A stretch of 64,000 nucleotides of DNA, taken from positions 186,001-250,000 of the forward strand of contig NZ_CANLEA010000007.1 in the NCBI RefSeq assembly GCF_947489565.1. Direction: 5' to 3'. The position numbers were made by a program, and so were the translations under genes. The notes beneath the pieces are model-generated. The model had not been told where the DNA came from and searched no databases. It worked only from the letters and a program-made list of their open reading frames with translations. Below, one piece after another: positions 1-64,000 of this stretch. The DNA is from an uncultured Kordia sp. Lineage in GTDB: Bacteria > Bacteroidota > Bacteroidia > Flavobacteriales > Flavobacteriaceae. Each line of letters opens with the position of its first letter. The first letter of the stretch is position 1.

Positions 1-431
1 ACCAGCTTTTTGTTGACTTTCAAGAAAATATGTGGTTCTTGTTGCAACCCAACATCTGAGGTTGCATTATTCATATATACTTGCTGGTAAATCTTATTAA
101 TAGTTTTTAAAAAGCGATCAAAAGGAATCGGCTTTACCAAATAATCTAACACATTCAATTCAAAGCTTTTTACAGCATATTCTCTGTACGCAGTTGTGAT
201 GACAATAAGCGGCTTGTAGCTCAAGTTTTCTATAAACTTAAAACCCGTCATTTGCGGCATATTGATATCTAAAAAAATGACATCGATTTTTTCCTGTTCC
301 AAAATCGGATATGCCTTTAGCGGATTATTGAAGGTGGCAATGACCTCAACATGATCAAAATTCTTTAAATGATTTTCGATCACCTGAATCGCCAAATGTT
401 CATCATCTATTATAACGCACTTGATTTTCAT
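1..431 (-). CDS. LytT-type response regulator, partial (runs off the window start)
   Basis: Reading the minus strand from the ATG at 431 gives a receiver domain: an acidic pocket near the start (VIIDDEH), a phosphoacceptor stretch VIFLDINMP, the conserved ITTAY and a KPI-type lysine. The end of the linker is present; the output domain lies outside the window. The start codon overlaps the stop of the histidine kinase by four bases (ATGA), so the two are translationally coupled. From the LytS-type partner and the family's usual architecture I infer a C-terminal LytTR DNA-binding domain, which cannot be seen here. The targets are unknown; the SusC/SusD locus is the nearest divergent gene set. 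Confidence 0.85.
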   Translation of the reverse strand, partial: MKIKCVIIDDEHLAIQVIENHLKNFDHVEVIATFNNPLKAYPILEQEKIDVIFLDINMPQMTGFKFIENLSYKPLIVITTAYREYAVKSFELNVLDYLVKPIPFDRFLKTINKIYQQVYMNNATSDVGLQQEPHIFLKVNKKL

Positions 432-1480
432 AATACTGGAATCTTTAAAAATAAATTGTATGTGTTATTTTCTACATGAGTCTCTAAAATAAAATCATTG
501 TCGTACAACAATGTTAGCCTTCTTTGGGAATTCATAATTCCTATTCCGTGATTTTCTTCTTCTTCTGCGTCCGCATTAAAATTATTTATAAGTCTAAATT
601 CTAAATCGTTTTTTTTAGTAATTTCAAAACTGATGTCAATATTGATCTTTTCCACACCTTTTAATCCATGCTTAAAACAGTTTTCCACAAAAGATAAAAA
701 CAGTAATGGAGGAATTTCAACATCATCAATATTTCCTGTAATGTTCATATTGGATTCTATACGATCATTGAATCGCATCTTTTCAATATCTATATAATTG
801 TTGATATGGTTGATCTCTTTTAACAATTCTACTTTTGAGTCTTTTACCTCATATAAAGCATATTGCATCATATCAGACAACTTCAAAATTACTCTAGGTG
901 TATCTTCTGATTTGTTAATTGCCAAAGCATACAAGCTATTTAATGTATTAAAGAAAAAGTGTGGCTGAATTTGAGATTTTAGAAGATTTAACTCTGTTCG
1001 CATTTGTACTTCTTTCAATCGCTCAGTTCTCTTTCTTTCAAAAATCCAATCGGTCGTTAATTTTAAAGTAGTCACTAAAGCCACATCATAAATCCCAATC
1101 ATAAACACGACTATAATATGATTAAAAGAATATGCTTTTTGAGGTGTATCTGATTCTGGCCAAACATTTTCATTAATCAACGCATAAATCAACTCGGTAC
1201 GCACTACATAAAAAATACTCAGTGTAATAAAAAAGTAAAATATATAGCTAGTGTACTTTTTATTTAAAATAAACTTTGGAAATAAGAAGTAAATATTGAC
1301 ATATACCAATACAACTCCTATAGAAACTGTTAATAAATTCGATTTAAAAGAATACCAATAATCTTGATAATAGCTTCCCCATCTAATAAAGTTTAGTGTA
1401 AAATATCCTATCCAAAAAGCAATATGATACTTCCTTGGTATAGTATGACTGGAACCTTCTTTAAAGATAGAATTGAGCAC
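428..1480 (-). CDS. LytS/YehU-type sensor histidine kinase
   Basis: A 350-residue membrane sensor kinase. About four hydrophobic segments fill residues 20-145, then a short linker and the PF06580-type His_kinase motif QIQPHFFFNTLNSL, with the phosphorylated histidine at residue 174. The N box is FVENCFKHG and a GIGI glycine box lies near the C-terminus. It lacks a separate periplasmic sensor domain, so the signal is probably sensed within the membrane. Its stop overlaps the start of the downstream response regulator by four bases. It is divergent from the SusC gene across a 222-bp gap, so control of the amino-sugar locus is possible but unproven. Family assignment is firm; the signal is unknown. 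Confidence 0.9.
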   Translation of the reverse strand: MLNSIFKEGSSHTIPRKYHIAFWIGYFTLNFIRWGSYYQDYWYSFKSNLLTVSIGVVLVYVNIYFLFPKFILNKKYTSYIFYFFITLSIFYVVRTELIYALINENVWPESDTPQKAYSFNHIIVVFMIGIYDVALVTTLKLTTDWIFERKRTERLKEVQMRTELNLLKSQIQPHFFFNTLNSLYALAINKSEDTPRVILKLSDMMQYALYEVKDSKVELLKEINHINNYIDIEKMRFNDRIESNMNITGNIDDVEIPPLLFLSFVENCFKHGLKGVEKINIDISFEITKKNDLEFRLINNFNADAEEEENHGIGIMNSQRRLTLLYDNDFILETHVENNTYNLFLKIPVL

Positions 1481-1702
1481 GATTTTTTAGTTTTATTAAT
1501 AATGAATCATCAATTTTATACAGCAATTTTAACGATATAATAATTAATTAACAATAAAATTGATTATTCTTTATTTTGCAAAAATCATTAGTCTTCAATT
1601 CATTGTCGTCTGTGTGTAAAATAATGTTGTTTATATATTTTTTTTCCAAATTATTTTTGTTTGAAATACTTTGCCGTCAATAAATTGTAAATAACCAACA
1701 TT

Positions 1703-4700
1703 ATGAAACAAAATTTACGAGTGTTATTTTTGTTTTCTTTTTTTCTATTATCTGTGCAATATTCTTTTGCTCAGGAAAAGGAGATTACTGGTATAGTGAC
1801 ATCTAAATCAGATGGTATACCGCTTCCAGGAGCTAATATATCAGTAGAAGGAACAACAAAAGGAGCACAGACAGATTTCGATGGAAAATACTCTATCAAA
1901 GCATCTCCTGGAGATGTATTAACATTCTCTTTTATAGGAATGACTACAAAGCAAGTAACTGTTGCTGATTCAAATGTCATTAACGTTCAACTTGAAGATA
2001 ACCAAGAAGCATTAGATGCAGTGATTGTGACGGCACTTGGTATCAAAAAAGAAAGAAAAACACTTACGTATGCCGCACAAGATGTTAAAGGAGACGATTT
2101 AACTAGAGTAAAACAAACAAATCCTATCAATAGTTTATCGGGAAAGTCTGCCGGATTAGCTATTACAAGAAGTTCCTCGGGTGTAGGAGGATCTACCAAA
2201 GTAGTATTAAGAGGAAATTCTTCTACAACAAATAATGACCCTTTATATGTTATTGATGGTGTGCCAATGTTAAACAATGGTAATGGCGCACAACCAGGAG
2301 GCGATATCTTTGGAAGTCAAATAGGAAACAGAGATGGAGGAGATATTACTTCTTTAATAAATCCTGATGATGTAGAAAGCATTTCTATATTAAAAGGAGC
2401 TTCTGCCGCAGCTTTATATGGTAGTCAAGGAGCTAATGGTGTGATACTTATTACCACAAAAACCGGAAAAGAAGGAAGGGTAAAAGTAAACTTCAGTTCA
2501 ACCTTAACCATTGATAATGTTGTTTCATTGCCAGAATTACAAACAGAATACCAATCGTTATCTGTAGGAGAACCAATTGCTGAAAACGGAAGAGTTACCG
2601 ATCCTAAATCTTGGGGAGCAAGAGCTAGTGGTTTATCAAATACTGTAGATGACTTTTTTGAAACAGGAGTAACTTCCATACAATCAATCTCTTTAAGTGC
2701 TGGAAATAGTAAAGCACAAACGTATTTTTCATTTGCAAATACAAATGCAGGTGGAGTAATGCCTGGAAATAGATTGAATAGAAATGTACTTAATCTAAGA
2801 GAAACAGCAAGTTTCTTAGATGATAAAATTCAAGTTTCTGCAAATATTAATTTATCCGATCAAAGAATTTGGAATAGACCAACGAACGGATTATACTCAA
2901 ATCCTTTAACTGGATTGTATTTAAATCCAGTTGGAATTGATTTAAATAATTACAGAGATCAATTTGAATACTTCAATACCGCAACCAACATGATGGATCA
3001 GTATGCAACTTCTTTTGATGAAAATATTCAACAAAATCCATATTGGTTAATCAATCGTAATCCAAGTAAAGATATTGCACAAAGAGTGTTAGCAAGTGTG
3101 AGTATAAAATATCAAATCAGTGAAAACTTCTCACTTCAATCAAGAGGAAGTTTTGACAAATCGTTCTTTACGTTTGACAAAAGAATGTATGCAGGTAGCG
3201 ATTTAACTTTTGTACCTGACACAGGAAGGTATATTCTTGAAAAAACAGAAAATACGCAACAGTATGTTGACTTAATTGCAAACTATACAAAGCAATTCTC
3301 AGAAGATTTTGATTTTGGATTCACCTTCGGAACTAGTCTTACGAAATATTCTCTTGGTGATCGAGTAACTTTAGACTCAGGTACCAATGGAGGTTTGCGT
3401 TTTCCAAACGAATTTACCATTGCCAACTTTGTACAAACAAACAATATATCGCAAAGTGTAACCAACAGAGAAGTACAATCGGTTTTCGGAACTGCTAACT
3501 TCGGATACAAAGACATGTTATACTTAGACATTACAGGTAGAACAGACTGGTCTTCTACATTAGTAAATACAGCATCAAGTTCTTTCTTTTACCCTTCTGT
3601 AGGTCTTACAGGTATTTTATCAAACATGTTTGAAATGCCTGAATCTATCTCTTTTGCAAAAATTAGAGCTTCCTATGCAGAAGTTGGTAAAGACATTCCA
3701 GCCTATGCAACAATTCCTTTAAGAACTATTAGCAATACAGGTTCTGCCGACCAAGCAACATTTGCGCCTAGAGAAGGAGAAACCTTGGAACCAGAAAATC
3801 AAAAATCGTTCGAAATTGGAACAGAGTGGAGATTCTTTGGGAACAGATTAGGAATCGATTTCACGTATTATAGTTCAACCACAGAAAATCAAATATTCTT
3901 TATTGCTGCACAACCAAACATTCAAGGATATACACAAAACATTGTGAATGCAGGTAAAATTACAAACAAAGGTGTTGAATTAATCATTAATGCAAAACCT
4001 TATGTGAGTGATAATTTTAATTGGAACACAGCATTAAACTATGCTTCAAACAAAAACAAAGTGGTATCGGTGCATCCATCACTAGATAATGGAGAAGCTA
4101 TCATCACAGGACCTGGAGTAAATGGATACGGATATTCCTTGGTAGAAGGAGAAGACTTTGGTAGTATCCGTGCGCGTTCTGTAGTTAGAAATGCTGCAGG
4201 ATTACCAGTAGTTACAGACGATGGAAGTGGAAACCTAACCATTGAAGCTACCGACTTTGAAACAGTGGCACATGCACAACCTGATTTTACCTTAGGATGG
4301 AGCAATACATTTACATACAAAGACTTTACATTAAACTTCTTGATCGATGGAAAATTTGGAGGAGATGTTGTAAGTGTTACGGAAGCTGTAAATGATTTCT
4401 ACGGAGTATCACAAGCAAGTGCTGATGCTAGAAATAACAATGGAGGAATGATAAATGTAGTTGATACCAATGGAAATCAACTTCAAATGACAGCACAAGA
4501 TTATTATACAAAAACAGGTGGTAGAGCAGGTTTATTAGGAGAATATGTATACGATGCAACAAACGTTAGCTTACGAGAATTATCTATAGGTTACAGACTT
4601 CCTATAAAAAGCGATTACTTTGAATCTATCAGTTTGTCAGTAATTGCAAACAATCTTTTCTTTATATACAAAGATGCTCCATTTGATCCAAATATTGCTT

Positions 4701-4789
4701 CAAGTACAGGAATAGGATTACAAGGTGTTGATATATATGGTCAACCTTCTACAAGAAGCATAGGTTTAAACATTAATGTAAATTTCTAA
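1703..4789 (+). CDS. SusC/RagA-family TonB-dependent outer-membrane transporter
   Basis: A 1028-residue SusC-type transporter. It starts with a signal peptide ending about residue 23 (YSFAQ), then a carboxypeptidase-regulatory-like domain (GIVTSKSDGIPLPGANISVEG), the plug domain with the SusC-family signature (LYVIDGVPM, GAAALYGSQGANGVILITTK) and a long C-terminal beta-barrel ending in aromatic-rich strands. It imports oligosaccharides together with the SusD-like lipoprotein encoded four bases downstream. Length and architecture are normal for the family. The genes that follow point to HexNAc-containing glycans as substrate, but that is inferred from context only. Confidence 0.95.
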   Translation: MKQNLRVLFLFSFFLLSVQYSFAQEKEITGIVTSKSDGIPLPGANISVEGTTKGAQTDFDGKYSIKASPGDVLTFSFIGMTTKQVTVADSNVINVQLEDNQEALDAVIVTALGIKKERKTLTYAAQDVKGDDLTRVKQTNPINSLSGKSAGLAITRSSSGVGGSTKVVLRGNSSTTNNDPLYVIDGVPMLNNGNGAQPGGDIFGSQIGNRDGGDITSLINPDDVESISILKGASAAALYGSQGANGVILITTKTGKEGRVKVNFSSTLTIDNVVSLPELQTEYQSLSVGEPIAENGRVTDPKSWGARASGLSNTVDDFFETGVTSIQSISLSAGNSKAQTYFSFANTNAGGVMPGNRLNRNVLNLRETASFLDDKIQVSANINLSDQRIWNRPTNGLYSNPLTGLYLNPVGIDLNNYRDQFEYFNTATNMMDQYATSFDENIQQNPYWLINRNPSKDIAQRVLASVSIKYQISENFSLQSRGSFDKSFFTFDKRMYAGSDLTFVPDTGRYILEKTENTQQYVDLIANYTKQFSEDFDFGFTFGTSLTKYSLGDRVTLDSGTNGGLRFPNEFTIANFVQTNNISQSVTNREVQSVFGTANFGYKDMLYLDITGRTDWSSTLVNTASSSFFYPSVGLTGILSNMFEMPESISFAKIRASYAEVGKDIPAYATIPLRTISNTGSADQATFAPREGETLEPENQKSFEIGTEWRFFGNRLGIDFTYYSSTTENQIFFIAAQPNIQGYTQNIVNAGKITNKGVELIINAKPYVSDNFNWNTALNYASNKNKVVSVHPSLDNGEAIITGPGVNGYGYSLVEGEDFGSIRARSVVRNAAGLPVVTDDGSGNLTIEATDFETVAHAQPDFTLGWSNTFTYKDFTLNFLIDGKFGGDVVSVTEAVNDFYGVSQASADARNNNGGMINVVDTNGNQLQMTAQDYYTKTGGRAGLLGEYVYDATNVSLRELSIGYRLPIKSDYFESISLSVIANNLFFIYKDAPFDPNIASSTGIGLQGVDIYGQPSTRSIGLNINVNF

Positions 4790-4793
4790 GAAA

Positions 4794-6374
4794 ATGAAGA
4801 ACATATTTATAAAATACTCACTTGTTATTTTAGTAGCAATGAGTTTATCAAACTGTACCGATGACTTTCAAGACATCAACACAGACCCAAATGGGATCAC
4901 TGAAGAGAGTTTGACCCAAATGAACAATAATGTTGGAAATGAATTTCAACCAATGTTCTTAAATGTATTTAATGCAACTCCTGCATGGAATTATCAATTA
5001 CAACAAGGTCTTATTGGAGATGTGTATTCAGGTTATATGACGCCTCCAACTCCATTTGCAGGAAATGTAAATAACATGACGTATTCATTAGTAGATGGAT
5101 GGAATGGTTTTCCATGGTCAGATGCCTATCAAAATGTAATGCCACAAGCACTAAATATTAAAAATGCGGTAGCACTATCGGGAGATGACAATGCGATCAA
5201 ATTTGTGCACTTGGCAAACATCATAAAAGTAACAGCAATGCATCGTGTATCTGATATTTATGGCCCAATACGCTATACCAAGTTTGATGATTTTGCAACC
5301 ACTGGAGAATATGATTCACAAGAAGTAGCATACCAAGCATTTTTTGATGACCTAGGAGCTGCCATTGATGGTTTAGAACCTTTTATTGGAGATGTACAAT
5401 TTATTCCTTTTGATAAATCAACCTTAGCTGGTGATATTGCAAAATGGAGACAATTTGCGAATAGTGTACGTTTACGATTAGCGATCCGAATTTCAAAAGT
5501 AAATCCTACACTTGCTAAAACACAAGGAGAATTAGCCTTAGCGAGCAATGCAGGTTTATTAGAAACCGAAGATATGGTTGTCAATACAGGTTTTCCTCAT
5601 CCTATCACAGTTATCAGTGGTTCTTGGGGAGATATTAGAATGGGCGCAGAAATGGAGTCAATACTAACAGGATATAATGATGGTCGTATCGAGAAATATT
5701 TCAATCCTTCTGTAGACGAATCTCTTGCAGGCGATTATAAAGGAATTCGAATGGGAATCGATATTGAATCCAAAGCACAATATTTAGATCATGCTTCTAT
5801 TGGTAGTGTTATTAATGGAGAAACCATCACTTGGATGACAGCTGCAGAAGTATATTTCTTAAGAGCTGAAGCTGCTCTAAGAGGTTGGGCTGGTGCTGGA
5901 AGTGCACAAGCACATTATGAAGCTGGAGTTACAGCATCATTTACACAACATGGAGTTTCTGGTGTGTCAGATTACTTAGCAGACAATACAAGTACGCCTA
6001 ACGATTTTGTGGATGCTTTATTTGCAACGAACAATATTGCCTACGGAAGCGATGTAAAAATAGCCTACAATGCTGGCGGAACCAATGAGGAACAACTAGA
6101 ACAAATCATTACTCAAAAATGGATTTCAATGTTTCCTGATGGTCAAGAGGCTTGGAGTGAATTCAGACGTACAGGATATCCAAGAATTTATCCTGTAGTT
6201 GTCAATAACAGTGGCGGAACTATTGATACAAATATTCAAATAAGAAGAATCAATTTTGTTGAAAACGAACGAAATACCAACAGCGCTAATGTAGATATTG
6301 CTGTAGGATTATTAGGCGGTCCTGATAATGGTGGAACACGTTTATGGTGGGACACTGGAGGATCTAATTTTTAA
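4794..6374 (+). CDS. SusD/RagB-family glycan-binding lipoprotein
   Basis: A 526-residue lipoprotein with signal peptide and acylated cysteine at residue 21 (MSLSNC). The N-terminus (DDFQDINTDPNG) and the TPR-like helical body with a late RAEAALRGW stretch fit the SusD-like group related to PF12771. It binds glycan at the cell surface and caps the SusC barrel encoded immediately upstream. The four-base gap between the genes implies co-translation. A strong hairpin follows at 6413-6436, before the first catabolic gene, and may set different expression for the transporter pair and the downstream enzymes. Confidence 0.93.
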   Translation: MKNIFIKYSLVILVAMSLSNCTDDFQDINTDPNGITEESLTQMNNNVGNEFQPMFLNVFNATPAWNYQLQQGLIGDVYSGYMTPPTPFAGNVNNMTYSLVDGWNGFPWSDAYQNVMPQALNIKNAVALSGDDNAIKFVHLANIIKVTAMHRVSDIYGPIRYTKFDDFATTGEYDSQEVAYQAFFDDLGAAIDGLEPFIGDVQFIPFDKSTLAGDIAKWRQFANSVRLRLAIRISKVNPTLAKTQGELALASNAGLLETEDMVVNTGFPHPITVISGSWGDIRMGAEMESILTGYNDGRIEKYFNPSVDESLAGDYKGIRMGIDIESKAQYLDHASIGSVINGETITWMTAAEVYFLRAEAALRGWAGAGSAQAHYEAGVTASFTQHGVSGVSDYLADNTSTPNDFVDALFATNNIAYGSDVKIAYNAGGTNEEQLEQIITQKWISMFPDGQEAWSEFRRTGYPRIYPVVVNNSGGTIDTNIQIRRINFVENERNTNSANVDIAVGLLGGPDNGGTRLWWDTGGSNF

Positions 6375-6412
6375 AAATAACGCTCTCATATTTCAAGTTT
6401 AATTAGTTTATT

Positions 6413-6436
6413 CAACGAGAACTTCGGTTCTCGTTG
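6413..6436 (+). terminator. Strong hairpin between SusD and NagB genes
   Basis: A 10-bp perfect stem (CAACGAGAAC / GTTCTCGTTG) closes on a TTCG tetraloop and is followed by only a short T-rich stretch. It may be a partial terminator or an RNA-processing or stabilising element that uncouples the SusCD pair from the catabolic genes. Confidence 0.55.
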
Positions 6437-6480
6437 TCTTACCCTACCAAATGAATTCAAAAAAAGAAACTTTATAACCA

Positions 6481-8412
6481 ATGGAAGTCGATTTTGCAGA
6501 TTACAAAAACATTTCTTACACCAAAGCAGGAAAGTTTGAAGAAACACGTTTCGAAAAAATACACAATGTCATTTTTCAAACGTCCAATGAAGCGTCTATT
6601 CTTGTCGCACAAGAAATTGCTTCTTTAATCAGAGAAAAAGAGCTCTTAAACCAACCATGTGTTTTAGGCTTAGCTACTGGTTCTTCTCCTATACGATTAT
6701 ATGAAGAACTTGTGAGAATGCACAAAGAAGAAGGCTTAAGTTTTGCGAATGTAATTACATTCAATCTTGACGAATATTATCCTATGGAGAAAAGTAATAT
6801 TCAAAGTTACTATTACTTCATGCATGAACATCTTTTTAATCATGTCGATATTTTACAAGAAAACATCAACATTCCTGATGGCAAAGTAAATGCCGAAAAC
6901 TTATATCAATATTGTATTGACTATGAACTCAAAATAAAAGATGTTGGCGGATTAGATTTTCAACTATTGGGCATTGGAAGAACTGGACATATTGGATTTA
7001 ATGAACCAGGTTCGCACCTAAATTCAGGAACACGTATCATCACCTTAGATCATTTAACGCGTGTTGATGCTGCACCTGCTTTTTTAGGAATTGACAATGT
7101 GCCAAGAAAAGCCATTACTATGGGAATTGGCACTGTACTTAGTGCAAAAAGAATCATTCTATTAGCTTGGGGAATTAACAAAAGTGACATCATAAGACAA
7201 ACTATTGAAGGAAATATAAGTGCTAATGTACCTGCGACATATTTGCAACAACATGAAAATACAACCTTCATTTTAGATAAAGAAGCTTCTTCTGAGTTGA
7301 CTCGCGTAAAAACGCCTTGGTTAGTGACTTCATGCGTTTGGACAGAAGATTTAAAACTAAAAGCTGTTGTTTGGTTGAGTGAATTGCTTGAAAAACCTTT
7401 TCTAAAATTAACCGACAAAGACTATAACGACAATGGAATGTCAGGACTTTTAACGGAAGAAGGTTCTGCGTATGATATGAATATAAAAATGTTCAATAAA
7501 ATACAACATACCATTACAGGTTGGCCAGGAGGAAAACCAAATGCAGACGATTCCAAAAGACCAGAACGCGCATTTCCTGCCAAAAAAAGAATCATCATTT
7601 TTAGTCCACATCCTGATGATGATGTAATTTCTATGGGCGGAACATTTGATCGATTGGTAGAACAAGGACACGATGTGCATGTAGCATATCAAACCTCTGG
7701 AAATATAGCAGTGTCTGATGAAGAAGCACTAAAGTTTGCAGAAATCACGAGAAGTCTCGAACCAACTTCTTTAAATGCAAACGGTATTATCAACTTTTTA
7801 AACAATAAAAAAGATAACGATACTTTAGATTCCGTAGATGTGCGAAAGCTAAAAGGTGCTATTCGAAAAAGTGAATCTCTAGCTGCAACTAGATATCTTG
7901 GTTTACAAGATAAAAATGTACACTTTTTAAACCTTCCATTTTACGAGACAGGAACTATTAAAAAAGGAAACCTTACTCAAAATGATATCCAAATCATGAA
8001 AGATATTATTGATGAAATAAAACCTCATCAAATATATGCTGCGGGCGATTTAGCCGATCCGCACGGAACACATAAAGTATGTTTAGATGCTCTTTTTATC
8101 GCCTTAAAGCAATTAAAAACAAATGAATATATGGACGATTGTTGGGTTTGGTTGTATCGTGGCGCTTGGCATGAATGGGAATCGTATGAAATAGAAATGG
8201 CGGTACCAATGAGTCCAGATCAAATACTAAAAAAACGACATGCTATCTTTTATCATCAATCACAAAAAGATGGAGTGATGTTTCAAGGTGACGATTCTAG
8301 AGAATTTTGGGTAAGAGCTGAAGATCGAAATAGATTAACTGCTAAAAAATATAATGACTTAGGATTGGCAGATTATGCAGCTATTGAAGCCTTTAAACGC
8401 TATCATTTTTAA
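6481..8412 (+). CDS. nagB: Glucosamine-6-phosphate deaminase fused to a PIG-L/LmbE deacetylase-like domain
   Basis: A 643-residue two-domain protein. Residues ~20-285 are a NagB-type isomerase/deaminase (LGLATGSSP, FNLDEYYP, GHIGFNEPGS). Residues ~370-640 are a PIG-L/LmbE-type domain with the zinc motif HPDDD at 377-381 and a later DPHGTHK. The deaminase converts glucosamine-6-phosphate to fructose-6-phosphate and ammonia. The fused domain could remove the N-acetyl group first, so one protein might do both steps; this is inference. Where E. coli NagB has Asp141 in GNDGHI, this protein has Thr (GRTGHI), a position that varies among homologues. Long NagB forms of this kind are common in Bacteroidota. 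Confidence 0.9.
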   Translation: MEVDFADYKNISYTKAGKFEETRFEKIHNVIFQTSNEASILVAQEIASLIREKELLNQPCVLGLATGSSPIRLYEELVRMHKEEGLSFANVITFNLDEYYPMEKSNIQSYYYFMHEHLFNHVDILQENINIPDGKVNAENLYQYCIDYELKIKDVGGLDFQLLGIGRTGHIGFNEPGSHLNSGTRIITLDHLTRVDAAPAFLGIDNVPRKAITMGIGTVLSAKRIILLAWGINKSDIIRQTIEGNISANVPATYLQQHENTTFILDKEASSELTRVKTPWLVTSCVWTEDLKLKAVVWLSELLEKPFLKLTDKDYNDNGMSGLLTEEGSAYDMNIKMFNKIQHTITGWPGGKPNADDSKRPERAFPAKKRIIIFSPHPDDDVISMGGTFDRLVEQGHDVHVAYQTSGNIAVSDEEALKFAEITRSLEPTSLNANGIINFLNNKKDNDTLDSVDVRKLKGAIRKSESLAATRYLGLQDKNVHFLNLPFYETGTIKKGNLTQNDIQIMKDIIDEIKPHQIYAAGDLADPHGTHKVCLDALFIALKQLKTNEYMDDCWVWLYRGAWHEWESYEIEMAVPMSPDQILKKRHAIFYHQSQKDGVMFQGDDSREFWVRAEDRNRLTAKKYNDLGLADYAAIEAFKRYHF

Positions 8413-8413
8413 A

Positions 8414-8845
8414 ATGCAAAAGACGCTTCTTTTTTTAATAATACTTTTCAGTCTTTGTTTTTGTACTAAGAAAGAAACATCTGAAAATATAGAAGGTACA
8501 TGGAAAATGATAGCAGCCAAAACCATTGAAGGCGACAGTATCAAATTTAAAGACTTAACAAACACAACGTTTATAAAAATTATCAATAAAAATCACTTTG
8601 CTTTTTTCAATCAAGAAAACAACAGCAATGCTAATTTTTATGGAGGAGCAGGAACCTATACGCTAGAAGGAAAACAGTATACCGAAACCTTGAATTTTAC
8701 AGCGGTTGAAGCTATTAAAAACCATACATTCTCTTTTACCGTTAAACGCAAAGGAGACACACTAATTCAATCCGGAATTGAAAGAATTGAAGACGCAGGT
8801 ATTGACCGATTTATCATAGAAAAATACATCAAACTAAAGAAATGA
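8414..8845 (+). CDS. Small lipoprotein, lipocalin-like
   Basis: A 143-residue protein. I place the start at the ATG at 8414, right after the nagB stop, because it gives a clean lipoprotein signal peptide (LFLIILFSLCFC, then TKKE). The upstream in-frame ATG lies inside nagB and would spoil the signal. The mature part begins with EGTWKMIAA and runs as alternating beta strands, resembling small lipocalin-like domains in Bacteroidota, but I cannot name a family with certainty. Its stop overlaps the GH20 start by four bases (ATGA), so it belongs to the operon. Its role is unknown; envelope binding of a hydrophobic ligand is a guess. Confidence 0.75.
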   Translation: MQKTLLFLIILFSLCFCTKKETSENIEGTWKMIAAKTIEGDSIKFKDLTNTTFIKIINKNHFAFFNQENNSNANFYGGAGTYTLEGKQYTETLNFTAVEAIKNHTFSFTVKRKGDTLIQSGIERIEDAGIDRFIIEKYIKLKK

Positions 8846-10890
8846 ATAGAATTATTCTCATCATAATAACTGGACTTTTTAGTCAATTTGCAACTTCTCA
8901 ACAGGCATTGTCAGAGAAGTATAACTTAATGCCTTGGCCACAAGAAATCCAAGAAAATAATTCGAAATTCAACATAAATGAATCGCTCACAATAACTATT
9001 CTTGGAAACGATTCGGAAGGAAGAGTGCAAAAAGCAAGCACTAAATTTTTAAGAAGATTAGCTGATAGAACAGGAGTTTTTATAGATACTGGTTTTCCTA
9101 TTGAAAACAAGAATGCAGCTATCAAAATTGATTTTCAATCAGTTTCAGATTTAACAATACATCAAGATGAATCTTATACTTTACATATAAAAAGTGATGA
9201 GGTTCTAATTCAGGCAAAAACCGATGTTGGCGCTTTACGAGCTTTAGAAACCTTATTACAATTAACAACACATACAAATTTAGGTAACTACTTTCCAGGA
9301 GTTACCATTCAAGATACGCCAAGATTTGTTTGGAGAGGTTTAATGATCGATGTTGCCAGACATTTTCAACCTGTAGCTGTTATAAAAAGGAATTTGGATG
9401 CGATGGCTTCCGTAAAACTAAATGTTTTTCATTGGCATTTAACAGACGATCAAGGATTTAGAGTAGCATCTAAAACCTATCCAAAACTACAAGAATTAGC
9501 ATCAGACGGATTGTATTATACACATGCACAAATAAAAGATGTAGTTCAGTATGCTTCAGATTTAGGAATCAGAGTCATTCCAGAATTTGATGTGCCAGGT
9601 CATGCTTCTGCATTATTAACAGCGTATCCTGAATTAGGAAGTAAAGACAATTATACCTATAGTATTGAAAGATATGCGGGAGTTTTTGATCCGACATTAA
9701 ATCCGATCAAAGAAGAAACCTATGTGTTTTTAGAAAACCTATTTACTGAAATCGCACCACTATTTCCTGATGAATATTTCCACATTGGTGGCGATGAAAA
9801 TGAAGGGAAACATTGGACAGAAAACAAGGAAATTGAAAAATTTAAAAAGAAACATCAACTAAAAACGAATCACGACTTACAAACTTTTTTTAATATTCGA
9901 CTGGAAAAAATCTTAAAGAAATTAGACAAAAAGTTGATGGGTTGGGATGAAATTATGACACCAACCATGCCTACAACTGCAGTAATTCACTCATGGAGAG
10001 GCACCAATGAAGGTTTAAAAAGTAGTACACTGATTGAAGCTGCAAAAAAAGGATATAACACCGTACTTTCTAACGGATATTATATAGACAGAATGCTTTC
10101 GGTACAACATCATTATAGTGTAGATCCGATTGCTGATGCTGTACTGACAAAAGAAGAACGCAAACGAATTTTAGGAGCCGAAACGACCATGTGGAGCGAA
10201 CTAGTAACACCACTAACCATTGATTCTAGAATTTGGCCAAGAACTGCAGCAATTGCGGAACGTTATTGGTCAGCCAAAGAGATCACAGATATTGATAATA
10301 TGTTGCATAGACTCGAAAAGGTAAGTCTGCACTTAGAAGAATTAGGCATCACACACATTCGTAACAAAGATGTCATTCTGCGAAATATGACCAAAGGAAA
10401 AGACATTTCTTCATTAATTACTTTATCAAACATTTGCGAACCGTTAAAAGTATATTCTCGAAATAAAGGTGGTACAGAATACAAGTCTTTTTCTCCATTC
10501 ACACTATTTGCAGATGCCTGTGTTGTAGACGCCAAAGATGCTGTTGTTTTTAATAAAAATACAACACAATTTCTAGAGGATAATAACAGTAATACTTCCT
10601 CAAAAATTAAAGAATATTTAATGAAATGGACTGAGAATCATGAAGCATTCATGCAAATTTCAAAAAATCCAATACTACAATCATTAGTGCCTTTATCTAA
10701 AAACTTAGCAGAAGTTTCTCAATTGCTACACACTTCATTTCAAACTAAAAAAATCACTGAAGCAGAATTTGATCAATGTAAAAACTATATCAAACAACTC
10801 AAAGAACCATTTGCTGATACAGAAGTAGTCATCGTGGATGCATTGCAAAAACTATTGCTCTATTGTAAAGCAAAATATCTTGTCAAATAA
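8842..10890 (+). CDS. GH20 beta-N-acetylhexosaminidase
   Basis: A 682-residue secreted or periplasmic glycosidase with a signal peptide (cleavage near residue 20, after ATSQ). An N-terminal GH20b-type domain covers ~25-155. The catalytic barrel follows: RGLMIDVARHF, FHWHLTDDQGFR, PEFDVPGHA and the hallmark HIGGDE with the Asp-Glu pair at 318-319. It releases terminal beta-linked GlcNAc or GalNAc using the substrate's own acetamido group. The C-terminal ~150 residues are helical and not assigned. It overlaps the preceding lipoprotein gene and fits between uptake by SusCD and cytoplasmic handling by NagB and the kinase. Confidence 0.95.
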   Translation: MNRIILIIITGLFSQFATSQQALSEKYNLMPWPQEIQENNSKFNINESLTITILGNDSEGRVQKASTKFLRRLADRTGVFIDTGFPIENKNAAIKIDFQSVSDLTIHQDESYTLHIKSDEVLIQAKTDVGALRALETLLQLTTHTNLGNYFPGVTIQDTPRFVWRGLMIDVARHFQPVAVIKRNLDAMASVKLNVFHWHLTDDQGFRVASKTYPKLQELASDGLYYTHAQIKDVVQYASDLGIRVIPEFDVPGHASALLTAYPELGSKDNYTYSIERYAGVFDPTLNPIKEETYVFLENLFTEIAPLFPDEYFHIGGDENEGKHWTENKEIEKFKKKHQLKTNHDLQTFFNIRLEKILKKLDKKLMGWDEIMTPTMPTTAVIHSWRGTNEGLKSSTLIEAAKKGYNTVLSNGYYIDRMLSVQHHYSVDPIADAVLTKEERKRILGAETTMWSELVTPLTIDSRIWPRTAAIAERYWSAKEITDIDNMLHRLEKVSLHLEELGITHIRNKDVILRNMTKGKDISSLITLSNICEPLKVYSRNKGGTEYKSFSPFTLFADACVVDAKDAVVFNKNTTQFLEDNNSNTSSKIKEYLMKWTENHEAFMQISKNPILQSLVPLSKNLAEVSQLLHTSFQTKKITEAEFDQCKNYIKQLKEPFADTEVVIVDALQKLLLYCKAKYLVK

Positions 10891-10896
10891 TAAAAG

Positions 10897-11514
10897 ATGT
10901 TCCACTCAAGTAAAAAACATACAAATGTTACACTAAAAGATATGGCAACAATCTTAGAGTTGTCTATTTCTACTGTTTCAAAAGCTTTAAATAATAGTCC
11001 AGAAATCAGTATAGCTACCAAAAACAAAGTACATCAAGTAGCAAAATCGCTGAATTACAAACCTAATGTTATAGCAGCTGCACTTCGCAATAGAAGAAGC
11101 TTGATATTAGGCGTGATTTTACCAGATTTAAAAGATGCTTTCTTTTTAGATTCTTTGATTGGAATTACGGAAGAATCTTCTAAGAATGATTACAAAATTA
11201 TGGTATATCAATCGTGTAATGACTATAAAAAAGAAATTGCATACACCAAATTATTGTCTGAAAGCAACATTATTGATGGTTTAATTTTTTCCTCCATAAA
11301 AGAAACAGTGACTTCCAAAAAAGTAGCGCATATCAAAAGTATTACTGAAAAAGGATTGCCTGTAGTATATATAAAAAACAACATCAAATTTTCTTCTGAT
11401 GAGGTTCAACAAAGTAGTGCTTGTTCACAAAAAGATGGCTTTAAAACTGGGCAATGTTGTGTTAAAAAACTATTGAGGAAAATTGAAAATGAGCAACTGA
11501 ATTTAAGTGCGTAA
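10897..11514 (+). CDS. Shortened LacI-family transcriptional regulator (internal deletion)
   Basis: A 205-residue protein; normal LacI-family regulators are about 330-345. The helix-turn-helix is intact (TLKDMATILELSISTVSKALNN, written here as its start and end: TLKDMA to SKALNN), followed by the hinge (NYKPNVIAAALRNRRS) and the first half of the sugar-binding domain (LILGVILPDL to GLPVVYI). After about residue 165 the sequence jumps to KTGQCCVKKLLRKIEN, which resembles the last helix of full-length family members. About 120 residues of the second subdomain are therefore missing. It may still bind DNA but probably cannot sense a sugar normally. It lies six bases after GH20, inside the operon it would regulate. 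Confidence 0.8.
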   Translation: MFHSSKKHTNVTLKDMATILELSISTVSKALNNSPEISIATKNKVHQVAKSLNYKPNVIAAALRNRRSLILGVILPDLKDAFFLDSLIGITEESSKNDYKIMVYQSCNDYKKEIAYTKLLSESNIIDGLIFSSIKETVTSKKVAHIKSITEKGLPVVYIKNNIKFSSDEVQQSSACSQKDGFKTGQCCVKKLLRKIENEQLNLSA

Positions 11515-11525
11515 AACAACAAAAA

Positions 11526-11837
11526 GTGGACAACGAAACCAACATATCCTATACAAATCCGTATCACGAACTCATTCGAAAAACGACATTTTCATCTTCC
11601 AAAAGGTATGATAAGTTTCTAAATTGGGTAAGCGGCGAATTTGATTTGTACTTACAAGATGAATCCAATGGATTGCATGTGTTCTTTCCAGAAGGAAAGT
11701 TTCACATTAAAAGCGATACAAAAACAGAAACGACAGTTATTGCTGAAATTCATTTAAAAAGCAAAGTGCTACAAAAAGGCATTGATCTAATTGAAGAAAT
11801 CATGTCTGTATACAATCTATTAGCAAAAAACTCTTAA
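11526..11837 (+). CDS. Hypothetical 103-residue protein (GTG start)
   Basis: I do not recognise this protein. The only usable start is GTG at 11526; no in-frame ATG occurs until near the C-terminus. It has no signal peptide or membrane segment, and looks like a small alpha/beta cytoplasmic protein (EFDLYLQDESNGLHVFFPEG, then KSKVLQKGIDLIEEI). It lies 11 bases after the shortened LacI gene and 10 before the sugar kinase. Codon use and spacing suggest a real operon member, but it is conserved only by context as far as I can see. Confidence 0.6.
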   Translation: MDNETNISYTNPYHELIRKTTFSSSKRYDKFLNWVSGEFDLYLQDESNGLHVFFPEGKFHIKSDTKTETTVIAEIHLKSKVLQKGIDLIEEIMSVYNLLAKNS

Positions 11838-11847
11838 ACGTAAAAAA

Positions 11848-12714
11848 ATGGTATTAATAGCAGACAGTGGTTCTACAAAGTGCGATTGGATATTATATGA
11901 AAACAAAGAAAAACAACCTTTGCGAATCCGTACCAAAGGACTAAATCCTACCATATTATCCAAAAAAGCACTTCAAAAAATCATTACAGAAAACTCAAAA
12001 CTTACTACATACAAAGACAAAGTTACCTCTGTTTGTTTTTTTGGTGCTGGCTGTGGTACTAAAAAGAATCAGGTAAAAGTTGAACATATTTTAAACAGGT
12101 TCTTTGCGAACTCAAAATCAATCGTACGAGAAGATATAATGGCAGCGGTTTGGGCAACTACCAATGAACCCGCGGTAGTTTGTATTTTGGGTACTGGTTC
12201 AAATTGTTGCTATTTTGATGGAAAAACTACCCATTCAAAAATTCCATCTCTTGGATATATCCTAATGGATGAAGGAAGCGGAAACTATTTTGGTAAAAGA
12301 TTACTACAAGACTATTTTTATAAAAAAATGCCCGAAGAATTGCGACTTTCTTTCGGGGCAGCTTTTAACCTAAAAGAAAAGAAAGTCATTGACAAATTGT
12401 ACAAATCTGCGACACCAAATAAGTACTTAGCGGAATTTGCAAAATTTATGTTTGAAAATGAAGAACATCCGTACATTGCTAAATTGCTCGCTAAAGGCAT
12501 GGAAAAATTTATAGAAAATCATATCCTACAATATCGAGAAGAACTCAAAACAGTTCCCTTACATTTTGTAGGTTCTATTGCGTATCATGGAAAAGATTTC
12601 ATCAATAATGAATTGGCAAAAAAAGGATTGTTGGCAGCGAGTTTTGTAAGAAGACCTATGGAAAACTTAATTCATCACTTACGTGAAGATAACTTTCATG
12701 TGGAATTGAATTAA
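11848..12714 (+). CDS. BadF/BadG-type ATPase, probable N-acetylglucosamine kinase
   Basis: A 288-residue cytoplasmic kinase of the ASKHA fold. The phosphate-1 motif is at the start (LIADSGSTKCDW), then FFGAGCGT, a phosphate-2-like loop (CILGTGSNCC) and YILMDEGSGNYFGKR. These are typical of Bacteroidota N-acetylglucosamine kinases. It would phosphorylate HexNAc released by the hexosaminidase, giving GlcNAc-6-phosphate for the PIG-L/NagB fusion protein. The length is normal. Specificity for GlcNAc over GalNAc or MurNAc is inferred from neighbours. Confidence 0.85.
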   Translation: MVLIADSGSTKCDWILYENKEKQPLRIRTKGLNPTILSKKALQKIITENSKLTTYKDKVTSVCFFGAGCGTKKNQVKVEHILNRFFANSKSIVREDIMAAVWATTNEPAVVCILGTGSNCCYFDGKTTHSKIPSLGYILMDEGSGNYFGKRLLQDYFYKKMPEELRLSFGAAFNLKEKKVIDKLYKSATPNKYLAEFAKFMFENEEHPYIAKLLAKGMEKFIENHILQYREELKTVPLHFVGSIAYHGKDFINNELAKKGLLAASFVRRPMENLIHHLREDNFHVELN

Positions 12715-12817
12715 CATATTGATCTACAGCAAGCCTAAATAGTAGAACATCTATTTCTTTAATCGTTTATAATTTTCTAGTTTTATTGACAATACTTAAC
12801 CAAACCAAAAAAACAGA

Positions 12818-14176
12818 ATGAAATCTAGAAGAAATTTCATAAAAAACATCGCTGCGGCTGGAGTTGGTATTTCTATGGTTCCCAATATTGCTTTTGGGTC
12901 TGTACTCAATACTAACAAACAAAAACTCAAACTAGCCTTTATTGGTGTTGGGCTCAGAGGAACAAACCATTTAAACAATTCGCTACAACGAAAGGATATT
13001 GAAGTGACTGCCATCTGCGATATAGATCCGAAACGAATAGAAATTGCCTTAAAAAAGATTGAAGAAGCTGGATATAAAAAACCGAAAGTCTTTGGGAAAT
13101 CAGATCATGATTATAAAAACCTTTTAGATTTAAAGGAAGTAGATGCTGTCATCATATCAACACCTTGGTTATGGCATACCAGAATGGCTGTTGATGCTAT
13201 GAAAGCAGGAAAATATACAGGTTTGGAAGTTTCGGCGGCCAATACCTTAGAAGAATGCTGGGATTTGGTAAATACACATGAAGCTACAGGTTCTCATCTC
13301 ATGATTCTTGAAAATGTAAACTATCGCCGAGATGTGATGGCTGTGCTGAATATGGTACGTCAAAATGTGTTTGGTGAATTGGTTCATTTTAGATGTGGAT
13401 ACCAACATGATTTACGTTTTGTAAAACTAAATGATGGAAAAACTCCGTATGGAAAAGGTGTTGAATTTGGAGAGAAAGGAATCTCAGAATCTAAATGGCG
13501 TACACAACATTCTGTACTTAGAAATGGCGATGTATATCCTACACACGGTGTTGGACCAGTGGCAACGATGTGCGATATCAACAGAGGAAATCGTTTTGTT
13601 TCTTTAACATCAAACGCTTCAAAAGCTATTGGACTTCATAATTATATTGTAAAACATGGTGGAGAAGATCATCCGAATGCAAAAGTAAAATTCAAACAAG
13701 GTGATGTCATTACCACAACGATTGAAACTGCAAAAGGAGAAACAATCATTGTAACACACGATTGTAACTTGCCAAGACCGTATTCTCTAGGTTTTAGAGT
13801 ACAAGGCGCCAATGGTTTGTGGGAAGTAGACGGAAACAGAATCTATATAGAAGGAAAATCAGATCCGCACCGTTGGGACGTTGCTGATGAATGGCTTAAA
13901 AAGTACGATCATCCATTATGGCAAAAATATGGAGAATATGCCGCAGGTTCTGGTCATGGCGGAATGGACTTTTTTGTGTTGAATGCTTTTGTAGAATCTG
14001 CCAAAGAAAATAGTGCGCCACCTTTAGATGCGTATGATGCAGCTGCTTGGAGTGCCATTACACCACTTTCGGAAGCTTCTATAGAAAACAATGGTGCGCC
14101 ACAAGATTTCCCAGATTTCACACGAGGAATGTGGGTAAAACGAACGCCATACAATTGGATTAAAAATACATACTAA
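12818..14176 (+). CDS. GH109-like Gfo/Idh/MocA protein (putative alpha-N-acetylgalactosaminidase)
   Basis: A 452-residue NAD-dependent Gfo/Idh/MocA protein with an apparent Tat signal (SRRNFIK, then a hydrophobic stretch to ~residue 27). The Rossmann motif is FIGVGLRGTNH. STPWLWHTRMAVDAMKAGKY, ENVNYRRDVMAVLNMVR and CGYQHDLR match the conserved blocks of glycoside hydrolase family 109, whose members remove alpha-linked GalNAc by an NAD-assisted mechanism in the periplasm. YPTHGVGPVA carries the histidine I take as catalytic. Other Gfo/Idh/MocA activities cannot be excluded, but these blocks and the locus both favour GH109. Its stop overlaps the next start (14176). Confidence 0.8.
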   Translation: MKSRRNFIKNIAAAGVGISMVPNIAFGSVLNTNKQKLKLAFIGVGLRGTNHLNNSLQRKDIEVTAICDIDPKRIEIALKKIEEAGYKKPKVFGKSDHDYKNLLDLKEVDAVIISTPWLWHTRMAVDAMKAGKYTGLEVSAANTLEECWDLVNTHEATGSHLMILENVNYRRDVMAVLNMVRQNVFGELVHFRCGYQHDLRFVKLNDGKTPYGKGVEFGEKGISESKWRTQHSVLRNGDVYPTHGVGPVATMCDINRGNRFVSLTSNASKAIGLHNYIVKHGGEDHPNAKVKFKQGDVITTTIETAKGETIIVTHDCNLPRPYSLGFRVQGANGLWEVDGNRIYIEGKSDPHRWDVADEWLKKYDHPLWQKYGEYAAGSGHGGMDFFVLNAFVESAKENSAPPLDAYDAAAWSAITPLSEASIENNGAPQDFPDFTRGMWVKRTPYNWIKNTY

Positions 14177-15261
14177 TGAAGGAAATACGATCATTAGCGC
14201 CTGGTAGAACTTGTCTTTTTGGAGATCATCAAGACTATTTAGGTTTGCCAGTTATTGCTTGTGCCATTGATAAATCCATCAAATTAGTAGCAGTAGAAAA
14301 TGATTCGGAATGGTTCAACATATCAAAACCAGATATTGGCGAACAAAGAATGATACAAATTGATACTGTAAACGAAAATACCGATGTCATTGGAGATCAC
14401 TTTTTGGCAGTTTTAAAAGTTCTACAGAAGTACAACTGTATTCCAAACAAAGGATTTGACATCACCATTACAGGAACAATTCCTATAAATGCCGGACTTT
14501 CTAGCTCGTCGGCAGTTGTAGTTGCTTGGACACAATTTTTACTAGAAGCTTTTGGGTGCACTCAAAAAGTAACACAAGAATTTATTGCCCAAATAGCCTA
14601 TGAAGCAGAAGTAGTTGAGCAGAAATCATCTGGTGGAAAAATGGATCAATATAGTATTAGCTTGGGCAATATTATCTACTTAGAAACGGACGAAAGTTTA
14701 GCATATCAAACCATTCCTAAGAAATTACCTGGACTCATTATTGGAGAATCGGGCATTCCTAAAGACACTTTGGGAACATTAAAAGAATTAAAGACAAACG
14801 CTATACTATCTATTGAAAAGGTAAAAGAATTTGAAGGGAATTTTGATATCAGAAAAGTCAAGAAAAATGATATAGAAACCTATGAAAACTATCTAATTCC
14901 AGAATTACAACCATATTTTAGAGCAGCTATTTTAAATTATTTGATTACGAAAGAAGCATTAATCGAATTTCAAAAAGAAGTATTGGATTATAAAAAAATA
15001 GGCGATCTCATGTATCAACATCATGAGATATTGCGAGACTTATTACACATTACAGTTCCAAGAATTGACAATATGATTGATGCAGCTATGAATGCAGGTG
15101 CATTGGGCACAAAGATAGTAGGATCGGGAAAAGGCGGAAGCATTGTAGCAATAGCAGCAGAAGGAAAAGAACAAGCAGTAATTGACAGTATTAAACATGC
15201 TGGTGCTGTAGATGCGTATCTAGTATCCATCGATACTGGTGCCAGCATAGAATATAATTAG
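14176..15261 (+). CDS. GHMP-family sugar kinase (galactokinase-like)
   Basis: A 361-residue GHMP kinase. The N-terminal sugar-recognition motif is PGRTCLFGDHQDYLGLPV, the ATP-binding motif is INAGLSSSSAVVVAW, SGGKMDQY follows, and motif 3 is GSGKGGSIVAI near the C-terminus. It phosphorylates the anomeric position of a sugar. The match to galactokinase is partial (DHQDYLG rather than EHTDYNGG). With GH109 upstream and a nucleotidyltransferase downstream, I infer a GalNAc or GlcNAc 1-kinase feeding nucleotide-sugar salvage. It starts on the last base of the preceding stop, so translation is coupled. Confidence 0.8.
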   Translation: MKEIRSLAPGRTCLFGDHQDYLGLPVIACAIDKSIKLVAVENDSEWFNISKPDIGEQRMIQIDTVNENTDVIGDHFLAVLKVLQKYNCIPNKGFDITITGTIPINAGLSSSSAVVVAWTQFLLEAFGCTQKVTQEFIAQIAYEAEVVEQKSSGGKMDQYSISLGNIIYLETDESLAYQTIPKKLPGLIIGESGIPKDTLGTLKELKTNAILSIEKVKEFEGNFDIRKVKKNDIETYENYLIPELQPYFRAAILNYLITKEALIEFQKEVLDYKKIGDLMYQHHEILRDLLHITVPRIDNMIDAAMNAGALGTKIVGSGKGGSIVAIAAEGKEQAVIDSIKHAGAVDAYLVSIDTGASIEYN

Positions 15262-15268
15262 CAGGAAC

Positions 15269-16165
15269 ATGCATACAAATTTAATCATATTGGCAGGCGG
15301 CGCTTCTTCGCGAATGAAAAAGCAAACTACAGGTAGCAACCTAAGTGAGCAAGAAATTGCAGAAGCGAATCAACGAAGTAAAAGCCTTATAAGCTTGACT
15401 CCTGATGGTAGACCAATACTGGATTATTTGCTATACAATGCAAAACTAGCAGGCTATAAAAACATCTATATTGTTGTTGGTAAACAAAGCGAACTGTTTA
15501 AAAAGTTCTACGGAAATAAAGAAAAAGACAATGACTTCCACGGACTCAATATTTCCTTTGCAACACAGCATATTCCAAAAGAAAGAATCAAGCCTTTAGG
15601 TACTGCTGACGCTGTTTATCAAGCTGTAATACAATATCCTGAATTGAATACAGATTATTACACGGTTTGCAATAGTGATAACCTATATTCTTCGAAAGCA
15701 TTTTTAGCTTTACGAAAAACGACGAGCGATCATGCTTTTATTGGATATAATAGAGATGCCCTAGAATTTTCTATGGAAAGAATTGCACGCTTTGCTTTGG
15801 CCAAATTAAATACAAAAAATCAATTAGCAGACATTATAGAAAAACCTGACTTAGCAGAAGTGGATAACTACAAAGATGTTTCAGGTGTATTGAGAGTGAG
15901 TATGAATATCTTTAAGTTTAAAGGAACTATCTTCTTAAAACACCTTAAAAACTGTCCTATTCATCCTATTAGAAATGAAAAAGAGCTGCCAAACGCTTTG
16001 CTAAATATGGTGAAAGAACATCCTAATACAGTTCTTGGCATTCCATTTTCAGAACATGTTCCCGATTTAACGGCGAAGGAAGATATTTCTATTGTTAAAA
16101 ACTATCTCGCAAAGCATTATAAAACACTAGATTGGAATGATCGCTCTAAAATAGCAACGCCATAA
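15269..16165 (+). CDS. Sugar-1-phosphate nucleotidyltransferase-like protein
   Basis: A 298-residue NTP_transferase-type protein. The signature LILAGGASSRMKK is at residues 5-18, followed by a 30-residue insertion before the lysine-containing LISLTPDGRPILDYLL. Later motifs are IKPLGTADAVYQA and a VCNSDNLY metal-binding aspartate block. It would activate the sugar-1-phosphate made by the GHMP kinase encoded seven bases upstream. The nucleotide and sugar are not determined. The two genes form a plausible salvage branch beside the NagB catabolic branch. Confidence 0.8.
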   Translation: MHTNLIILAGGASSRMKKQTTGSNLSEQEIAEANQRSKSLISLTPDGRPILDYLLYNAKLAGYKNIYIVVGKQSELFKKFYGNKEKDNDFHGLNISFATQHIPKERIKPLGTADAVYQAVIQYPELNTDYYTVCNSDNLYSSKAFLALRKTTSDHAFIGYNRDALEFSMERIARFALAKLNTKNQLADIIEKPDLAEVDNYKDVSGVLRVSMNIFKFKGTIFLKHLKNCPIHPIRNEKELPNALLNMVKEHPNTVLGIPFSEHVPDLTAKEDISIVKNYLAKHYKTLDWNDRSKIATP

Positions 16166-16185
16166 CACTAAATAAGTCTTTTGAA

Positions 16186-19100
16186 ATGAAATTTTTTAAA
16201 CAATATAAAATCGTCTATGTATTACTCTTACTTTTCTGTGTTGGCTGTACTCAAAAAACATCAGAAAAAAGTGATACATTATTTGGTTTGATCAATAATG
16301 AACACACAAATATTCATTTCAAAAACGAAGTTCAAGAAAACCTCTATTTTAATTTTTTAAACTATTCTTACATATACAATGGCGGCGGAATTGCCGTTGG
16401 AGATATCAATAATGACGGACTAGACGATTTATACTTTTCTTCAAATCAAGGGAGCAATGCTTTGTACTTAAATAAAGGTGATTTTAAGTTTGAAGACATT
16501 ACTAAAAAGTCCAAAGTTTCTGATGAACATGGTTGGACAACTGGCGTGAGCATGATTGATATTAACAATGATGGCTGGCTGGATATTTATGTCTGCAAGT
16601 CTGGTTCTTTAAAAAATCACAATCTTCGAAAAAATAAATTATTCATCAACCAAAAAGACAATACGTTTAAAGAAAATGCTGCTGCGTATGGCATCGATCA
16701 TTTCGGATTTTCTACACAAGCTTATTTCTTTGATTATGATACGGATGGCGATTTAGATTTGTACTTGGTAAATCATCGTTTTGATTTTCAGAATAATACC
16801 AATATTGATCCGCGAATTCAACAACGCAAAGAACCATTCAATTCAGATCAATTATTTCGAAATGATGGAAAACGTTTTACGAATGTAACAAGCGCAGCGG
16901 GAATTGAAAACAAAGCTTGGGGATTAAGTGCTTCTATTGGAGATTTTAATAATGACAATCTTCCAGATATTTATGTAGCGAATGATTTTTTAGAACCTGA
17001 CTTTTTATATATAAATCAAGGTGATGGTACTTTTAAAGATGAAATTCTAGAGCGTTTCAAACATATTTCTGCAAATAGTATGGGATCAGATTTTGCAGAT
17101 ATCAATAACGATTTATTACCTGATTTGATCGTATTAGATATGTTAGCGGAAGATCACATCAGAAGCAAAGAAAATATGGCGACCATGAGTACGGAAAACT
17201 TCCATTCGGTTGTCAATGCAGGGTATCATCATCAATACATGTCTAATATGTTGCAACTCAATAATGGCGATGGAACGTATAGCGAAATAGGGCAATTATC
17301 AGGCATTGCCAAAACGGATTGGAGTTGGGCGCCTTTGATAGCCGATTTTGATAATGACGGATACAATGATGTATTTGTGACCAACGGAATTGAGCACGAT
17401 TTGTCCAATCAAGACTTTCGAAATAAGATGAAAACCAACATTCAAAATCGAAAAAAAGTATCGCTAGAAGAAGCAATTAATATGATGCCTTCAAACACGC
17501 TGAGCAATTATATTTTTCAAAACAATAAAGATTTAAGCTTTTCTAATAGAACAAAAGATTGGGGATTTACAACAAAAGTCAACTCTAGCGGTGCTGTCTA
17601 TGTTGATCTCGACAATGATGGAGATTTAGATCTTGTGACAAACAATCAAGATGCAGAAGCGCAGGTGTATAAAAACTATTCCGATGGAAATTCCGTTACA
17701 ATCTCACTAATTGGAACTTCTCAAAATATACATGGTATTGGAACTACGGTTCACGTATATGCTAATGGATTGCAACAATCCAAAACACTGCAATTGAGCC
17801 GAGGTTTTCAATCTTCGATCACCAATAAATTGCATTTTGGTTTAGGCGAACTTACAAAAGTTGACAGTGTTGAAGTCTTTTGGCAAGATGGTAAAAGGCA
17901 ATTGCTATCTAATTTAAAAATTGGCGAAACAATTACTATAGAATATAAAAATGCCATCAAGGAAAAAGTAAAAAACTCAAATTCAATAGCTTTATTTGAA
18001 ACGATATCTCCAAATGATTTAGGAATTGAATATGCTCAAAAAGAAAATGATTTTAATGATTTCGATTTGCAAGTATTGTTACCTCAAAAACAATCTGAAA
18101 AAGGAAATCCTTTAGCTGTGGCTGATGTTAATAATGATGGTTTAGACGATTTCTTCGTAGGAAATGCAAAAGATGCTTCAGGGAAATTATTCATCCAAAA
18201 AAATGATGGAACATTTACTGAGAAAAGTCAAAAAACATTTGAAACAGACAAAAAGTATGAAGATACCAATGCACAGTTTATAGACGTTGATAATGACAAC
18301 GATGTAGATTTGTATATAACTTCTGGAGGTTATGAAAATGCCGAAAACAGTCCGCTTTTACAAGATCGCTTGTACATAAATGATGGGAAAGGAAACTATA
18401 CAAAATCCGATCGTTTGCCAAAAATACACTCCAATACAAAAGCAATTGCGTATGGTGATTATGACAATGATGGTGATCTTGATATTTTTATTGGTGGAAG
18501 TACTAAACATGGAAAATATCCACTTGCAGAAACATCGTATTTGTTAAAAAATGAAAACGGAAAATTCATCAATACAAATGATACTGTTATTTCTGAAATT
18601 TATGAATTACGCATCGTAAATGATGCAGTATTCTCTGATTATGATGCAGATGGTGACATGGATTTACTTGTAGTAGGTGAATGGATGCCAATAATCATAT
18701 TTGAAAATAAAAAGGGAAAATTCAGCAAAAAGAACCTATCTGAAATAGAACATTCAAGCGGTTGGTATCAAAGTATTACCGCAACTGATATTGACAATGA
18801 TGGCGATCAAGATTATATCATTGGAAATTGGGGAACTAACAATAAGTTTCATCCAACAAAAGAAAAGCCATTGCATATTTATGCTGGAAATTTTGACGAC
18901 AATGCTTCTTTTGACATGGCATTGAGTAAGGTTTCTAAAACAGGGGAGCTACTTCCAGTACGTGGCAAACAATGTTCTTCTCAACAAACACCAATTTTAA
19001 ATAGTAAAATAAAAACCTATAAAGAGTTTGCTACTTCTACATTGTTAGACATTTACGGGCAAGAAAACCTAGCGAATGCGACACATTATGAAGTAAAAAA

Positions 19101-19461
19101 CTTTAAATCTTTGATCTTAAAAAATAAAGGAAAGGGAGAATTTGACATTCAAATTTTGCCAAATCATGCACAGTTTGGTCCAACTTTAAGTATTATAACA
19201 CACGATTTTAATAATGATGGTTTTACAGATATTTTTGGTGTTGGAAACGTCTATGAGGCAGAGGTAGAGACTATTCGTTATGATGCTTCCAAAGGGTATT
19301 TACTATTAGGCAATGACAAAAGAGAATATCAATATAAAAAAGATACTAGTTATCTCAACCATTCAGAAGCAAAATCCATTCAGAAAATTGTGATACAAGG
19401 GATGACTCATTTTATTATTTTAAATAAAAATGCTGAACTGAAAATTTTAAAATTTAACTAA
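16186..19461 (+). CDS. VCBS/FG-GAP repeat lipoprotein of the ASPIC/UnbV (CRTAC1-like) type
   Basis: A 1091-residue surface or periplasmic lipoprotein; signal peptide with acylated cysteine at residue 21 (LLFCVGC). It contains many FG-GAP/VCBS beta-propeller blades with calcium-binding loops (VGDINNDGLDDLYF, YDYDTDGDLDLYL, VDLDNDGDLDLV, YGDYDNDGDLDIF, TDIDNDGDQDYI). An ASPIC/UnbV domain sits near residues 490-575 (LQLSRGFQSSITNKLHFGLG, SVEVFWQDGKRQ). Such proteins recur in Bacteroidota glycan loci, probably in surface binding. It closes the locus; a terminator-like hairpin lies 72 bases downstream. Confidence 0.88.
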   Translation: MKFFKQYKIVYVLLLLFCVGCTQKTSEKSDTLFGLINNEHTNIHFKNEVQENLYFNFLNYSYIYNGGGIAVGDINNDGLDDLYFSSNQGSNALYLNKGDFKFEDITKKSKVSDEHGWTTGVSMIDINNDGWLDIYVCKSGSLKNHNLRKNKLFINQKDNTFKENAAAYGIDHFGFSTQAYFFDYDTDGDLDLYLVNHRFDFQNNTNIDPRIQQRKEPFNSDQLFRNDGKRFTNVTSAAGIENKAWGLSASIGDFNNDNLPDIYVANDFLEPDFLYINQGDGTFKDEILERFKHISANSMGSDFADINNDLLPDLIVLDMLAEDHIRSKENMATMSTENFHSVVNAGYHHQYMSNMLQLNNGDGTYSEIGQLSGIAKTDWSWAPLIADFDNDGYNDVFVTNGIEHDLSNQDFRNKMKTNIQNRKKVSLEEAINMMPSNTLSNYIFQNNKDLSFSNRTKDWGFTTKVNSSGAVYVDLDNDGDLDLVTNNQDAEAQVYKNYSDGNSVTISLIGTSQNIHGIGTTVHVYANGLQQSKTLQLSRGFQSSITNKLHFGLGELTKVDSVEVFWQDGKRQLLSNLKIGETITIEYKNAIKEKVKNSNSIALFETISPNDLGIEYAQKENDFNDFDLQVLLPQKQSEKGNPLAVADVNNDGLDDFFVGNAKDASGKLFIQKNDGTFTEKSQKTFETDKKYEDTNAQFIDVDNDNDVDLYITSGGYENAENSPLLQDRLYINDGKGNYTKSDRLPKIHSNTKAIAYGDYDNDGDLDIFIGGSTKHGKYPLAETSYLLKNENGKFINTNDTVISEIYELRIVNDAVFSDYDADGDMDLLVVGEWMPIIIFENKKGKFSKKNLSEIEHSSGWYQSITATDIDNDGDQDYIIGNWGTNNKFHPTKEKPLHIYAGNFDDNASFDMALSKVSKTGELLPVRGKQCSSQQTPILNSKIKTYKEFATSTLLDIYGQENLANATHYEVKNFKSLILKNKGKGEFDIQILPNHAQFGPTLSIITHDFNNDGFTDIFGVGNVYEAEVETIRYDASKGYLLLGNDKREYQYKKDTSYLNHSEAKSIQKIVIQGMTHFIILNKNAELKILKFN

Positions 19462-19532
19462 ATGATTTGATAAGCATATGAATCTTTAACAAATCTTCCG
19501 TCAAAAAGTTTGAATTTAGAAGGTTCGCGATC

Positions 19533-19577
19533 ACAAGACAAAGTCTTACTAAAAATAGTGAGGCTTTCTTGTTTTTA
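19533..19577 (+). terminator. Terminator after the amino-sugar locus
   Basis: An imperfect stem (ACAAGACAAAGTCTTACT paired with AGTGAGGCTTTCTTGT) is followed by a T-rich tract. It fits a rho-independent terminator for the 1.7-19.5 kb locus. Confidence 0.6.
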
Positions 19578-20006
19578 TATATTTCTTGTTCAATGAAAAA
19601 ATCATTTATTACTTCTTACTGAAACTACAGACAAACCCTTCTTAAAGAATCTTTCAAAGATTTCCTGTTTTGTATTTTTGTATAGCAAAGGATTTTTAGT
19701 CAAAAAATTGCCGAGTATTTTTATCATAGATATCACCTAAAAGCATCGATAACATTTTACATGAGTCATATTATTTTCTTCTCATTTGGACAAGTGTAAT
19801 GCATTGATACACAGAATTACGTGATGATTTCCCTCTTCTATGAATCTTAAAAACTAAGTTTTTTAATTAAAAAATAACAACGCATTACATCCTGCGTATT
19901 CCAATAGTATAACCAACCAAAAACCAAACACCACTAGACATATAACTAGTTGGAATGCGAATGCATGACTAAAATTCTTGTATCAGTATTAATTAAAATT
20001 TACAAG
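19578..20006. other. Non-coding stretch with an imperfect inverted repeat
   Basis: I see no convincing gene in the AT-rich ~430 bp between the terminator and the small membrane protein. TGCGTATTCCAA at 19893-19904 and TTGGAATGCGAA at 19950-19961 form an imperfect inverted repeat that may be an operator or leader structure for the signalling genes downstream. Confidence 0.4.
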
Positions 20007-20285
20007 ATGAGTTCAATCAAAATAATAAAAAATAGAAATAACAAAACGCAGCGATATTGGATTCTTATAGTGCGTTTTATTGGTTTTTTAATATTCGTCA
20101 TTCCATTAATTCAACCGATGCATGCGTATATGATTATTGGCATGGAAGAAATTCAATTCTCAAAAACAAGAACGATTTTGATCATCGTAGGTTTTGTTTT
20201 GTGTTCGAGTGGAAAGTTTATTGGTGTGGTTAATAATAACCTTGGACTGTTTGTGAAAAATGCATTTAAAAAATTATTCTCTTAA
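20007..20285 (+). CDS. Small two-pass membrane protein
   Basis: A 92-residue protein. I prefer the ATG at 20007 (MSSIKIIKNRNNK) to the earlier in-frame ATG at 19950, because a basic start before the first membrane helix is typical and the earlier start lies in the inverted-repeat region. Two hydrophobic helices are clear (WILIVRFIGFLIFVIPLI and TILIIVGFVLCSSGKFIGV). I do not recognise the family. Its stop shares one base with the next start (TAATG), so it is probably co-translated with the PAS-like protein and may be an accessory subunit of the signalling system. Confidence 0.6.
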   Translation: MSSIKIIKNRNNKTQRYWILIVRFIGFLIFVIPLIQPMHAYMIIGMEEIQFSKTRTILIIVGFVLCSSGKFIGVVNNNLGLFVKNAFKKLFS

Positions 20286-20845
20286 TGGAAACTATGGAAA
20301 AAGAAAATATAAAAAAGTGGTATCAACTTATTTTAGAAGCCTGTAAAAAGTATCGATTATTTACCTACATACCTATTGTAGTTCTCTCAATCTCGTCATT
20401 TAGTTTACGCCAAAAAAATGAAGGTTTGGTGCAACGAGTCGCACGATTGGAAACCTTGAATGAAACTTTGGTTTCAAACATGATCGTATACAACCGAAGT
20501 TTTGAAACATTTCCGATGCCAATTTTTCAAAAATTAAAACGCGGAAACGATTTCATTGCGCAATATTTTAATCCTGCGTATGTAAAGTTGTTAGGACATA
20601 ATTTTGGATACAATCGCTATATCTATATAGGTAAAACAGATTATGAATATTATCCAAAACGCGTAGCCGATATGTATCATAACTACGATATTTCGGTAGC
20701 TTTTACGGGAATACCAATGAAAATTAAAGTCGCGATAAAAGATTCATTAAAAAACAAACTCAATGTTGAGGTCATGAAGTGGCGACAAATCCGGGAAAGT
20801 GATACACTGATTTACGGAATGATCATTTTAGATAAGCCAATATAA
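20285..20845 (+). CDS. PAS-like single-pass membrane protein
   Basis: A 186-residue protein with one membrane segment (LFTYIPIVVLSISSFSL), a short coiled region (VQRVARLETLNETLVSN) and then a PAS-like fold: FPMPIFQKLKRGNDFIAQYF, written here only as its landmarks FPMPIF and YFNPAYVKLLG, followed by GKTDYEYYP. There is no kinase or DNA-binding output. It may present a signal to the separate NarX-type kinase encoded 160 bases downstream. The PAS assignment rests on motif resemblance only. Confidence 0.6.
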   Translation: METMEKENIKKWYQLILEACKKYRLFTYIPIVVLSISSFSLRQKNEGLVQRVARLETLNETLVSNMIVYNRSFETFPMPIFQKLKRGNDFIAQYFNPAYVKLLGHNFGYNRYIYIGKTDYEYYPKRVADMYHNYDISVAFTGIPMKIKVAIKDSLKNKLNVEVMKWRQIRESDTLIYGMIILDKPI

Positions 20846-21004
20846 TCTTTAAAAATAGCGTCTTGTATTTATGATAAGGCGCTATTTGCTTCGTTCATAC
20901 CAAAAAAAGATACACTAAAAAATTACTATACAGCGCTTAGGGACATTTTTCCAGGCTTCGTTTTTTATTCGCCCAATTTTGTAATCCTCTTCAAAGGATT
21001 GTAA

Positions 21005-21763
21005 ATGGAAATATATACAAAACATATCATTGCTTTCAGCCAAATCGGTGTCACACTGCTGGTTTTCGGATTGTATGCTGTAGCTTTTGTATTTTTGACA
21101 GGCAGATTCAATGCTGAAGTAAAAAACATTTCCAATCATTCCGCTCAAGTCATTTTAAATCTAAAAGAAGAATACCTTCAAAAACTGATTCATTTTCAAG
21201 AAGAAGATCGAAAACGCTTATCAGAAGAATTGCATGATAACGTTATGAGTCGATTCCATTTAATGCGTCTAAACTTGTTAGATGGTGATATAGAATTGCT
21301 TCATAAAAACCTTAAAACGTCCATGAAAATTATACGTGCGCTATCGCATAATTTTGCGCCTATGGAAGCGCATACGGATGATTTTTCGCTTATGGTAGAA
21401 GATTATATTTCACAAATAGAAGACAAAATACAGATCAATTATACGGTGTTGAATTCGCAAACAAAAGAAAAACTTTCCGCTTCCGTAAAACTAAATATGT
21501 TTAGAATTTTTCAAGAACTCATCAGTAATATATTGAAACATTCCAAAGCCACAGAAATAGAAATACAATTTCGAAACACGACACAATCAACAATATTATT
21601 TGTAAAAGATAACGGATGTGGATTCAATCCAGAAAAAACCATGCAAGGAATTGGATTAAAAAACATTCAATATCGTGCAGAAATCATAAAAAGTAGGTAT
21701 AAGTTTAAAACAATGTTAGGAAAATACACAATGTTTATTATATTTATTCCACAATACAATTAG
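21005..21763 (+). CDS. NarX/LiaS-type sensor histidine kinase (HisKA_3)
   Basis: A 252-residue kinase with one N-terminal membrane helix (residues ~14-33), a coiled linker and a HisKA_3 dimerisation region. The phosphorylated histidine is at residue 77 in SEELHDNVMSRFH. The ATPase domain shows the N box (ELISNILKHS), DNGCGFNP and GIGLKNIQYRAE. It has no sensor domain of its own, which suits cooperation with the PAS-like protein upstream. It lies seven bases before its LuxR-type regulator, and the pair ends next to the R-body-like operon in convergent orientation. Targets are unknown. Confidence 0.9.
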   Translation: MEIYTKHIIAFSQIGVTLLVFGLYAVAFVFLTGRFNAEVKNISNHSAQVILNLKEEYLQKLIHFQEEDRKRLSEELHDNVMSRFHLMRLNLLDGDIELLHKNLKTSMKIIRALSHNFAPMEAHTDDFSLMVEDYISQIEDKIQINYTVLNSQTKEKLSASVKLNMFRIFQELISNILKHSKATEIEIQFRNTTQSTILFVKDNGCGFNPEKTMQGIGLKNIQYRAEIIKSRYKFKTMLGKYTMFIIFIPQYN

Positions 21764-21770
21764 AAGAATT

Positions 21771-22445
21771 ATGAATGAAACTATAAAAATTGCTATTGTT
21801 GACGATGATAAATTGTTTACACAATTATTGAGCCGATTCATTGATGAGCAAAATGACATGGAAACGGTATACATTGCCAATAATGGAAAAGAATTGATCG
21901 AAAATATTGAAAAATACACCATTGATGTTTTAATACTAGATTTACGTATGGATGATGGAAGTGGCTTGTATGTACTGCGTGAGTTACAAAATGAAGCTTA
22001 TGAATTAAGAATTATTGTACTTTCTACCTATTACAGAACTTCATTTATGGGACAAATGCTTAAACTAGGAGTGAGTTCTTTTTTACCTAAAGATATTGAA
22101 GGAGAAGAACTCATAGAAGTTATAGAAACGGTATATAAAAGAGGTCATTATTTTTCAAAAGAACAGTTGCAAGTGATGCGTCAACAGCTTTCTAAAAAAA
22201 CACCTGAATACACAGATAATAGCAAAGAATCTCTTACCTCTAGGGAAACAGAAATTTTAAAATTGCTTTGCCAGCAATGTACTACGAAAGAAATTGGCGA
22301 ACAATTATTCATTTCTCCCAAAACCGTAGAAACGCATAAAACAAACTTACTATTGAAGACTGGTGTAAAAAATACAGCAGGTTTGATCATTTATGCAATT
22401 CAAAATAAAATTGTACAACCAGACGAATTGTTGTTGCTTGATTGA
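21771..22445 (+). CDS. NarL/FixJ-type response regulator (REC plus LuxR helix-turn-helix)
   Basis: A 224-residue cytoplasmic regulator. The receiver domain has an acidic pocket (IVDDDK at 9-14) and phosphoacceptor Asp57 (LILDLRMDDG). The output domain is a typical LuxR helix-turn-helix (LTSRETEILKLL, ISPKTVETHKTNL). It is the cognate partner of the kinase immediately upstream. A shared terminator hairpin separates it from the convergent rebB gene. Whether it controls the R-body operon is open. Confidence 0.92.
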   Translation: MNETIKIAIVDDDKLFTQLLSRFIDEQNDMETVYIANNGKELIENIEKYTIDVLILDLRMDDGSGLYVLRELQNEAYELRIIVLSTYYRTSFMGQMLKLGVSSFLPKDIEGEELIEVIETVYKRGHYFSKEQLQVMRQQLSKKTPEYTDNSKESLTSRETEILKLLCQQCTTKEIGEQLFISPKTVETHKTNLLLKTGVKNTAGLIIYAIQNKIVQPDELLLLD

Positions 22446-22449
22446 TAAA

Positions 22450-22487
22450 ATACAGCGAGAAAAAAAACTATCTTTTTCTCACTGTAT
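22450..22487. terminator. Bidirectional terminator between the regulator and rebB genes
   Basis: ATACAGCGAGAAAAA and TTTTTCTCACTGTAT form a long stem with one mismatch and A/T runs on both sides, so it can stop transcription from both convergent units. Confidence 0.75.
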
Positions 22488-22500
22488 AAGTTGCAGCATA

Positions 22501-22779
22501 TTAGCTTGCATTCACAGAAGCATTTAACATCTTTGCAACTCCAATAGCATCTGCAATAGTATCCATACTATAAATTTGCATAACTCCTTGCGTTGTAGCT
22601 GTTTGTGCTAAAATGTTTTGTTGACTTTGTGCATTTACTGCATTTTCAAACATTAATCCTGTTGAATGTGCAGCCGATTGATACACATTTCCTAAAGCCA
22701 TTGCAGGAGCTTCTCCTACGACTTTTACATTTGATTGTGTTACTGCATCAGTAATTTGTGGATTTACATGATTTGACAT
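22501..22779 (-). CDS. RebB-family R-body structural protein homologue
   Basis: A 92-residue protein with the RebB (PF11747-type) core: VNPQITDAVTQSNVKVVGEA then PAMALGNVYQ, followed by an alanine- and asparagine-rich helical tail ending in MLNASVNAS. RebB proteins form the proteinaceous ribbons called R-bodies (refractile bodies), which extend on acidification and rupture membranes. This is the last gene of a five-gene minus-strand set whose first gene is another RebB homologue. Its tail shares QTATTQGV..IYS.DT with the third RebB copy at 46.4 kb. Family assignment is strong; whether R-bodies form is not shown. Confidence 0.88.
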   Translation of the reverse strand: MSNHVNPQITDAVTQSNVKVVGEAPAMALGNVYQSAAHSTGLMFENAVNAQSQQNILAQTATTQGVMQIYSMDTIADAIGVAKMLNASVNAS

Positions 22780-22882
22780 AATAATTAATTGGTTTTAAGA
22801 ATGTTTTCATTCTTGGTTAGAAATATACACAACTGGACTTTCCAATTGTATGCTTTATTTTGAAATTAAATACTGTTTAATG

Positions 22883-23125
22883 CTATTGAAACCTACTTTT
22901 AATATTTATAAAACGGCTTACGCGATTCCCTACAATAGGTGTGAATTTTGACTTCAATTGAAATATGCTTTCGATTTCTTTTTGAAGATTATCAATTCCT
23001 GTTTGAAACTGATGTTTTTGTTGTTGAGTCGCTTCTTCAAATACGGATTTTTCATGCTCCATTTTCAACTTTTCATTAGTATTCTGCTCATTTTTGATTG
23101 TATTGGAAGAAGGATTCATTGACAT
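22883..23125 (-). CDS. Uncharacterised 80-residue coiled-coil protein in the RebB operon
   Basis: I do not recognise this protein. It is charged and helical (EKLKMEHEKSVFEEATQQQK), has no signal peptide or membrane helix, and ends with a basic stretch (NRVSRFINIKSRF). It lies between two other operon members, 27 bases after the 109-residue protein and about 100 bases before the second rebB. The small size, glutamine richness and position suggest an accessory role in R-body assembly or regulation, which is inference from context. Confidence 0.65.
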   Translation of the reverse strand: MSMNPSSNTIKNEQNTNEKLKMEHEKSVFEEATQQQKHQFQTGIDNLQKEIESIFQLKSKFTPIVGNRVSRFINIKSRFQ

Positions 23126-23152
23126 ATGTATGCTTAGTTTTTATAGTATTTA

Positions 23153-23482
23153 CTAATGTTTAGACATTCTATTCTGTAATGTTTGCATTCTGGCTTGAAT
23201 TCGTTGTTCTTGAATTTTCATTTTGTCAAGAGCGTTTGCCTGTAATTTTTGCAGCTGATTTTCATAACTAATTGTAGGATTCTGATTTGCTGCTTTTTTC
23301 TGTTGTTGGGCAGCTTCTTCTAGCTTGTCAAGCAAAGGTTGAATTGCTTCTAAAGTAGCTTTCAGAGCTTTCTTTTTAATATATGCTATGATTTCTTCTT
23401 CATTTTCATGCGCTATTTTAGCGAGTTCTTCAAACGAATGATACGTTGTACTTTTGTGTTGAGACTGTTCCTGATTTTCCAT
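23153..23482 (-). CDS. Uncharacterised 109-residue coiled-coil protein in the RebB operon
   Basis: No family recognised. It is almost wholly helical and rich in Gln, Ala and Lys (LLDKLEEAAQQQKKAANQ, KMKIQEQRIQARMQTLQNRM), a pattern typical of coiled coils. There is no signal peptide. It lies 22 bases after the 278-residue protein. An assembly or scaffolding role for the RebB proteins is a guess from location and shape. Confidence 0.68.
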   Translation of the reverse strand: MENQEQSQHKSTTYHSFEELAKIAHENEEEIIAYIKKKALKATLEAIQPLLDKLEEAAQQQKKAANQNPTISYENQLQKLQANALDKMKIQEQRIQARMQTLQNRMSKH

Positions 23483-23504
23483 AGATACTTCACTATAAAT
23501 TCAA

Positions 23505-24341
23505 TTATTTTTTTTTAGGAAACCAATATGTTTTTTGATCAGATGCAGTATCATCATCGTCGTTATCATCTTCATTATCAGTGCGATGTTCAAAATTATC
23601 TTCTTCTTTATGTAAATCTTCAGTAAGCTGTTCTGAAGTATCAATCAAAAGCTCAAAAATTTCCTCGAAACTGTTGGTTAGAATTTTTTTTTCATCATTT
23701 TCTGGTTGTGATGTTTGATGTAAATCACTAGCAGATACTCGTGTATTCTGTATTTCAGTTTTAGGAATTTCTACAGCAGCATTTGCTACTGGAGCAGCTT
23801 CTTTTGGAGTTGGTGTTTTTGTATCAAAATTATCAACGTTTACTAAGTGCGAAGCCTTTTTAGGAGTAGGATCTTCTGGAGGAATTGGTTGACTTGAGTC
23901 ATTTCCTTTAAAATGATTATTATGAATCATAGAACTAATTTCAGCTTTCATTTTACCATATTCACCAACTACAGAAAATAACCCTTTCATTGCATCTGAG
24001 CCAATTTGTTCAGCATTATCGAAAGAAAGTGTTGTTTTTGCGTTACTTTTTTTATCTTCTCCACCTTCAGGATTTCCATCACTATCTGGTTTTGGGCCGT
24101 AATAATTTCCGTAGGTTAAAATATTATTAGCAAGTCGCGCCAAAGCAACCAATCCAACTTGTTCAAACCCTTTTAAGAAAGACTGTAAATCTTGTACCAT
24201 CATTCCAGTTGCTTGGTCTATCATTGGAGAAGCGGTTCCTTTCATCGGCTTAACGTTTGGTGTAAGGACGCTTTTATTGATAAACTCAATTGCGTTTTGC
24301 GTTTGCTGCATTCCTTGGGTATTATTTTCTTGATTGGCCAT
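23505..24341 (-). CDS. Uncharacterised 278-residue protein with acidic tail in the RebB operon
   Basis: No family recognised. The N-terminal ~100 residues are ordered and mildly hydrophobic (MIDQATGMMVQDLQSFLKGF, VALARLANNILTYGNYYG). The middle is rich in Pro, Thr and Glu and probably disordered. A second helical segment (SFEEIFELLIDTSEQLTEDL) precedes a run of Asp/Glu (DNEDDNDDDD) and a basic end (WFPKKK). It has no signal peptide. It starts 19 bases downstream of the first rebB gene. An acidic, low-complexity tail could give pH responsiveness, consistent with an R-body function, but this is speculation. Confidence 0.72.
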   Translation of the reverse strand: MANQENNTQGMQQTQNAIEFINKSVLTPNVKPMKGTASPMIDQATGMMVQDLQSFLKGFEQVGLVALARLANNILTYGNYYGPKPDSDGNPEGGEDKKSNAKTTLSFDNAEQIGSDAMKGLFSVVGEYGKMKAEISSMIHNNHFKGNDSSQPIPPEDPTPKKASHLVNVDNFDTKTPTPKEAAPVANAAVEIPKTEIQNTRVSASDLHQTSQPENDEKKILTNSFEEIFELLIDTSEQLTEDLHKEEDNFEHRTDNEDDNDDDDTASDQKTYWFPKKK

Positions 24342-24360
24342 TTGTTAGTTTTTTAAATTA

Positions 24361-24579
24361 TTATTTCAACATTTTAATAGCATCAGCTATAATTACTGCA
24401 TTTAGCTGATTTAAATTCTGCTGATTGGAAACTGAATTTTGCATAGCCATACCATTCGCATGTGTTGCCATTTGATATAAATTACTCAATGCCTGTGCTG
24501 GCGATTCACCAAGTACGGTAACATTGGTTTGTGTTACTGCATCTGTGACTTGTCCGTTTACTGTAGAGTTGTCTGCCAT
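24361..24579 (-). CDS. RebB-family R-body protein homologue, short form
   Basis: A 72-residue protein and first gene of the operon. The RebB core is clear: VNGQVTDAVTQTNVTVLGES then PAQALSNLYQ, followed by THANGMAMQNSV and a short helical end (VIIADAIKMLK). It lacks the extended tail of the other two copies. Known R-body loci usually encode several RebA/RebB-like paralogues of different length, so paired long and short forms here are consistent with a working ribbon-forming set. Confidence 0.86.
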   Translation of the reverse strand: MADNSTVNGQVTDAVTQTNVTVLGESPAQALSNLYQMATHANGMAMQNSVSNQQNLNQLNAVIIADAIKMLK

Positions 24580-24923
24580 AATTTCTAATAATGATTAAAC
24601 AATACTTATAATGAGATTGATATGCTCACAATGTTCTTGCATGTTGGTTGGTGTGTTAAATTTTCTTATACAAATCTCTGAAAGTGAAGCGATTATTCTA
24701 TCAGAGAATTCTTCTAATTTGAAAAGCGAGGGAAAACACTCATATCTTTTTCAGAGAAGTTATGGACTTTTACATAACAGAATCAGCATATAATTATTTA
24801 AGTCAATAAACCATTCAATACAAAGAGATAACCAACATTTGTATGTGGAGTTGCTTTCGTACAATAGAGAGGAAAAGCTAAGAAAAGAAAGTTTAAAAAG
24901 AAATACGAATCAAAAGAACAGTT
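24580..24923. promoter_or_regulatory. Divergent control region between the RebB operon and the GH25 gene
   Basis: 344 bp without a convincing gene. TCTCTGA at 24675-24681 is inverted relative to TCAGAGA at 24701-24707, and TCAGAGA recurs at 24751-24757, 50 bases further. This could be a shared operator for the two divergent units. I saw no clear Bacteroidota -33/-7 promoter. Confidence 0.4.
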
Positions 24924-26360
24924 ATGAACCTATCAAGCATACAAACAGTTTTACAAGGAGTGTATCAAAAGGATAAAAGCTTATTGTTTACAGATTTTCT
25001 AAAAGCATATTTTAAGCAAAATAGAAAAATGTTATTCGGTCTTTTTCATGTAGAGTTGAATCAAGCAATTTTATATTGTGCTGTGGATGATATTCATCAA
25101 CCTTGTGTGACAGAAAATGTTTTGCAAGAGTTTATGACTAAGATTCTTGAAATGAAAGCTGATAAAGAAATTGAAATATCGGCAATGCATAAGGAACAAT
25201 CAGAGGATATTATCATTTTCAGTAATTTATTAGAAATTGAAGCGATAGAGGAACAAAGAATTGTGTTTTCAAATGGCTATTACACAAACAATCCAACAGT
25301 AATTAAGAATGCTTCAGGGAAAGTAGCTTATAAAGGGACTTTTTTAAATGAAACACTCTGTGAACAACTAAAACAACTCATCAATCAAAAGATAGAACCT
25401 ACCGTAAAAGTTTTAAAATCAGGAGAAAAAAAGGCAATAGCAATTCCAGAAACAGCAGTGACAAAACGACAAACAGTACTTAAAAATGAAGAAGAAAAAA
25501 TTGAAGAAGTAATCGAAAAGAAAACATCACATGTAGCATGGTTTCAAAAGAAACACAAATTATTGGTAATACTAAGCTCAATAACTTTTCTTCTTATTAT
25601 CGGATTGATAACATTATTGTATATGTATTTTACAAAGCATCCTAAAGAAGAAGCGCAAACTAAGTTGCAACATGAAATAGTACAGACAACACAACCTGTA
25701 GCATCAAATTTTCCAACGACAACTTCAAAAAATTACAATATCAAAAACATACAATATGGTTTAGATATATCGCATTATAATGGCAATATTGTTTCATTGC
25801 TAAATTCAAAAGACAGCATACATTTTGTAATTTGCAAAGCCACACAAGGCGATTATTTTGTAGATCCTACTTTTAAAAATAACTGGAAAGAACTCAAAGA
25901 AAAAAAGATCATTCGTGGCGCGTATCATTTTTACGATGCAGAAGTGTCTCCCATACAACAAGCGAAACATTTTTTGCAAGTAGTAGGAAATTTTGATACA
26001 AATGATATTGCACCAGTACTAGATATCGAAGAATTGAGCTTTAATGGAGAAGATATTACGAAAGCCACTTTACAACACGATTTGCTATTGTTTTTACAAT
26101 ATATAACCGCAAAAACTGAACGAAATCCAATTATTTATGTCGATACTTCTTTCGCAAATCATTATTTAGACAATAAAGAATTTGCAAAATACAAACTCTA
26201 TTTAGCATCGTGGACTCACGAAAACTTTCCCAAATTACCAATTATTTGGGAAGAAGAAGGCTTGTTTTTGTGGCAAAAAAGCGATTCATATCATTTTGAA
26301 AATACGACGGATGATTTGGATGTGTTTTTTGGGAATTTGAAAGATATTTACAAAGAATAA
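24924..26360 (+). CDS. Membrane-anchored GH25 muramidase with N-terminal cytoplasmic domain
   Basis: A 478-residue protein. Residues 1-~205 form an unrecognised cytoplasmic domain ending in a charged coiled stretch (KNEEEKIEEVIEKK). A single membrane helix covers ~213-236 (LLVILSSITFLLIIGLIT). Residues ~275-478 are a GH25 lysozyme: GLDISHY with Asp281, VICKATQGDYFVDPTF, GAYHFYD, and PVLDIEE with Asp367 and Glu369. With no signal peptide, the topology puts the muramidase in the periplasm, facing peptidoglycan. It is divergent from the RebB operon, so a role in releasing R-bodies or lysing the producer is plausible. Enzyme family is firm; partner role is inferred. Confidence 0.88.
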   Translation: MNLSSIQTVLQGVYQKDKSLLFTDFLKAYFKQNRKMLFGLFHVELNQAILYCAVDDIHQPCVTENVLQEFMTKILEMKADKEIEISAMHKEQSEDIIIFSNLLEIEAIEEQRIVFSNGYYTNNPTVIKNASGKVAYKGTFLNETLCEQLKQLINQKIEPTVKVLKSGEKKAIAIPETAVTKRQTVLKNEEEKIEEVIEKKTSHVAWFQKKHKLLVILSSITFLLIIGLITLLYMYFTKHPKEEAQTKLQHEIVQTTQPVASNFPTTTSKNYNIKNIQYGLDISHYNGNIVSLLNSKDSIHFVICKATQGDYFVDPTFKNNWKELKEKKIIRGAYHFYDAEVSPIQQAKHFLQVVGNFDTNDIAPVLDIEELSFNGEDITKATLQHDLLLFLQYITAKTERNPIIYVDTSFANHYLDNKEFAKYKLYLASWTHENFPKLPIIWEEEGLFLWQKSDSYHFENTTDDLDVFFGNLKDIYKE

Positions 26361-26362
26361 AA

Positions 26363-27106
26363 TTACCTGAAAAACAATCCATCGCGTAAAAATGCAGCTT
26401 TATAGCGCTCACTAAAAGGAACTTTATGATTGGTTTCTAAAATAATTAAGTTGTCTTCTACGTAGAGTTCTTTTATTTTTTTAATGTTAACCAAATAGTT
26501 ACGATGTGTTTGTTTAAAATCTGGATTCGCCAATATATTCTTAATTTTTGATAACGAAAGCTTGATAAGATAATCTCCTGCATCACAAATTAAACTACAA
26601 TATTTCTCACTCACTTCAATATAATTGATGGTAGATACATTTACTTTCACAACTTTCCGTTGTTTTTTAACAAACAAAAACTCAGGCGCAATCACAGCAT
26701 TGTTCTCCGTAACACTCATAGTGTTTTCTTGACCATGATGCATTTCAATGGCCAATTCAATCGTATACAGCAATTCCATTTCATTAAATGGTTTTAACAG
26801 ATATGAAAAGGGTTTGGTATACTTGGCTTTTTCAAAAATAATACGGCTATGTATGCTTGTTAAAAAAACAAATGGAATCCTAATTCCTTCAGTATCTAAT
26901 TGTTGCGCAAAATCAATTCCTTCTGGCTTTCCGTGAATCATAATATCAAGAACCATAATATCAAACTTTTTATCTTTCAAAGCTTCATGCGCTTCTTGTC
27001 TATTAAGAACATGTGTAACAATATATTCATTTTTTTCAAGGATATCTATAAGTACGTCAGCATCATCTTGTTGATCTTCTAAGACTAAAATGTGTAAGTT
27101 TTCCAT
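26363..27106 (-). CDS. REC-LytTR response regulator, orphan
   Basis: A 247-residue regulator. The receiver domain has ILVLEDQQDDAD and phosphoacceptor Asp54 (IMVLDIMIHG), then FVFLTS and the KPF-type lysine. The C-terminal LytTR DNA-binding domain begins about residue 150 (FLFVKKQRKVVKV, INYIEVSEKYCSL, TGHRNYLVNI-type TQTHRNYLVNI). It is a close paralogue of the regulator at 38550-39296. Its kinase gene, expected just upstream, survives only as a fragment at 27112-27430, so it now lacks its own sensor. It converges with the GH25 gene with a two-base gap. Confidence 0.92.
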   Translation of the reverse strand: MENLHILVLEDQQDDADVLIDILEKNEYIVTHVLNRQEAHEALKDKKFDIMVLDIMIHGKPEGIDFAQQLDTEGIRIPFVFLTSIHSRIIFEKAKYTKPFSYLLKPFNEMELLYTIELAIEMHHGQENTMSVTENNAVIAPEFLFVKKQRKVVKVNVSTINYIEVSEKYCSLICDAGDYLIKLSLSKIKNILANPDFKQTHRNYLVNIKKIKELYVEDNLIILETNHKVPFSERYKAAFLRDGLFFR

Positions 27107-27111
27107 GGTGC

Positions 27112-27430
27112 TTAAATTTTTGGTAGTGAAATTTTTATAATCGATCCTTCGGGTTGATTGTTTTCAATACTCAATGTACTATTATTCTTCTTAATAAGTG
27201 TCACACATAGCAATAATCCTAGTCCGACACCTTTAGAACGATCAATTTTTTCAGTAGTAAGTGTCGTAAGATGGTTAATTTTTAAATTTGATCTGGAGAA
27301 AATCCTTTTTCTGTACCATGTATTTCAATCATACATTATTGATAGGAGTCAATTGTCTTTATATGAATTTCCCCGTGTTTTGGTTTTTTTTATATTTTTT
27401 AATTCACTAATTAATGATTTAGTACTCATT
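27112..27430 (-). pseudogene. Remnant of a TPR-type histidine kinase (ATPase domain only)
   Basis: Reading the minus strand, the last ~55 codons give LTTEKIDRSKGVGLGLLLC, then TLIKKNNSTLSIENNQPEGS and ISLPKI before a stop. This matches the ends of the intact kinases at 39296 and 42915 (GTGLGMQLC, MIKKNNGTFSIESELGKGT). Further upstream MIEIHGTEKGFSPDQI appears in another frame, so there is at least one frameshift and a stop (GEIHIKTIDSYQ then TAA). No start, TPR region or histidine box remains. It sits directly before the LytTR regulator, as the intact kinase does at 39.3 kb. Confidence 0.8.
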
Positions 27431-27666
27431 ATGGAAAGGGTTTTAGGTTAGTAATACGTCATTCTGTAGTTAAATAACGAAATAATATGGTTAGCCTAAA
27501 ATAAATAAAATATTTATAAGTTTTAGAGTAATTACTTACGTTTTTTGTGATTTACATATAGGTAAAAGGCAGATTCATCATGAAATCATCTAATTTACAG
27601 GAGGAATCACTTTGGTTTTTCGGATAATTTTGAAACAATCATCTTTCAGTCAATATCTGTGTAATT
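27431..27666. other. AT-rich non-coding stretch
   Basis: Between the kinase remnant and the end of the LysR gene. I see no gene, hairpin or repeat here. It may hold further decayed kinase sequence that is no longer recognisable. Confidence 0.4.
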
Positions 27667-28587
27667 TTATTCTTCAACCCAATCAAAGTATTTTGTTTTA
27701 ATAGCCAGCTTTTCTGCTTCTAAATAAGAAATAAATGCTTTGGCGACCGGAGAAAGCGATTTGTTTTTTAACCATACTAAATTCCATTGGGTATGAATGG
27801 GCAAACCTTTGTATTTTATAATGTTGATAGCTCCATTGTCCACTGCATTTTTGATTCCCAATAATGGCATAATTGAATAGCCTAAACCAGCAATGACAGC
27901 CTGCTTCAAAGCTTCATTGGAAGTCAACTCAATCTTTTTCTGTACAGATACATTTTTCCCATCAATAAAAGCTTCCATGGCGTTTCGAGTGGCCGAACCT
28001 TTTTCACGATATAATAACGGTTCTTCTTGAAAAATATCTTCAATTTTACCATTGCGTTGCGCCTCGCGTTCCTTTCCACCAACGAGATACAAACTGTTTT
28101 TAAGCAAAGGCAATGTTTCTAAAGATAAATGTGTGGGTAATACAGAAACCAAGGCAAAATCGACCTTATTCTGTTCCAAATCCTTCACCACATTTTGTTT
28201 ATTCGTTACATCAATCGTAAAGTCAATTCCTGCATGCTGATTCACAAAACCCGAAAGGTAATATGGCAAGACATATTTTCCTGTAGAAACACAAGTTAAG
28301 GTTAATTTCCCCGCTAATTTCCCTTGGTATTCTTTGGTTTTATGATCAATTGTAGAAACTTCATCTAGAATTTTTTGAGCCGTAACCGCAATCTCCTTTC
28401 CAAAATTTGTGACATACAATTTACGACCTACGACTTCTGTGAGCGGTAAAGGAAATTGATCTTGAAATTTTTTAAGTTGAATAGAAACGGCAGGTTGTGT
28501 TAAAAATAAAGCTTCCGATGCTTTGGTAATGCTTTGCTTGTTTACAATTTCTACAAAGACTTTGAGTTGATGTAATGTATAGTTCAT
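27667..28587 (-). CDS. LysR-family transcriptional regulator (CbbR/CysB-like)
   Basis: A 306-residue regulator. The winged helix-turn-helix is at the N-terminus (LHQLKVFVEIVNKQSITKAS, ALFLTQPAVSIQLKKF). The effector-binding domain follows (GKLTLTCVSTGKYVLPYYL, SNEALKQAVIAGLGYSIMP). It is divergent from the small protein and SbtA-like permease genes across a 136-bp gap, the usual position for a LysR regulator of its target. LysR regulators control inorganic-carbon uptake in cyanobacteria, so the same role here is a reasonable inference. Confidence 0.92.
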   Translation of the reverse strand: MNYTLHQLKVFVEIVNKQSITKASEALFLTQPAVSIQLKKFQDQFPLPLTEVVGRKLYVTNFGKEIAVTAQKILDEVSTIDHKTKEYQGKLAGKLTLTCVSTGKYVLPYYLSGFVNQHAGIDFTIDVTNKQNVVKDLEQNKVDFALVSVLPTHLSLETLPLLKNSLYLVGGKEREAQRNGKIEDIFQEEPLLYREKGSATRNAMEAFIDGKNVSVQKKIELTSNEALKQAVIAGLGYSIMPLLGIKNAVDNGAINIIKYKGLPIHTQWNLVWLKNKSLSPVAKAFISYLEAEKLAIKTKYFDWVEE

Positions 28588-28723
28588 AAATGATGCTTAT
28601 GTTTTATATAATAAATATAAATAAAAATATATGAATATTAAATATAAACTTTGCACTGTTTAAAAAAAGAGAAAAGTCTCTTAACAATAAAATCTCAATC
28701 AAGTATAAAGTTAAAAATTAAGT

Positions 28724-29017
28724 ATGATGACAACAGCAGAAGTAACGCACAAAGTACAATTAGTAGACGGTAAGTTTACAGCGATGGAAGCAAAAGAAGT
28801 AATCAATTCTTTAATTGATGAAAAAATTAATTTTCACAAAATTCATCGTTTGGCAATCTGTGAAGGAGATATGAATAGCGATACAACTTATGATGATAGC
28901 CGAGTAGGGCAGTTGATACGTGAAAAGGAGAGTTTTAGAGAAATTTATATGGAAGCTAAGCAAGCAGGGAAGCAAGTACGTATCAATGGAATTTTAGAAA
29001 TAGAAATCATCGACTAA
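28724..29017 (+). CDS. Uncharacterised 97-residue protein paired with SbtA
   Basis: I do not recognise a named family. It is a soluble alpha/beta protein (VQLVDGKFTAMEAKEVINSL, HRLAICEGDMNSDT, GKQVRINGILEIEIID). It does not show the GlnB-like motifs expected of SbtB, the normal regulator of SbtA. It is 26 bases upstream of the permease gene and shares its promoter, so a regulatory or accessory role for the permease is likely by context. The start could be either of two consecutive ATG codons. Confidence 0.75.
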   Translation: MMTTAEVTHKVQLVDGKFTAMEAKEVINSLIDEKINFHKIHRLAICEGDMNSDTTYDDSRVGQLIREKESFREIYMEAKQAGKQVRINGILEIEIID

Positions 29018-29043
29018 GACAATTTTGTCTTTAAAAAAAACTA

Positions 29044-30006
29044 ATGGATTTACATTTACTATTCGATAATTTAACGAATCCAGCATTATTATTTTTTGTT
29101 TTAGGAATTATCGCAGCACAAGTAAAAAGCGATTTAGAAATTCCGAAAAACTCTTCAAAATTTATTTCTTTATATCTCTTGCTTGCCATCGGTTTTAAAG
29201 GTGGGCAAGAGTTAGCACATAGCAATTACACAGCAGATATTGGTTGGTCGCTCATTGTAGGAATCGTATTAGCCATTATAGTGCCCTTGTATTCATACTA
29301 TATTTTACGGTTAAAGTTTACAGTAGAAAATGCTGGTGCTATTGCTGCGGCGTATGGTTCGGTAAGTGCCGTAACTTTTGTGACAGCAATTAGCTTTTTG
29401 GAAATGAAAAACATTTCATTTGGCGGACATATGGTTGCTGTAATGGCTTTGATGGAAGCTCCGTCAATTATTGTAGGCGTATTGTTGATGCGAATTCATT
29501 CGAATGGAAAGAAATCATCTAAAGAAATAATAGGACTCGTAAAACATGCAGTCACCAACGGAAGTGTACTGCTAATATTAGGAAGTTTGGTCATAGGTTT
29601 TATGGCAAGTGATGCGCAAGCAGAAGGTATCAAACCATTTACCACAGATATTTTTAAAGGATTTTTAGCCGTTTTCTTATTAGATATGGGAATTACGAGT
29701 GGAAAAGAAATTGGCGCACTGATTAAAAAAGGTTGGTTTGCGTTAATTTTTGCCATCTTTATTCCAATTGTGAACGGAATTACGGTAGCGTATTTATCAT
29801 CACATATATTGAGTAGTGAAGGTGATCGCTTATTACTTTCAATCTTGGCAGCAAGTGCTTCTTATATCGCTGTGCCAGCAGCAATGCGAATAGCAGCGCC
29901 AAAAGCAAATCCAAGTTTATATTTACCAATGGCATTGGCAATAACGTTTCCATTCAATATTACATTGGGAATGCCTATATATATGTGGTTTATTCAATAT
30001 CAATAA
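29044..30006 (+). CDS. sbtA: SbtA-like sodium-dependent bicarbonate permease
   Basis: A 320-residue integral membrane protein with about ten hydrophobic segments. Conserved SbtA (PF05982-type) features include FFVLGIIAAQVKSDLEIP at the start, LLAIGFKGGQEL, AAAYGSVSAVTFVTA, FLLDMGITSGKEIG and SASYIAVPAAMRIAAP. It would import bicarbonate with sodium at the inner membrane, supporting anaplerotic carbon fixation in a heterotroph. No SbtB gene adjoins it; a different small protein does. A strong terminator follows at 30039. Confidence 0.9.
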   Translation: MDLHLLFDNLTNPALLFFVLGIIAAQVKSDLEIPKNSSKFISLYLLLAIGFKGGQELAHSNYTADIGWSLIVGIVLAIIVPLYSYYILRLKFTVENAGAIAAAYGSVSAVTFVTAISFLEMKNISFGGHMVAVMALMEAPSIIVGVLLMRIHSNGKKSSKEIIGLVKHAVTNGSVLLILGSLVIGFMASDAQAEGIKPFTTDIFKGFLAVFLLDMGITSGKEIGALIKKGWFALIFAIFIPIVNGITVAYLSSHILSSEGDRLLLSILAASASYIAVPAAMRIAAPKANPSLYLPMALAITFPFNITLGMPIYMWFIQYQ

Positions 30007-30038
30007 TAAATCACGCCACGTTTTCATAAGTATCGTTG

Positions 30039-30076
30039 CAAAGTCTTACTACATAGGAGTAAGACTTTGTTTTTTT
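30039..30076 (+). terminator. Rho-independent terminator after sbtA
   Basis: A 12-bp perfect stem (CAAAGTCTTACT / AGTAAGACTTTG) with a seven-base loop and a run of seven T. Confidence 0.9.
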
Positions 30077-30084
30077 AAAGCTTA

Positions 30085-30741
30085 TTATCGCTTCATTTTT
30101 TCTTTTATTCTTGCTTTGAGCGAATCAATAAACGAGCTCGAATTTTTATCGATCACAGGATTTAAAAACTCAAGATTGAGTTCGTTGTCTTTTAGATAAT
30201 TTTTAATGTCCTCGGGAGACATGGTTTTAATTTTCTTCTTAAATACTTTAAAGACAATTTCATTATAATAAGTTACAAATTCGGCAGAATCATCGCAAAC
30301 GCCATTATCATCAAGACACATTAATACTTGAACGTCGTATTTACTATAATCGTCTTTTTTGTCTAAATACGCTAAGAAACTCATATCGCAAGGAGTACAA
30401 AGTGATGTGCTATCTTTTACAACAAATGAGGTTGCTTTTGTAGTTTCTGCTTTTCCTTTGTTATAGGCTAAATGCATTTCAGACCGAATACTGTCTATAT
30501 ATGTTGAGCTGCCTACAATATTACTAGTATCATCTTTTAATTTGATAGAATCTAGATTCAAGCCAATTTTGTCACCAATGGCATCTAATTTTGCGTTGAT
30601 AAGCTTTATTTTACGTGCTATAGAATCATCATTTGATTGTATAGCTTCTGCACTGCCTTTAGGAGCTTTTATACAACTAAAAAAGCAGGACAACAGAATG
30701 AGTACGATGAGGAATTTATTGGTATACATTTTTAATTTCAT
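30085..30741 (-). CDS. Uncharacterised lipoprotein
   Basis: A 218-residue protein with a lipoprotein signal (IVLILLSCFFSC, then IKAPKG). No domain is recognised; the mature part is charged and helical, with a CTPCDMSFLAYLDKKDD stretch and a further pair of cysteines (MCLDDNGVCDD). Its 5' end overlaps the end of the preceding gene by 26 bases; a later ATG at 30729 is an alternative start that shortens the overlap. The overlap suggests the two secreted proteins act together. Confidence 0.7.
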   Translation of the reverse strand: MKLKMYTNKFLIVLILLSCFFSCIKAPKGSAEAIQSNDDSIARKIKLINAKLDAIGDKIGLNLDSIKLKDDTSNIVGSSTYIDSIRSEMHLAYNKGKAETTKATSFVVKDSTSLCTPCDMSFLAYLDKKDDYSKYDVQVLMCLDDNGVCDDSAEFVTYYNEIVFKVFKKKIKTMSPEDIKNYLKDNELNLEFLNPVIDKNSSSFIDSLKARIKEKMKR

Positions 30742-31369
30742 TAATCAATTGTTCTCTTTTTTCTTCGGATTCTCTAAATACATATACAACACCATTTGAA
30801 GTACCTTTTGTACCGTTGATGCTAAAGTCAAAATGTGACCAAAATTGACCCACTTCATCAGGTTGAATTGTTATACAACCCAAAGAGCCTCGGCTGTTAT
30901 AATTTCCTAAATCAGAATATCCTTGATGCAAATTTACATATGACATCGTAGTTGGTTTTTTGGTCCAAGAATATCCATCAGTTTTTCGTTGTTCTTCTTG
31001 ATTTATAAGATTCAATCCTTTTACCGTGCCGCCTTTATGTCCGTATTCATTATTGAATAAATGAATTCCTGTATCTACGGTATTGGGTTTGTCGGAACCA
31101 GGTTCTGTTTCTCTAGAGTTTGGATAGCTACTTCCTTTAAAGGGACCAAAAACTTGCTTCTTTTCATTATCAATGACAAAAACAGATGCTGTATACGATG
31201 TATTAGGAACACCCGCGTCTTTGGGCATTGTTTCTTGATCAACGATGTAAATTTCTAATGGCGGAATCTTATTTTCAGTAGTTTCTGCATCACTTGAAGA
31301 TGAACTACTGTAGCTAATAAAAAAGAGTGAAACTGCCAATATAAGCGCTATTTGTATTTTTTTGGTCAT
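30716..31369 (-). CDS. Exported protein with L,D-transpeptidase-like SxGC motif
   Basis: A 217-residue protein with an N-terminal hydrophobic segment followed by a serine run. The C-terminal half has VNLHQGYSDLGNYNSRGSLG then CITI, which resembles the catalytic histidine and S-x-G-C cysteine arrangement of YkuD/DUF2778-type proteins that act on peptidoglycan. The first residues look like a Bacteroidota lipoprotein signal, but the expected cysteine is a tyrosine (FFISYSSSSS). The assignment is tentative. It is upstream of and overlaps the other lipoprotein gene. Confidence 0.6.
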   Translation of the reverse strand: MTKKIQIALILAVSLFFISYSSSSSSDAETTENKIPPLEIYIVDQETMPKDAGVPNTSYTASVFVIDNEKKQVFGPFKGSSYPNSRETEPGSDKPNTVDTGIHLFNNEYGHKGGTVKGLNLINQEEQRKTDGYSWTKKPTTMSYVNLHQGYSDLGNYNSRGSLGCITIQPDEVGQFWSHFDFSINGTKGTSNGVVYVFRESEEKREQLINEIKNVYQ

Positions 31370-31511
31370 GGTATTAACGATTGTATTGCTACAATATAGG
31401 TCTTCTTTTTCTAATTTAAATCAGTAAAAATACGTGTATTTTGAATTAATTTTTTGACTTACTTTTTGTTTTCTAAAAAATAAGATCATCATATATAATC
31501 AATAAAAGCCA

Positions 31512-31541
31512 TAAAAAAACCAATCAAATTAATGATTGGTT
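31512..31541 (-). terminator. Terminator of the N-acyl amino acid operon
   Basis: A 9-bp perfect stem (AACCAATCA / TGATTGGTT) with a run of A on the plus strand, which is a T-run when read on the minus strand. It lies just after the stop of the cysteine-dioxygenase-like gene. Confidence 0.8.
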
Positions 31542-31569
31542 CTGTATATATTTAAAAAAGGAATGATAA

Positions 31570-32310
31570 TTACGAAAGGCAAATGCGCTCATGCAATTTT
31601 TTCATCAATTTTTCTTTTAGTTCAATAATTTCAGGAGTTTGTTCTTGACGGTGATAATAATCAATCATTAGTTTTGCATAATTGATAAATACGTCGTCTG
31701 TTGGAATTGGTCCTGGTTCAAAATCATAAATCTGATCTTCTGGCAAGTTGAAAAATGCACCACCAGTCGTATGATTTACACGATCGTGCTCTAATTCATA
31801 GTTTTTTGCATCGGCAGTAATATCACCGCTTTTGTCACAACAACCGTAAATATGTAAGGTCATATAACGTTCTGTAGAAGGATTTCCCATTTGGTGAATC
31901 ATTGCGTTTACTACTTTTACAACAGAACCAGATGTTAAAATCTCTTTCTTCGCAAAACGCAGTTGATTGTTTCTATTTTGATAAATAAAGTGATGTACAT
32001 TTCCAAATACCTGAACTACGCCCCATTGTGTATATCCATGATTGTGAATAGAAGAATAGTCACCAGGATTCCAAGACATTGCCATAATTTCAAATTTTCC
32101 AGCATCGTAAATCATTTTACGTCCATAACCATCTTCAATTGGGTGATCAAAGTCGGCATAGGCTTCCAAATCTTTTTGTGTAATTTGAGCTTGCTCTACA
32201 AATTCTTTAATACGTGAGGCAGTGACTTTTTCTCCACTATCAACTGCATCCTGTATCAATGTTTTTAGGTTCTCTAAAGCAGGTGCTAAAACTTCTTCTT
32301 GTAACATCAT
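31570..32310 (-). CDS. Cysteine-dioxygenase-like cupin protein
   Basis: A 246-residue protein. The central cupin has the metal-binding HNH motif (SSIHNHGYTQWGVVQVFGNV) and a later histidine in MIHQMGNPSTERYMTLHIYG, similar to type I cysteine dioxygenases, which oxidise cysteine to cysteine sulfinate with ferrous iron. The substrate could differ. It is the last gene of a four-gene minus-strand operon with an N-acyl amino acid racemase, a deacylase and an acyltransferase, so a thiol amino acid or a related compound may be the pathway's substrate. Confidence 0.75.
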   Translation of the reverse strand: MMLQEEVLAPALENLKTLIQDAVDSGEKVTASRIKEFVEQAQITQKDLEAYADFDHPIEDGYGRKMIYDAGKFEIMAMSWNPGDYSSIHNHGYTQWGVVQVFGNVHHFIYQNRNNQLRFAKKEILTSGSVVKVVNAMIHQMGNPSTERYMTLHIYGCCDKSGDITADAKNYELEHDRVNHTTGGAFFNLPEDQIYDFEPGPIPTDDVFINYAKLMIDYYHRQEQTPEIIELKEKLMKKLHERICLS

Positions 32311-32341
32311 GTCCTTTGTGGTTTTTTAAATTAATTTCTTC

Positions 32342-32848
32342 TTACTCGTTTTCAATTATGTATTGCATAATAATCATATCTAACCATTGTCCATTTCTAA
32401 ATCCAATTTGATGTTGACGTCCAACAATGGTGTAACCTAGTTTTTCATTATATGCAATACTTGCTGTATTTGTGGCAAAAACTTTGGCAACCAAATGTTT
32501 GTATTGCAATTGCTTACAAGCATCAATGACAAACTTTTTCATTTGTGTACCATATCCTTTTCCCAATTCCGTTTCGGTGAAATATACAGCAGTTTCACAT
32601 GCAAAACGGTAACCTTCTCGATCGCTATAGCGTTTTATAATTCCCCAACCGATTACAATTTCATGGTCTGTAAAGACATATAATTTTTCCCGATCGTTGA
32701 ATTTTTTCCTCCAACCTGCAATATCTGCAGTGGTTTTAAAGGTTTCTTCCATATTGGAAGTCCCAAGTGTAATATATTCGTTATATATGTTAGCAATACT
32801 CTGATAATCACAAGTGTTTGCTTCTCTTATGTTTGTATTCTGTTGCAT
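32342..32848 (-). CDS. GNAT N-acyltransferase (Pat-like)
   Basis: A 168-residue acetyltransferase-fold protein. I use the ATG at 32848 (MQQNTNIREANTCD), two bases after the deacylase stop, instead of an earlier in-frame ATG inside that gene. Motifs resemble phosphinothricin/amino acid N-acetyltransferases: YNEYITLGTSNMEETFKT, TAVYFTETELGKGYGTQMKK (acyl-CoA loop) and NTASIAYNEKLGYTIVGR. It probably acylates the amino group of an amino acid, making the substrate for the racemase and deacylase encoded upstream. Confidence 0.82.
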   Translation of the reverse strand: MQQNTNIREANTCDYQSIANIYNEYITLGTSNMEETFKTTADIAGWRKKFNDREKLYVFTDHEIVIGWGIIKRYSDREGYRFACETAVYFTETELGKGYGTQMKKFVIDACKQLQYKHLVAKVFATNTASIAYNEKLGYTIVGRQHQIGFRNGQWLDMIIMQYIIENE

Positions 32849-32850
32849 TA

Positions 32851-34422
32851 TCAATCGTTCAATGTCAATACTTTTCCAGGTGTTGCCTTTTGCATTTCTG
32901 CATTTTGAATGAGATGCGAACCATTTACCCATAAATGTTCTACTCCCGACGATAATTCTCTAGGAGCTAAATAGGTAGCATTTGCTTTTACTGAATTTGG
33001 GTCAAATAACACAATATCAGCATAATAATCTTTTGCAATCAAACCTCTGTGTTTTAGTTGAAAAAACTCAGCAGGCAAATACGTTACTTTATGAATGGCT
33101 TCTTCCCAGCTCAACATTTTTTCATCAATGACAAAACGCTGTAAAAATTCCGTGAATGCTCCGTATGATCTTGGATGCGGTTGTCCAATGCTTTTGGGTG
33201 CATTGATCGGATAACTCCAAGAATCAGTACAAATCATTGCATTTGACCACATTACTGCGGTATCAATATCTTTTTGATCAATGCAATGATATACAACCCA
33301 CGTTTCTGTGCTTGCTGCTAATATATCAGCCACAGCTTGTGCGAGTGAAATATTAAATTCTTCTGCAATTTCAGAAACATTCTTATTGTAATATTTTTCT
33401 AAATCGTCTGAAATGATCAACATGCGTGACATGTCGTAATCTTTCTTCTCAATCCAATTAGCAATAGCTGCAACGTTTTCGGCATCGTTCATTTTTTCTG
33501 CTACAGCAGCAATCCCATCTTGTAACATGTACTTAGGAATAAACGCGCGTAGTTTTGTTGAAACTGCCGTATACGGATATACATCACAGGCAGCTTGCAA
33601 TTCGCTGGTTTTATTATATTCCTCAAGCATTTTTAGCACTTTCGGAATTTTTCCCCAGTTTTCTTTTTCAGCAGCTTTGATGTGACTGATAAGTACACGA
33701 ATGTCTGCTTGTTTACCAATGGTTAATGCTTCTGCAACTGCTTCTTCCAATCCATCACGTTCATTACGAACATGTGAAGCATATACACCTCCTTTTTCGG
33801 CAGTTACTTTTGCCAAACTTACAATTTCGTCCATTTCGGCAAAGCAACCAGGCGCATATATCAATCCTGTGGAAATTCCTAAAGCACCTTCGTCCATGGC
33901 TTCTGCTAATGCAGTTTTCATCATTTCTAGTTGCGAAGGTTGTAAATTGTGCCAGTCGTCCATATTTCCTGCACGAAGCGTACTATGACCGACGAGGGTT
34001 GCAATATTGAATTGTAATTTATCTTGTATTTGATCAAAATATTCTTGAAGTGATCGCCATTCAAACGGAAATCCAATTTCGTCCGATAAACGGTTCATGG
34101 TTTTGTCTAAATGTGGTGCAATTGGCGCTGGCGAAGTTCCGCAGTTTCCAAATATTTCGGTAGTAATTCCTTGATATAATTTATGATCGGCAGCATTTGG
34201 AAAGAAATATCCAAAACCTGTAGAAGCATGCGGATCAATAAAACCAGGCGTTAAAATAAGTCCCGTAGCATCGATGGTTTCTTTTGCCGTTGGAGTTTCA
34301 AAATCTTCTCCTTCATAATGAATACATGCAATGCGATCATTTAGGATACCAACATTTCCAATCCTGGCATTTTCCTTATGTCCGGTACAAATTTTTGCGT
34401 TTTGTATATAAAAATCTAGCAT
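32851..34422 (-). CDS. N-acyl-D-amino acid deacylase family amidohydrolase
   Basis: A 523-residue amidohydrolase-superfamily protein. Landmarks are TPGFIDPHAS near residues 58-67, FGNCGTSPAP with Cys94, the region DEGALGISTGLIYAPGCFA and ASHVRNERDG. These match D-aminoacylases. The usual HxH pair in GFIDxHxH is HAS here (His65, Ser67), so the alpha metal site is altered; these enzymes rely mainly on the other site through the conserved cysteine. It hydrolyses N-acyl-D-amino acids. It overlaps the racemase gene by seven bases and is followed two bases later by the acyltransferase. Confidence 0.85.
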   Translation of the reverse strand: MLDFYIQNAKICTGHKENARIGNVGILNDRIACIHYEGEDFETPTAKETIDATGLILTPGFIDPHASTGFGYFFPNAADHKLYQGITTEIFGNCGTSPAPIAPHLDKTMNRLSDEIGFPFEWRSLQEYFDQIQDKLQFNIATLVGHSTLRAGNMDDWHNLQPSQLEMMKTALAEAMDEGALGISTGLIYAPGCFAEMDEIVSLAKVTAEKGGVYASHVRNERDGLEEAVAEALTIGKQADIRVLISHIKAAEKENWGKIPKVLKMLEEYNKTSELQAACDVYPYTAVSTKLRAFIPKYMLQDGIAAVAEKMNDAENVAAIANWIEKKDYDMSRMLIISDDLEKYYNKNVSEIAEEFNISLAQAVADILAASTETWVVYHCIDQKDIDTAVMWSNAMICTDSWSYPINAPKSIGQPHPRSYGAFTEFLQRFVIDEKMLSWEEAIHKVTYLPAEFFQLKHRGLIAKDYYADIVLFDPNSVKANATYLAPRELSSGVEHLWVNGSHLIQNAEMQKATPGKVLTLND

Positions 34423-35564
34423 GTAACTTCTATCGTTTTTTGATCAATAGTATATTTTTCTATTAAGTTGGGTTGCACTTGGCAATGTTGTAAGCTTTCT
34501 ATGGAAACATATCCTTTGTTCATTTCCACATTTGGCGCAATGACGTCTTCTAAAAAGTAACGATCTGACGGACTTAAATCATGCGCGCGTGCATTTGGTA
34601 AATAGGAAGCCATGCGTAAATTGAGCGTTCTTCCAATACCAGTTTCAAACATGCCGCCAATCCAACATGGAATGTTATGTTGGGCACAATACTGAATAAT
34701 TTCAATACTTTTCATGACACCGCCAACACGACCTACTTTTAAGTTGACTTCATCCAACACACCTAAGTGATGTAATTTTAATACATCTCCTAAGGATTTT
34801 ATTTCTTCATCATAACAGATAAAAACATCTGGATTTTCTTGTTTTGCTTTCAACAACAAATCAAATCGAGTAGGAGCAAACGGTTGCTCAATCATGGATT
34901 GATACGTATTGGCAAAATAGTTGAAGATTTCAAAATCATGTGTTCCAAAACTACCATTTGCATCAAAACTTACGTAGGTGTCAGCTTTGAACAACATCGG
35001 ATTGATTTCTTCAAAAAAGTCAATTCGTACGTTCGGTGATATTTTAAACTTTAAGCGTCTGTAACCAGTTTCTAAGGCATTTTTCACCACTTCTTTCATA
35101 CGATCTAATTCCGTATATAAACCAAGTGAGATGCCAACAGGTACCGTTGCTAAAGGTTTGTTTTGTAATAATTCAAAAGGCGATTTTCCTGTATTTTTTT
35201 CAATGACTTGCAAAGCGGCCATTTCTACAGCAGCTTTGGTAAAATTCCAACCGCGAATTTTATCTAGCAATTGAACAAGATCGCCAAAGGTTTGTGTAGG
35301 CTTTAAAAACGGAACAATAAATTGATTGACTAAAGCAATAGCGCCATCAATAAATTCATCTGAATAATAAGGATCTGGACGACACGAACATTCTCCGTAG
35401 CCTTTCGTTCCGGTCATATCTTCCCATTCAATGATGAGTGCTTCACGTGAGTTTCGGACACCAATTCCAGACACAAATTGTTCTTTTTGTGGTAGATTTA
35501 GGCGTATGAGTCGAATGTTTTTAAAGGATATTGGTAGATTGAGTATGTCTTCTTTTTCAGTCAT
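34416..35564 (-). CDS. Enolase-superfamily N-acylamino acid racemase / MenC-like enzyme
   Basis: A 382-residue enolase-superfamily protein. The KxK acid/base motif is at 172-174 (RLKFKISP). Metal ligands are in SFDANGS (Asp201), MIEQP (Glu226) and CYDEE (Asp252), with the opposite lysine at 276 (NLKVGRVGG). These fit the OSBS/N-succinylamino acid racemase group. It is not beside menaquinone genes but beside an N-acyl-D-amino acid deacylase and a GNAT acyltransferase, so racemisation of N-acyl amino acids is the better reading. It is the first gene of the operon. Confidence 0.85.
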   Translation of the reverse strand: MTEKEDILNLPISFKNIRLIRLNLPQKEQFVSGIGVRNSREALIIEWEDMTGTKGYGECSCRPDPYYSDEFIDGAIALVNQFIVPFLKPTQTFGDLVQLLDKIRGWNFTKAAVEMAALQVIEKNTGKSPFELLQNKPLATVPVGISLGLYTELDRMKEVVKNALETGYRRLKFKISPNVRIDFFEEINPMLFKADTYVSFDANGSFGTHDFEIFNYFANTYQSMIEQPFAPTRFDLLLKAKQENPDVFICYDEEIKSLGDVLKLHHLGVLDEVNLKVGRVGGVMKSIEIIQYCAQHNIPCWIGGMFETGIGRTLNLRMASYLPNARAHDLSPSDRYFLEDVIAPNVEMNKGYVSIESLQHCQVQPNLIEKYTIDQKTIEVTC

Positions 35565-35872
35565 TCAGGATTGTCTATTAGGGTAGACTCTTTCATTTTT
35601 AAGCCGTGCAAATATACAGAATCTAGACGAGGTATTTTGTTAAATTGTTAAATTTCACAGTATAAATGGTGTAAAATTTTATAAATCTATAAAATTAGTA
35701 GGCTTTTGTTGCGAATAAAACAAAAAAGCAAAATAGCTTCTATGTGCTGCATAAAAGCTATTCTTTTTGATAAATTATAGTCATAATGGAACGACTCATC
35801 TTTTTTCTATTTTAGTATCGTTTGCCCAATTTTTTATGTGATTCGTTTCCAAATGTGTATTGACTCTGTTGC
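35565..35872. other. Intergenic region with a hairpin
   Basis: 308 bp with no gene. It should hold the promoter of the N-acyl amino acid operon at its left end. A hairpin at 35732-35762 lies nearer the collar-like gene. Confidence 0.45.
35732..35766. terminator. Hairpin downstream of the collar-like gene
   Basis: AATAGCTT pairs with AAGCTATT around a partly paired loop, with A-rich and T-rich flanks on the two sides. A plausible terminator for the minus-strand cluster that ends with the collar-like gene. Confidence 0.55.
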
Positions 35873-36925
35873 TTATGCCCATTTCATGGTATATAATTCA
35901 GAAATATTTTTGGGACGAGTTTCTCGATTATCTTTTCCTGCTACTTCTGTTTCTGAAGTCTTCGTAATGTCAAGACCATACGTAGGACTTCCTTTTTCAT
36001 AGAAGATTGAAACTGTATCATATTTTAGTTCATGTGTATGTTGTTCAAAAATATCTTCTTCTACAGTTCCTACATGATCTCCTTCAACAGTTCCTTCGCC
36101 AAGCGCAAGTCTTTCATCAGCATTAGGATCTGTTTTTGCGCCATTGTCCCAAACTCTGCTAAAATATCCACGCATATCTGGAAGGAAAGAATCTTCCATA
36201 TCACCGCCAAATCGCCCGTTTAAGAAGGAGCTTAAGCGTGTGTATGAACCATTATATTCTGATAATTTTTTTGTGGCTTCACAGAGTGAGATTTCAGTAG
36301 CTGGCGCTGTTTCAGTAGAAAGATATTGCTTACGTTCACCTATAAACCCATTTACCATGCATGGAAGTGCTTCCATAGCAAAATTTCCAATGTTAGCATA
36401 GGCTTTTTGAATTAAGATTTCGGCATTTTGGGTTGAAGATCTAATAGCAAGTACCAAAGTGGTTGCATTTGAATCGAATTTATGTTGCAATCGTATCGTA
36501 TTTGTTTGATCGCTTGAAATATTGTTGGAAGTGCTGCTTGTCGTGACTCCGTCAGATAATTCGACCGTGATTTCAAAAGCATCTGTCCATTGATTCGTTA
36601 TAACAATTTCTGCACTGATCGTTTTGTTTTTTAATGTTTGTTCCCAACGCGGAAATTCGCTAATATTTTGCTGTAAAATTACTTCTGAGTCATCGGCACT
36701 TTTTTTAATCCGACAAGCTCCTAAAGATTCATCAAGACCAATCATAGCTCCAGATCCAGATGCTTTATATATCCAACCATCAGGATGTCCGTATTCATCA
36801 GGAGTTATGGCAGTTCCTCTGTTGCTAAAGTTTAAGAAGTTATAGTTATACACTAAGTTTTTTTGTTGTAATACTTCTAAAGTATCGTCTGAGATAAATG
36901 TTGCATTGGTTTTCATACTATTCAA
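35873..36925 (-). CDS. Phage-tail-collar-like protein
   Basis: A 350-residue protein without a signal peptide. The N-terminal half is a beta-rich domain (NLVYNYNFLNFSNRGTAIT, EYGHPDGWIYKASG). The C-terminal half resembles tail-collar or tail-fibre domains: RFGGDMEDSFLPDMRGYFSR, WDNGAKTDPN and EQHTHEL with the typical HxH. No other phage genes are near, so it is unlikely to be prophage. It is the last gene of the 36-46 kb cluster. It could be a receptor-binding or trimeric surface protein. Confidence 0.65.
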   Translation of the reverse strand: MNSMKTNATFISDDTLEVLQQKNLVYNYNFLNFSNRGTAITPDEYGHPDGWIYKASGSGAMIGLDESLGACRIKKSADDSEVILQQNISEFPRWEQTLKNKTISAEIVITNQWTDAFEITVELSDGVTTSSTSNNISSDQTNTIRLQHKFDSNATTLVLAIRSSTQNAEILIQKAYANIGNFAMEALPCMVNGFIGERKQYLSTETAPATEISLCEATKKLSEYNGSYTRLSSFLNGRFGGDMEDSFLPDMRGYFSRVWDNGAKTDPNADERLALGEGTVEGDHVGTVEEDIFEQHTHELKYDTVSIFYEKGSPTYGLDITKTSETEVAGKDNRETRPKNISELYTMKWA

Positions 36926-36991
36926 TGTTTAAAAAAATTAGAAAGGCTGTTTATATACTAAAACAGCCTTTTTATTTATGAATTTATTGCA

Positions 36992-37645
36992 TTACACAAG
37001 AGTCCATTTTTGATTTTCATATTTACAAGATAACTCGTTTATCTGTGTCAAGTTTAAATCAATATAATTAGATGTAGAGTCACTAATCATTGTGCTTGTT
37101 TCAATATTTTGTTGAAACCAAACTCTCACTTCTTCTTTAGGAGTTAATACTACTTCTCCAGTAACAATTGAGTTTTCAGCAACATAAATTGGTGTCATCG
37201 TTGTGCGTCCGTCAATACCTGTAGAAAGTTGATTTACTCCAGGATGAATAGAGCCATATTCGTTCACCATCGTCATACTAGTGTCAGGTCCGCCACTTAC
37301 TTGTGCTTCTAAGATTCCAAATTCATTTAAGGTACATTGATTTCCTAAATTACAAGGCTGAATATTTGTAGTAGCTCTTACTTCTACTCCGCTTTGGAAT
37401 GTATTGGTTCCAAATAATTCATATTGTGGTGTCCAAGAAAAACTGTTAGTGAATAAGTAGTCACTGTATGATTCCCAAACCACATTAAAACTGTCGCCTA
37501 CTTTTTTAGCAAAACATAATTTGTATCCAGATTTTTTTAAGTTTTCTAAGTCATCTAAAGCAACTTCTACATTTACTACTTTTTGTGATGCAACTAAAGC
37601 TTCGTGTAACTGTAAAGCAGCTACTTGTGATATATTTTTACTCAT
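36992..37645 (-). CDS. Uncharacterised protein, paralogue A
   Basis: A 217-residue soluble protein, family unknown to me. It shares the whole length from residue ~25 with its neighbour at 37894: YKLCFAKKVGDSFNVVWESY, TTNIQPCNLGNQCTL, GIDGRTTMTPIYVAE, VRVWFQQNIETSTMI and a YIDLNLTQINELSC ending. It is mostly beta, with cysteines in PCNLGNQC. There is no signal peptide. A repeat array resembling LytTR sites lies upstream at 37752-37804. Confidence 0.75.
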   Translation of the reverse strand: MSKNISQVAALQLHEALVASQKVVNVEVALDDLENLKKSGYKLCFAKKVGDSFNVVWESYSDYLFTNSFSWTPQYELFGTNTFQSGVEVRATTNIQPCNLGNQCTLNEFGILEAQVSGGPDTSMTMVNEYGSIHPGVNQLSTGIDGRTTMTPIYVAENSIVTGEVVLTPKEEVRVWFQQNIETSTMISDSTSNYIDLNLTQINELSCKYENQKWTLV

Positions 37646-37751
37646 AATTTCTATTTTTAGAATGATTAATTAATAATGGTAGATATAAAATTGCTAGCGT
37701 TTTATTTCTGATGTAAAATTAGAGGTAAGTTGTAAGAAAAAAGAGATTAAT

Positions 37752-37804
37752 GGAACAAGATGGAGATTCTTGTCCACGAATACTCATATTTGTAGAACTA
37801 GATT
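37752..37804. promoter_or_regulatory. 21-bp-phased direct repeats upstream of paralogue A
   Basis: GGAACAAGATG at 37752 and AGAACTAGATT at 37794 are 42 bases apart. Halfway, at 37773, the weaker TCCACGAATAC keeps ACGAA. The motif and 21-bp phase match the arrays at 42770 and 45968, so I read it as a site for the LytTR regulator encoded at 38550. Confidence 0.55.
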
Positions 37805-37893
37805 ATAAAGTAGAAATCATAAGCAACAACCAATGTTTTTAGAACTGGTTTTGGCACTTGTAAATAAAAAAGGTTTCTTAAAGGATGATGAGT

Positions 37894-38508
37894 TTAGCTA
37901 GTTTTCCAATCGCCATTTTCAAAAACACAGGTTACTTCATTAGTGGATGTTAAATCTACATCAATATAATATGAAGAAGCTAGTCTTTGTTGAAATGGAG
38001 GTGGCAGAATCATTGTGCTAGTTTCAATGTCTTGTTGAAACCAAACTCTGACAATGTCTTTTGGATTGAGTTCATCGTAGCCTTTTATGATGGCTTTTTC
38101 AGAGACATAAATAGGTGTACTGATGGTTTTTCCATCTATTCCTGTAGAAGATTGTTGTACGCCAGAATGAATTGTATCGTAATCATTCTTTAATGTTAAA
38201 CTGTTATTAATTCCGCCACTTGTTTGTGGATCAAGAACACCTGCTTCAGTAAGAGTACAATAATTCCCTAAATCACAAGGTTGAATATTAGTAGATACAA
38301 CTACAAGTTCATTTTCTTCAAACGTATTTGAACAAAATAATTCATAGTTTGGTTCGTATGAGAAATGATTAGTATTCAAGAAATTGTCATAGGATTGCCA
38401 AACCACATTAAAACTATCGTTGAGTTTTTTTGCAAAGCATAAATTGTACTTAGCATCTTTTAGTTGTATTAAATCTTCTGTAGTAATTTCTACGATTACG
38501 GTTTTCAT
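37894..38508 (-). CDS. Uncharacterised protein, paralogue B
   Basis: A 204-residue paralogue of the preceding protein, roughly half identical by eye: YNLCFAKKLNDSFNVVWQSY, STNIQPCDLGNYCTL, GIDGKTISTPIYVSE, VRVWFQQDIETSTMI. It lacks the N-terminal 25 residues of paralogue A. It lies 41 bases downstream of the LytTR regulator gene, so it may be co-transcribed with the kinase and regulator. Function unknown. The divergence of the pair with strict retention of the cysteine motif argues for selection. Confidence 0.75.
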   Translation of the reverse strand: MKTVIVEITTEDLIQLKDAKYNLCFAKKLNDSFNVVWQSYDNFLNTNHFSYEPNYELFCSNTFEENELVVVSTNIQPCDLGNYCTLTEAGVLDPQTSGGINNSLTLKNDYDTIHSGVQQSSTGIDGKTISTPIYVSEKAIIKGYDELNPKDIVRVWFQQDIETSTMILPPPFQQRLASSYYIDVDLTSTNEVTCVFENGDWKTS

Positions 38509-38549
38509 TTTTTTATTTTTTGGTGGTTTGAATGAACAGTTTTATAGTA

Positions 38550-39296
38550 TTATTTAAGCGTTCGAAACTTATTGATGATGTCCTTGTATTTCCCGCTTAA
38601 AGTTGCACTGTGATTTCCTTCCAAAAGAATTAAATTGTCCTGCGGAATGATTTCTTCTATTTTGCGAATGTTTACGATAAAATTACGATGCGTACGGTAG
38701 AATTTTGTAGTGTCTAAAAGGTCTAAAATTTTGACAAGCGAGATGAGAATGACAAACTTTTCTTTTTCCGTAATAATGTTGCAATACTTTTCTTCTACTT
38801 CAATTAAAATGATATCATCTACATTTACTTTTTTGAGAGCTTTTCCTTTTTTAATGAATAAGTTGTCATCGCTAATGATGGTGTTTTCATCTTCAGCAGA
38901 AAAAGAATCTTCCTGACCATAAAATTTTTCAATTGTATTTTCAATGGCGTAAATCAATTCTAGTTCATTAAAAGGTTTTACAATATAACCGTAGGGTTTG
39001 GTAAGCTTTGCGCGATTAAAGATTTCACGACTTGTAGCGCTGGTTAAAAAGATAAAAGGTTTTAATCCATTGGGTTGCGCATCAATAAATTCGGCAAAGG
39101 CAATACCATCTGGGCGACCATTGAGGAAAATATCAATAATGGCAATATCAATATTTTGTGCATAAAAAATATCAACGGCTTCTCTAAAAGAGGTTGCTGT
39201 ACCAGAAATAGTGAAGTTATTTTCTTTTAATATTTCAACTAATTTAGTGCTCTGTTCGGGTTTATCTTCAACAACTAATACATTAATATTTTCCAT
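38550..39296 (-). CDS. REC-LytTR response regulator
   Basis: A 248-residue regulator. The receiver has VLVVEDKPEQS and phosphoacceptor Asp55 (IAIIDIFLNG), FIFLTS and KPF. The LytTR domain starts near residue 148 (LFIKKGKALKKV, IILIEVEEKYCNI, YRTHRNFIVNIRK). Its start shares one base with the stop of the TPR kinase gene (TAATG), so the pair is coupled. It is the only regulator among two kinases and four tagged genes and is the likely reader of the 21-bp repeat arrays. Paralogue of the regulator at 26363. Confidence 0.93.
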   Translation of the reverse strand: MENINVLVVEDKPEQSTKLVEILKENNFTISGTATSFREAVDIFYAQNIDIAIIDIFLNGRPDGIAFAEFIDAQPNGLKPFIFLTSATSREIFNRAKLTKPYGYIVKPFNELELIYAIENTIEKFYGQEDSFSAEDENTIISDDNLFIKKGKALKKVNVDDIILIEVEEKYCNIITEKEKFVILISLVKILDLLDTTKFYRTHRNFIVNIRKIEEIIPQDNLILLEGNHSATLSGKYKDIINKFRTLK

Positions 39297-41035
39297 TAGA
39301 TAAGTTTTTTAGGGAGTGAAATTATCATTTTAGTGCCTTTTCCTAATTCACTTTCTATTGAAAAAGTACCATTATTTTTTTTGATCATTGATTTACAGAG
39401 CTGCATGCCTAATCCTGTTCCTATGATGTTTTCGTGTTGCTTTTTTGCGAGTAAGGTAGTGTCTTTAAGCAATTCTTGACGTGTGTTTGTATCCATGCCA
39501 ATTCCGGTATCTTCAACAATTAAGTGACAAAAATTTGTCGCATCGTTTTTTGTGTAAATACGTATTTGATCCTTTGAATGAGAAAACTTAATAGCATTGT
39601 CAATTAAATTCCTCAAAATAATTTTTAACGATTCTTTATCTGCATAGATGGTTTCGTTTTTTGGAACCGTATTTTCAAAGGAAATTTCTTTGTCAGCTAA
39701 AATGGCGGTGTAATTGTATGCAACATGTTCTACGGTATTGTAAAGCTGCAGGTTTGTCATTCGAAAAAAGGTTTGATCTGTTTGTAATAATGCCCAGTTT
39801 AGTAAATTATCTAGCAATGTATACGCATTATTGACAATAGCACTATTATTTTGCAATAAATCGTTGACTTTCGAACGTTTTTCTGATTCAAGTGTTTTTA
39901 TTAATTTTTTATTACTCGTTTTGATGGCGTTTACGGAGGAACGTAAATCGTGACTCACAATGGAAAATAGTTTATCTTTTGTGGTATTCAACGCATCTAA
40001 ATTTTCTTTTTGTTGATGAATGATTTTATTACGCTTTACTTTTGCTCTATAGAAATAGAGACTGACACCTAACATAACAAATAAGATAATGGCTGAGTAT
40101 AAAAAGGTATCTCTTTCGGCTGCTTCAATTTCCTTTTCAGCTTCAAGTTTTACAATTCTTTTTTGTTCTTTTTCAACAGCTATTTTCTCTTCAGCTTTCG
40201 CAGTAGCATAAATTTTATTTTGATCGTTCAATGAATCGGTCCACTGTTCGTATTCTTTTCTGTATTGCAGTGCTTTCTTATAATCTTTTCTGTTTTCTTC
40301 TACTACTGCCATATTTTCGGTTGTGGTCTGTAGCGTACTAAAATCGTTAGTCGTTTTAGCTAGTGCATAGGCTTTTTGAAAAAGCGGAATTGCTAGATTG
40401 TCTTTATATAGATCATAGTATAGTGTAGCAAGGTTTCCGTACGAACCAATGAGCAATACAGTATCTTTTTGTTCCTCTTGATATCTAACACTTTCTAATA
40501 AATAAGGTTTGGCTTTCTCATATTTTTGTAAATGAAGATAACATATACCTATATTATCTTTAATATGTTCCATATTAATCGTTTGACTATGTAGTTTTGG
40601 TATTTTTTCTACTTCTTTATAATAAGAAAGAGCTTTTTCAAATAAGTACGATTCTAATGCAATAGAACCTAATTTTGCTTTTACATTGGGTAATAATTGA
40701 AAATTCTTTGAAATTTTTAAAAATTCATCTTCCGCTTTTTTAAATAGCTTTTTTTCGAAAAAACTAATACCTCTAAAAAAATGACAATAATCAATTAGTT
40801 TTTCATCTTTTGCTGATGTACTCAATACTTTTGTCGTAAGTACTAGTGTAGAATCCCAATGATTATTAAAAAAGTATGATTGCGCTTTTTTAAAATCCGC
40901 ATTTGTAGTAAAAGAAGTAGTGTTATGCTGTATGGATTTGTTTAATGCACTAGATTCTGATTTCTCTTGCGATAAAAGAAATGAAGGAATACATATAAAT
41001 AAAAAAATCAATGTAGTTTTTAGTTTCTTATGCAT
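39296..41035 (-). CDS. TPR-containing sensor histidine kinase, copy 1
   Basis: A 579-residue kinase. Signal peptide (residues 1-22), a periplasmic TPR array (~45-290; e.g. AQSYFFNNHWDSTLVLTTKV, GSYGNLATLYYDLYKDN), one membrane helix (~311-329), then the histidine box with His362 (LFSIVSHDLRSSVNAI). The ATPase domain has NLIDNAIKF, VEDTGIGMD and GTGLGMQLC. TPR sensors of this form detect envelope signals, perhaps a protein or peptide. Same architecture and length as copy 2 at 42915. Coupled to the LytTR regulator. Confidence 0.93.
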   Translation of the reverse strand: MHKKLKTTLIFLFICIPSFLLSQEKSESSALNKSIQHNTTSFTTNADFKKAQSYFFNNHWDSTLVLTTKVLSTSAKDEKLIDYCHFFRGISFFEKKLFKKAEDEFLKISKNFQLLPNVKAKLGSIALESYLFEKALSYYKEVEKIPKLHSQTINMEHIKDNIGICYLHLQKYEKAKPYLLESVRYQEEQKDTVLLIGSYGNLATLYYDLYKDNLAIPLFQKAYALAKTTNDFSTLQTTTENMAVVEENRKDYKKALQYRKEYEQWTDSLNDQNKIYATAKAEEKIAVEKEQKRIVKLEAEKEIEAAERDTFLYSAIILFVMLGVSLYFYRAKVKRNKIIHQQKENLDALNTTKDKLFSIVSHDLRSSVNAIKTSNKKLIKTLESEKRSKVNDLLQNNSAIVNNAYTLLDNLLNWALLQTDQTFFRMTNLQLYNTVEHVAYNYTAILADKEISFENTVPKNETIYADKESLKIILRNLIDNAIKFSHSKDQIRIYTKNDATNFCHLIVEDTGIGMDTNTRQELLKDTTLLAKKQHENIIGTGLGMQLCKSMIKKNNGTFSIESELGKGTKMIISLPKKLI

Positions 41036-41178
41036 GTATCATTTTTCAACAATTTAAGTAAAATTTAAAATATAAAAAAAGCAGTGAGTATTCTAAAAAA
41101 TATTCACTGCTTCATTTTATTACTTTTAACATAAATCTTACTATGTAATTAGCAAAATGATCTTATTTCACACAAAAA

Positions 41179-41952
41179 TCAATTGCCCGTAGGTTTTACA
41201 GTAGTAACTGTTCCACGAGAAGCTTTTGGATCTACATCTATTACTGAAACCATCACATTTTCAATGTTATTAATATCAAGTGGTTGTTGAGATATTGTTT
41301 TAGTTTTTGAGTTAAAAGTAGCATATTCAATTTCTAAATTTTTTACAGTAAACTTATGCATTCGATAGGAGCCTCCTCTTTCTTTATCTTGGCGATTGAA
41401 GCATACGTAATAACTCAATTGAGATCTTCCACCAGGACCAATTGAGAAATTTTGATAGATGTCAAAATCATCTTTTGTCATCTCTTTAGCATAATTTTCA
41501 AAAAAGTAAATACTAGTATAAATATTTTTATCATCTCTAAGTGCTCCAATTGTAGGTTGAATTAAGATTTCACTATCAGATGCGGTCCTTATAAATTCGT
41601 AATACAATTTTTCATATTCCTGTGAAATTTCAGTATTTCCTTTTGTAAGTCCTAAAAAACTAATCATCATATCGACGATTTCGGTTCCATATTTTTGTAA
41701 AGTTCCATTAATTTCTGGATTACTATAATCATGTCCTTCTAAATAAGAGATTAATCCTGTAATTTGCTGCCTAGTAGCTTCTAAAAGGAGTTTATTGGGA
41801 TCAGGTATGTTTTTTATAAGTTTATGATTGTAATAGGTTGGGGCTAACTTTATACCTGGAATTTGATAATTAATGCCTTCAAGTTGCGTTATATCATTTT
41901 CAATTTCAGTTACTATTTTTTTGATTTCTTCTAATTTATCGTGTGTGCTCAT
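41179..41952 (-). CDS. C-terminally tagged protein 1 (DPKASRGTVTTVK)
   Basis: A 257-residue protein, family unknown. The first ~110 residues are helical (KLEEIKKIVTEIENDI, TGLISYLEGHDYSN). The rest is beta-rich, with GPGGRSQLSYYVCF. It ends with DVDPKASRGTVTTVK and PTGN, the tag shared with three neighbours. There is no signal peptide, membrane helix or LPXTG-like anchor. It follows tagged protein 2 by 76 bases and precedes TPR kinase copy 1. Confidence 0.78.
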   Translation of the reverse strand: MSTHDKLEEIKKIVTEIENDITQLEGINYQIPGIKLAPTYYNHKLIKNIPDPNKLLLEATRQQITGLISYLEGHDYSNPEINGTLQKYGTEIVDMMISFLGLTKGNTEISQEYEKLYYEFIRTASDSEILIQPTIGALRDDKNIYTSIYFFENYAKEMTKDDFDIYQNFSIGPGGRSQLSYYVCFNRQDKERGGSYRMHKFTVKNLEIEYATFNSKTKTISQQPLDINNIENVMVSVIDVDPKASRGTVTTVKPTGN

Positions 41953-41966
41953 AGCTATAATTATTT

Positions 41967-42007
41967 AGTTTACTTCCTACTCTCTTAGAGGCTTTTCGGA
42001 ATTCGCC
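41967..42007 (-). repeat. Conserved 5'-leader element, copy A
   Basis: Read on the plus strand, it contains TTCCTACTCTCTTAGAGGC then TTTTCGGAATTCGCC. It lies 15-55 bases upstream of tagged gene 1. It matches copies B and C in the same position before tagged genes 2 and 3. Confidence 0.7.
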
Positions 42008-42028
42008 TTTAGATACATAATTTTAACA

Positions 42029-42625
42029 TTAATTACTTGTTGGTTTTACTGTAGTAACCGTTCCTCTAGAAGTTCTAGGGTCATTTTCTATGATAAATGC
42101 TTGTATATGTTCAATAGTATTTGGGTTTGTTAAATGAGGAATGGATCCCGCAGGAAATTCTATATAAAAAGTATTATCCCAAAACTCCAGTTGACCTGAA
42201 CGATTATTACTTTCATCAAAGAATACATAAATGTTTAATTGAGGAGTTCCGTATTGACTTAACGTAAGTTGATACGTGAAATTTCGATGGCTGATGTTTA
42301 TTAAAGGATTTTTAGTTTTGGCAATTAAAGACAAGCCAAATGTAATTCTTCCATTTACTGTAGAAAAAGCAATAGGAGTGGGAGATAATAGATGATCTAT
42401 TGCTCTGTCAATATGAGGCATTTTATTAATCAGTGATGAATTATGACCTACAGATTCATAAAATGGTTGCCCCAACGGAGCTTGTCCTTTAATTAGTATT
42501 TCTCCTTTACCAAAATCTTCTAAAAGTGGGTCTATAATTTTTTCTATTTCTTGCATTGTTGACTTCGTTACTGCAAGATTAGTTAGTTGACCAATTACCG
42601 AATGATCTGAATATTCTGTATGCAT
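42029..42625 (-). CDS. C-terminally tagged protein 2 (DPRTSRGTVTTVK)
   Basis: A 198-residue protein of unknown family. A helical N-terminus (KSTMQEIEKIIDPLLEDFGK) leads to a beta-rich region with QYGTPQLNIYVFF, aligned by eye with GGRSQLSYYVCF in tagged protein 1. The C-terminus is NDPRTSRGTVTTVKPTSN. No export signal. It heads the first cassette, downstream of a 14-bp inverted repeat and a three-repeat LytTR-like array. Confidence 0.78.
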   Translation of the reverse strand: MHTEYSDHSVIGQLTNLAVTKSTMQEIEKIIDPLLEDFGKGEILIKGQAPLGQPFYESVGHNSSLINKMPHIDRAIDHLLSPTPIAFSTVNGRITFGLSLIAKTKNPLINISHRNFTYQLTLSQYGTPQLNIYVFFDESNNRSGQLEFWDNTFYIEFPAGSIPHLTNPNTIEHIQAFIIENDPRTSRGTVTTVKPTSN

Positions 42626-42638
42626 ACTTTAAGTGTTT

Positions 42639-42678
42639 AGTTGATTTCCTACTCTTTTAAGGCTTTTCAGATTCCGCC
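42639..42678 (-). repeat. Conserved 5'-leader element, copy B
   Basis: The plus strand reads TTTCCTACTCTTTTAAGGC then TTTTCAGATTCCGCC, 14-53 bases upstream of tagged gene 2. The 18-base part GGCTTTTCAGATTCCGCC is identical to copy C. Confidence 0.75.
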
Positions 42679-42692
42679 GTTATTTTAATTTT

Positions 42693-42732
42693 GTATAGAA
42701 TTATTAGCTTTATTAGTTTAATAATTCTATAC
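42693..42732. promoter_or_regulatory. 14-bp perfect inverted repeat upstream of cassette 1
   Basis: GTATAGAATTATTA and TAATAATTCTATAC are separated by 12 bases. The outer GTATAGAATT/AATTCTATAC arms recur upstream of the other cassette at 45893-45930. It could be an RNA hairpin in the leader, a terminator of the upstream kinase gene, or an operator. Confidence 0.7.
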
Positions 42733-42769
42733 AAAGAAAAAGATTAAATCGTTGATTTTCTGAATGAAA

Positions 42770-42822
42770 AGAACGAGAGTTCACTTTTTTGGAATAAAAC
42801 TCAAAAATTTGGGTATGGAATT
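42770..42822. promoter_or_regulatory. Three 21-bp-phased direct repeats upstream of cassette 1
   Basis: AGAACGAGAGT at 42770, GGAATAAAACT at 42791 and GGTATGGAATT at 42812 are exactly 21 bases apart. They match the stronger array at 45968. LytTR regulators typically bind direct repeats about two helical turns apart. Confidence 0.6.
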
Positions 42823-42914
42823 TTTTGGAGGTAGAAATACAAACTTTTATAAGCTGAAAAATCACCAAATAGACAATAAAATGTATTTTAAAAAGTAAAA
42901 GAGAAAAGTAATAG

Positions 42915-44657
42915 TTATGATGGCATCATTTTAGGCAACGAAACCATCATTTTTGTGCCTTTTCCCAATTCGCTTTCTATAGAAAAAGTACCGTTGTTTT
43001 TTTTGATCATAGATTTGCAGAGTTGCATACCTAATCCTGTACCGATGATGTCTTCATGTTGTTTTTTGGCAAGTAGTGTAGTGTCTTTGAGCAATTCTAA
43101 ACGTGTAGTTTCATTCATGCCAATGCCTGTATCTTCTATAATTAACTGACAAAAATCGGGATCATCATTATGAGTGTATACCGTAATCTTACCGTTTGGA
43201 TTTGTAAACTTAATAGCATTGTCAATCAGGTTTCGTAAAATGATTTTAAGCGATTCTTGATCGGCATAAACCACCTCTTTTTTAGAAATGGTATTTTCAA
43301 ACTTAAGTTCTTTATCTGTTAAAATAGCTTTGTAGTTATACGCAACATGATCTATAATTGAAGTCAGGCGAAGTTTGGATATTTCAAAACGTGTTTGTTT
43401 GGTTTGCAGCAATGCCCAGTTCAATAAATTATCCAATAAATTATAAGCGCCATTTACAATAGAACTATTATTCTGTAATAGATTGCCAACTTTATGAAAA
43501 TCTTTAGTTTCTATCGTCGTCATTAACTTTTTATTACTTGTTTTAATAGCATTCACTGAAGAACGTAAATCGTGACTCACAATAGAAAACAGTTTGTCTT
43601 TTGTGGCATTCAATTCATCTAAATCTTCCTTTTGCGTATTAATGATCTTATTGCGTTTTACTTTTTCACGATACAAATACATGCTTACACCAAACATGAC
43701 AAATAAAATGATCGCAGAATATAAATACGTATCCAACTCTGCTTGTTTCGCTTTATTTTCAGCTTTTAGTACTGCAACTTCTTTTTGTTTGATTTCAACA
43801 GTAGCTTTTTGTTCAGCTTGTCCTAATGCATATAGTTTCTCCTGATCGTTTATTGAATCGGTCCATATCATATATTCTTTATAATATTGAATAGATTTCG
43901 GGTAATTTTTACGATGTTCTTCAACGACAGCCATATTATTAGCCGTATGTTGCTTTAATAAAAAATCGTTGGTAGTTTTTGCCAAACCATATGCTTTTTC
44001 AAAATAAGGAATTGCTTCAGCATCTTTATACTGCTCATAATACAACGAAGCTAAATCACCATATGCGCCAACCAGTTCAAGAGTATCTTTATCTTTTTCG
44101 TGCAATCGTACACTTTCGTTAAGATATTTTTCAGCTTCCGGAAACTGTTTTAAATGCAAATAGCATAAGCCAATATTATGTTCAATGTTTTTCTTTTTAA
44201 TGCCAAGAAGTTCTTGCTCAGAGAAGGTTTCAATCTTTTTAAAGTAGCCAATCGCTTTTGTGAATTGTTCTTGTTCCAAAGCTATAGAACCCAAATACAT
44301 TAACAGGTTATTGTGAAATTCAAAATCGTCAGCAGTTTTTGCAAATTCTTTAATGGCTTCTTTGAATACTTTTTTTTCGTAAAAACTAATTCCTCTTATA
44401 AAATGACAATAATCTGTAAGTTCACTTTTTGTAGTTTTTGTACTCAATTCTTTCATGGTATAAACTAATGTAGAATCCCATTCTTTTTCGACGAAAAATG
44501 ATTTGGCTTTTGCGAAATACGGATTGGTATCAAATTTCGTACTCTTATCCAGTACTTGTTGTGTGAAGACATTGCTTTGTGCTGCTTTTTGAGAAAAAAG
44601 TAGGACAGGAGCTAATATAAATAGTATTAGTAAATACTTTTTTTCTGCAAAATACAT
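42915..44657 (-). CDS. TPR-containing sensor histidine kinase, copy 2
   Basis: A 580-residue kinase. I use the ATG at 44657 (MYFAEKKYLLILFILAPVLL) rather than 44720, because it gives a normal signal peptide and a length matching copy 1. Periplasmic TPR repeats follow (GAYGDLASLYYEQYKDAEAI), then a membrane helix, the histidine box (LFSIVSHDLRSSVNAIKTSN) and ATPase motifs (NLIDNAIKF, EDTGIGMNE, GTGLGMQLC). It closely resembles copy 1, especially in the kinase core. No response regulator adjoins it, so it probably signals to the LytTR regulator at 38550. Confidence 0.92.
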   Translation of the reverse strand: MYFAEKKYLLILFILAPVLLFSQKAAQSNVFTQQVLDKSTKFDTNPYFAKAKSFFVEKEWDSTLVYTMKELSTKTTKSELTDYCHFIRGISFYEKKVFKEAIKEFAKTADDFEFHNNLLMYLGSIALEQEQFTKAIGYFKKIETFSEQELLGIKKKNIEHNIGLCYLHLKQFPEAEKYLNESVRLHEKDKDTLELVGAYGDLASLYYEQYKDAEAIPYFEKAYGLAKTTNDFLLKQHTANNMAVVEEHRKNYPKSIQYYKEYMIWTDSINDQEKLYALGQAEQKATVEIKQKEVAVLKAENKAKQAELDTYLYSAIILFVMFGVSMYLYREKVKRNKIINTQKEDLDELNATKDKLFSIVSHDLRSSVNAIKTSNKKLMTTIETKDFHKVGNLLQNNSSIVNGAYNLLDNLLNWALLQTKQTRFEISKLRLTSIIDHVAYNYKAILTDKELKFENTISKKEVVYADQESLKIILRNLIDNAIKFTNPNGKITVYTHNDDPDFCQLIIEDTGIGMNETTRLELLKDTTLLAKKQHEDIIGTGLGMQLCKSMIKKNNGTFSIESELGKGTKMMVSLPKMMPS

Positions 44658-44758
44658 GTGATATTTTTTTACAATGTAGTTAAATATCAAAACAAAAAAA
44701 AGCAGCGATGTTACAATCACTGCTTTTAAAGGACAAGTTTCATGTCAAATTAATTTTA

Positions 44759-45268
44759 TTACATAGGTCTTTTTACGGTAGTTATTGTTCCTCTAGATGT
44801 TTTTGGATCTATATTTTTGAAGAAAGTTTGTGTACAGTCTATTAATATCGCGCTTCCATCTCTATAAACGGGATCTGTTTTAAAAGAGATTAATATCGGA
44901 ATGTATTTATTGGTAGTTGCTTCATTAGCATAATAACTAATGTGTAAATTTAATTGATTTTTTCCTCCTTCCGAATATACAAATTGTTGTGTTACTGCAA
45001 ATTTGCTTGGATCAATTTCTTTTACTGGAAGTAATACCATGGCGTTTACATTTATGATTCCATTACCTGTTTCATGATACGCCATTACACAAGGTGGAAA
45101 TAAGTCATTTGTTTCATATTCTGAAAGACTTATTAATACGCGATCAAATTGTCCAGTTTGTTCACCTTCTCCTGCAATCAAAATAGGAGATGAAACAGTA
45201 ATTTCGGTGGTTAAGAGTTTTCCTGGGGTTTCTACTAAGTTATGTTCTAAAGTGGTTTGATGATTCAT
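44759..45268 (-). CDS. C-terminally tagged protein 3 (DPKTSRGTITTVK)
   Basis: A 169-residue beta-rich protein of unknown family. GGKNQLNLHISYY aligns by eye with the equivalent segment of tagged proteins 1 and 2. It ends NIDPKTSRGTITTVKRPM. No export signal or membrane helix. It lies between tagged protein 4 and TPR kinase copy 2, the same order as in the other cassette. Confidence 0.78.
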   Translation of the reverse strand: MNHQTTLEHNLVETPGKLLTTEITVSSPILIAGEGEQTGQFDRVLISLSEYETNDLFPPCVMAYHETGNGIINVNAMVLLPVKEIDPSKFAVTQQFVYSEGGKNQLNLHISYYANEATTNKYIPILISFKTDPVYRDGSAILIDCTQTFFKNIDPKTSRGTITTVKRPM

Positions 45269-45289
45269 AATAATTAGTTTTAAGGTTTT

Positions 45290-45322
45290 AGTTCTTACTC
45301 ATAAGGCTTTTCAGATTCCGCC
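45290..45322 (-). repeat. Conserved 5'-leader element, copy C
   Basis: The plus strand reads CTTACTCATAAGGCTTTTC then AGATTCCGCC, 22-54 bases upstream of tagged gene 3. Same position relative to the start codon as copies A and B. Confidence 0.72.
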
Positions 45323-45331
45323 ATTTTTTAC

Positions 45332-45922
45332 TTATGTTGGCCTTTTTACTGTAGTAATAGTTCCTCGTGAAGTTTTTGGATTACTGCTTTGAAGGTAGGT
45401 AATTATAGAGGTTACTTTTTCTGAATCTGGGTATTCTACAGTATACTTTATTCTGTAAGGAATAAATTCGTAGCGAGATTTTAAAGGAATGAGAGGTTCG
45501 ACAGGCTTTGGAAAAATGATATCAATTTTAAGCGCACCTCTTGGATCTAAAGTATCCTCTTCTTCAATAGCAACTTTATCAAAGACATAATCGGAATGTA
45601 CATAAATTAAAACCTCTAGTTGTATCGTTTTGCTTTTGCCGTCATATTCAGCTTCTACTTCTAAAGGCGCAATTTCTTCTATCATTGAATCTGGAGGAAC
45701 TACGATGACTTCATGATTGAAGGCCAAGCCACTAGTTGAACGTTCTCTGGGTTGAAGATCTTCTATTTTTGCATATCTAGGATCTTTCGTCGATTTTGTT
45801 TTTTGTTGGTCATTTTCTGTGATTAATGAAATATGTTCCAATGTTGCATTTTTAGTGTTCATAATTTTTAGGTATTGATTCGTAATAATTGTGTATAGAA
45901 TTGCTTTTCTATAAGTTAGCAA
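45332..45922 (-). CDS. C-terminally tagged protein 4 (NPKTSRGTITTVK)
   Basis: A 196-residue beta-rich protein of unknown family. The start at 45922 is uncertain: the ATG at 45862 (MNTKNATLEHISL) is 20 codons in and also plausible, because tagged proteins 2 and 3 start with similarly short leaders. The C-terminus is SNPKTSRGTITTVKRPT, nearly the same as protein 3. First gene of cassette 2, preceded by an inverted repeat and the best LytTR-like array. Confidence 0.75.
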   Translation of the reverse strand: MLTYRKAILYTIITNQYLKIMNTKNATLEHISLITENDQQKTKSTKDPRYAKIEDLQPRERSTSGLAFNHEVIVVPPDSMIEEIAPLEVEAEYDGKSKTIQLEVLIYVHSDYVFDKVAIEEEDTLDPRGALKIDIIFPKPVEPLIPLKSRYEFIPYRIKYTVEYPDSEKVTSIITYLQSSNPKTSRGTITTVKRPT

Positions 45923-45930
45923 TTCTATAC
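45893..45930. promoter_or_regulatory. 12-bp inverted repeat upstream of cassette 2
   Basis: GTATAGAATTGC and GCAATTCTATAC with a 14-base loop. The arms match those at 42693-42732 before cassette 1. It overlaps the longest possible reading of tagged gene 4, which favours the shorter start at 45862. Confidence 0.68.
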
Positions 45931-45967
45931 AAAGAGAGTATATTAAATATTGATTTTTAAAAATGTT

Positions 45968-46020
45968 GGAACGAGATGTTGTTTTTTTGGAACGAAATGG
46001 AGAAGTTGTGAAACAAGATT
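45968..46020. promoter_or_regulatory. Three 21-bp-phased direct repeats upstream of cassette 2
   Basis: GGAACGAGATG at 45968, GGAACGAAATG at 45989 and GAAACAAGATT at 46010, each 21 bases apart. This is the clearest of three arrays in the cluster and a good candidate binding site for the LytTR regulator. It could also serve the divergent peptide gene at 46146. Confidence 0.7.
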
Positions 46021-46145
46021 CTTTCGGAGGTAGATACTAAGAGGTAGTTTGTATACGGTATTTATAAATTCAGCACAACTGAGTTTTTATATAGATGAAA
46101 TACGTATTATCTTGAAGAAAATATGAATCTTAAAATACAGAAATC

Positions 46146-46310
46146 ATGAAGAAAAAAAGTATCAAAAACTTACAACTCAACAAGAAGTCCGTTGCAAAAT
46201 TTCAAGACAATGTAAAAGGAGGACACATTACAACAACATTGATAACTGTTACTTGTTTGATACAGTGTTATACCTTACAAGATGAATCTTGGTGTTGGGA
46301 AGCAAAGTAG
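46146..46310 (+). CDS. GG-leader natural-product precursor-like peptide
   Basis: A 54-residue peptide. The leader MKKKSIKNLQLNKKSVAKF ends in a double glycine (VKGG, residues 23-26) and has the LKxLxLNKKxIxxL pattern of Bacteroidota precursor peptides. The 28-residue putative core, HITTTLITVTCLIQ then CYTLQDESWCWEAK, is rich in Thr and has three Cys, which would suit dehydration and thioether or disulfide formation. No modifying enzyme is adjacent. A strong terminator follows at once, so it is a single-gene transcript. Confidence 0.75.
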   Translation: MKKKSIKNLQLNKKSVAKFQDNVKGGHITTTLITVTCLIQCYTLQDESWCWEAK

Positions 46311-46313
46311 TAC

Positions 46314-46344
46314 AAAAAAAAGCGAACTTCGGTTCGCTTTTTTA
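46314..46344. terminator. Bidirectional terminator between peptide gene and rebB copy 3
   Basis: AGCGAAC-TTCG-GTTCGCT with seven A before and seven T after: a textbook terminator in both directions for two convergent genes. Confidence 0.92.
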
Positions 46345-46363
46345 TTATTAAAATAAAGGTTAA

Positions 46364-46666
46364 TTATTCACCGTCATTCAAAATTTTACTAGTTGCATTA
46401 GCTGAACTAGCAGTATCAATATCATATATTGTTTCAACACCTTGTGTAGTGGCTGCTTGTGAAGTTGGATTGGAAGAAGTTTGATTCGTAGTTGCATTGT
46501 GTGCTGCATTTGCTAAAGCTTGCGAAGTTACTTCCATAAGATTTCCCATAGCTATTGCTGGTGCATCGCCAAGAACTTTTGTGTTTGCTTGTGTAACTGA
46601 ATCTGTAATTTGTGAATTTACAGCTGTTGGAAAACTTTCGGGTTGTGGTTTTGTTTTTTTTGACAT
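46364..46666 (-). CDS. RebB-family R-body protein homologue, third copy
   Basis: A 100-residue protein, taking the ATG at 46666 (MSKKTKPQPE); an in-frame ATG at 46699 would add 11 residues not seen in other RebB homologues. The core is VNSQITDSVTQANTKVLGDA then PAIAMGNLM. The tail has QAATTQGVETIYDIDT, shared with the copy at 22501. It stands apart from the main R-body-like operon, 66 bases after the hydroxylase gene, and may be co-transcribed with it. Confidence 0.85.
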   Translation of the reverse strand: MSKKTKPQPESFPTAVNSQITDSVTQANTKVLGDAPAIAMGNLMEVTSQALANAAHNATTNQTSSNPTSQAATTQGVETIYDIDTASSANATSKILNDGE

Positions 46667-46732
46667 GATATGTGGTTTTATTTCGAATAAATCATTCAAT
46701 TACAATTTATGGTGTACCGTATTTATGTAAAA

Positions 46733-47329
46733 TTATAAATCACTTTCTTTAATAATATTTCGAATCCAATCATTTGGAATCATATCAATAGTTAAGTTGA
46801 CACGTTCTGTACTTCCGTTATTGATGACTCTATGCGGATCGGTTAAACGCAAATACCAACATTCACCAGGTTGCATAGGAACTTCAGAATCGTTGAGGAA
46901 AAACTGAATACCATCTTTGTTTAAAATAGGAACCGTTAATCGTATCACAGATTTATGAACTTCCAAGCCCAAAGTCGGATCGGTATGTTGCTGCACTACA
47001 GAGTTTGGAGCCAAACGTAATAAACGTACCAAAGTTACTTTGGTATTGGCTTTAAAAGTATCGATAACACTTTGTAAATACGGCGAATCTGCCAAATAAC
47101 TAGTATCCATCCAATCGCACCAAGAACCATCTGCATAATCATCCGCTGGTGGCGGAAATGGCAATGAAGTATCTACCGTATGTGCAGGCGCACGAAGCGG
47201 AATTACATTGTAATATTCAAACTGCTGAAGCTTTAGTGCTTCAAATTCAGCCAACATTTTTTCGGCATCAAAAGAAAAAGGTAATTTAACTCTATCAGTA
47301 CTTTCTGTTTTAGGAGCTGCGTGTGCCAT
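46733..47329 (-). CDS. Aspartyl/asparaginyl beta-hydroxylase-like dioxygenase
   Basis: A 198-residue Fe(II)/2-oxoglutarate enzyme of the PF05118 type. Metal ligands are His115 and Asp117 (VVQQHTDP) and His166 (TDPHRV); Arg176 (STERVNL) would bind 2-oxoglutarate. CWYLRLTDPHRVINNGS is characteristic. It may hydroxylate Asp or Asn side chains of a protein or peptide. It sits between a RebB gene and three GG-leader peptide genes, so either could be its substrate; Asn-rich RebB and Asn-containing leaders both occur. That link is context only. Confidence 0.82.
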   Translation of the reverse strand: MAHAAPKTESTDRVKLPFSFDAEKMLAEFEALKLQQFEYYNVIPLRAPAHTVDTSLPFPPPADDYADGSWCDWMDTSYLADSPYLQSVIDTFKANTKVTLVRLLRLAPNSVVQQHTDPTLGLEVHKSVIRLTVPILNKDGIQFFLNDSEVPMQPGECWYLRLTDPHRVINNGSTERVNLTIDMIPNDWIRNIIKESDL

Positions 47330-47459
47330 GGTACATTTGTTTTATAGATTCCTAAAGTACTAAAAAAGTCCAAAATTTAAAACGACAACTTAAATTTATC
47401 ACTCAAATCAGCAATAATTACGTAAGTCAAATCTTATGAGAAAGAATTTGTATATAAAA

Positions 47460-47487
47460 AGAGATGTAATCATACAATCACATCTCT
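47460..47487 (-). terminator. Terminator after GG-leader peptide 1
   Basis: AGAGATGTGATTGT/ATGATTACATCTCT-type hairpin; a related hairpin follows each peptide of the trio. Confidence 0.65.
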
Positions 47488-47532
47488 ACAATATTCATTG
47501 TTCATTACATAGTAGCAATAAGCAAAGTTGCA

Positions 47533-47682
47533 TTACAAACCACATCCTTTCTTTCCTGTTCGTCTGCACAATAAAGTTTGACAAATTGCAGTACGTAGTA
47601 AACCTCCATTAACTTCATGTGCGTTTAAGTTAGAAATAGACTTTTTGTTGAGTTGTAATGATTTTAAATTTCTTTTGCTCAT
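47533..47682 (-). CDS. GG-leader precursor-like peptide, trio member 1
   Basis: A 49-residue peptide, not seen by usual length cut-offs. The leader MSKRNLKSLQLNKKSISNL leads to AHEVNGG (GG at 26-27). The putative core is LLRTAICQTLLCRRTGKKGC then GL, with three Cys and a basic character. It is near-identical to member 2 up to the core end, where RTGKKGCGL replaces PSGRKLCGW. A terminator follows. The precursor reading rests on the leader pattern and tandem copies. Confidence 0.75.
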   Translation of the reverse strand: MSKRNLKSLQLNKKSISNLNAHEVNGGLLRTAICQTLLCRRTGKKGCGL

Positions 47683-47734
47683 GTTTAAAAAAGTTTAAGA
47701 TTAATATGCCTCGAAAGAATAGTAAATCTTTTGA

Positions 47735-47860
47735 TAATAAAAGAAATGTGAGTGACGCTTTATGAAATGTCAGTATGAAATTATGTTCCTTAAAACCAGT
47801 TGTTTAGAGAGTTGTGCTATTTGTTTCACTTTATTATTGATACGAACAAATCAGCTTATA
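47735..47860 (-). pseudogene. Remnant of TonB-receptor 3' end, copy 1
   Basis: TAAAACCAGTTGTTTAGAGA matches the region around the stop of the receptor gene (48580-48600). CACTTTATTATTGATACGAA then CAAATCAGC matches 48948-48975 inside it. The ~340 bases in between are deleted. It lies between peptide members 1 and 2. Confidence 0.7.
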
Positions 47861-47865
47861 TTATA

Positions 47866-47894
47866 AGAGATGCAATTAATTTAATTACATCTCT
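47866..47894 (-). terminator. Terminator after GG-leader peptide 2
   Basis: AGAGATGCAATTAA paired with TTAATTACATCTCT, nearly perfect. Confidence 0.75.
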
Positions 47895-47941
47895 TTAATA
47901 AATTATAGTTTATTATAAATTAGCAATAAATCATAATTGCA

Positions 47942-48091
47942 TTACCAACCACATAATTTCCTTCCTGATGGTCTGCATAATAAAGTTTGACAAATTGCAG
48001 TACGTAGTAAACCTCCGTTAACTTCGTTTGCATTTAAGTTAGAAATAGACTTTTTGTTAAGTTGTAATGATTTTAAATTTCTTTTGCTCAT
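47942..48091 (-). CDS. GG-leader precursor-like peptide, trio member 2
   Basis: A 49-residue peptide. Leader MSKRNLKSLQLNKKSISNL then NANEVNGG; core LLRTAICQTLLCRPSGRKLC then GW. It lies 409 bases from member 1 start to start, and flanking sequence is repeated too, so the two arose by tandem duplication. Leader residues are kept exactly, while the core's last nine positions differ, the expected pattern if the core is diversifying. Confidence 0.75.
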   Translation of the reverse strand: MSKRNLKSLQLNKKSISNLNANEVNGGLLRTAICQTLLCRPSGRKLCGW

Positions 48092-48144
48092 GTTTAAAAA
48101 AGTTTAAGATTAATATGCCTCGAAAGAACAGTAAATCTTTTGAT

Positions 48145-48272
48145 AAAAAAAGAAATGTGAGTGACGCTTTATGAAATGTCAGTATGAAATATAGGCTTTA
48201 AAACCAGTTGTTTAGGCTGCTGTGCTACTTACGGTATGTCACTTTATTATTGATACGAACAAACCAGCTTAT
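48145..48272 (-). pseudogene. Remnant of TonB-receptor 3' end, copy 2
   Basis: Same structure as the remnant at 47735: AAAACCAGTTGTTTAG, then GTCACTTTATTATTGATACG then AACAAACCAGC. It matches two separated pieces of the receptor gene. Confidence 0.7.
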
Positions 48273-48278
48273 ATTATC

Positions 48279-48305
48279 AGAGATGCAACCTTAAGACCAC
48301 ATCTC
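48279..48305 (-). terminator. Hairpin after GG-leader peptide 3
   Basis: AGAGATG and CATCTC arms around a longer loop; weaker than its two counterparts. Confidence 0.5.
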
Positions 48306-48331
48306 CTCAATACATCATGTTTCATTATAAA

Positions 48332-48490
48332 TTAGCAATATGCACTGCCTTCCGAAGCGCACAAACGCTCGCCTCTTGATTTTCTACAAAGTAAACGTGT
48401 ACGGAAAAGTCCTCCTCTAACTTCATTTAAATTTAAGTTCGAAATGGACTTTTTGTTTAGTTCTAATGATTTTAAACTTCTTCTTTTCAT
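48332..48490 (-). CDS. GG-leader precursor-like peptide, trio member 3
   Basis: A 52-residue peptide, the copy nearest the TonB receptor. Leader MKRRSLKSLELNKKSISNL then NLNEVRGG; core LFRTRLLCRKSRGERLCASE then GSAYC with three Cys and five Arg. It is more divergent than members 1 and 2 and begins 106 bases after the receptor stop, so it is probably closest to the ancestral arrangement. Confidence 0.72.
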   Translation of the reverse strand: MKRRSLKSLELNKKSISNLNLNEVRGGLFRTRLLCRKSRGERLCASEGSAYC

Positions 48491-48595
48491 GTTCTAAAGT
48501 TTTTAGTTAATAATGGGCTAAATAACAGTAGAAATCTTGATGAAAAAAGAAAAGTGTGTGACGTTTTATAAAATATAAGCTTTAAAATCAGCTAT

Positions 48596-51034
48596 TTATG
48601 GTGCAGCGCTAAATCCGCCTTCATCATCAAAGTTTCGCCCACCATTACCACGTTCTCGTTTCTTTTTCTGATTGAAACGATAAGTAAATGACAAGTTAAA
48701 AGTACGTTCTCTCCATTGGAATTCACCTTCGCTTCTAAAAGTGTCTGTAAACGATTCTGATTGTCTTTTTCTAGAATTAAACACGTCACTTACGTTGAAA
48801 GCTATAGAAGCTTTGTCTTTGAATAAATCTTTGCTGAATGCTAAATTGGCAGAAAATAATCCTTTGCGGATGTTTTGTGCATCTTCGTTTGGTCCGCGAT
48901 AAAATAAACGTGTTTGCCAATCAATATTACCAGGAAGTGTTACTTTATTGTTGATACGAACGAACCAACTTAAGTTGTCAGCATCAAAATTAACACCATT
49001 AAATTCTCCACGATTATACGATTGAAATAAGTTAAAGTTTCCATTCAATCGCCATTTGCGAGAAGGATTATAAGTCAATGTAAATTCAAATCCAAAACGG
49101 TCATTTCTAGCTAAGTTAATAGGCGTTCTACGAATAATTGGCACTTCTTCACCATTCAAAATAGTCGTTTGTCCAGTATCTTCACTTATAAAATTAAAAA
49201 CATCTGTTGAGCGTTGAAAATACACCGATGTATTCAATGTAAGCTTTCCAAAACGATTCAAATAACCCAAGTCAATTCCGTTAGAAAAACTCGGATCAAT
49301 ATCTGGATTTCCCTGAAAAACATTCGTAATACTTGAACGCGAAGGAAATGGATTGATAAAGCGTGAACGCGGTCTGCGGATTCTTCTATTATACCCTAAT
49401 GTGATACTTTGATTTTCTGAAATTTCGTATCCTAAATTAACCGTAGGGAAGAGGCTGACGTATGTTTTTCGGTCAAAATCGCCACTTGTCAATTGATCAA
49501 TGGTAATACGAGTATCTTCTAATCGTAAACCTAACAAGAAAGAAAATTTATTATTGACTTTATTCCCGTATTGCGTGTAAACAGCATTTACATATTCACG
49601 ATAGTTTAGCACATTGCTCAAATTAGTATCTGGCACAAATGTATCATTCTCCAAAAAGGCAACTAAATAATCAGTATTTAAATCTAAGAAGTTTCCGCGA
49701 TACCCAATCTCAAATTGTGCGGTTTCACTTAATGGAACAGTATAATCAGTTTGTAATAAAATACGATCTTGATCTTCAGTAGTAGCAACTTGCTCTGCTA
49801 ATTGTCCGTTGACTAAAATAAACGATTTTTCAGCTTCGGTACTACTTTCAAACTGGAAGTCAGCAGTTAATTTGTGACCACTTTCCTCAAAGTTTCTGTC
49901 AAAATTCAAAGCATACTGAATCGTTTTATCATCTTCGGTTTCAGGATCAAAACGCGTACTGACATTGGTTATGTTAAAACCAGAATCAAATTGCGTTAAA
50001 ATATTAGAAGTTTCACTTTCATTATCGCTATTTCGGTAGACCAAAGAAGCTGTCAGCGAAGTTTTATCATTCACATACCATTCTACTCCAAAATTAGAAT
50101 TGAATCCTTTTCGGATACGATCAAACTCTCGGTCTTCTTCTAAAAATGTATTGGGTTCGTCTCCGTTAAAATATTCCGTAAATGTGTTTGAATTTCCGGG
50201 AACTTCTCGATAATTATATCCAGATGTTGTAAAGAAATTAAAATCGCCAGTACGATAGTTGATATTTCCAGAAACACCATATCCTTTTGGATATGCAACA
50301 TTGGTAGTAATAGCTCCGTTGATACCTTGTAATTTGCTACGACGCAAAATGATATTTAAAATTCCAGCCGTTCCTTCGGCATCATAACGTGCTGATGGAG
50401 AAGTAATAATTTCTACTTTTTCAATCGCTTCTGCGGGAAGTTGTCGCAATGCATCTGTAGAGTTTAAACCGACCAAACCAGAAGGTTTTCCGTTAATTAA
50501 AATACGAACGTTGTCATTTCCGCGCAAGGCTACATTTCCTTCCACATCTACAGAAACAGAAGGTACATTGTCCAAAACATCACTTACGGTTCCACCGCGA
50601 ACGGTTAAATCTTTTCCAACATTATAAATCTTTTTATCGAGTTTAATTTCAACCGTTGTTTTCTCGGCAATAACTTCAATTGCTTCCAAAGCTTGTGCAT
50701 CTTCGGCAAGGAAAAAAGTTCCGATGGACATATTTTCTTGTAATGACTTTCCTTTGATTTGTTGCGATTTAAACGAAATAAACTCTATCGTAATATCATA
50801 GACATCAGCTTCAACTTCAATAGAAAAAGTGCCTTTGGCAGTGGTAATTCCGCCTGTAACCGATCTTTTTTTGGCAGTATCTTGAAAAATAATAGTAGCA
50901 TATTCTAGTGGTTGATTGGTAGATTTATCAAACACTTTTCCTGTAATGGTGACTTTTTTAGCTTGTTTTTTATTTTGTCCCAATACAGTAGTAATCGTTC
51001 CTATAAAGCATAGGAAAAAGAGTAATTTTTTCAT
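48596..51034 (-). CDS. TonB-dependent receptor, outer-membrane beta-barrel family (PF14905-type)
   Basis: An 812-residue protein from the ATG at 51034 (MKKLLFFLCFIGTITTVLGQ); the upstream in-frame ATG at 51088 would put 18 charged residues before the signal peptide. A carboxypeptidase-like domain (ITGKVFDKSTNQPLEYATI), a plug (VRGGTVSDVLDNVPSVSVD, RGNDNVRILINGKPSG) and a long barrel follow. The end is unusually basic and Gly-rich (KKKRERGNGGRNFDDEGG). Fragments of its 3' end are repeated downstream between the peptide genes. It may import or export a peptide-like compound, but that is a guess. Confidence 0.9.
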   Translation of the reverse strand: MKKLLFFLCFIGTITTVLGQNKKQAKKVTITGKVFDKSTNQPLEYATIIFQDTAKKRSVTGGITTAKGTFSIEVEADVYDITIEFISFKSQQIKGKSLQENMSIGTFFLAEDAQALEAIEVIAEKTTVEIKLDKKIYNVGKDLTVRGGTVSDVLDNVPSVSVDVEGNVALRGNDNVRILINGKPSGLVGLNSTDALRQLPAEAIEKVEIITSPSARYDAEGTAGILNIILRRSKLQGINGAITTNVAYPKGYGVSGNINYRTGDFNFFTTSGYNYREVPGNSNTFTEYFNGDEPNTFLEEDREFDRIRKGFNSNFGVEWYVNDKTSLTASLVYRNSDNESETSNILTQFDSGFNITNVSTRFDPETEDDKTIQYALNFDRNFEESGHKLTADFQFESSTEAEKSFILVNGQLAEQVATTEDQDRILLQTDYTVPLSETAQFEIGYRGNFLDLNTDYLVAFLENDTFVPDTNLSNVLNYREYVNAVYTQYGNKVNNKFSFLLGLRLEDTRITIDQLTSGDFDRKTYVSLFPTVNLGYEISENQSITLGYNRRIRRPRSRFINPFPSRSSITNVFQGNPDIDPSFSNGIDLGYLNRFGKLTLNTSVYFQRSTDVFNFISEDTGQTTILNGEEVPIIRRTPINLARNDRFGFEFTLTYNPSRKWRLNGNFNLFQSYNRGEFNGVNFDADNLSWFVRINNKVTLPGNIDWQTRLFYRGPNEDAQNIRKGLFSANLAFSKDLFKDKASIAFNVSDVFNSRKRQSESFTDTFRSEGEFQWRERTFNLSFTYRFNQKKKRERGNGGRNFDDEGGFSAAP

Positions 51035-51136
51035 TTTGGTGATTCGTTTCTTTGTGTATATAGCTTTTTGATGTCGGTTGGACTGCAAAGAAACGGTATG
51101 GTTTAACCGATAATGGTTAAAGTTCTGTTAAAAGAA

Positions 51137-51163
51137 AAACCTAGCGATGAGGCTAGGTTTTTG
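51137..51163. terminator. Terminator after arsC
   Basis: AAACCTAGC and GCTAGGTTT with a six-base loop and T/A runs on both flanks; separates arsC from the TonB receptor gene. Confidence 0.88.
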
Positions 51164-51165
51164 AG

Positions 51166-51507
51166 TTATAAAATTGTTTTAATATTTTCTGGAGGTCTTC
51201 CGATAACGGCTTTATCTCCGTTGACAACAATTGGTCGTTCCATCAATTTAGGATTGGAAAGCATCAATTTGATAATATGTGCTTTAGAAATCCTTTTGTC
51301 TTTGTAGTTTTCTTTCCAAAAAGCTTCCTTTTGTCGTACCAAATCAATCGGTTCAATACCAAGCATTTCAATAATCTTTGTTAATTCGTCTAACGAAAGT
51401 CTATTTTCTAAATACTTTATAATTATAAATTCTTTTCCAGATTCTTTCAAAATAGCCAATCCTTCTCTGGATTTTCCGCATCTTGGATTATGATATATTT
51501 TTAGCAT
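51166..51507 (-). CDS. arsC: ArsC/Spx-family arsenate reductase-like protein
   Basis: A 113-residue thioredoxin-fold protein with NPRCGKSREG (Cys10), the ArsC catalytic cysteine, and the GRPPENI ending typical of glutaredoxin-dependent arsenate reductases. RPIVVNGDKAVIGRP carries the conserved arginine-proline. No arsenic resistance genes are nearby, so in vivo it may act as a general reductase. Confidence 0.9.
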   Translation of the reverse strand: MLKIYHNPRCGKSREGLAILKESGKEFIIIKYLENRLSLDELTKIIEMLGIEPIDLVRQKEAFWKENYKDKRISKAHIIKLMLSNPKLMERPIVVNGDKAVIGRPPENIKTIL

Positions 51508-51514
51508 GTTTTTT

Positions 51515-51556
51515 TATTAGGTATTAGGTATTAGGTATTAGTATTGAGTATTGAGT
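51515..51556. repeat. Short tandem repeats TATTAGG / TATTGAG
   Basis: Three to four copies of TATTAGG followed by two of TATTGAG. It lies in the 148-bp gap between arsC and prfB, which otherwise shows only degenerate repeats of GTCTAAA. Confidence 0.7.
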
Positions 51557-51655
51557 GGTTTTACACAAGTGAAAAAATCTAACAAATCTAACAGCGTAGC
51601 GGTCTAAAAGATTTCGTGCAAGCGAAAACGTGTCTAAAGCAAGGCGTGTCTAAAC

Positions 51656-52763
51656 TCAAAGAGTTTCTTCATCTTTTTTCTGTCCCATAGTCATTAAATA
51701 GGCTTTTAAAAATTCATCAATTTGCCCATTCATCACGGCATCAACATTTCCTGTTTCGTGCGCCGTACGTACATCTTTTACTAATTTATACGGATGCATT
51801 ACATAATTTCGGATCTGTGATCCCCATTCGATCTTCATTTTCCCGGCCTCAATGTCTTCACGAGCTTCCATCTGTTTTTTCAACTCAATCTCATACAACT
51901 GCGACTTCAACATTTGCATGGCTCTTATTCGGTTGTCTTGTTGTGATCGTGTTTCCGAACAAGAAATCTGAATTCCAGAAGGTTTGTGTTTTAACTGTAC
52001 TTTGGTTTCAACTTTGTTTACATTTTGCCCACCAGCGCCACTAGAACGAGATGTAATGATTTCAATATCTGCAGGATTAATGTCAATTTCAATTGAGTCA
52101 TCTACCAAAGGATATACATATACAGACGCAAATGACGTATGACGTTTGGCATTACTGTCAAAAGGAGAAATACGCACCAAACGATGCACACCATTTTCAC
52201 CTTTCAACCAACCAAAAGCATAATCGCCTTCAATCTCTAAGGTAACAGTTTTAATTCCAGCCACATCACCTTCTTGGTAGTTGAGTTCTTTGACTTTATA
52301 ACCTTGTTTTTCGGCAAACATCAAGTACATTCGCATGAGCATGCTTGCCCAATCACAACTTTCAGTTCCGCCAGCTCCAGCCGTAATTTGTAGTACAGCA
52401 CTCATACTGTCGCCTTCTTCAGACAACATATTTCGGAACTCTAAATCTTCTATTTTAGTCGTTGTTTTTTCAAATTGTGTTTCGACTTCTTCTAGGGAAG
52501 CGTCGCCTTCTTTATAGAATTCATAGAGCACTTCCAAATCGCCGATTAAATCGGAAACTTCATTATAATCACTAACCCATTTTTTTTCTCCACGGAGCTG
52601 TTTCATAATGATTTCAGCTTCTTTCGGGTTGTCCCAAAAGTCAGGAGCATAGGTTTTTTCTTCTTCGTTGGAAATTTCTATCAGTTTGGCATCTATGTCA
52701 AAGATACCTCCTTAACGCACCAAGGCGATTGATAAGATCTTTTATCTGATCTGATGTTATCAT
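51656..52763 (-). CDS. prfB: Peptide chain release factor 2 with programmed +1 frameshift
   Basis: RF2 recognises UGA and UAA. The open reading frame alone begins too late. Reading the minus strand from the ATG at 52763 gives [20 protein letters not shown] then Leu and an in-frame TGA at 52700-52698. Reading on in +1 gives [20 protein letters not shown] then FWDNPKEA, continuing into the main body. The shift site CTT-TGA-C is preceded by the internal Shine-Dalgarno-like AGGAGG, the standard autoregulatory arrangement. RISPFDS (SPF) and GAGGQNVNK (GGQ) are present. About 368 residues in total, normal for RF2. Confidence 0.95.
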
Positions 52764-52903
52764 GTTTATTCTTTTAATTCCTACAAAAATAAGATGTTTT
52801 ACGTATATTCATAGCCTAAAGTAAAAAAACCGCTAGAATCAACAATACTGCTGTTTTATGTCACAAAATCAACAGTGTTGGCTTTATATAAATAAAACGA
52901 ATA

Positions 52904-55330
52904 ATGAATAAATATACTTTCTTGATTTTCATTTTCTTATGCACCTCTGTTGGTATTTCGCAAGAAGAAAAGAAAAAGAAAATCTATCCGCGAGAACATT
53001 ATACAGGACTTTTTAATTTTTCTTACGAAGAGAAAACCGATAAAATCTTTTTGGAAGTAGAAAAACTGGATGAAGATTTTCTATATGTATATTCACTAGC
53101 AAGCGGTGTTGGTTCTAATGATATAGGCTTGGATAGAGGACAGATTGGCGATGGCGTTGTAGTGCAATTTCAAAAAATGGGGAACAAACTCATGTTGGTA
53201 CAGCCTAATTTGCAATACAGAGCCAATACAACCAACAGTTTGGAACAAAAAAGTGTAGAGCAAGCTTTTGCGAAATCAGTGTTATTTGGTTTCCCGATTA
53301 TTTCTGAAAAAGACAAAAAATATACGATTGATATAACTCCTTTTTTACTGGAAGATGCACATGGCGTAATTGAAACTTTGGCATCAAAAAAGCAAGGTGT
53401 GTATAAAATTGACAAAACTAAAAGTGCTTTGTCTATGGAAAGAACCAAAGCATTTCCCCAAAATGTAGAGTTTGAAGCTTTATTAACGTTTAAAGGAAAA
53501 CCTAAAGGCGGAAATATTACAAGTGTTACACCAAACGCTTCTTTAGTTTCTGTAATTCAACATCATTCGTTTGTAGCATTGCCAGACGATAATTATAAAC
53601 CAAGAGTCTTTGATCCGCGTAGTGGCGCGATTTATATTTCATATTACGATTATGCCACGCCGATTCAAGAACCGATGATGAAACGTTTTGTGACGCGTCA
53701 TCGTTTGGAAAAGAAAAATCCGAATGCAACAAAAAGCGAAGCTAAAGAGCCTATTGTATATTATTTAGATCCGGGAACACCTGAACCAGTACGTTCGGCA
53801 TTGTTAGATGGAGCTCGTTGGTGGAATGAAGCGTATGAAGCTATTGGCTATACGAATGCATTTCAGGTAAAAATGTTGCCAAAAGATGCCGATCCGATGG
53901 ATGTACGCTATAATGTAATTCAGTGGGTACATCGTTCTACACGTGGATGGAGTTATGGAGCAAGTGTGGTGGATCCTCGAACTGGAGAAATTATCAAAGG
54001 ACATGTAAGTTTAGGAAGTTTACGTATTCGTCAAGATTTTTTAATTGCACAAGCTTTATTGAATGCTCCTTTTGAAAAAAATGATGCCAATTATCAGCCA
54101 ATGTTACAAATGGCATTGGCACGTATTCGTCAATTATCGGCACATGAAGTTGGACATACCATAGGATTTGCACATAATTTTGCAGCAAGTACCAATAATA
54201 GAAGTTCTGTGATGGATTATCCGCATCCGACCATAAACATTAAGAATGGAAAAATTGACTTATCTGATGCGTATGCTGTGGGAATTGGATCTTGGGATAA
54301 AGTTACGGTAGCATATTCATACTCGGAGTTCAAATCTGCGGAAGCGGAAAAAAAAGAATTGCGAAAAATTTTAGACAAAGCTTATAAAGCGGGACATCGT
54401 TTTATTTCGGATGCAGATGCACGACCAATTGGTGGCGCACATGCAAATGCACATTTGTGGGACAATGGGAAAAGTGCAGTTTCGGAACTAGAAAATGTAC
54501 TAGATGTCCGTGCATTGGCAATCAAAAACTTCTCAAAAGATAATATTCGTAGTTACGAGTCTTATACTGTTTTAGAAGACGTGTTTGTGCCGTTATACTT
54601 CTTCCATAGATATCAAACAGAAGCTACTTCTAAGCTAATTGGAGGATTGGAATACAATTATGCCACAAAAGGTGATGGACAGTTAATTACCGAAGTTGTT
54701 TCACCAAAAAAACAGCGCGAAGCCTTAAGTGCAATTTTGGAAACACTAAATGCCAAAACGCTGGAAATTCCGAAAGAAATACTCGATATGTTTCCACCAA
54801 GAGCGTATTCATACCGTAGATCAAGAGAATCATTTAAAGGAAATACAGGTGTCGCTTTTGATGCGGTGAGTCCAGCTGCAACAGCAAGTGATATGACATT
54901 GTCGTTTTTGTTTCATCCAGAACGTGTAGCGCGTTTAATTCAACAAAAAAGCCTGAATAAGAGACAATTGGATTTTATGGAAATGACTGAAATGATTTTG
55001 GAGAAAACATTATATAAAAACTATGCTAAAGCGTATGAAAGTGAATTAGGACACGCCGTGAATATAAATGTATTAAAGCATTTAATGTACTTGGCAAAAC
55101 ATCCAAACGCATCACCAGCGGTAAAAGCACAAAGTCAATATGTATTGCATACACTCAAGCAAAAAATTGCAAGTAAAAAATATAAGGAGTCGGAGAAAGC
55201 GTACCAATTTTATTATTTAGAAATGTTAGATCAGTTTAAAAAATATCCTGAAAAATTTAAAAAAGAAGCATCTCCAAAAATCCCTGATGGTTCTCCAATT
55301 GGAACTGACAATTGTCATTATAATCATTAA
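52904..55330 (+). CDS. Zinc-dependent metalloprotease (DUF5117/DUF5118-type)
   Basis: An 808-residue exported protein with a signal peptide (residues ~1-19). An N-terminal DUF5118/DUF5117-type region covers ~30-400 (YTGLFNFSYEEKTDKIFLEV, GSNDIGLDRGQIG). The zinc site HEVGHTIGFAH is at 414-424. It continues into a helical C-terminus. This architecture is common in Bacteroidota envelope proteases; substrates are unknown. It is divergent from prfB and appears monocistronic. Confidence 0.9.
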   Translation: MNKYTFLIFIFLCTSVGISQEEKKKKIYPREHYTGLFNFSYEEKTDKIFLEVEKLDEDFLYVYSLASGVGSNDIGLDRGQIGDGVVVQFQKMGNKLMLVQPNLQYRANTTNSLEQKSVEQAFAKSVLFGFPIISEKDKKYTIDITPFLLEDAHGVIETLASKKQGVYKIDKTKSALSMERTKAFPQNVEFEALLTFKGKPKGGNITSVTPNASLVSVIQHHSFVALPDDNYKPRVFDPRSGAIYISYYDYATPIQEPMMKRFVTRHRLEKKNPNATKSEAKEPIVYYLDPGTPEPVRSALLDGARWWNEAYEAIGYTNAFQVKMLPKDADPMDVRYNVIQWVHRSTRGWSYGASVVDPRTGEIIKGHVSLGSLRIRQDFLIAQALLNAPFEKNDANYQPMLQMALARIRQLSAHEVGHTIGFAHNFAASTNNRSSVMDYPHPTINIKNGKIDLSDAYAVGIGSWDKVTVAYSYSEFKSAEAEKKELRKILDKAYKAGHRFISDADARPIGGAHANAHLWDNGKSAVSELENVLDVRALAIKNFSKDNIRSYESYTVLEDVFVPLYFFHRYQTEATSKLIGGLEYNYATKGDGQLITEVVSPKKQREALSAILETLNAKTLEIPKEILDMFPPRAYSYRRSRESFKGNTGVAFDAVSPAATASDMTLSFLFHPERVARLIQQKSLNKRQLDFMEMTEMILEKTLYKNYAKAYESELGHAVNINVLKHLMYLAKHPNASPAVKAQSQYVLHTLKQKIASKKYKESEKAYQFYYLEMLDQFKKYPEKFKKEASPKIPDGSPIGTDNCHYNH

Positions 55331-55585
55331 GGATTGAAGATTAACGATTGATGATTTTTGATTAACGATTTTTGGATACTGAATACTGAATACTGAATAC
55401 TGAATTATGAAGCACTTCTCGATACAATTTTCTTAATAGAAAATCACTCGAAGTGACGTTATGGTAAAAAATAAATTATCAATTCGAGCATTATCGTAGA
55501 TACCGAGCGTAGCTCATGAGAATGTCTTGAAACCATAAAATATCTCAATACACAATACTAAAACCTCAATACTTTTATATAAAAA
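55331..55585. repeat. Repeat-rich intergenic region
   Basis: No gene. It holds GATTAACGATT twice, four copies of ATACTGA (55376-55403), an imperfect palindrome CACTTCTCGATAC.../...ACTCGAAGTG (55413-55455) and GAGCGTAGCTC. Such fragments are usual degenerate intergenic repeats in flavobacteria. Confidence 0.65.
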
Positions 55586-56608
55586 ATGCGAATTAATTTA
55601 ATAAGTGATACGGTTACAAAGCCGACTCCAGCAATGCTAAAAGCTATGTTTGATGCAAAAGTTGGAGATGATGTTTTTAAAAAAGATGAATCCATCAACC
55701 ATTTAGAGAAAAAAGTTGCTGAAATGTTTGGCAAAGAAGCCGCTTTGTTTTTTCCTAGCGGAACCATGGCAAATCAAACGGCCATCAAATTACATACAAA
55801 TCCTGGCGATCAAGTGATTTGTGATAAAGATGCACATATTTATAATTATGAAGGTGGCGGCGTAAGTTTCAACAGTGGCGCTTCTTGTAAATTAATAGAT
55901 GGACATCGCGGAATGTTTACGGCAGCACAAGCCAAAGCAGCTATTAACCCACCAGATTTTTATCACAGTCCATTAAGTGCATTAATTGCGTTGGAAAATA
56001 CGGCCAATAGAGGCGGAGGCGCTTGTTGGGATTTTAGTGAGATTGAAAAAATACATGCAGTAGCGCGTGAAAATGATTTAGGTTTTCACCTAGATGGAGC
56101 ACGTTTATGGAATGCCTTGGTAGAAAAAGGAGAAACACCAGAACAGTATGGAAAACTATTTGATACAATTTCTGTGTGCTTATCTAAAGGGTTAGGTTGT
56201 CCTGTAGGTTCTGTATTGGTTGCTGATGAAGAAATGATTCATAAAGCGCTGCGAATTCGAAAAATATTAGGTGGCGGAATGCGTCAAGCTGGATATTTAG
56301 CTGCCGCTGGAACATATGCATTAGACCATCATATAGAACGTTTGGCAGAAGATCATGACAAGGCAAAAGAAATTGGAAGAGTGCTAGAAAGTTTGGCCAT
56401 TATCAAAAAAGTAGAACCCATAGATACAAATATCATCATCTTTTATCTGCAAGATGATATTGACGAACAAGATTTCTTAACCAAATTAGATACACTCGGA
56501 ATAGACTTAATTGGTATGGGAAGTGGAAAACTCCGCATTGTCACACATTTAGATTATACAGCGGCTATGCATCAAGAGTTTTTAAAAGTCATACAGCAGA
56601 TAATGTAA
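55586..56608 (+). CDS. ltaE: Low-specificity L-threonine aldolase
   Basis: A 340-residue fold-type I PLP enzyme. Landmarks are NLISDTVTKPTPAML, FFPSGTMANQTAIKLH, LGFHLDGARLWNA and the PLP lysine 201 in VCLSKGLGCPVGS. It cleaves threonine or allo-threonine to glycine and acetaldehyde. Length normal; appears monocistronic with its own terminator. Confidence 0.93.
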   Translation: MRINLISDTVTKPTPAMLKAMFDAKVGDDVFKKDESINHLEKKVAEMFGKEAALFFPSGTMANQTAIKLHTNPGDQVICDKDAHIYNYEGGGVSFNSGASCKLIDGHRGMFTAAQAKAAINPPDFYHSPLSALIALENTANRGGGACWDFSEIEKIHAVARENDLGFHLDGARLWNALVEKGETPEQYGKLFDTISVCLSKGLGCPVGSVLVADEEMIHKALRIRKILGGGMRQAGYLAAAGTYALDHHIERLAEDHDKAKEIGRVLESLAIIKKVEPIDTNIIIFYLQDDIDEQDFLTKLDTLGIDLIGMGSGKLRIVTHLDYTAAMHQEFLKVIQQIM

Positions 56609-56623
56609 GTAAAAACAAAGCAT

Positions 56624-56654
56624 AAAAAAAGCAGCGATTTCAGCTGCTTTTTTT
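56624..56654. terminator. Bidirectional terminator after ltaE
   Basis: AAAAAAAGCAGC and GCTGCTTTTTTT with a seven-base loop; serves the convergent yegP-like gene too. Confidence 0.92.
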
Positions 56655-56669
56655 ATAATAGTATTTTTT

Positions 56670-56999
56670 CTACTCTGTTAGGTCTTTCGTTTCTGCGCTT
56701 CCAGCATTTTTCTTTACAGATTCAATTCCGTTTTCCATTCCTGCTTCACTAGCGTACATTTGACTACTTCCAATTATCTGTCCGTTACCAGCTTTTAAAT
56801 TGAAGTGGAACTTTCCATTTTTAGCAGTTTTACGCTCAAATTTACTATCATCAGTTGAATTCTTTTTACAAGAATCTATACCGTTTTTAGCCCCGCTCTT
56901 ATCAGCATATCCTTGGCTTGACATAATAATTTGCCCATTCTTAGCTTTTAGATTAAAGTAGAATTTTTGATTGTTTTCACTTTGGAATAATTCAAACAT
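56670..56999 (-). CDS. YegP/DUF1508 family protein with two repeats
   Basis: A 109-residue protein made of two DUF1508 repeats: FYFNLKAKNGQIIMSSQGYA and FHFNLKAGNGQIIGSSQMYA, each followed by a GIDS/GIES helix. Such proteins are small cytoplasmic proteins of unclear function. Monocistronic. Confidence 0.9.
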   Translation of the reverse strand: MFELFQSENNQKFYFNLKAKNGQIIMSSQGYADKSGAKNGIDSCKKNSTDDSKFERKTAKNGKFHFNLKAGNGQIIGSSQMYASEAGMENGIESVKKNAGSAETKDLTE

Positions 57000-57248
57000 A
57001 GTTAATTAGAGATTTAGTTAGATGAGTAAATATATCAAAATATATTGGGAAAAGAAATGCTATAAAGTTCAATTTGGAAGTTTATACAGGGTTTTTCCCT
57101 AAAAAATGCTTTTTAACGATAAAAAAAAGTAGTTCAACCAAATATTATGCTGGCATAACATTTAGATAATGGTTTTCTGTTTCAAATAAATAATTTCGTA
57201 CATTGTTAATCATTAATAACAATAAATAAATAATTAATCATTTAAGAC

Positions 57249-58928
57249 ATGAGAAAAAAACTATTTTTCGGACTAGCCTTAGCCTTTGGTTCTTTTGCAT
57301 TCGCACAAGATTTACCAACAAATCCCGAGCCAGGTAAATGTTATGTTCGTTGTGTCACTCCTGATGTGTATGAGAATCAGGATGTACAGATTATGGTATC
57401 ACCAGCTTACAAAAAGCTGAAAGTTGTCCCAGCTAAGTATACCACAGTAAACGAAACTGTAGTATCAAAGGTTGCAGGAGAAGAATTAGCTATTGTCCCA
57501 GCTGAGTACGGAACTGAAACTTTTGAAGTAGTAACTAAGGAAGCATCTCAACGTTTAGTGAAAGTCCCTTCACAAAAAAGTAGAGATACTGAAACTGTAG
57601 TTGTGAAAGAAGCAAGTTACAGATTGAAATTGGTTCCTGCAGTGTATGAAACTAGAACTTTTGACGTTGTAACAAGACCTGCATATCAAAAGGTAGAAAT
57701 TGTACCAGCTGTGTATGAAACAAGAGATGTAGTCATCATGGTGAAAGAAGCTTCTCAACGTTTAGAGGTTATTCCTGCTGAGTGGGGAAAAGAAACTGTA
57801 ACGTATAAGAAGAGAGAATACGGATCTTCAATTAGTGTTGTAAAAGCATCTTTTTCAAGTGATTTTGAAACTATTGAAGTAAAACCAGCTGCTGCTGAAT
57901 GGCAAATGAGTGAAATTCCTCCAGCAGATTGTAATTCTTCTAACCCAGACGATTGTAGATACTGGTGTTACAAAGCTATTCCAGCTCAAAATGAAATTGT
58001 ACCAGTACAACGTTTAGCTGCTGATGCTTCTTCAGTAAGAACTCCTGATTGTGATCCTAACAACAATGGTGGAAAGCCATGTGGAGAAGGAACATTTACA
58101 AGAACTATTATGGTAACTCCAGCTAGTACACGTGTAATTCCTATTCCTGAAGTTACAAAAACTATCAAGAAAACAGTAATGGTAACACCTCCAACAACAC
58201 GTGTCATTGATGTTCCTGCGGAAATTAAAACAATGAAGCGTAGAGTAATGGTAACTCCTCCAACTACGGAAAGAGTTGAAATTCCTGCTGTAACTGAAAC
58301 AGTAAAGAAAACAATCATTACAAACGAAAGCACACGTGTGGAAGATATTCCATCTACAAGCAAAACGTTTAAGAAAACGGTAATGACTTCTGCACCAAGC
58401 ACAAGAACAATTCCAATTTCTCAAAAAGAAGCTACTTTAAAAACTACAAAATTAGTAGAAGATTCTCGTGTAGTTGAAACTGAAATTCCTGCGGTTTACA
58501 AAACAGTAACGAAAGAAGTATTGACTAAAAAAGGTGGTTTAACTACTTGGAAAGAAGTTGATTGTAAATTGTTGACATATAACAACTTAAACATTAACTG
58601 GAACTTAGGTAGTGCAACTTTAACAGAAGCAGCTAAGCGTGAAATTGATAGTAAATTATTACCAATTTTACAAAGTGGAGTTTCTGTAGAGATTGCTTCT
58701 CACACAGATTCAAGAGGAACTGCTTCTAGTAACGAAGCTTTATCTCAAAGAAGAGCACAAGCAGTTACTAACTACTTAATTTCTAAAGGAATCAACGCTA
58801 GTAAGATTGTTTCTAACGGATACGGAGAAAGAAGATTATTAAACAGATGTAAAGATGGTGTTTCTTGTACAGAAAGAGAGCACTTAGCTAACAGAAGAAC
58901 TCAATTTAGAGTATTAGATCAAAAATAA
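57249..58928 (+). CDS. OmpA-family protein with long repeat region
   Basis: A 559-residue exported protein (signal peptide to ~residue 19). Residues ~45-215 contain repeated ~27-residue units of the type VVPAxYETxxxxVVxKxAxx RL. A cysteine-containing linker follows (PPADCNSSNPDDCRYWC). A second repeat series (~300-420) is rich in TVMVTPPTTRVIDVPAE units. The last ~110 residues are an OmpA-like peptidoglycan-binding domain (ASHTDSRGTASSNEALSQRR, SNGYGERR). It anchors to peptidoglycan, with the repeats probably forming a long fibrous or beta-solenoid segment. Confidence 0.88.
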   Translation: MRKKLFFGLALAFGSFAFAQDLPTNPEPGKCYVRCVTPDVYENQDVQIMVSPAYKKLKVVPAKYTTVNETVVSKVAGEELAIVPAEYGTETFEVVTKEASQRLVKVPSQKSRDTETVVVKEASYRLKLVPAVYETRTFDVVTRPAYQKVEIVPAVYETRDVVIMVKEASQRLEVIPAEWGKETVTYKKREYGSSISVVKASFSSDFETIEVKPAAAEWQMSEIPPADCNSSNPDDCRYWCYKAIPAQNEIVPVQRLAADASSVRTPDCDPNNNGGKPCGEGTFTRTIMVTPASTRVIPIPEVTKTIKKTVMVTPPTTRVIDVPAEIKTMKRRVMVTPPTTERVEIPAVTETVKKTIITNESTRVEDIPSTSKTFKKTVMTSAPSTRTIPISQKEATLKTTKLVEDSRVVETEIPAVYKTVTKEVLTKKGGLTTWKEVDCKLLTYNNLNINWNLGSATLTEAAKREIDSKLLPILQSGVSVEIASHTDSRGTASSNEALSQRRAQAVTNYLISKGINASKIVSNGYGERRLLNRCKDGVSCTEREHLANRRTQFRVLDQK

Positions 58929-58956
58929 TCTAAAACACTAAGTTTTGATAAAATAC

Positions 58957-58988
58957 AAAAAGGGAAGTCAATTGACTTCCCTTTTTTT
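58957..58988. terminator. Bidirectional terminator after the OmpA gene
   Basis: AAAAAGGGAAGTCAATTGAC then TTCCCTTTTT, a perfect palindromic stem with A and T runs. Confidence 0.9.
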
Positions 58989-59013
58989 GTTTGGTATTAT
59001 AATTAGAATTGAT

Positions 59014-59271
59014 CTAGAGCGGACACCAAAAAGAATCTACACAATGTCCTAAAGAGCAAGTTCCATATAAGCTGTTGTCTGGACAGTCTAAAACATCTGC
59101 TGTTAAAGGAAGAGGTTCTGGAGTATCATCTTTTGGGCAACCACCGTAAAGAAATGATCTCAATATAGTCTCACAATAACCACCAGTCTCTGCACCACCA
59201 GAAATAGTATTTTGAATGTTTGAAATTGATTCTTTGTTAAGTCTCAAATTTTTTAAGCTTCTTTTTTTCAT
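59014..59271 (-). CDS. GG-leader precursor-like peptide, 59-kb pair, member 1
   Basis: An 85-residue peptide. The leader MKKRSLKNLRLNKESISNI is followed by QNTISGG. The core is longer than in the trio and cysteine-rich: GYCETILRSFLYGGCPKDDT, DVLDCPDNSLYGTCSLGHC and DSFWC. Seven Cys suggest disulfides or thioethers. The leader matches the 46-48 kb peptides (LKxLxLNKxSISN...GG). No modification enzyme is adjacent; it has its own leader region duplicated with member 2. Confidence 0.75.
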   Translation of the reverse strand: MKKRSLKNLRLNKESISNIQNTISGGAETGGYCETILRSFLYGGCPKDDTPEPLPLTADVLDCPDNSLYGTCSLGHCVDSFWCPL

Positions 59272-59388
59272 AATAAATAATTTTAAATGTTTGTTGAGTA
59301 ATTCATAGTTGTTTAAAATTAGCTTGATAGTCCTTGAAGTTTTTGAGGAAATTTCTGAAAATATCTTTTCAATTGCTGAAATAAAAAA

Positions 59389-59412
59389 AGAGCTACTTTT
59401 TATAGTAACTCT
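59389..59412 (-). terminator. Terminator after 59-kb peptide member 2
   Basis: AGAGCTACT and AGTAACTCT form a stem with one mismatch; an almost identical hairpin follows ybaB. Confidence 0.65.
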
Positions 59413-59495
59413 CTATTCAAAAAAGGGATATTTTTTTACTTATAAAAACTGTCTCATCCTAAAAAGATATAGCAAGTTTTAAAGAATTGTGAATA

Positions 59496-59705
59496 CTAAC
59501 GTGGTCCTGGACATCCAACAGCATCTGTTATTGGAGAAGGAACAGGGTCTTTAGTTGGTTCTGGAGCTGGACATTGCAAAATTAGGCTGACAGTATTACA
59601 TCCGCCTGTTTTTGATTCAGGGAAAAGTCCTCCAGTAATACAATATTCAAAATTTGAAATTGCTTGCTTGTTTAAGGCAAGATTCTTTAAGCTTCTTTTT
59701 TTCAT
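59496..59705 (-). CDS. GG-leader precursor-like peptide, 59-kb pair, member 2
   Basis: A 69-residue peptide. The leader is MKKRSLKNLALNKQAISNF, then EYCITGG. The core, LFPESKTGGCNTVSLILQCP then APEPTKDPVPSPITDAVGCP, has three Cys and many Pro. It is 434 bases from member 1 start to start, with ~150 bp of conserved upstream sequence, so a tandem duplication. Cores are unrelated apart from Cys-Pro endings. Confidence 0.75.
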   Translation of the reverse strand: MKKRSLKNLALNKQAISNFEYCITGGLFPESKTGGCNTVSLILQCPAPEPTKDPVPSPITDAVGCPGPR

Positions 59706-59821
59706 AATAAATAATTTTAAACGTTTATGAGTAATTAATAGTTGTTTAAAATTAGATTGAGAATCCTTAAAATTTTTGAGGAGATTTCTGAAAATACCTT
59801 TTCAATTGCTGAAACTAAAAA

Positions 59822-59844
59822 AGAGCTACTTTTACAGTAACTCT
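59822..59844 (-). terminator. Terminator after ybaB
   Basis: AGAGCTACT and AGTAACTCT with a short loop and flanking A/T tracts. Confidence 0.65.
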
Positions 59845-59873
59845 TTCTTTATGTTATAGTAGATGTAATTATT

Positions 59874-60197
59874 TTAAGAAAACATATCCATACCAGGAAT
59901 ATTAGGCATTCCATCTTTGGCTACGGCTGATACTTCTGTTTCATGTACTTCACCAGCGCGTTTTATAGCTTTATTTAATGTTAAAATTAAATAATCTTCT
60001 AATTGTTCTTTATCTTCCAAAAGTTCATCAGCAATCGTAATTGCCTTAATCTCGCGATTAGCAGTTACAGTCACACTTATTAAACCATCAGAACTTTTCT
60101 CATCAATCAAAACAGAATGCAAACGTTGCTTCGTTTCTTCTACTTTTTTCTGGGTTTCTTTGAGTTTCCCCATCATTCCCATTAAGTCTCCAAACAT
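59874..60197 (-). CDS. YbaB/EbfC nucleoid-associated protein
   Basis: A 107-residue protein. [34 protein letters not shown] and the Gly/Met/Pro-rich end (PNIPGMDMF) are characteristic of YbaB/EbfC, a dimeric DNA-binding protein. Here it is not next to dnaX or recR, its usual neighbours in other phyla. Confidence 0.93.
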
Positions 60198-60266
60198 TTG
60201 TATATATAATTAAAGGTTACTATTTGCAAAATTATTAAATTGTGAGCTTTTTAAGAGATTTTTCAA

Positions 60267-62399
60267 ATGAAAAAACGAGTAACCATCTTTTTAATAAGTT
60301 TTATACTCATAAATTCCTGTAAAAAGAATACTTCAAACATGAACAAAAATATACCTGTACCCACTATTGCCAAGAAACCTACAAAACTTGAAAAGCATGG
60401 CGATGTGAGAATTGATAATTATTATTGGTTAAACGACCGAGAAGACCCAGAAGTCATCGCTTATTTAGAAGCAGAAAACACATATAATGATGCTTTAACG
60501 GCACACACGAAGGATTTTCAACAAAATTTATTTGAAGAATTGAAAGGAAGAATTAAAGAAGATGATTCCTCAGTGCCTTATAAATTAAACGGATATTGGT
60601 ATATAAAGAAGTTTGAAGAAGGAAAAGATTATCCAATTCACATCCGTAGAAAAGACTCGTTAGACGCACCTGATGAGGTTTTATTTGATGTCAACGAAAT
60701 GGCAAAAGAGCATTCGTATTACAAACTTACAGGAATCAGTATCAGTCCCAATAATAAATTGGCGGCTTTTGGTGTCGATACGGTAAGTAGACGTCAGTAT
60801 GTAATTCATATCAAAAATCTAGAAACAGGAGAAATCTACAAGGAACGCATTGAAAATACCACAGGAAGCGCTACGTGGGCAGCTGATAACAAAACGTTGT
60901 TTTATGCCAACCGAAACGAACAAACGCTGCGTTCCGAAAAAATATACAAACATACACTAGGTGATGCTGTTGAAAGTGATGCAGTTGTATTTCATGAAGA
61001 AGACGAAACATTTATGACTTTTGTTTACAAAACAAAATCTAAAAAATACTTGGTCATAGGTTCGATGAGTACATTGACAATGGAATACAGAATCTTAGAA
61101 GCCGATACTCCAGATGGGGAATTTAGAGTATTTCAAGAGCGTGTTCGTGGTTTAGAATACAATATATCGCATTATAAAGATCATTTTTATGTGATGAGTA
61201 ATAAAGATGAGTCCGTTAATTTTAAGCTGTCTAAAACGCCTGAAACTCATACAGGAATGGAACATTGGGAAGACATTATTTCACATCGTCCAGCTGTATT
61301 ATTGGAAGACATTGAAATCTTTAAGGACTTTTTGGTCGTAAGCGAGCGTGACAATGGTTTAAATAAAATTAGAATCATTCGTTGGGATGAAACGGAAGAT
61401 TACTATTTGCCGTTTGACAATGAAACGTATACAGCCGATACGAGTGTCAATGTGGACTTTGATACGGATATCTTACGATATTCATATAACTCAATGACGA
61501 CACCAGCTTCTGTGATCGATTTTAATATGGTAACAAAAACCAAAGAGGTTAAAAAAGAGCAAGAAGTATTGGGCGGAAAATTTGATAAAAATAATTACAT
61601 CTCTGAACGTTTATGGGCAACTTCTGCTGATGGAACTAAAATTCCGATGTCAGTAATCTATCGTAAAGGTCTCAAAAAAGACGGGACAAATCCTGTACTG
61701 CAATATGCGTATGGTTCTTATGGTTCTACCATAGATCCTTATTTTTCTTCTCCAAGATTAAGTTTATTAGACAGAGGTTTTATCTTTGTATTAGCACATG
61801 TTCGTGGTGGAGAATATTTGGGCAGAAACTGGTATGAAACTGGAAAATTAATGCACAAGAAAAATACCTTTACAGATTTTATAGATTGCTCTAAATATTT
61901 AATAGAACAAAAATATACTTCACCAGCACATTTATATGCCTCAGGAGGAAGTGCAGGAGGATTGTTAATGGGCGCAATTTCAAACATGAACCCTGAATTA
62001 TATAATGGAATCCTTGCTTCTGTTCCTTTTGTAGATGTTATCACTACAATGTTAGACGATAGTATTCCGTTAACTACTGGAGAATATGATGAATGGGGAA
62101 ATCCAAATGAAAAAGCGGATTATGAATATATGAAGTCATATTCGCCGTATGATAATGTAGAAGCCAAAGCATATCCTAATATGTTAGTCACAACCGGATT
62201 GCACGATTCGCAAGTACAATATTGGGAACCTGCAAAGTGGGTTGCAAAGTTGCGAGAACTTAAAACAGATGACAATATTTTACTCTTACATACCAACATG
62301 GAAGCAGGACACGGAGGTGCTTCTGGACGCTTTGAAGCTTTGAAAGAAGTTGCCGAAGAATACGCGTTTTTACTGGACTTAGAAAATATAAAGGAGTAA
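60267..62399 (+). CDS. S9 prolyl oligopeptidase / oligopeptidase B-like lipoprotein
   Basis: A 710-residue S9A-type serine peptidase. Lipoprotein signal with cysteine near residue 18 (ILINSC), an N-terminal cap and beta-propeller (RIDNYYWLNDREDPEVIAYL), then the alpha/beta-hydrolase domain with the nucleophile Ser562 in SGGSAGGLLMGA. The C-terminal HGGASGRF has the catalytic histidine. It hydrolyses short peptides after basic residues (oligopeptidase B) or proline; the motif context favours the former. Confidence 0.9.
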   Translation: MKKRVTIFLISFILINSCKKNTSNMNKNIPVPTIAKKPTKLEKHGDVRIDNYYWLNDREDPEVIAYLEAENTYNDALTAHTKDFQQNLFEELKGRIKEDDSSVPYKLNGYWYIKKFEEGKDYPIHIRRKDSLDAPDEVLFDVNEMAKEHSYYKLTGISISPNNKLAAFGVDTVSRRQYVIHIKNLETGEIYKERIENTTGSATWAADNKTLFYANRNEQTLRSEKIYKHTLGDAVESDAVVFHEEDETFMTFVYKTKSKKYLVIGSMSTLTMEYRILEADTPDGEFRVFQERVRGLEYNISHYKDHFYVMSNKDESVNFKLSKTPETHTGMEHWEDIISHRPAVLLEDIEIFKDFLVVSERDNGLNKIRIIRWDETEDYYLPFDNETYTADTSVNVDFDTDILRYSYNSMTTPASVIDFNMVTKTKEVKKEQEVLGGKFDKNNYISERLWATSADGTKIPMSVIYRKGLKKDGTNPVLQYAYGSYGSTIDPYFSSPRLSLLDRGFIFVLAHVRGGEYLGRNWYETGKLMHKKNTFTDFIDCSKYLIEQKYTSPAHLYASGGSAGGLLMGAISNMNPELYNGILASVPFVDVITTMLDDSIPLTTGEYDEWGNPNEKADYEYMKSYSPYDNVEAKAYPNMLVTTGLHDSQVQYWEPAKWVAKLRELKTDDNILLLHTNMEAGHGGASGRFEALKEVAEEYAFLLDLENIKE

Positions 62400-62484
62400 T
62401 TAAAAAATTTAACTTAAATTTGCAAGGTTTTGCTTATTTTCAAAACATATAAAAATAGAACCCTGTACCAACTTAATAGTTTTT

Positions 62485-63525
62485 ATGGAACAACAAATTA
62501 ATGCTTTTGATAATGTACTCGAACTTATCGGAAACACCCCTTTGGTTAGATTGAAGCACATCACAAAAAATATCAAAGGAAATTTCTACGCAAAGGTTGA
62601 GGCATTCAATCCAGGACATTCAACAAAAGATAGAATCGCTTTATATATTATTGAAGAGGCAGAAAAGAAAGGAATCATCAAGCCTGGTGATACTATTATA
62701 GAAACGACTTCAGGAAATACAGGATTTAGTATTGCAATGGTAAGTATCATTAAAGGATACGAATGTATATTAGCGGTAAGTTCTAAATCTTCGAAAGATA
62801 AAATAGACATGTTGCGTTCTATGGGAGCAAAAGTATATGTGTGTCCTGCGCATGTAAGTGCCGACGATCCACGTTCATACTACCAAGTAGCCAGACGTAT
62901 TCATGAAGAAACAAAAGGTTCAGTATACATCAATCAGTACTTTAATGAATTAAATATTGATGCACATTACAACACAACTGGTCCAGAAATTTGGAAACAA
63001 ACCAACGGAAATATTACACACTTTGTAGCGTGTAGTGGAACAGGAGGAACTATTTCTGGAACCGCAAAATACTTAAAAGAACAAAATCCAAATATCAGAG
63101 TTTTAGGTGTAGATGCCTACGGTTCAGTATTAAAAAAATACCACGAAACTAGAGAATTTGATGCTAACGAAATCTATCCGTATCGCATAGAAGGATTAGG
63201 AAAAAACTTAATTCCAACAGCTACAGATTTTGACGTAATTGATAAATTTATCAAAGTAAAAGATGAAGAAAGTGCACACAAGGCACGTGAAATCTCTAAA
63301 ACTGAAGGTTTATTTGTAGGATATACTAGTGGAGCAGCGATGCAAGCTATAGAGCAATTGGCAGAAGAAGGTGAATTTGATGAAAATAGCAATGTTATTG
63401 TCATTTTTCCAGATCACGGATCAAGATACATGAGCAAAGTGTACAGTGACGAATGGATGAGTTCACAAGGGTTTTTTGATAGTAAAAATATTGAAGAAGC
63501 TCAGAAAATAGAATACATTAAATAA
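62485..63525 (+). CDS. Cysteine synthase-family PLP enzyme
   Basis: A 346-residue fold-type II PLP enzyme. [11 protein letters not shown] and the PLP lysine 48 in [11 protein letters not shown], then [13 protein letters not shown] and [17 protein letters not shown] are typical of O-acetylserine sulfhydrylase/cystathionine beta-synthase. The GHSTKDR sequence replaces the usual SGSVKDR. It is monocistronic with a terminator. Confidence 0.92.
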
Positions 63526-63553
63526 GAAGAAAAATATTTATTCTAACATATTC

Positions 63554-63587
63554 AAAAGCAGCATGATACAGATTATGCTGCTTTTTT
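63554..63587 (+). terminator. Terminator after the cysteine synthase gene
   Basis: AGCAGCAT and ATGCTGCT with a ten-base loop and six T after. Confidence 0.88.
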
Positions 63588-63759
63588 ATGTTATAGCCTC
63601 AAATTCCGTAAAAAATTTCTGAAAAAAATAGCAATCTAACATAAAGGGCTAATAATTATGATAGGCAGGTAAAAATATTTATTTTTGCCGTTGAAGTTTT
63701 CAAAAAAACTTCATACATTACAATAACCCGTATTGATACAATAAGAAAAACTGAGATAG

Positions 63760-64000
63760 ATGAAGGATTTATTTGCTAAAATTTATAAGGATAAAGGACC
63801 ACTAGGAAAATGGGCATCACAAGCAGAAGGATATTTTGTTTTTCCGAAATTAGAAGGAGAAATTTCTAACCGAATGAAATTTCAAGGAAAAGATGTCATT
63901 ACCTGGAGTATCAATGATTATCTAGGTTTAGCAAACAATCCTGAAGTACGTAAAGTAGATGCAGAAGCTGCTGCAGCCTACGGTTCAGCATATCCAATGG
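63760..64000 (+). CDS. AOS-type PLP enzyme (serine palmitoyltransferase/KBL-like), partial
   Basis: Starts at the ATG at 63760 and runs off the window. The first 80 residues (DLFAKIYKDKGPLGKWASQA, WSINDYLGLANNPEVRK) match alpha-oxoamine synthases such as serine palmitoyltransferase, the first step of sphingolipid synthesis in Bacteroidota, or 2-amino-3-ketobutyrate CoA ligase. The catalytic lysine lies outside the window. Confidence 0.75.
   Translation, partial: MKDLFAKIYKDKGPLGKWASQAEGYFVFPKLEGEISNRMKFQGKDVITWSINDYLGLANNPEVRKVDAEAAAAYGSAYPM

Follow-up and report, generated by a model that had tools for sequence, protein, structure and literature searches.

A conserved C-terminal protein tag as a candidate ligand of neighbouring TPR sensor kinases in Bacteroidota

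TPR domains, as readers of short linear peptides, are found in several signalling and chaperone systems. The RRNPP receptors of Gram-positive bacteria (Rap, NprR, PlcR, PrgX, Rgg/ComR) are cytoplasmic regulators or phosphatases that read, in a TPR groove, a short peptide derived from the C-terminus of a neighbouring gene product, which is a small secreted precursor, and in the Rap-Phr pairs the peptide is re-imported and read in the cytoplasm (PMC3601992). In HOP, the C-terminal peptides of Hsp70 and Hsp90, which end in EEVD, dock on the concave TPR face by using positions 2, 5, 6, 9, 12 and 13 of the repeat (PMC1261162). Sensor kinases may also be served by a separate ligand-binding protein, such as LuxP for LuxQ and ChvE for VirA, and these partners have signal peptides and dock by folded surfaces. 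In Bacteroidota, sensor histidine kinases carrying TPRs occur together with LytTR regulators, but their ligands are not known to have been established.

The window, a stretch of 64,000 nucleotides from an uncultured Kordia sp. (GCF_947489565.1, contig NZ_CANLEA010000007.1, positions 186,001 to 250,000), encodes four proteins at 41179-45922 that end in [DN]P[KR][TA]SRGT[VI]TTVK plus 2-4 residues, in two cassettes that each contain a TPR sensor kinase (Table 1). The preliminary description had reported these four divergent proteins with their shared C-terminal tag, and this observation was confirmed in full for the reading frames and their C-termini, as well as for the differing codons, with two corrections. 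First, the final K is not part of the core, as Q, K and R occupy that position in 36, 25 and 12 of 102 tagged proteins, respectively, whereas R and G are present in 102 of 102 and T in 100 of 102, although the search that built this set required R-G-[TV]. Second, the bodies, which had been described as having little else in common beyond a beta-strand segment, mostly belong to one fast-evolving family, as 39 of 63 link by BLASTP at E<=0.001, including three of the four window proteins.

Table 1. Positions of the tagged genes, their predicted partners and the leader elements within the window (protein-coding coordinates of tagged proteins include the stop codon)
Feature	Coordinates	Strand	C-terminal end	Tag	Tail	Description
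Tagged protein 4	45332..45862	-	NPKTSRGTITTVKRPT	NPKTSRGTITTV	KRPT	176 aa from the ATG at 45862, taken as the start; the ORF spans 45332-45922
Codons of tag 4 plus tail	45335..45382	-				
Tagged protein 3	44759..45268	-	DPKTSRGTITTVKRPM	DPKTSRGTITTV	KRPM	169 aa
Codons of tag 3 plus tail	44762..44809	-				
TPR sensor histidine kinase HK2	42915..44657	-				580 aa from ATG (the ORF can also start at GTG 44720); signal-peptide-like N-terminus, TPRs, TM, HATPase_c; proposed receptor paired with tags 3 and 4
Tagged protein 2	42029..42625	-	DPRTSRGTVTTVKPTSN	DPRTSRGTVTTV	KPTSN	198 aa; body modelled as beta-rich, tag as coil
Codons of tag 2 plus tail	42032..42082	-				
Tagged protein 1	41179..41952	-	DPKASRGTVTTVKPTGN	DPKASRGTVTTV	KPTGN	257 aa
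Codons of tag 1 plus tail	41182..41232	-				
TPR sensor histidine kinase HK1	39296..41035	-				579 aa; signal-peptide-like N-terminus, TPRs, TM, HATPase_c; proposed receptor paired with tags 1 and 2
Response regulator	38550..39296	-				receiver + LytTR DNA-binding domain, 248 aa; last gene of the run
DUF805b cis-regulatory RNA (RF02914)	42646..42680	-				upstream of tagged gene 2
DUF805b cis-regulatory RNA (RF02914)	41974..42009	-				upstream of tagged gene 1
Leader core GGCGGAATCTGAAAAGCC	45305..45322	-				same leader core, upstream of tagged gene 3; not listed at the Rfam gathering score

The distribution of the tag was examined with a degenerate DNA pattern for the motif, which finds 5 sites in the 6.42 Mb genome, compared with none for the reversed control pattern. 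In 397 genomes of the family, the same exact pattern hits only 2, the own genome and one other, while a profile, being more sensitive, finds such proteins in 8 of 11 genomes of the genus. A scan of one genome for each of 84,980 species gave 58 loci, of which 47 carry the motif in frame at a C-terminus, and all 47 are named as Bacteroidota. No pattern match was found in viral contigs, and one tagged protein searched against plasmids gave only matches of E about 3, lending no support to a phage or plasmid origin. The tag has no counterpart among the known families that were scanned: no Pfam model exceeded its cut-off in 11 tagged proteins (the best weak ones having E 0.015 and 0.11), no NCBIfam model did so in 7, no PADLOC model matched in 7, the profile had no sequence match in the PDB, and the one structural model had no significant PDB fold match (best E 0.25). 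Hence, neither of the two conditions that had been set beforehand as refuting the preliminary description, namely that the pattern is the internal part of a known domain or is absent from any other genome, was fulfilled in these searches. Moreover, the strings SRGTVTTVK and SRGTITTVK returned no paper, and literature searches on TPR kinases in Bacteroidetes and Flavobacterium showed no description of this pairing.

The tagged genes show a near-strict pairing with a TPR-kinase gene. Of the 47 loci found by the pattern, 45 show a homologous TPR-kinase downstream on the same strand, a 46th (locus L081, the same as L010/L130) does so when more sequence is read, and the remaining one (L087) stops 142 bases after the tag; in L079 and L093, the kinase frame after the tag looks broken or its start misplaced. 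Conversely, of 37 TPR-profile hits with E<=3.2e-57 in the 397 family genomes, 36 have upstream an ORF with the tag, in the loosest test RG[TV] near its C-terminus, and so do 16 of 16 further kinases of a second genome set, giving 52 of 53; the exception, L111, lacks a recognisable tag upstream. This profile was trained on tag-adjacent kinases, its cut was placed afterwards in the gap before E 1e-32, and some of its hits are the same loci as in the pattern scan (for instance L095/L039 and L138/L055). The pattern scan, which required no kinase, and the profile, which required no tag, are the independent tests of the pairing, whereas the set of 102 tagged proteins is not, since it required a TPR-kinase within 2300 or 900 bases downstream, depending on the search, and R-G-[TV] near the C-terminus.

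In the kinases, HATPase_c is matched in HK1 and HK2 with E 7e-19 and 4e-19, respectively, and a conserved SHDLR box is present in an alignment of 34 kinases. Pfam matches in HK1 and HK2 at E<=0.01 are TPR and HATPase families and ANAPC3, with no HTH or Rap-type effector domain. A hydrophobic stretch followed by basic residues lies between TPR and kinase, as read by eye. A homologue of the window's response regulator occurs in 33 of 48 loci, several others being cut by locus ends, and no other neighbour family is found in more than 6 of the 48. RebB genes lie near the cassettes in the window and in Kordia algicida (L038), that is, in 2 of 48 loci, although the other loci are at most 8 kb and more distant genes would be missed, so that a link to R-bodies was not retained. 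Likewise, the possibility that the Asp/Asn hydroxylase-like gene at 46733 modifies the D/N of the tag was dropped, because its homologue is near only 4 of 48 loci, all Kordia.

A secretion or sorting tag, to which the short, conserved, apparently disordered C-terminus on unlike bodies would be suited, is very unlikely, because no tagged protein was seen away from a TPR-kinase among the loci where the downstream side could be read; moreover, the tails follow the cassette, and under this explanation, in which the kinase is an incidental neighbour, the charge swap described below would remain unexplained. Type IX secretion in particular is not indicated, as an N-terminal signal peptide is lacking, judged by hydrophobicity only, and in place of a folded C-terminal sorting domain there is a tag plus tail of 14-27 residues (37 in one case), which is coil in the one model made and has no Pfam match.

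The residues after TTV agree within a cassette even though most bodies differ widely. In six cassettes with two or three tags, all 8 within-cassette tail pairs share their first 2-5 residues, and in 5 of the 8 pairs the bodies are barely alike; L043, which carries two tags with a kinase fragment between them, was counted as separate cassettes, and its tags share only the first tail residue. Among 21 Kordia tags, 0 of 20,000 shuffles reach the observed agreement. In addition, proteins with related bodies, window protein 1 and a G400 protein, carry different tails, each matching its own cassette. It could be argued that such agreement results from gene conversion or recent tandem duplication of gene ends without any function of the shared tail, and one pair (L083) does have closely related bodies. 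However, codons at identical residues differ in 60 of 112 cases, with 69 expected if independent, indicating that synonymous codons are nearly randomised, and the motif is kept across families of Bacteroidota. In its simple form this explanation is refuted, and it is regarded as highly improbable.

Residue covariation between tags and kinases points to the TPR groove. The concave positions 2, 5, 6, 9, 12 and 13, the same that bind peptide in HOP, were fixed before any covariation was computed. Variable tag offsets -3..11 covary preferentially with these positions, with p=1.9e-4 and rank 1 of 34 registers in 69 pairs, and p=1.4e-4, again rank 1, in 83 pairs, whereas body positions -20..-6 and -35..-21 show none (p 0.64-0.79); kinases covering 85% or less of the TPR profile were left out of both sets. 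Tested singly in the 69 pairs, 6 of 9 tag positions had p<0.05 (-2, 3, 5, 7, 8 and 9, but not -3, 4 and 6), compared with 0 of 8 positions from -12 to -5. Offsets 3, 7, 8 and 9 were picked for one version after that test, and the values given here are from the unpicked versions. These tests are not phylogeny-corrected. Giving each kinase the tag of its nearest relative still leaves p=0.009 (rank 2 of 34) for tails and p=0.022 (rank 4) for all tag offsets; the core offsets -3..6 alone give p=0.015 (rank 5); and for the body control another position set, the outward helix A, reached rank 1 with p=0.0016. At the level of single residues, Glu at RGT-E-TT goes with Lys/Arg at position 1 or 2 of TPR 6 in 16 of 16 cassettes versus 18 of 76 others (Fisher 7e-9), with 13 parsimony changes of the Glu state on a 90-leaf tree, while RGT-K has Glu at position 1 in 2 of 3. 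The tag is predicted to be coil outside the predicted fold, and the TPR model (pLDDT 89.5) resembles TPR superhelices in Foldseek comparison, among them the peptide binders LGN and Rap, although peptide binding by this domain is supported only by the covariation.

Taken together, the conserved C-terminus is best explained, with fairly good confidence, as a linear docking peptide for the TPR groove of the sensor kinase encoded next to it. In this view, each cassette holds one to three small beta-rich proteins with a flexible C-terminal tag, a kinase whose extracytoplasmic TPR superhelix reads that tag, and often a LytTR regulator. The near-invariant part ([DN]PxTSRGTxTTV) is proposed to lie along the conserved groove of TPRs 4-6, and the variable tail (KPTxN, KRPx, TQPT, QTHN and so on) towards the more variable TPRs 2-3, so that each kinase would prefer the proteins of its own cassette; docking would set kinase activity and, through the regulator, transcription. 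Whereas the near-strict gene pairing, the cassette-specific tails, the tag-groove covariation and the charge swap have been shown by computation, physical binding, its roughly antiparallel direction, activation and output are inferred. The interpretation offered in the preliminary description is therefore partly supported: that the tag is a recognition signal kept by selection is supported, and of the four partners it had offered, a secretion machine, a protease, a modifying enzyme or a TPR sensor, the evidence singles out the last.

The main difficulty for this explanation is topological. Among 87 tagged proteins, 85 show no hydrophobic N-terminus and the other two do not look like signal peptides, while 68 of the 72 kinases examined, those of 80 with more than 350 residues in view, have one, so the partners should lie on opposite sides of the membrane. 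How a leaderless protein meets an extracytoplasmic receptor is thus a clear puzzle, for which lysis, unknown export or an adaptor role may be considered. One version of the explanation, put forward only tentatively, is that the tagged protein is a sensory adaptor, exported by an unknown route, whose body binds an outside cue and whose tag plugs it into the kinase, like a periplasmic binding protein working with a sensor kinase; several bodies with one tail would then give one kinase several inputs. That unlike bodies share one tail within a cassette, that bodies are beta-rich and fast-evolving, and that body clusters unlinked by BLASTP carry the same tag are in line with this proposal, but the bodies have no export signal, and none of those tested resembles a known domain in the Pfam, NCBIfam and PDB comparisons given above.

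Alternatively, the leaderless tagged protein may be a protein pheromone or kin-lysis signal, which leaves the cell by lysis or non-classical export, is perhaps trimmed after the invariant Arg, and has its tail, as a signal type, read by neighbours of the same type. Leaderless proteins facing an outward receptor, cassette-specific tails and the Rap receptors among the structural matches would fit, and the Phr peptides QRGMI and ERGMT also carry an Arg-Gly (PMC3601992); however, processing and release are purely hypothetical, the bodies are large, unlike known peptide precursors, and in Rap-Phr the peptide is re-imported and read in the cytoplasm. This reading is considered doubtful, as is its broadest form, a Bacteroidota-wide cell-to-cell or kin-damage signalling system in which whole leaderless proteins are the signals, their C-terminal tails are lineage-specific passwords and membrane kinases with outward TPR grooves are the readers, which, if true, would be a Gram-negative, two-component counterpart of peptide-TPR quorum sensing.

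The docking explanation provides a concrete, genetically encoded candidate ligand for one subfamily of TPR sensor kinases in Bacteroidota, with residue-level predictions of specificity that can be tested with synthetic peptides, and it would extend peptide-in-TPR signalling from Gram-positive cytoplasmic receptors to outward-facing receptors of Gram-negatives. Compared with RRNPP systems, the proposed pairs share a C-terminal peptide of a neighbouring gene product, receptor-peptide pairs with their own specificities, Asn residues in the groove and the Arg-Gly found in PhrF and PhrC, but here the receptor is a predicted extracytoplasmic domain of a membrane kinase, and the ligand sits on a leaderless protein of 129-339 aa (where complete). 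As in HOP, a C-terminal linear peptide of a folded protein would dock on the concave TPR face, although the motif is unlike EEVD, is followed by a variable tail, and the TPR belongs to a bacterial sensor kinase. As in LuxP-LuxQ and ChvE-VirA, a separate protein would feed a sensor kinase, probably through its outer domain, yet docking would be by a C-terminal peptide and no signal peptide is seen. With other Bacteroidota TPR sensor histidine kinases, the subfamily shares the signal-peptide-like N-terminus, TPRs, TM, kinase and LytTR regulator; while the four weaker TPR-kinases inspected (L120-L123, a further weak hit, G229:C1, being left out) have neither the full set of groove residues nor a tag, the subfamily described here has a conserved groove (R4.6 Asn, R4.13 His, R5.12 Tyr, R6.6 Asn and R6.13 Asn) and a tagged neighbour.

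The four open reading frames (ORFs) and their C-terminal tags are present as the preliminary description claimed, so that its observation held. On the minus strand the gene order is tagged gene 4, tagged gene 3, the kinase HK2, tagged gene 2, tagged gene 1, the kinase HK1 and a LytTR regulator. No Pfam model (11 tagged proteins scanned) or NCBIfam model (7 scanned) rises above its cut-off for the tagged proteins, whereas HK1 and HK2 carry TPR and HATPase_c matches, and the regulator carries Response_reg and LytTR. Upstream of tagged genes 1 and 2 lies a DUF805b cis-regulatory RNA (RF02914), and the same core precedes tagged gene 3; this core also occurs in five other loci (L062, L068, L072, L088 and L093, the L numbers here and below denoting loci examined around tags or kinases in other genomes or elsewhere in this one). 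The coordinates of these and other features are collected in the table below. Four RebB-like ORFs also lie beside the cassette of Kordia algicida (L038), and an aspartyl/asparaginyl beta-hydroxylase-like gene is near the cassette in four Kordia loci (the window, L062, L064 and L072). Moreover, two similar proteins just downstream of the LytTR regulator are possible targets of the system.

Further features noted, in window coordinates unless a locus is named
Feature	Position	Strand	Basis
RebB (R-body, 'killing trait') gene	22501-22779	-	shared motif only
RebB (R-body, 'killing trait') gene	24361-24579	-	PF11747 match
RebB (R-body, 'killing trait') gene	46364-46699	-	PF11747 match
Second regulator resembling the LytTR one, beside the RebB cluster	26363-27106	-	by eye; no TPR-kinase among the nearby ORFs listed
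Two similar proteins downstream of the LytTR regulator	36992-37645 and 37894-38508	-	no Pfam match
DUF805b cis-regulatory RNA (RF02914), upstream of tagged genes 1 and 2	41974-42009 and 42646-42680	-	RF02914 match
Same RNA core, upstream of tagged gene 3	45305-45322		shared core
Short ORF with lanthipeptide-like leader	46146-46310	+	NF038153 match below its cut-off
Short ORF with lanthipeptide-like leader	48332-48490	-	NF038153 match below its cut-off
Short ORF with lanthipeptide-like leader	59014-59271	-	by eye only
Short ORF with lanthipeptide-like leader	59496-59705	-	by eye only
Aspartyl/asparaginyl beta-hydroxylase-like protein	46733-47329	-	PF05118 match
TPR fragment of a kinase between two tagged genes	L043:2283-2828	-	apparently a decayed cassette
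Same TPR sensor joined to a different kinase type (Chitinophagales MAG)	L066:5928-7610	+	by eye, from an HDEVGAAL box and a receiver-domain neighbour

The motif pattern hits 5 sites in the genome from which the window comes, and a profile of seven members finds the proteins in 8 of 11 genomes of the genus. A pattern scan of GTDB species genomes returned 58 loci, of which 47 have the motif in frame at a protein C-terminus, 2-25 residues from the end; all 47 are named as Bacteroidota, among them Flavobacteriaceae, Crocinitomicaceae, Fluviicola, Chitinophaga and other Chitinophagales. Of the other 11 loci, eight show no in-frame motif, two are short frames of 57 and 64 codons (L054 and L077), and in one (L067) the motif is internal to a 510-codon Thr-rich frame. 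The scan of viral contigs returned no match. In a set of 397 family genomes the TPR-kinase profile (E<=1e-20) was matched in 30, so the system is patchy.

When the neighbours of 48 tag loci (the 47 plus the window) were clustered, a TPR histidine kinase was found in 46 and a regulator homologue in 33, while no other family was present in more than 6. The kinase follows the tagged gene on the same strand, sometimes after a second tagged gene, with a median gap of 83 bases over 95 kinases. Locus L081 had been cut, and longer sequence shows its kinase 80 bases downstream, whereas L087 ends 142 bases after the tag; in L079 and L093 the kinase frame looks broken or its start misplaced. In addition, the cassette of L066 suggests that the TPR reader is portable between kinase types. 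In the reverse test, a profile of the TPR domain, trained on 34 tag-adjacent kinases, gave 43 hits in 30 of the 397 family genomes, 42 of which were inspected. Of the 37 hits with E<=3.2e-57, 36 have a tagged ORF upstream, some of the tags being degenerate, such as RGVVTTV (L105) or EPTRGTVVMG (L119), and the exception, L111, has an upstream ORF ending EPETVSPPFEGTVLTSGDGEVL. A weaker hit in the window's own genome (E 1e-32, L125) has an upstream ORF with RRGTK, while the four weakest hits inspected (L120-L123) have none. A second set of genomes gave 16 kinases not in the first set, and all 16 have a tagged ORF upstream, although at least one of these (L138) matches a locus of the pattern scan (L055). 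In that sense the two genes behave as one unit.

Six cassettes hold two or three tagged proteins, and within each the tails after TTV agree: KRPT/KRPM, KPTGN/KPTSN, QTHNQS/QTHNSN..., KNASGG/KNASGE, TQPT three times, and RR/RR. Shared prefixes are 2-5 residues long in 8 of 8 pairs, while between cassettes only 32 of 3733 pairs share three or more residues, and among 21 Kordia tags no shuffle of 20,000 matched the observed agreement. In 5 of the 8 pairs the bodies score under 0.1 of their self-score, whereas three pairs are related (0.18, 0.28 and 0.62). Moreover, the closest body relative of window protein 1 elsewhere (0.52) carries another tail, that of its own cassette. Recent copying has also been considered as the source of this agreement; however, synonymous codons at the shared residues are close to random (60 of 112 differ, 69 expected), so that selection on the protein, rather than recent copying, keeps the tails alike.

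To ask whether the tag varies together with the TPR groove, the kinases were aligned to the TPR profile, the repeat register was set from the conserved Ala20, and the mutual information of each tag position with each variable TPR column was compared. With all variable tag offsets from -3 to 11, the six positions known to bind peptide in HOP exceed the rest (p=1.9e-4), and the true register ranks first of 34 (69 pairs); with 83 pairs, p=1.4e-4 and the rank is again 1, and the published hypervariable set gives p=0.0013, rank 1. The p-values are not tree-corrected, however, and tags of the nearest relative still give p=0.009 (tails) and 0.022 (all), while the core offsets alone give p=0.015, rank 5. 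Positions in the body before the tag show no such preference (p 0.64 and 0.69, ranks 20 and 23 of 34), although a different position set reached p=0.0016, rank 1, for this body control. The signal stays when the kinases are thinned to under 60% identity (39 pairs, with picked offsets).

The clearest single signal is the residue x in RGTxTT. Where it is Glu (16 cassettes), TPR6 position 1 or 2 is Lys or Arg in 16 of 16, against 18 of 76 otherwise (Fisher 7e-9). The Glu state changes 13 times by parsimony (gains or losses) on the TPR tree of 90 kinases, shuffled labels giving 14.8, so it is not one inherited event. Where the residue is Lys (3 cassettes), position 1 is Glu in two and Ser in the third, the weak L125. 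With Val, position 1 is Gln in 33 and position 2 Asn in 38 of 57, and HK1 and HK2 of the window, which are paired with Val and Ile, both have Gln at residue 236, TPR6 position 1.

The one tagged protein modelled, window protein 2, is predicted to be a beta-rich domain with the tag as coil after the last strand, although with modest confidence (mean pLDDT 70), and has no significant PDB fold match. By contrast, the TPR domain is predicted with confidence (pLDDT 89.5), and its Foldseek matches are TPR superhelices in general, designed ones first, including LGN, kinesin light chain and Rap in complexes with peptides or partner proteins. Groove positions of TPRs 4-6 are strongly conserved, with R4.6 Asn in 83 of 91, R4.13 His in 88 of 91, R5.12 Tyr in 91 of 92, R6.6 Asn in 92 of 92 and R6.13 Asn in 88 of 93 kinases. 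Asn residues holding the peptide backbone have been described for ComR and Rap.

The topology of the two partners presents a puzzle. A hydrophobic N-terminal stretch is found in 68 of the 72 kinases examined but in only 2 of 87 tagged proteins, so receptor and ligand seem to be on opposite sides of the inner membrane. Three routes can be envisaged: unknown export with an adaptor role, export or lysis as a signal between cells, or a wrong view of export in these bacteria. Because several different bodies share one tail per kinase, the adaptor is slightly favored.

Taken together, these data point to an apparently undescribed cassette in which a C-terminal protein tag is very probably the cognate ligand of a TPR sensor kinase. 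The gene pairing, the cassette-specific tails, the covariation and the charge swap were established computationally, while recognition of the tag by the groove is inferred from them, and the proposal in the preliminary description that the tag is a recognition signal, for instance for one of several partners including a TPR sensor, is partly supported. Although the combination was not found in the literature searches made, both of its elements, peptide recognition by TPR grooves and two-component signalling, are known; what differs here is that they come together, with the ligand on a leaderless protein and with tails specific to each cassette.
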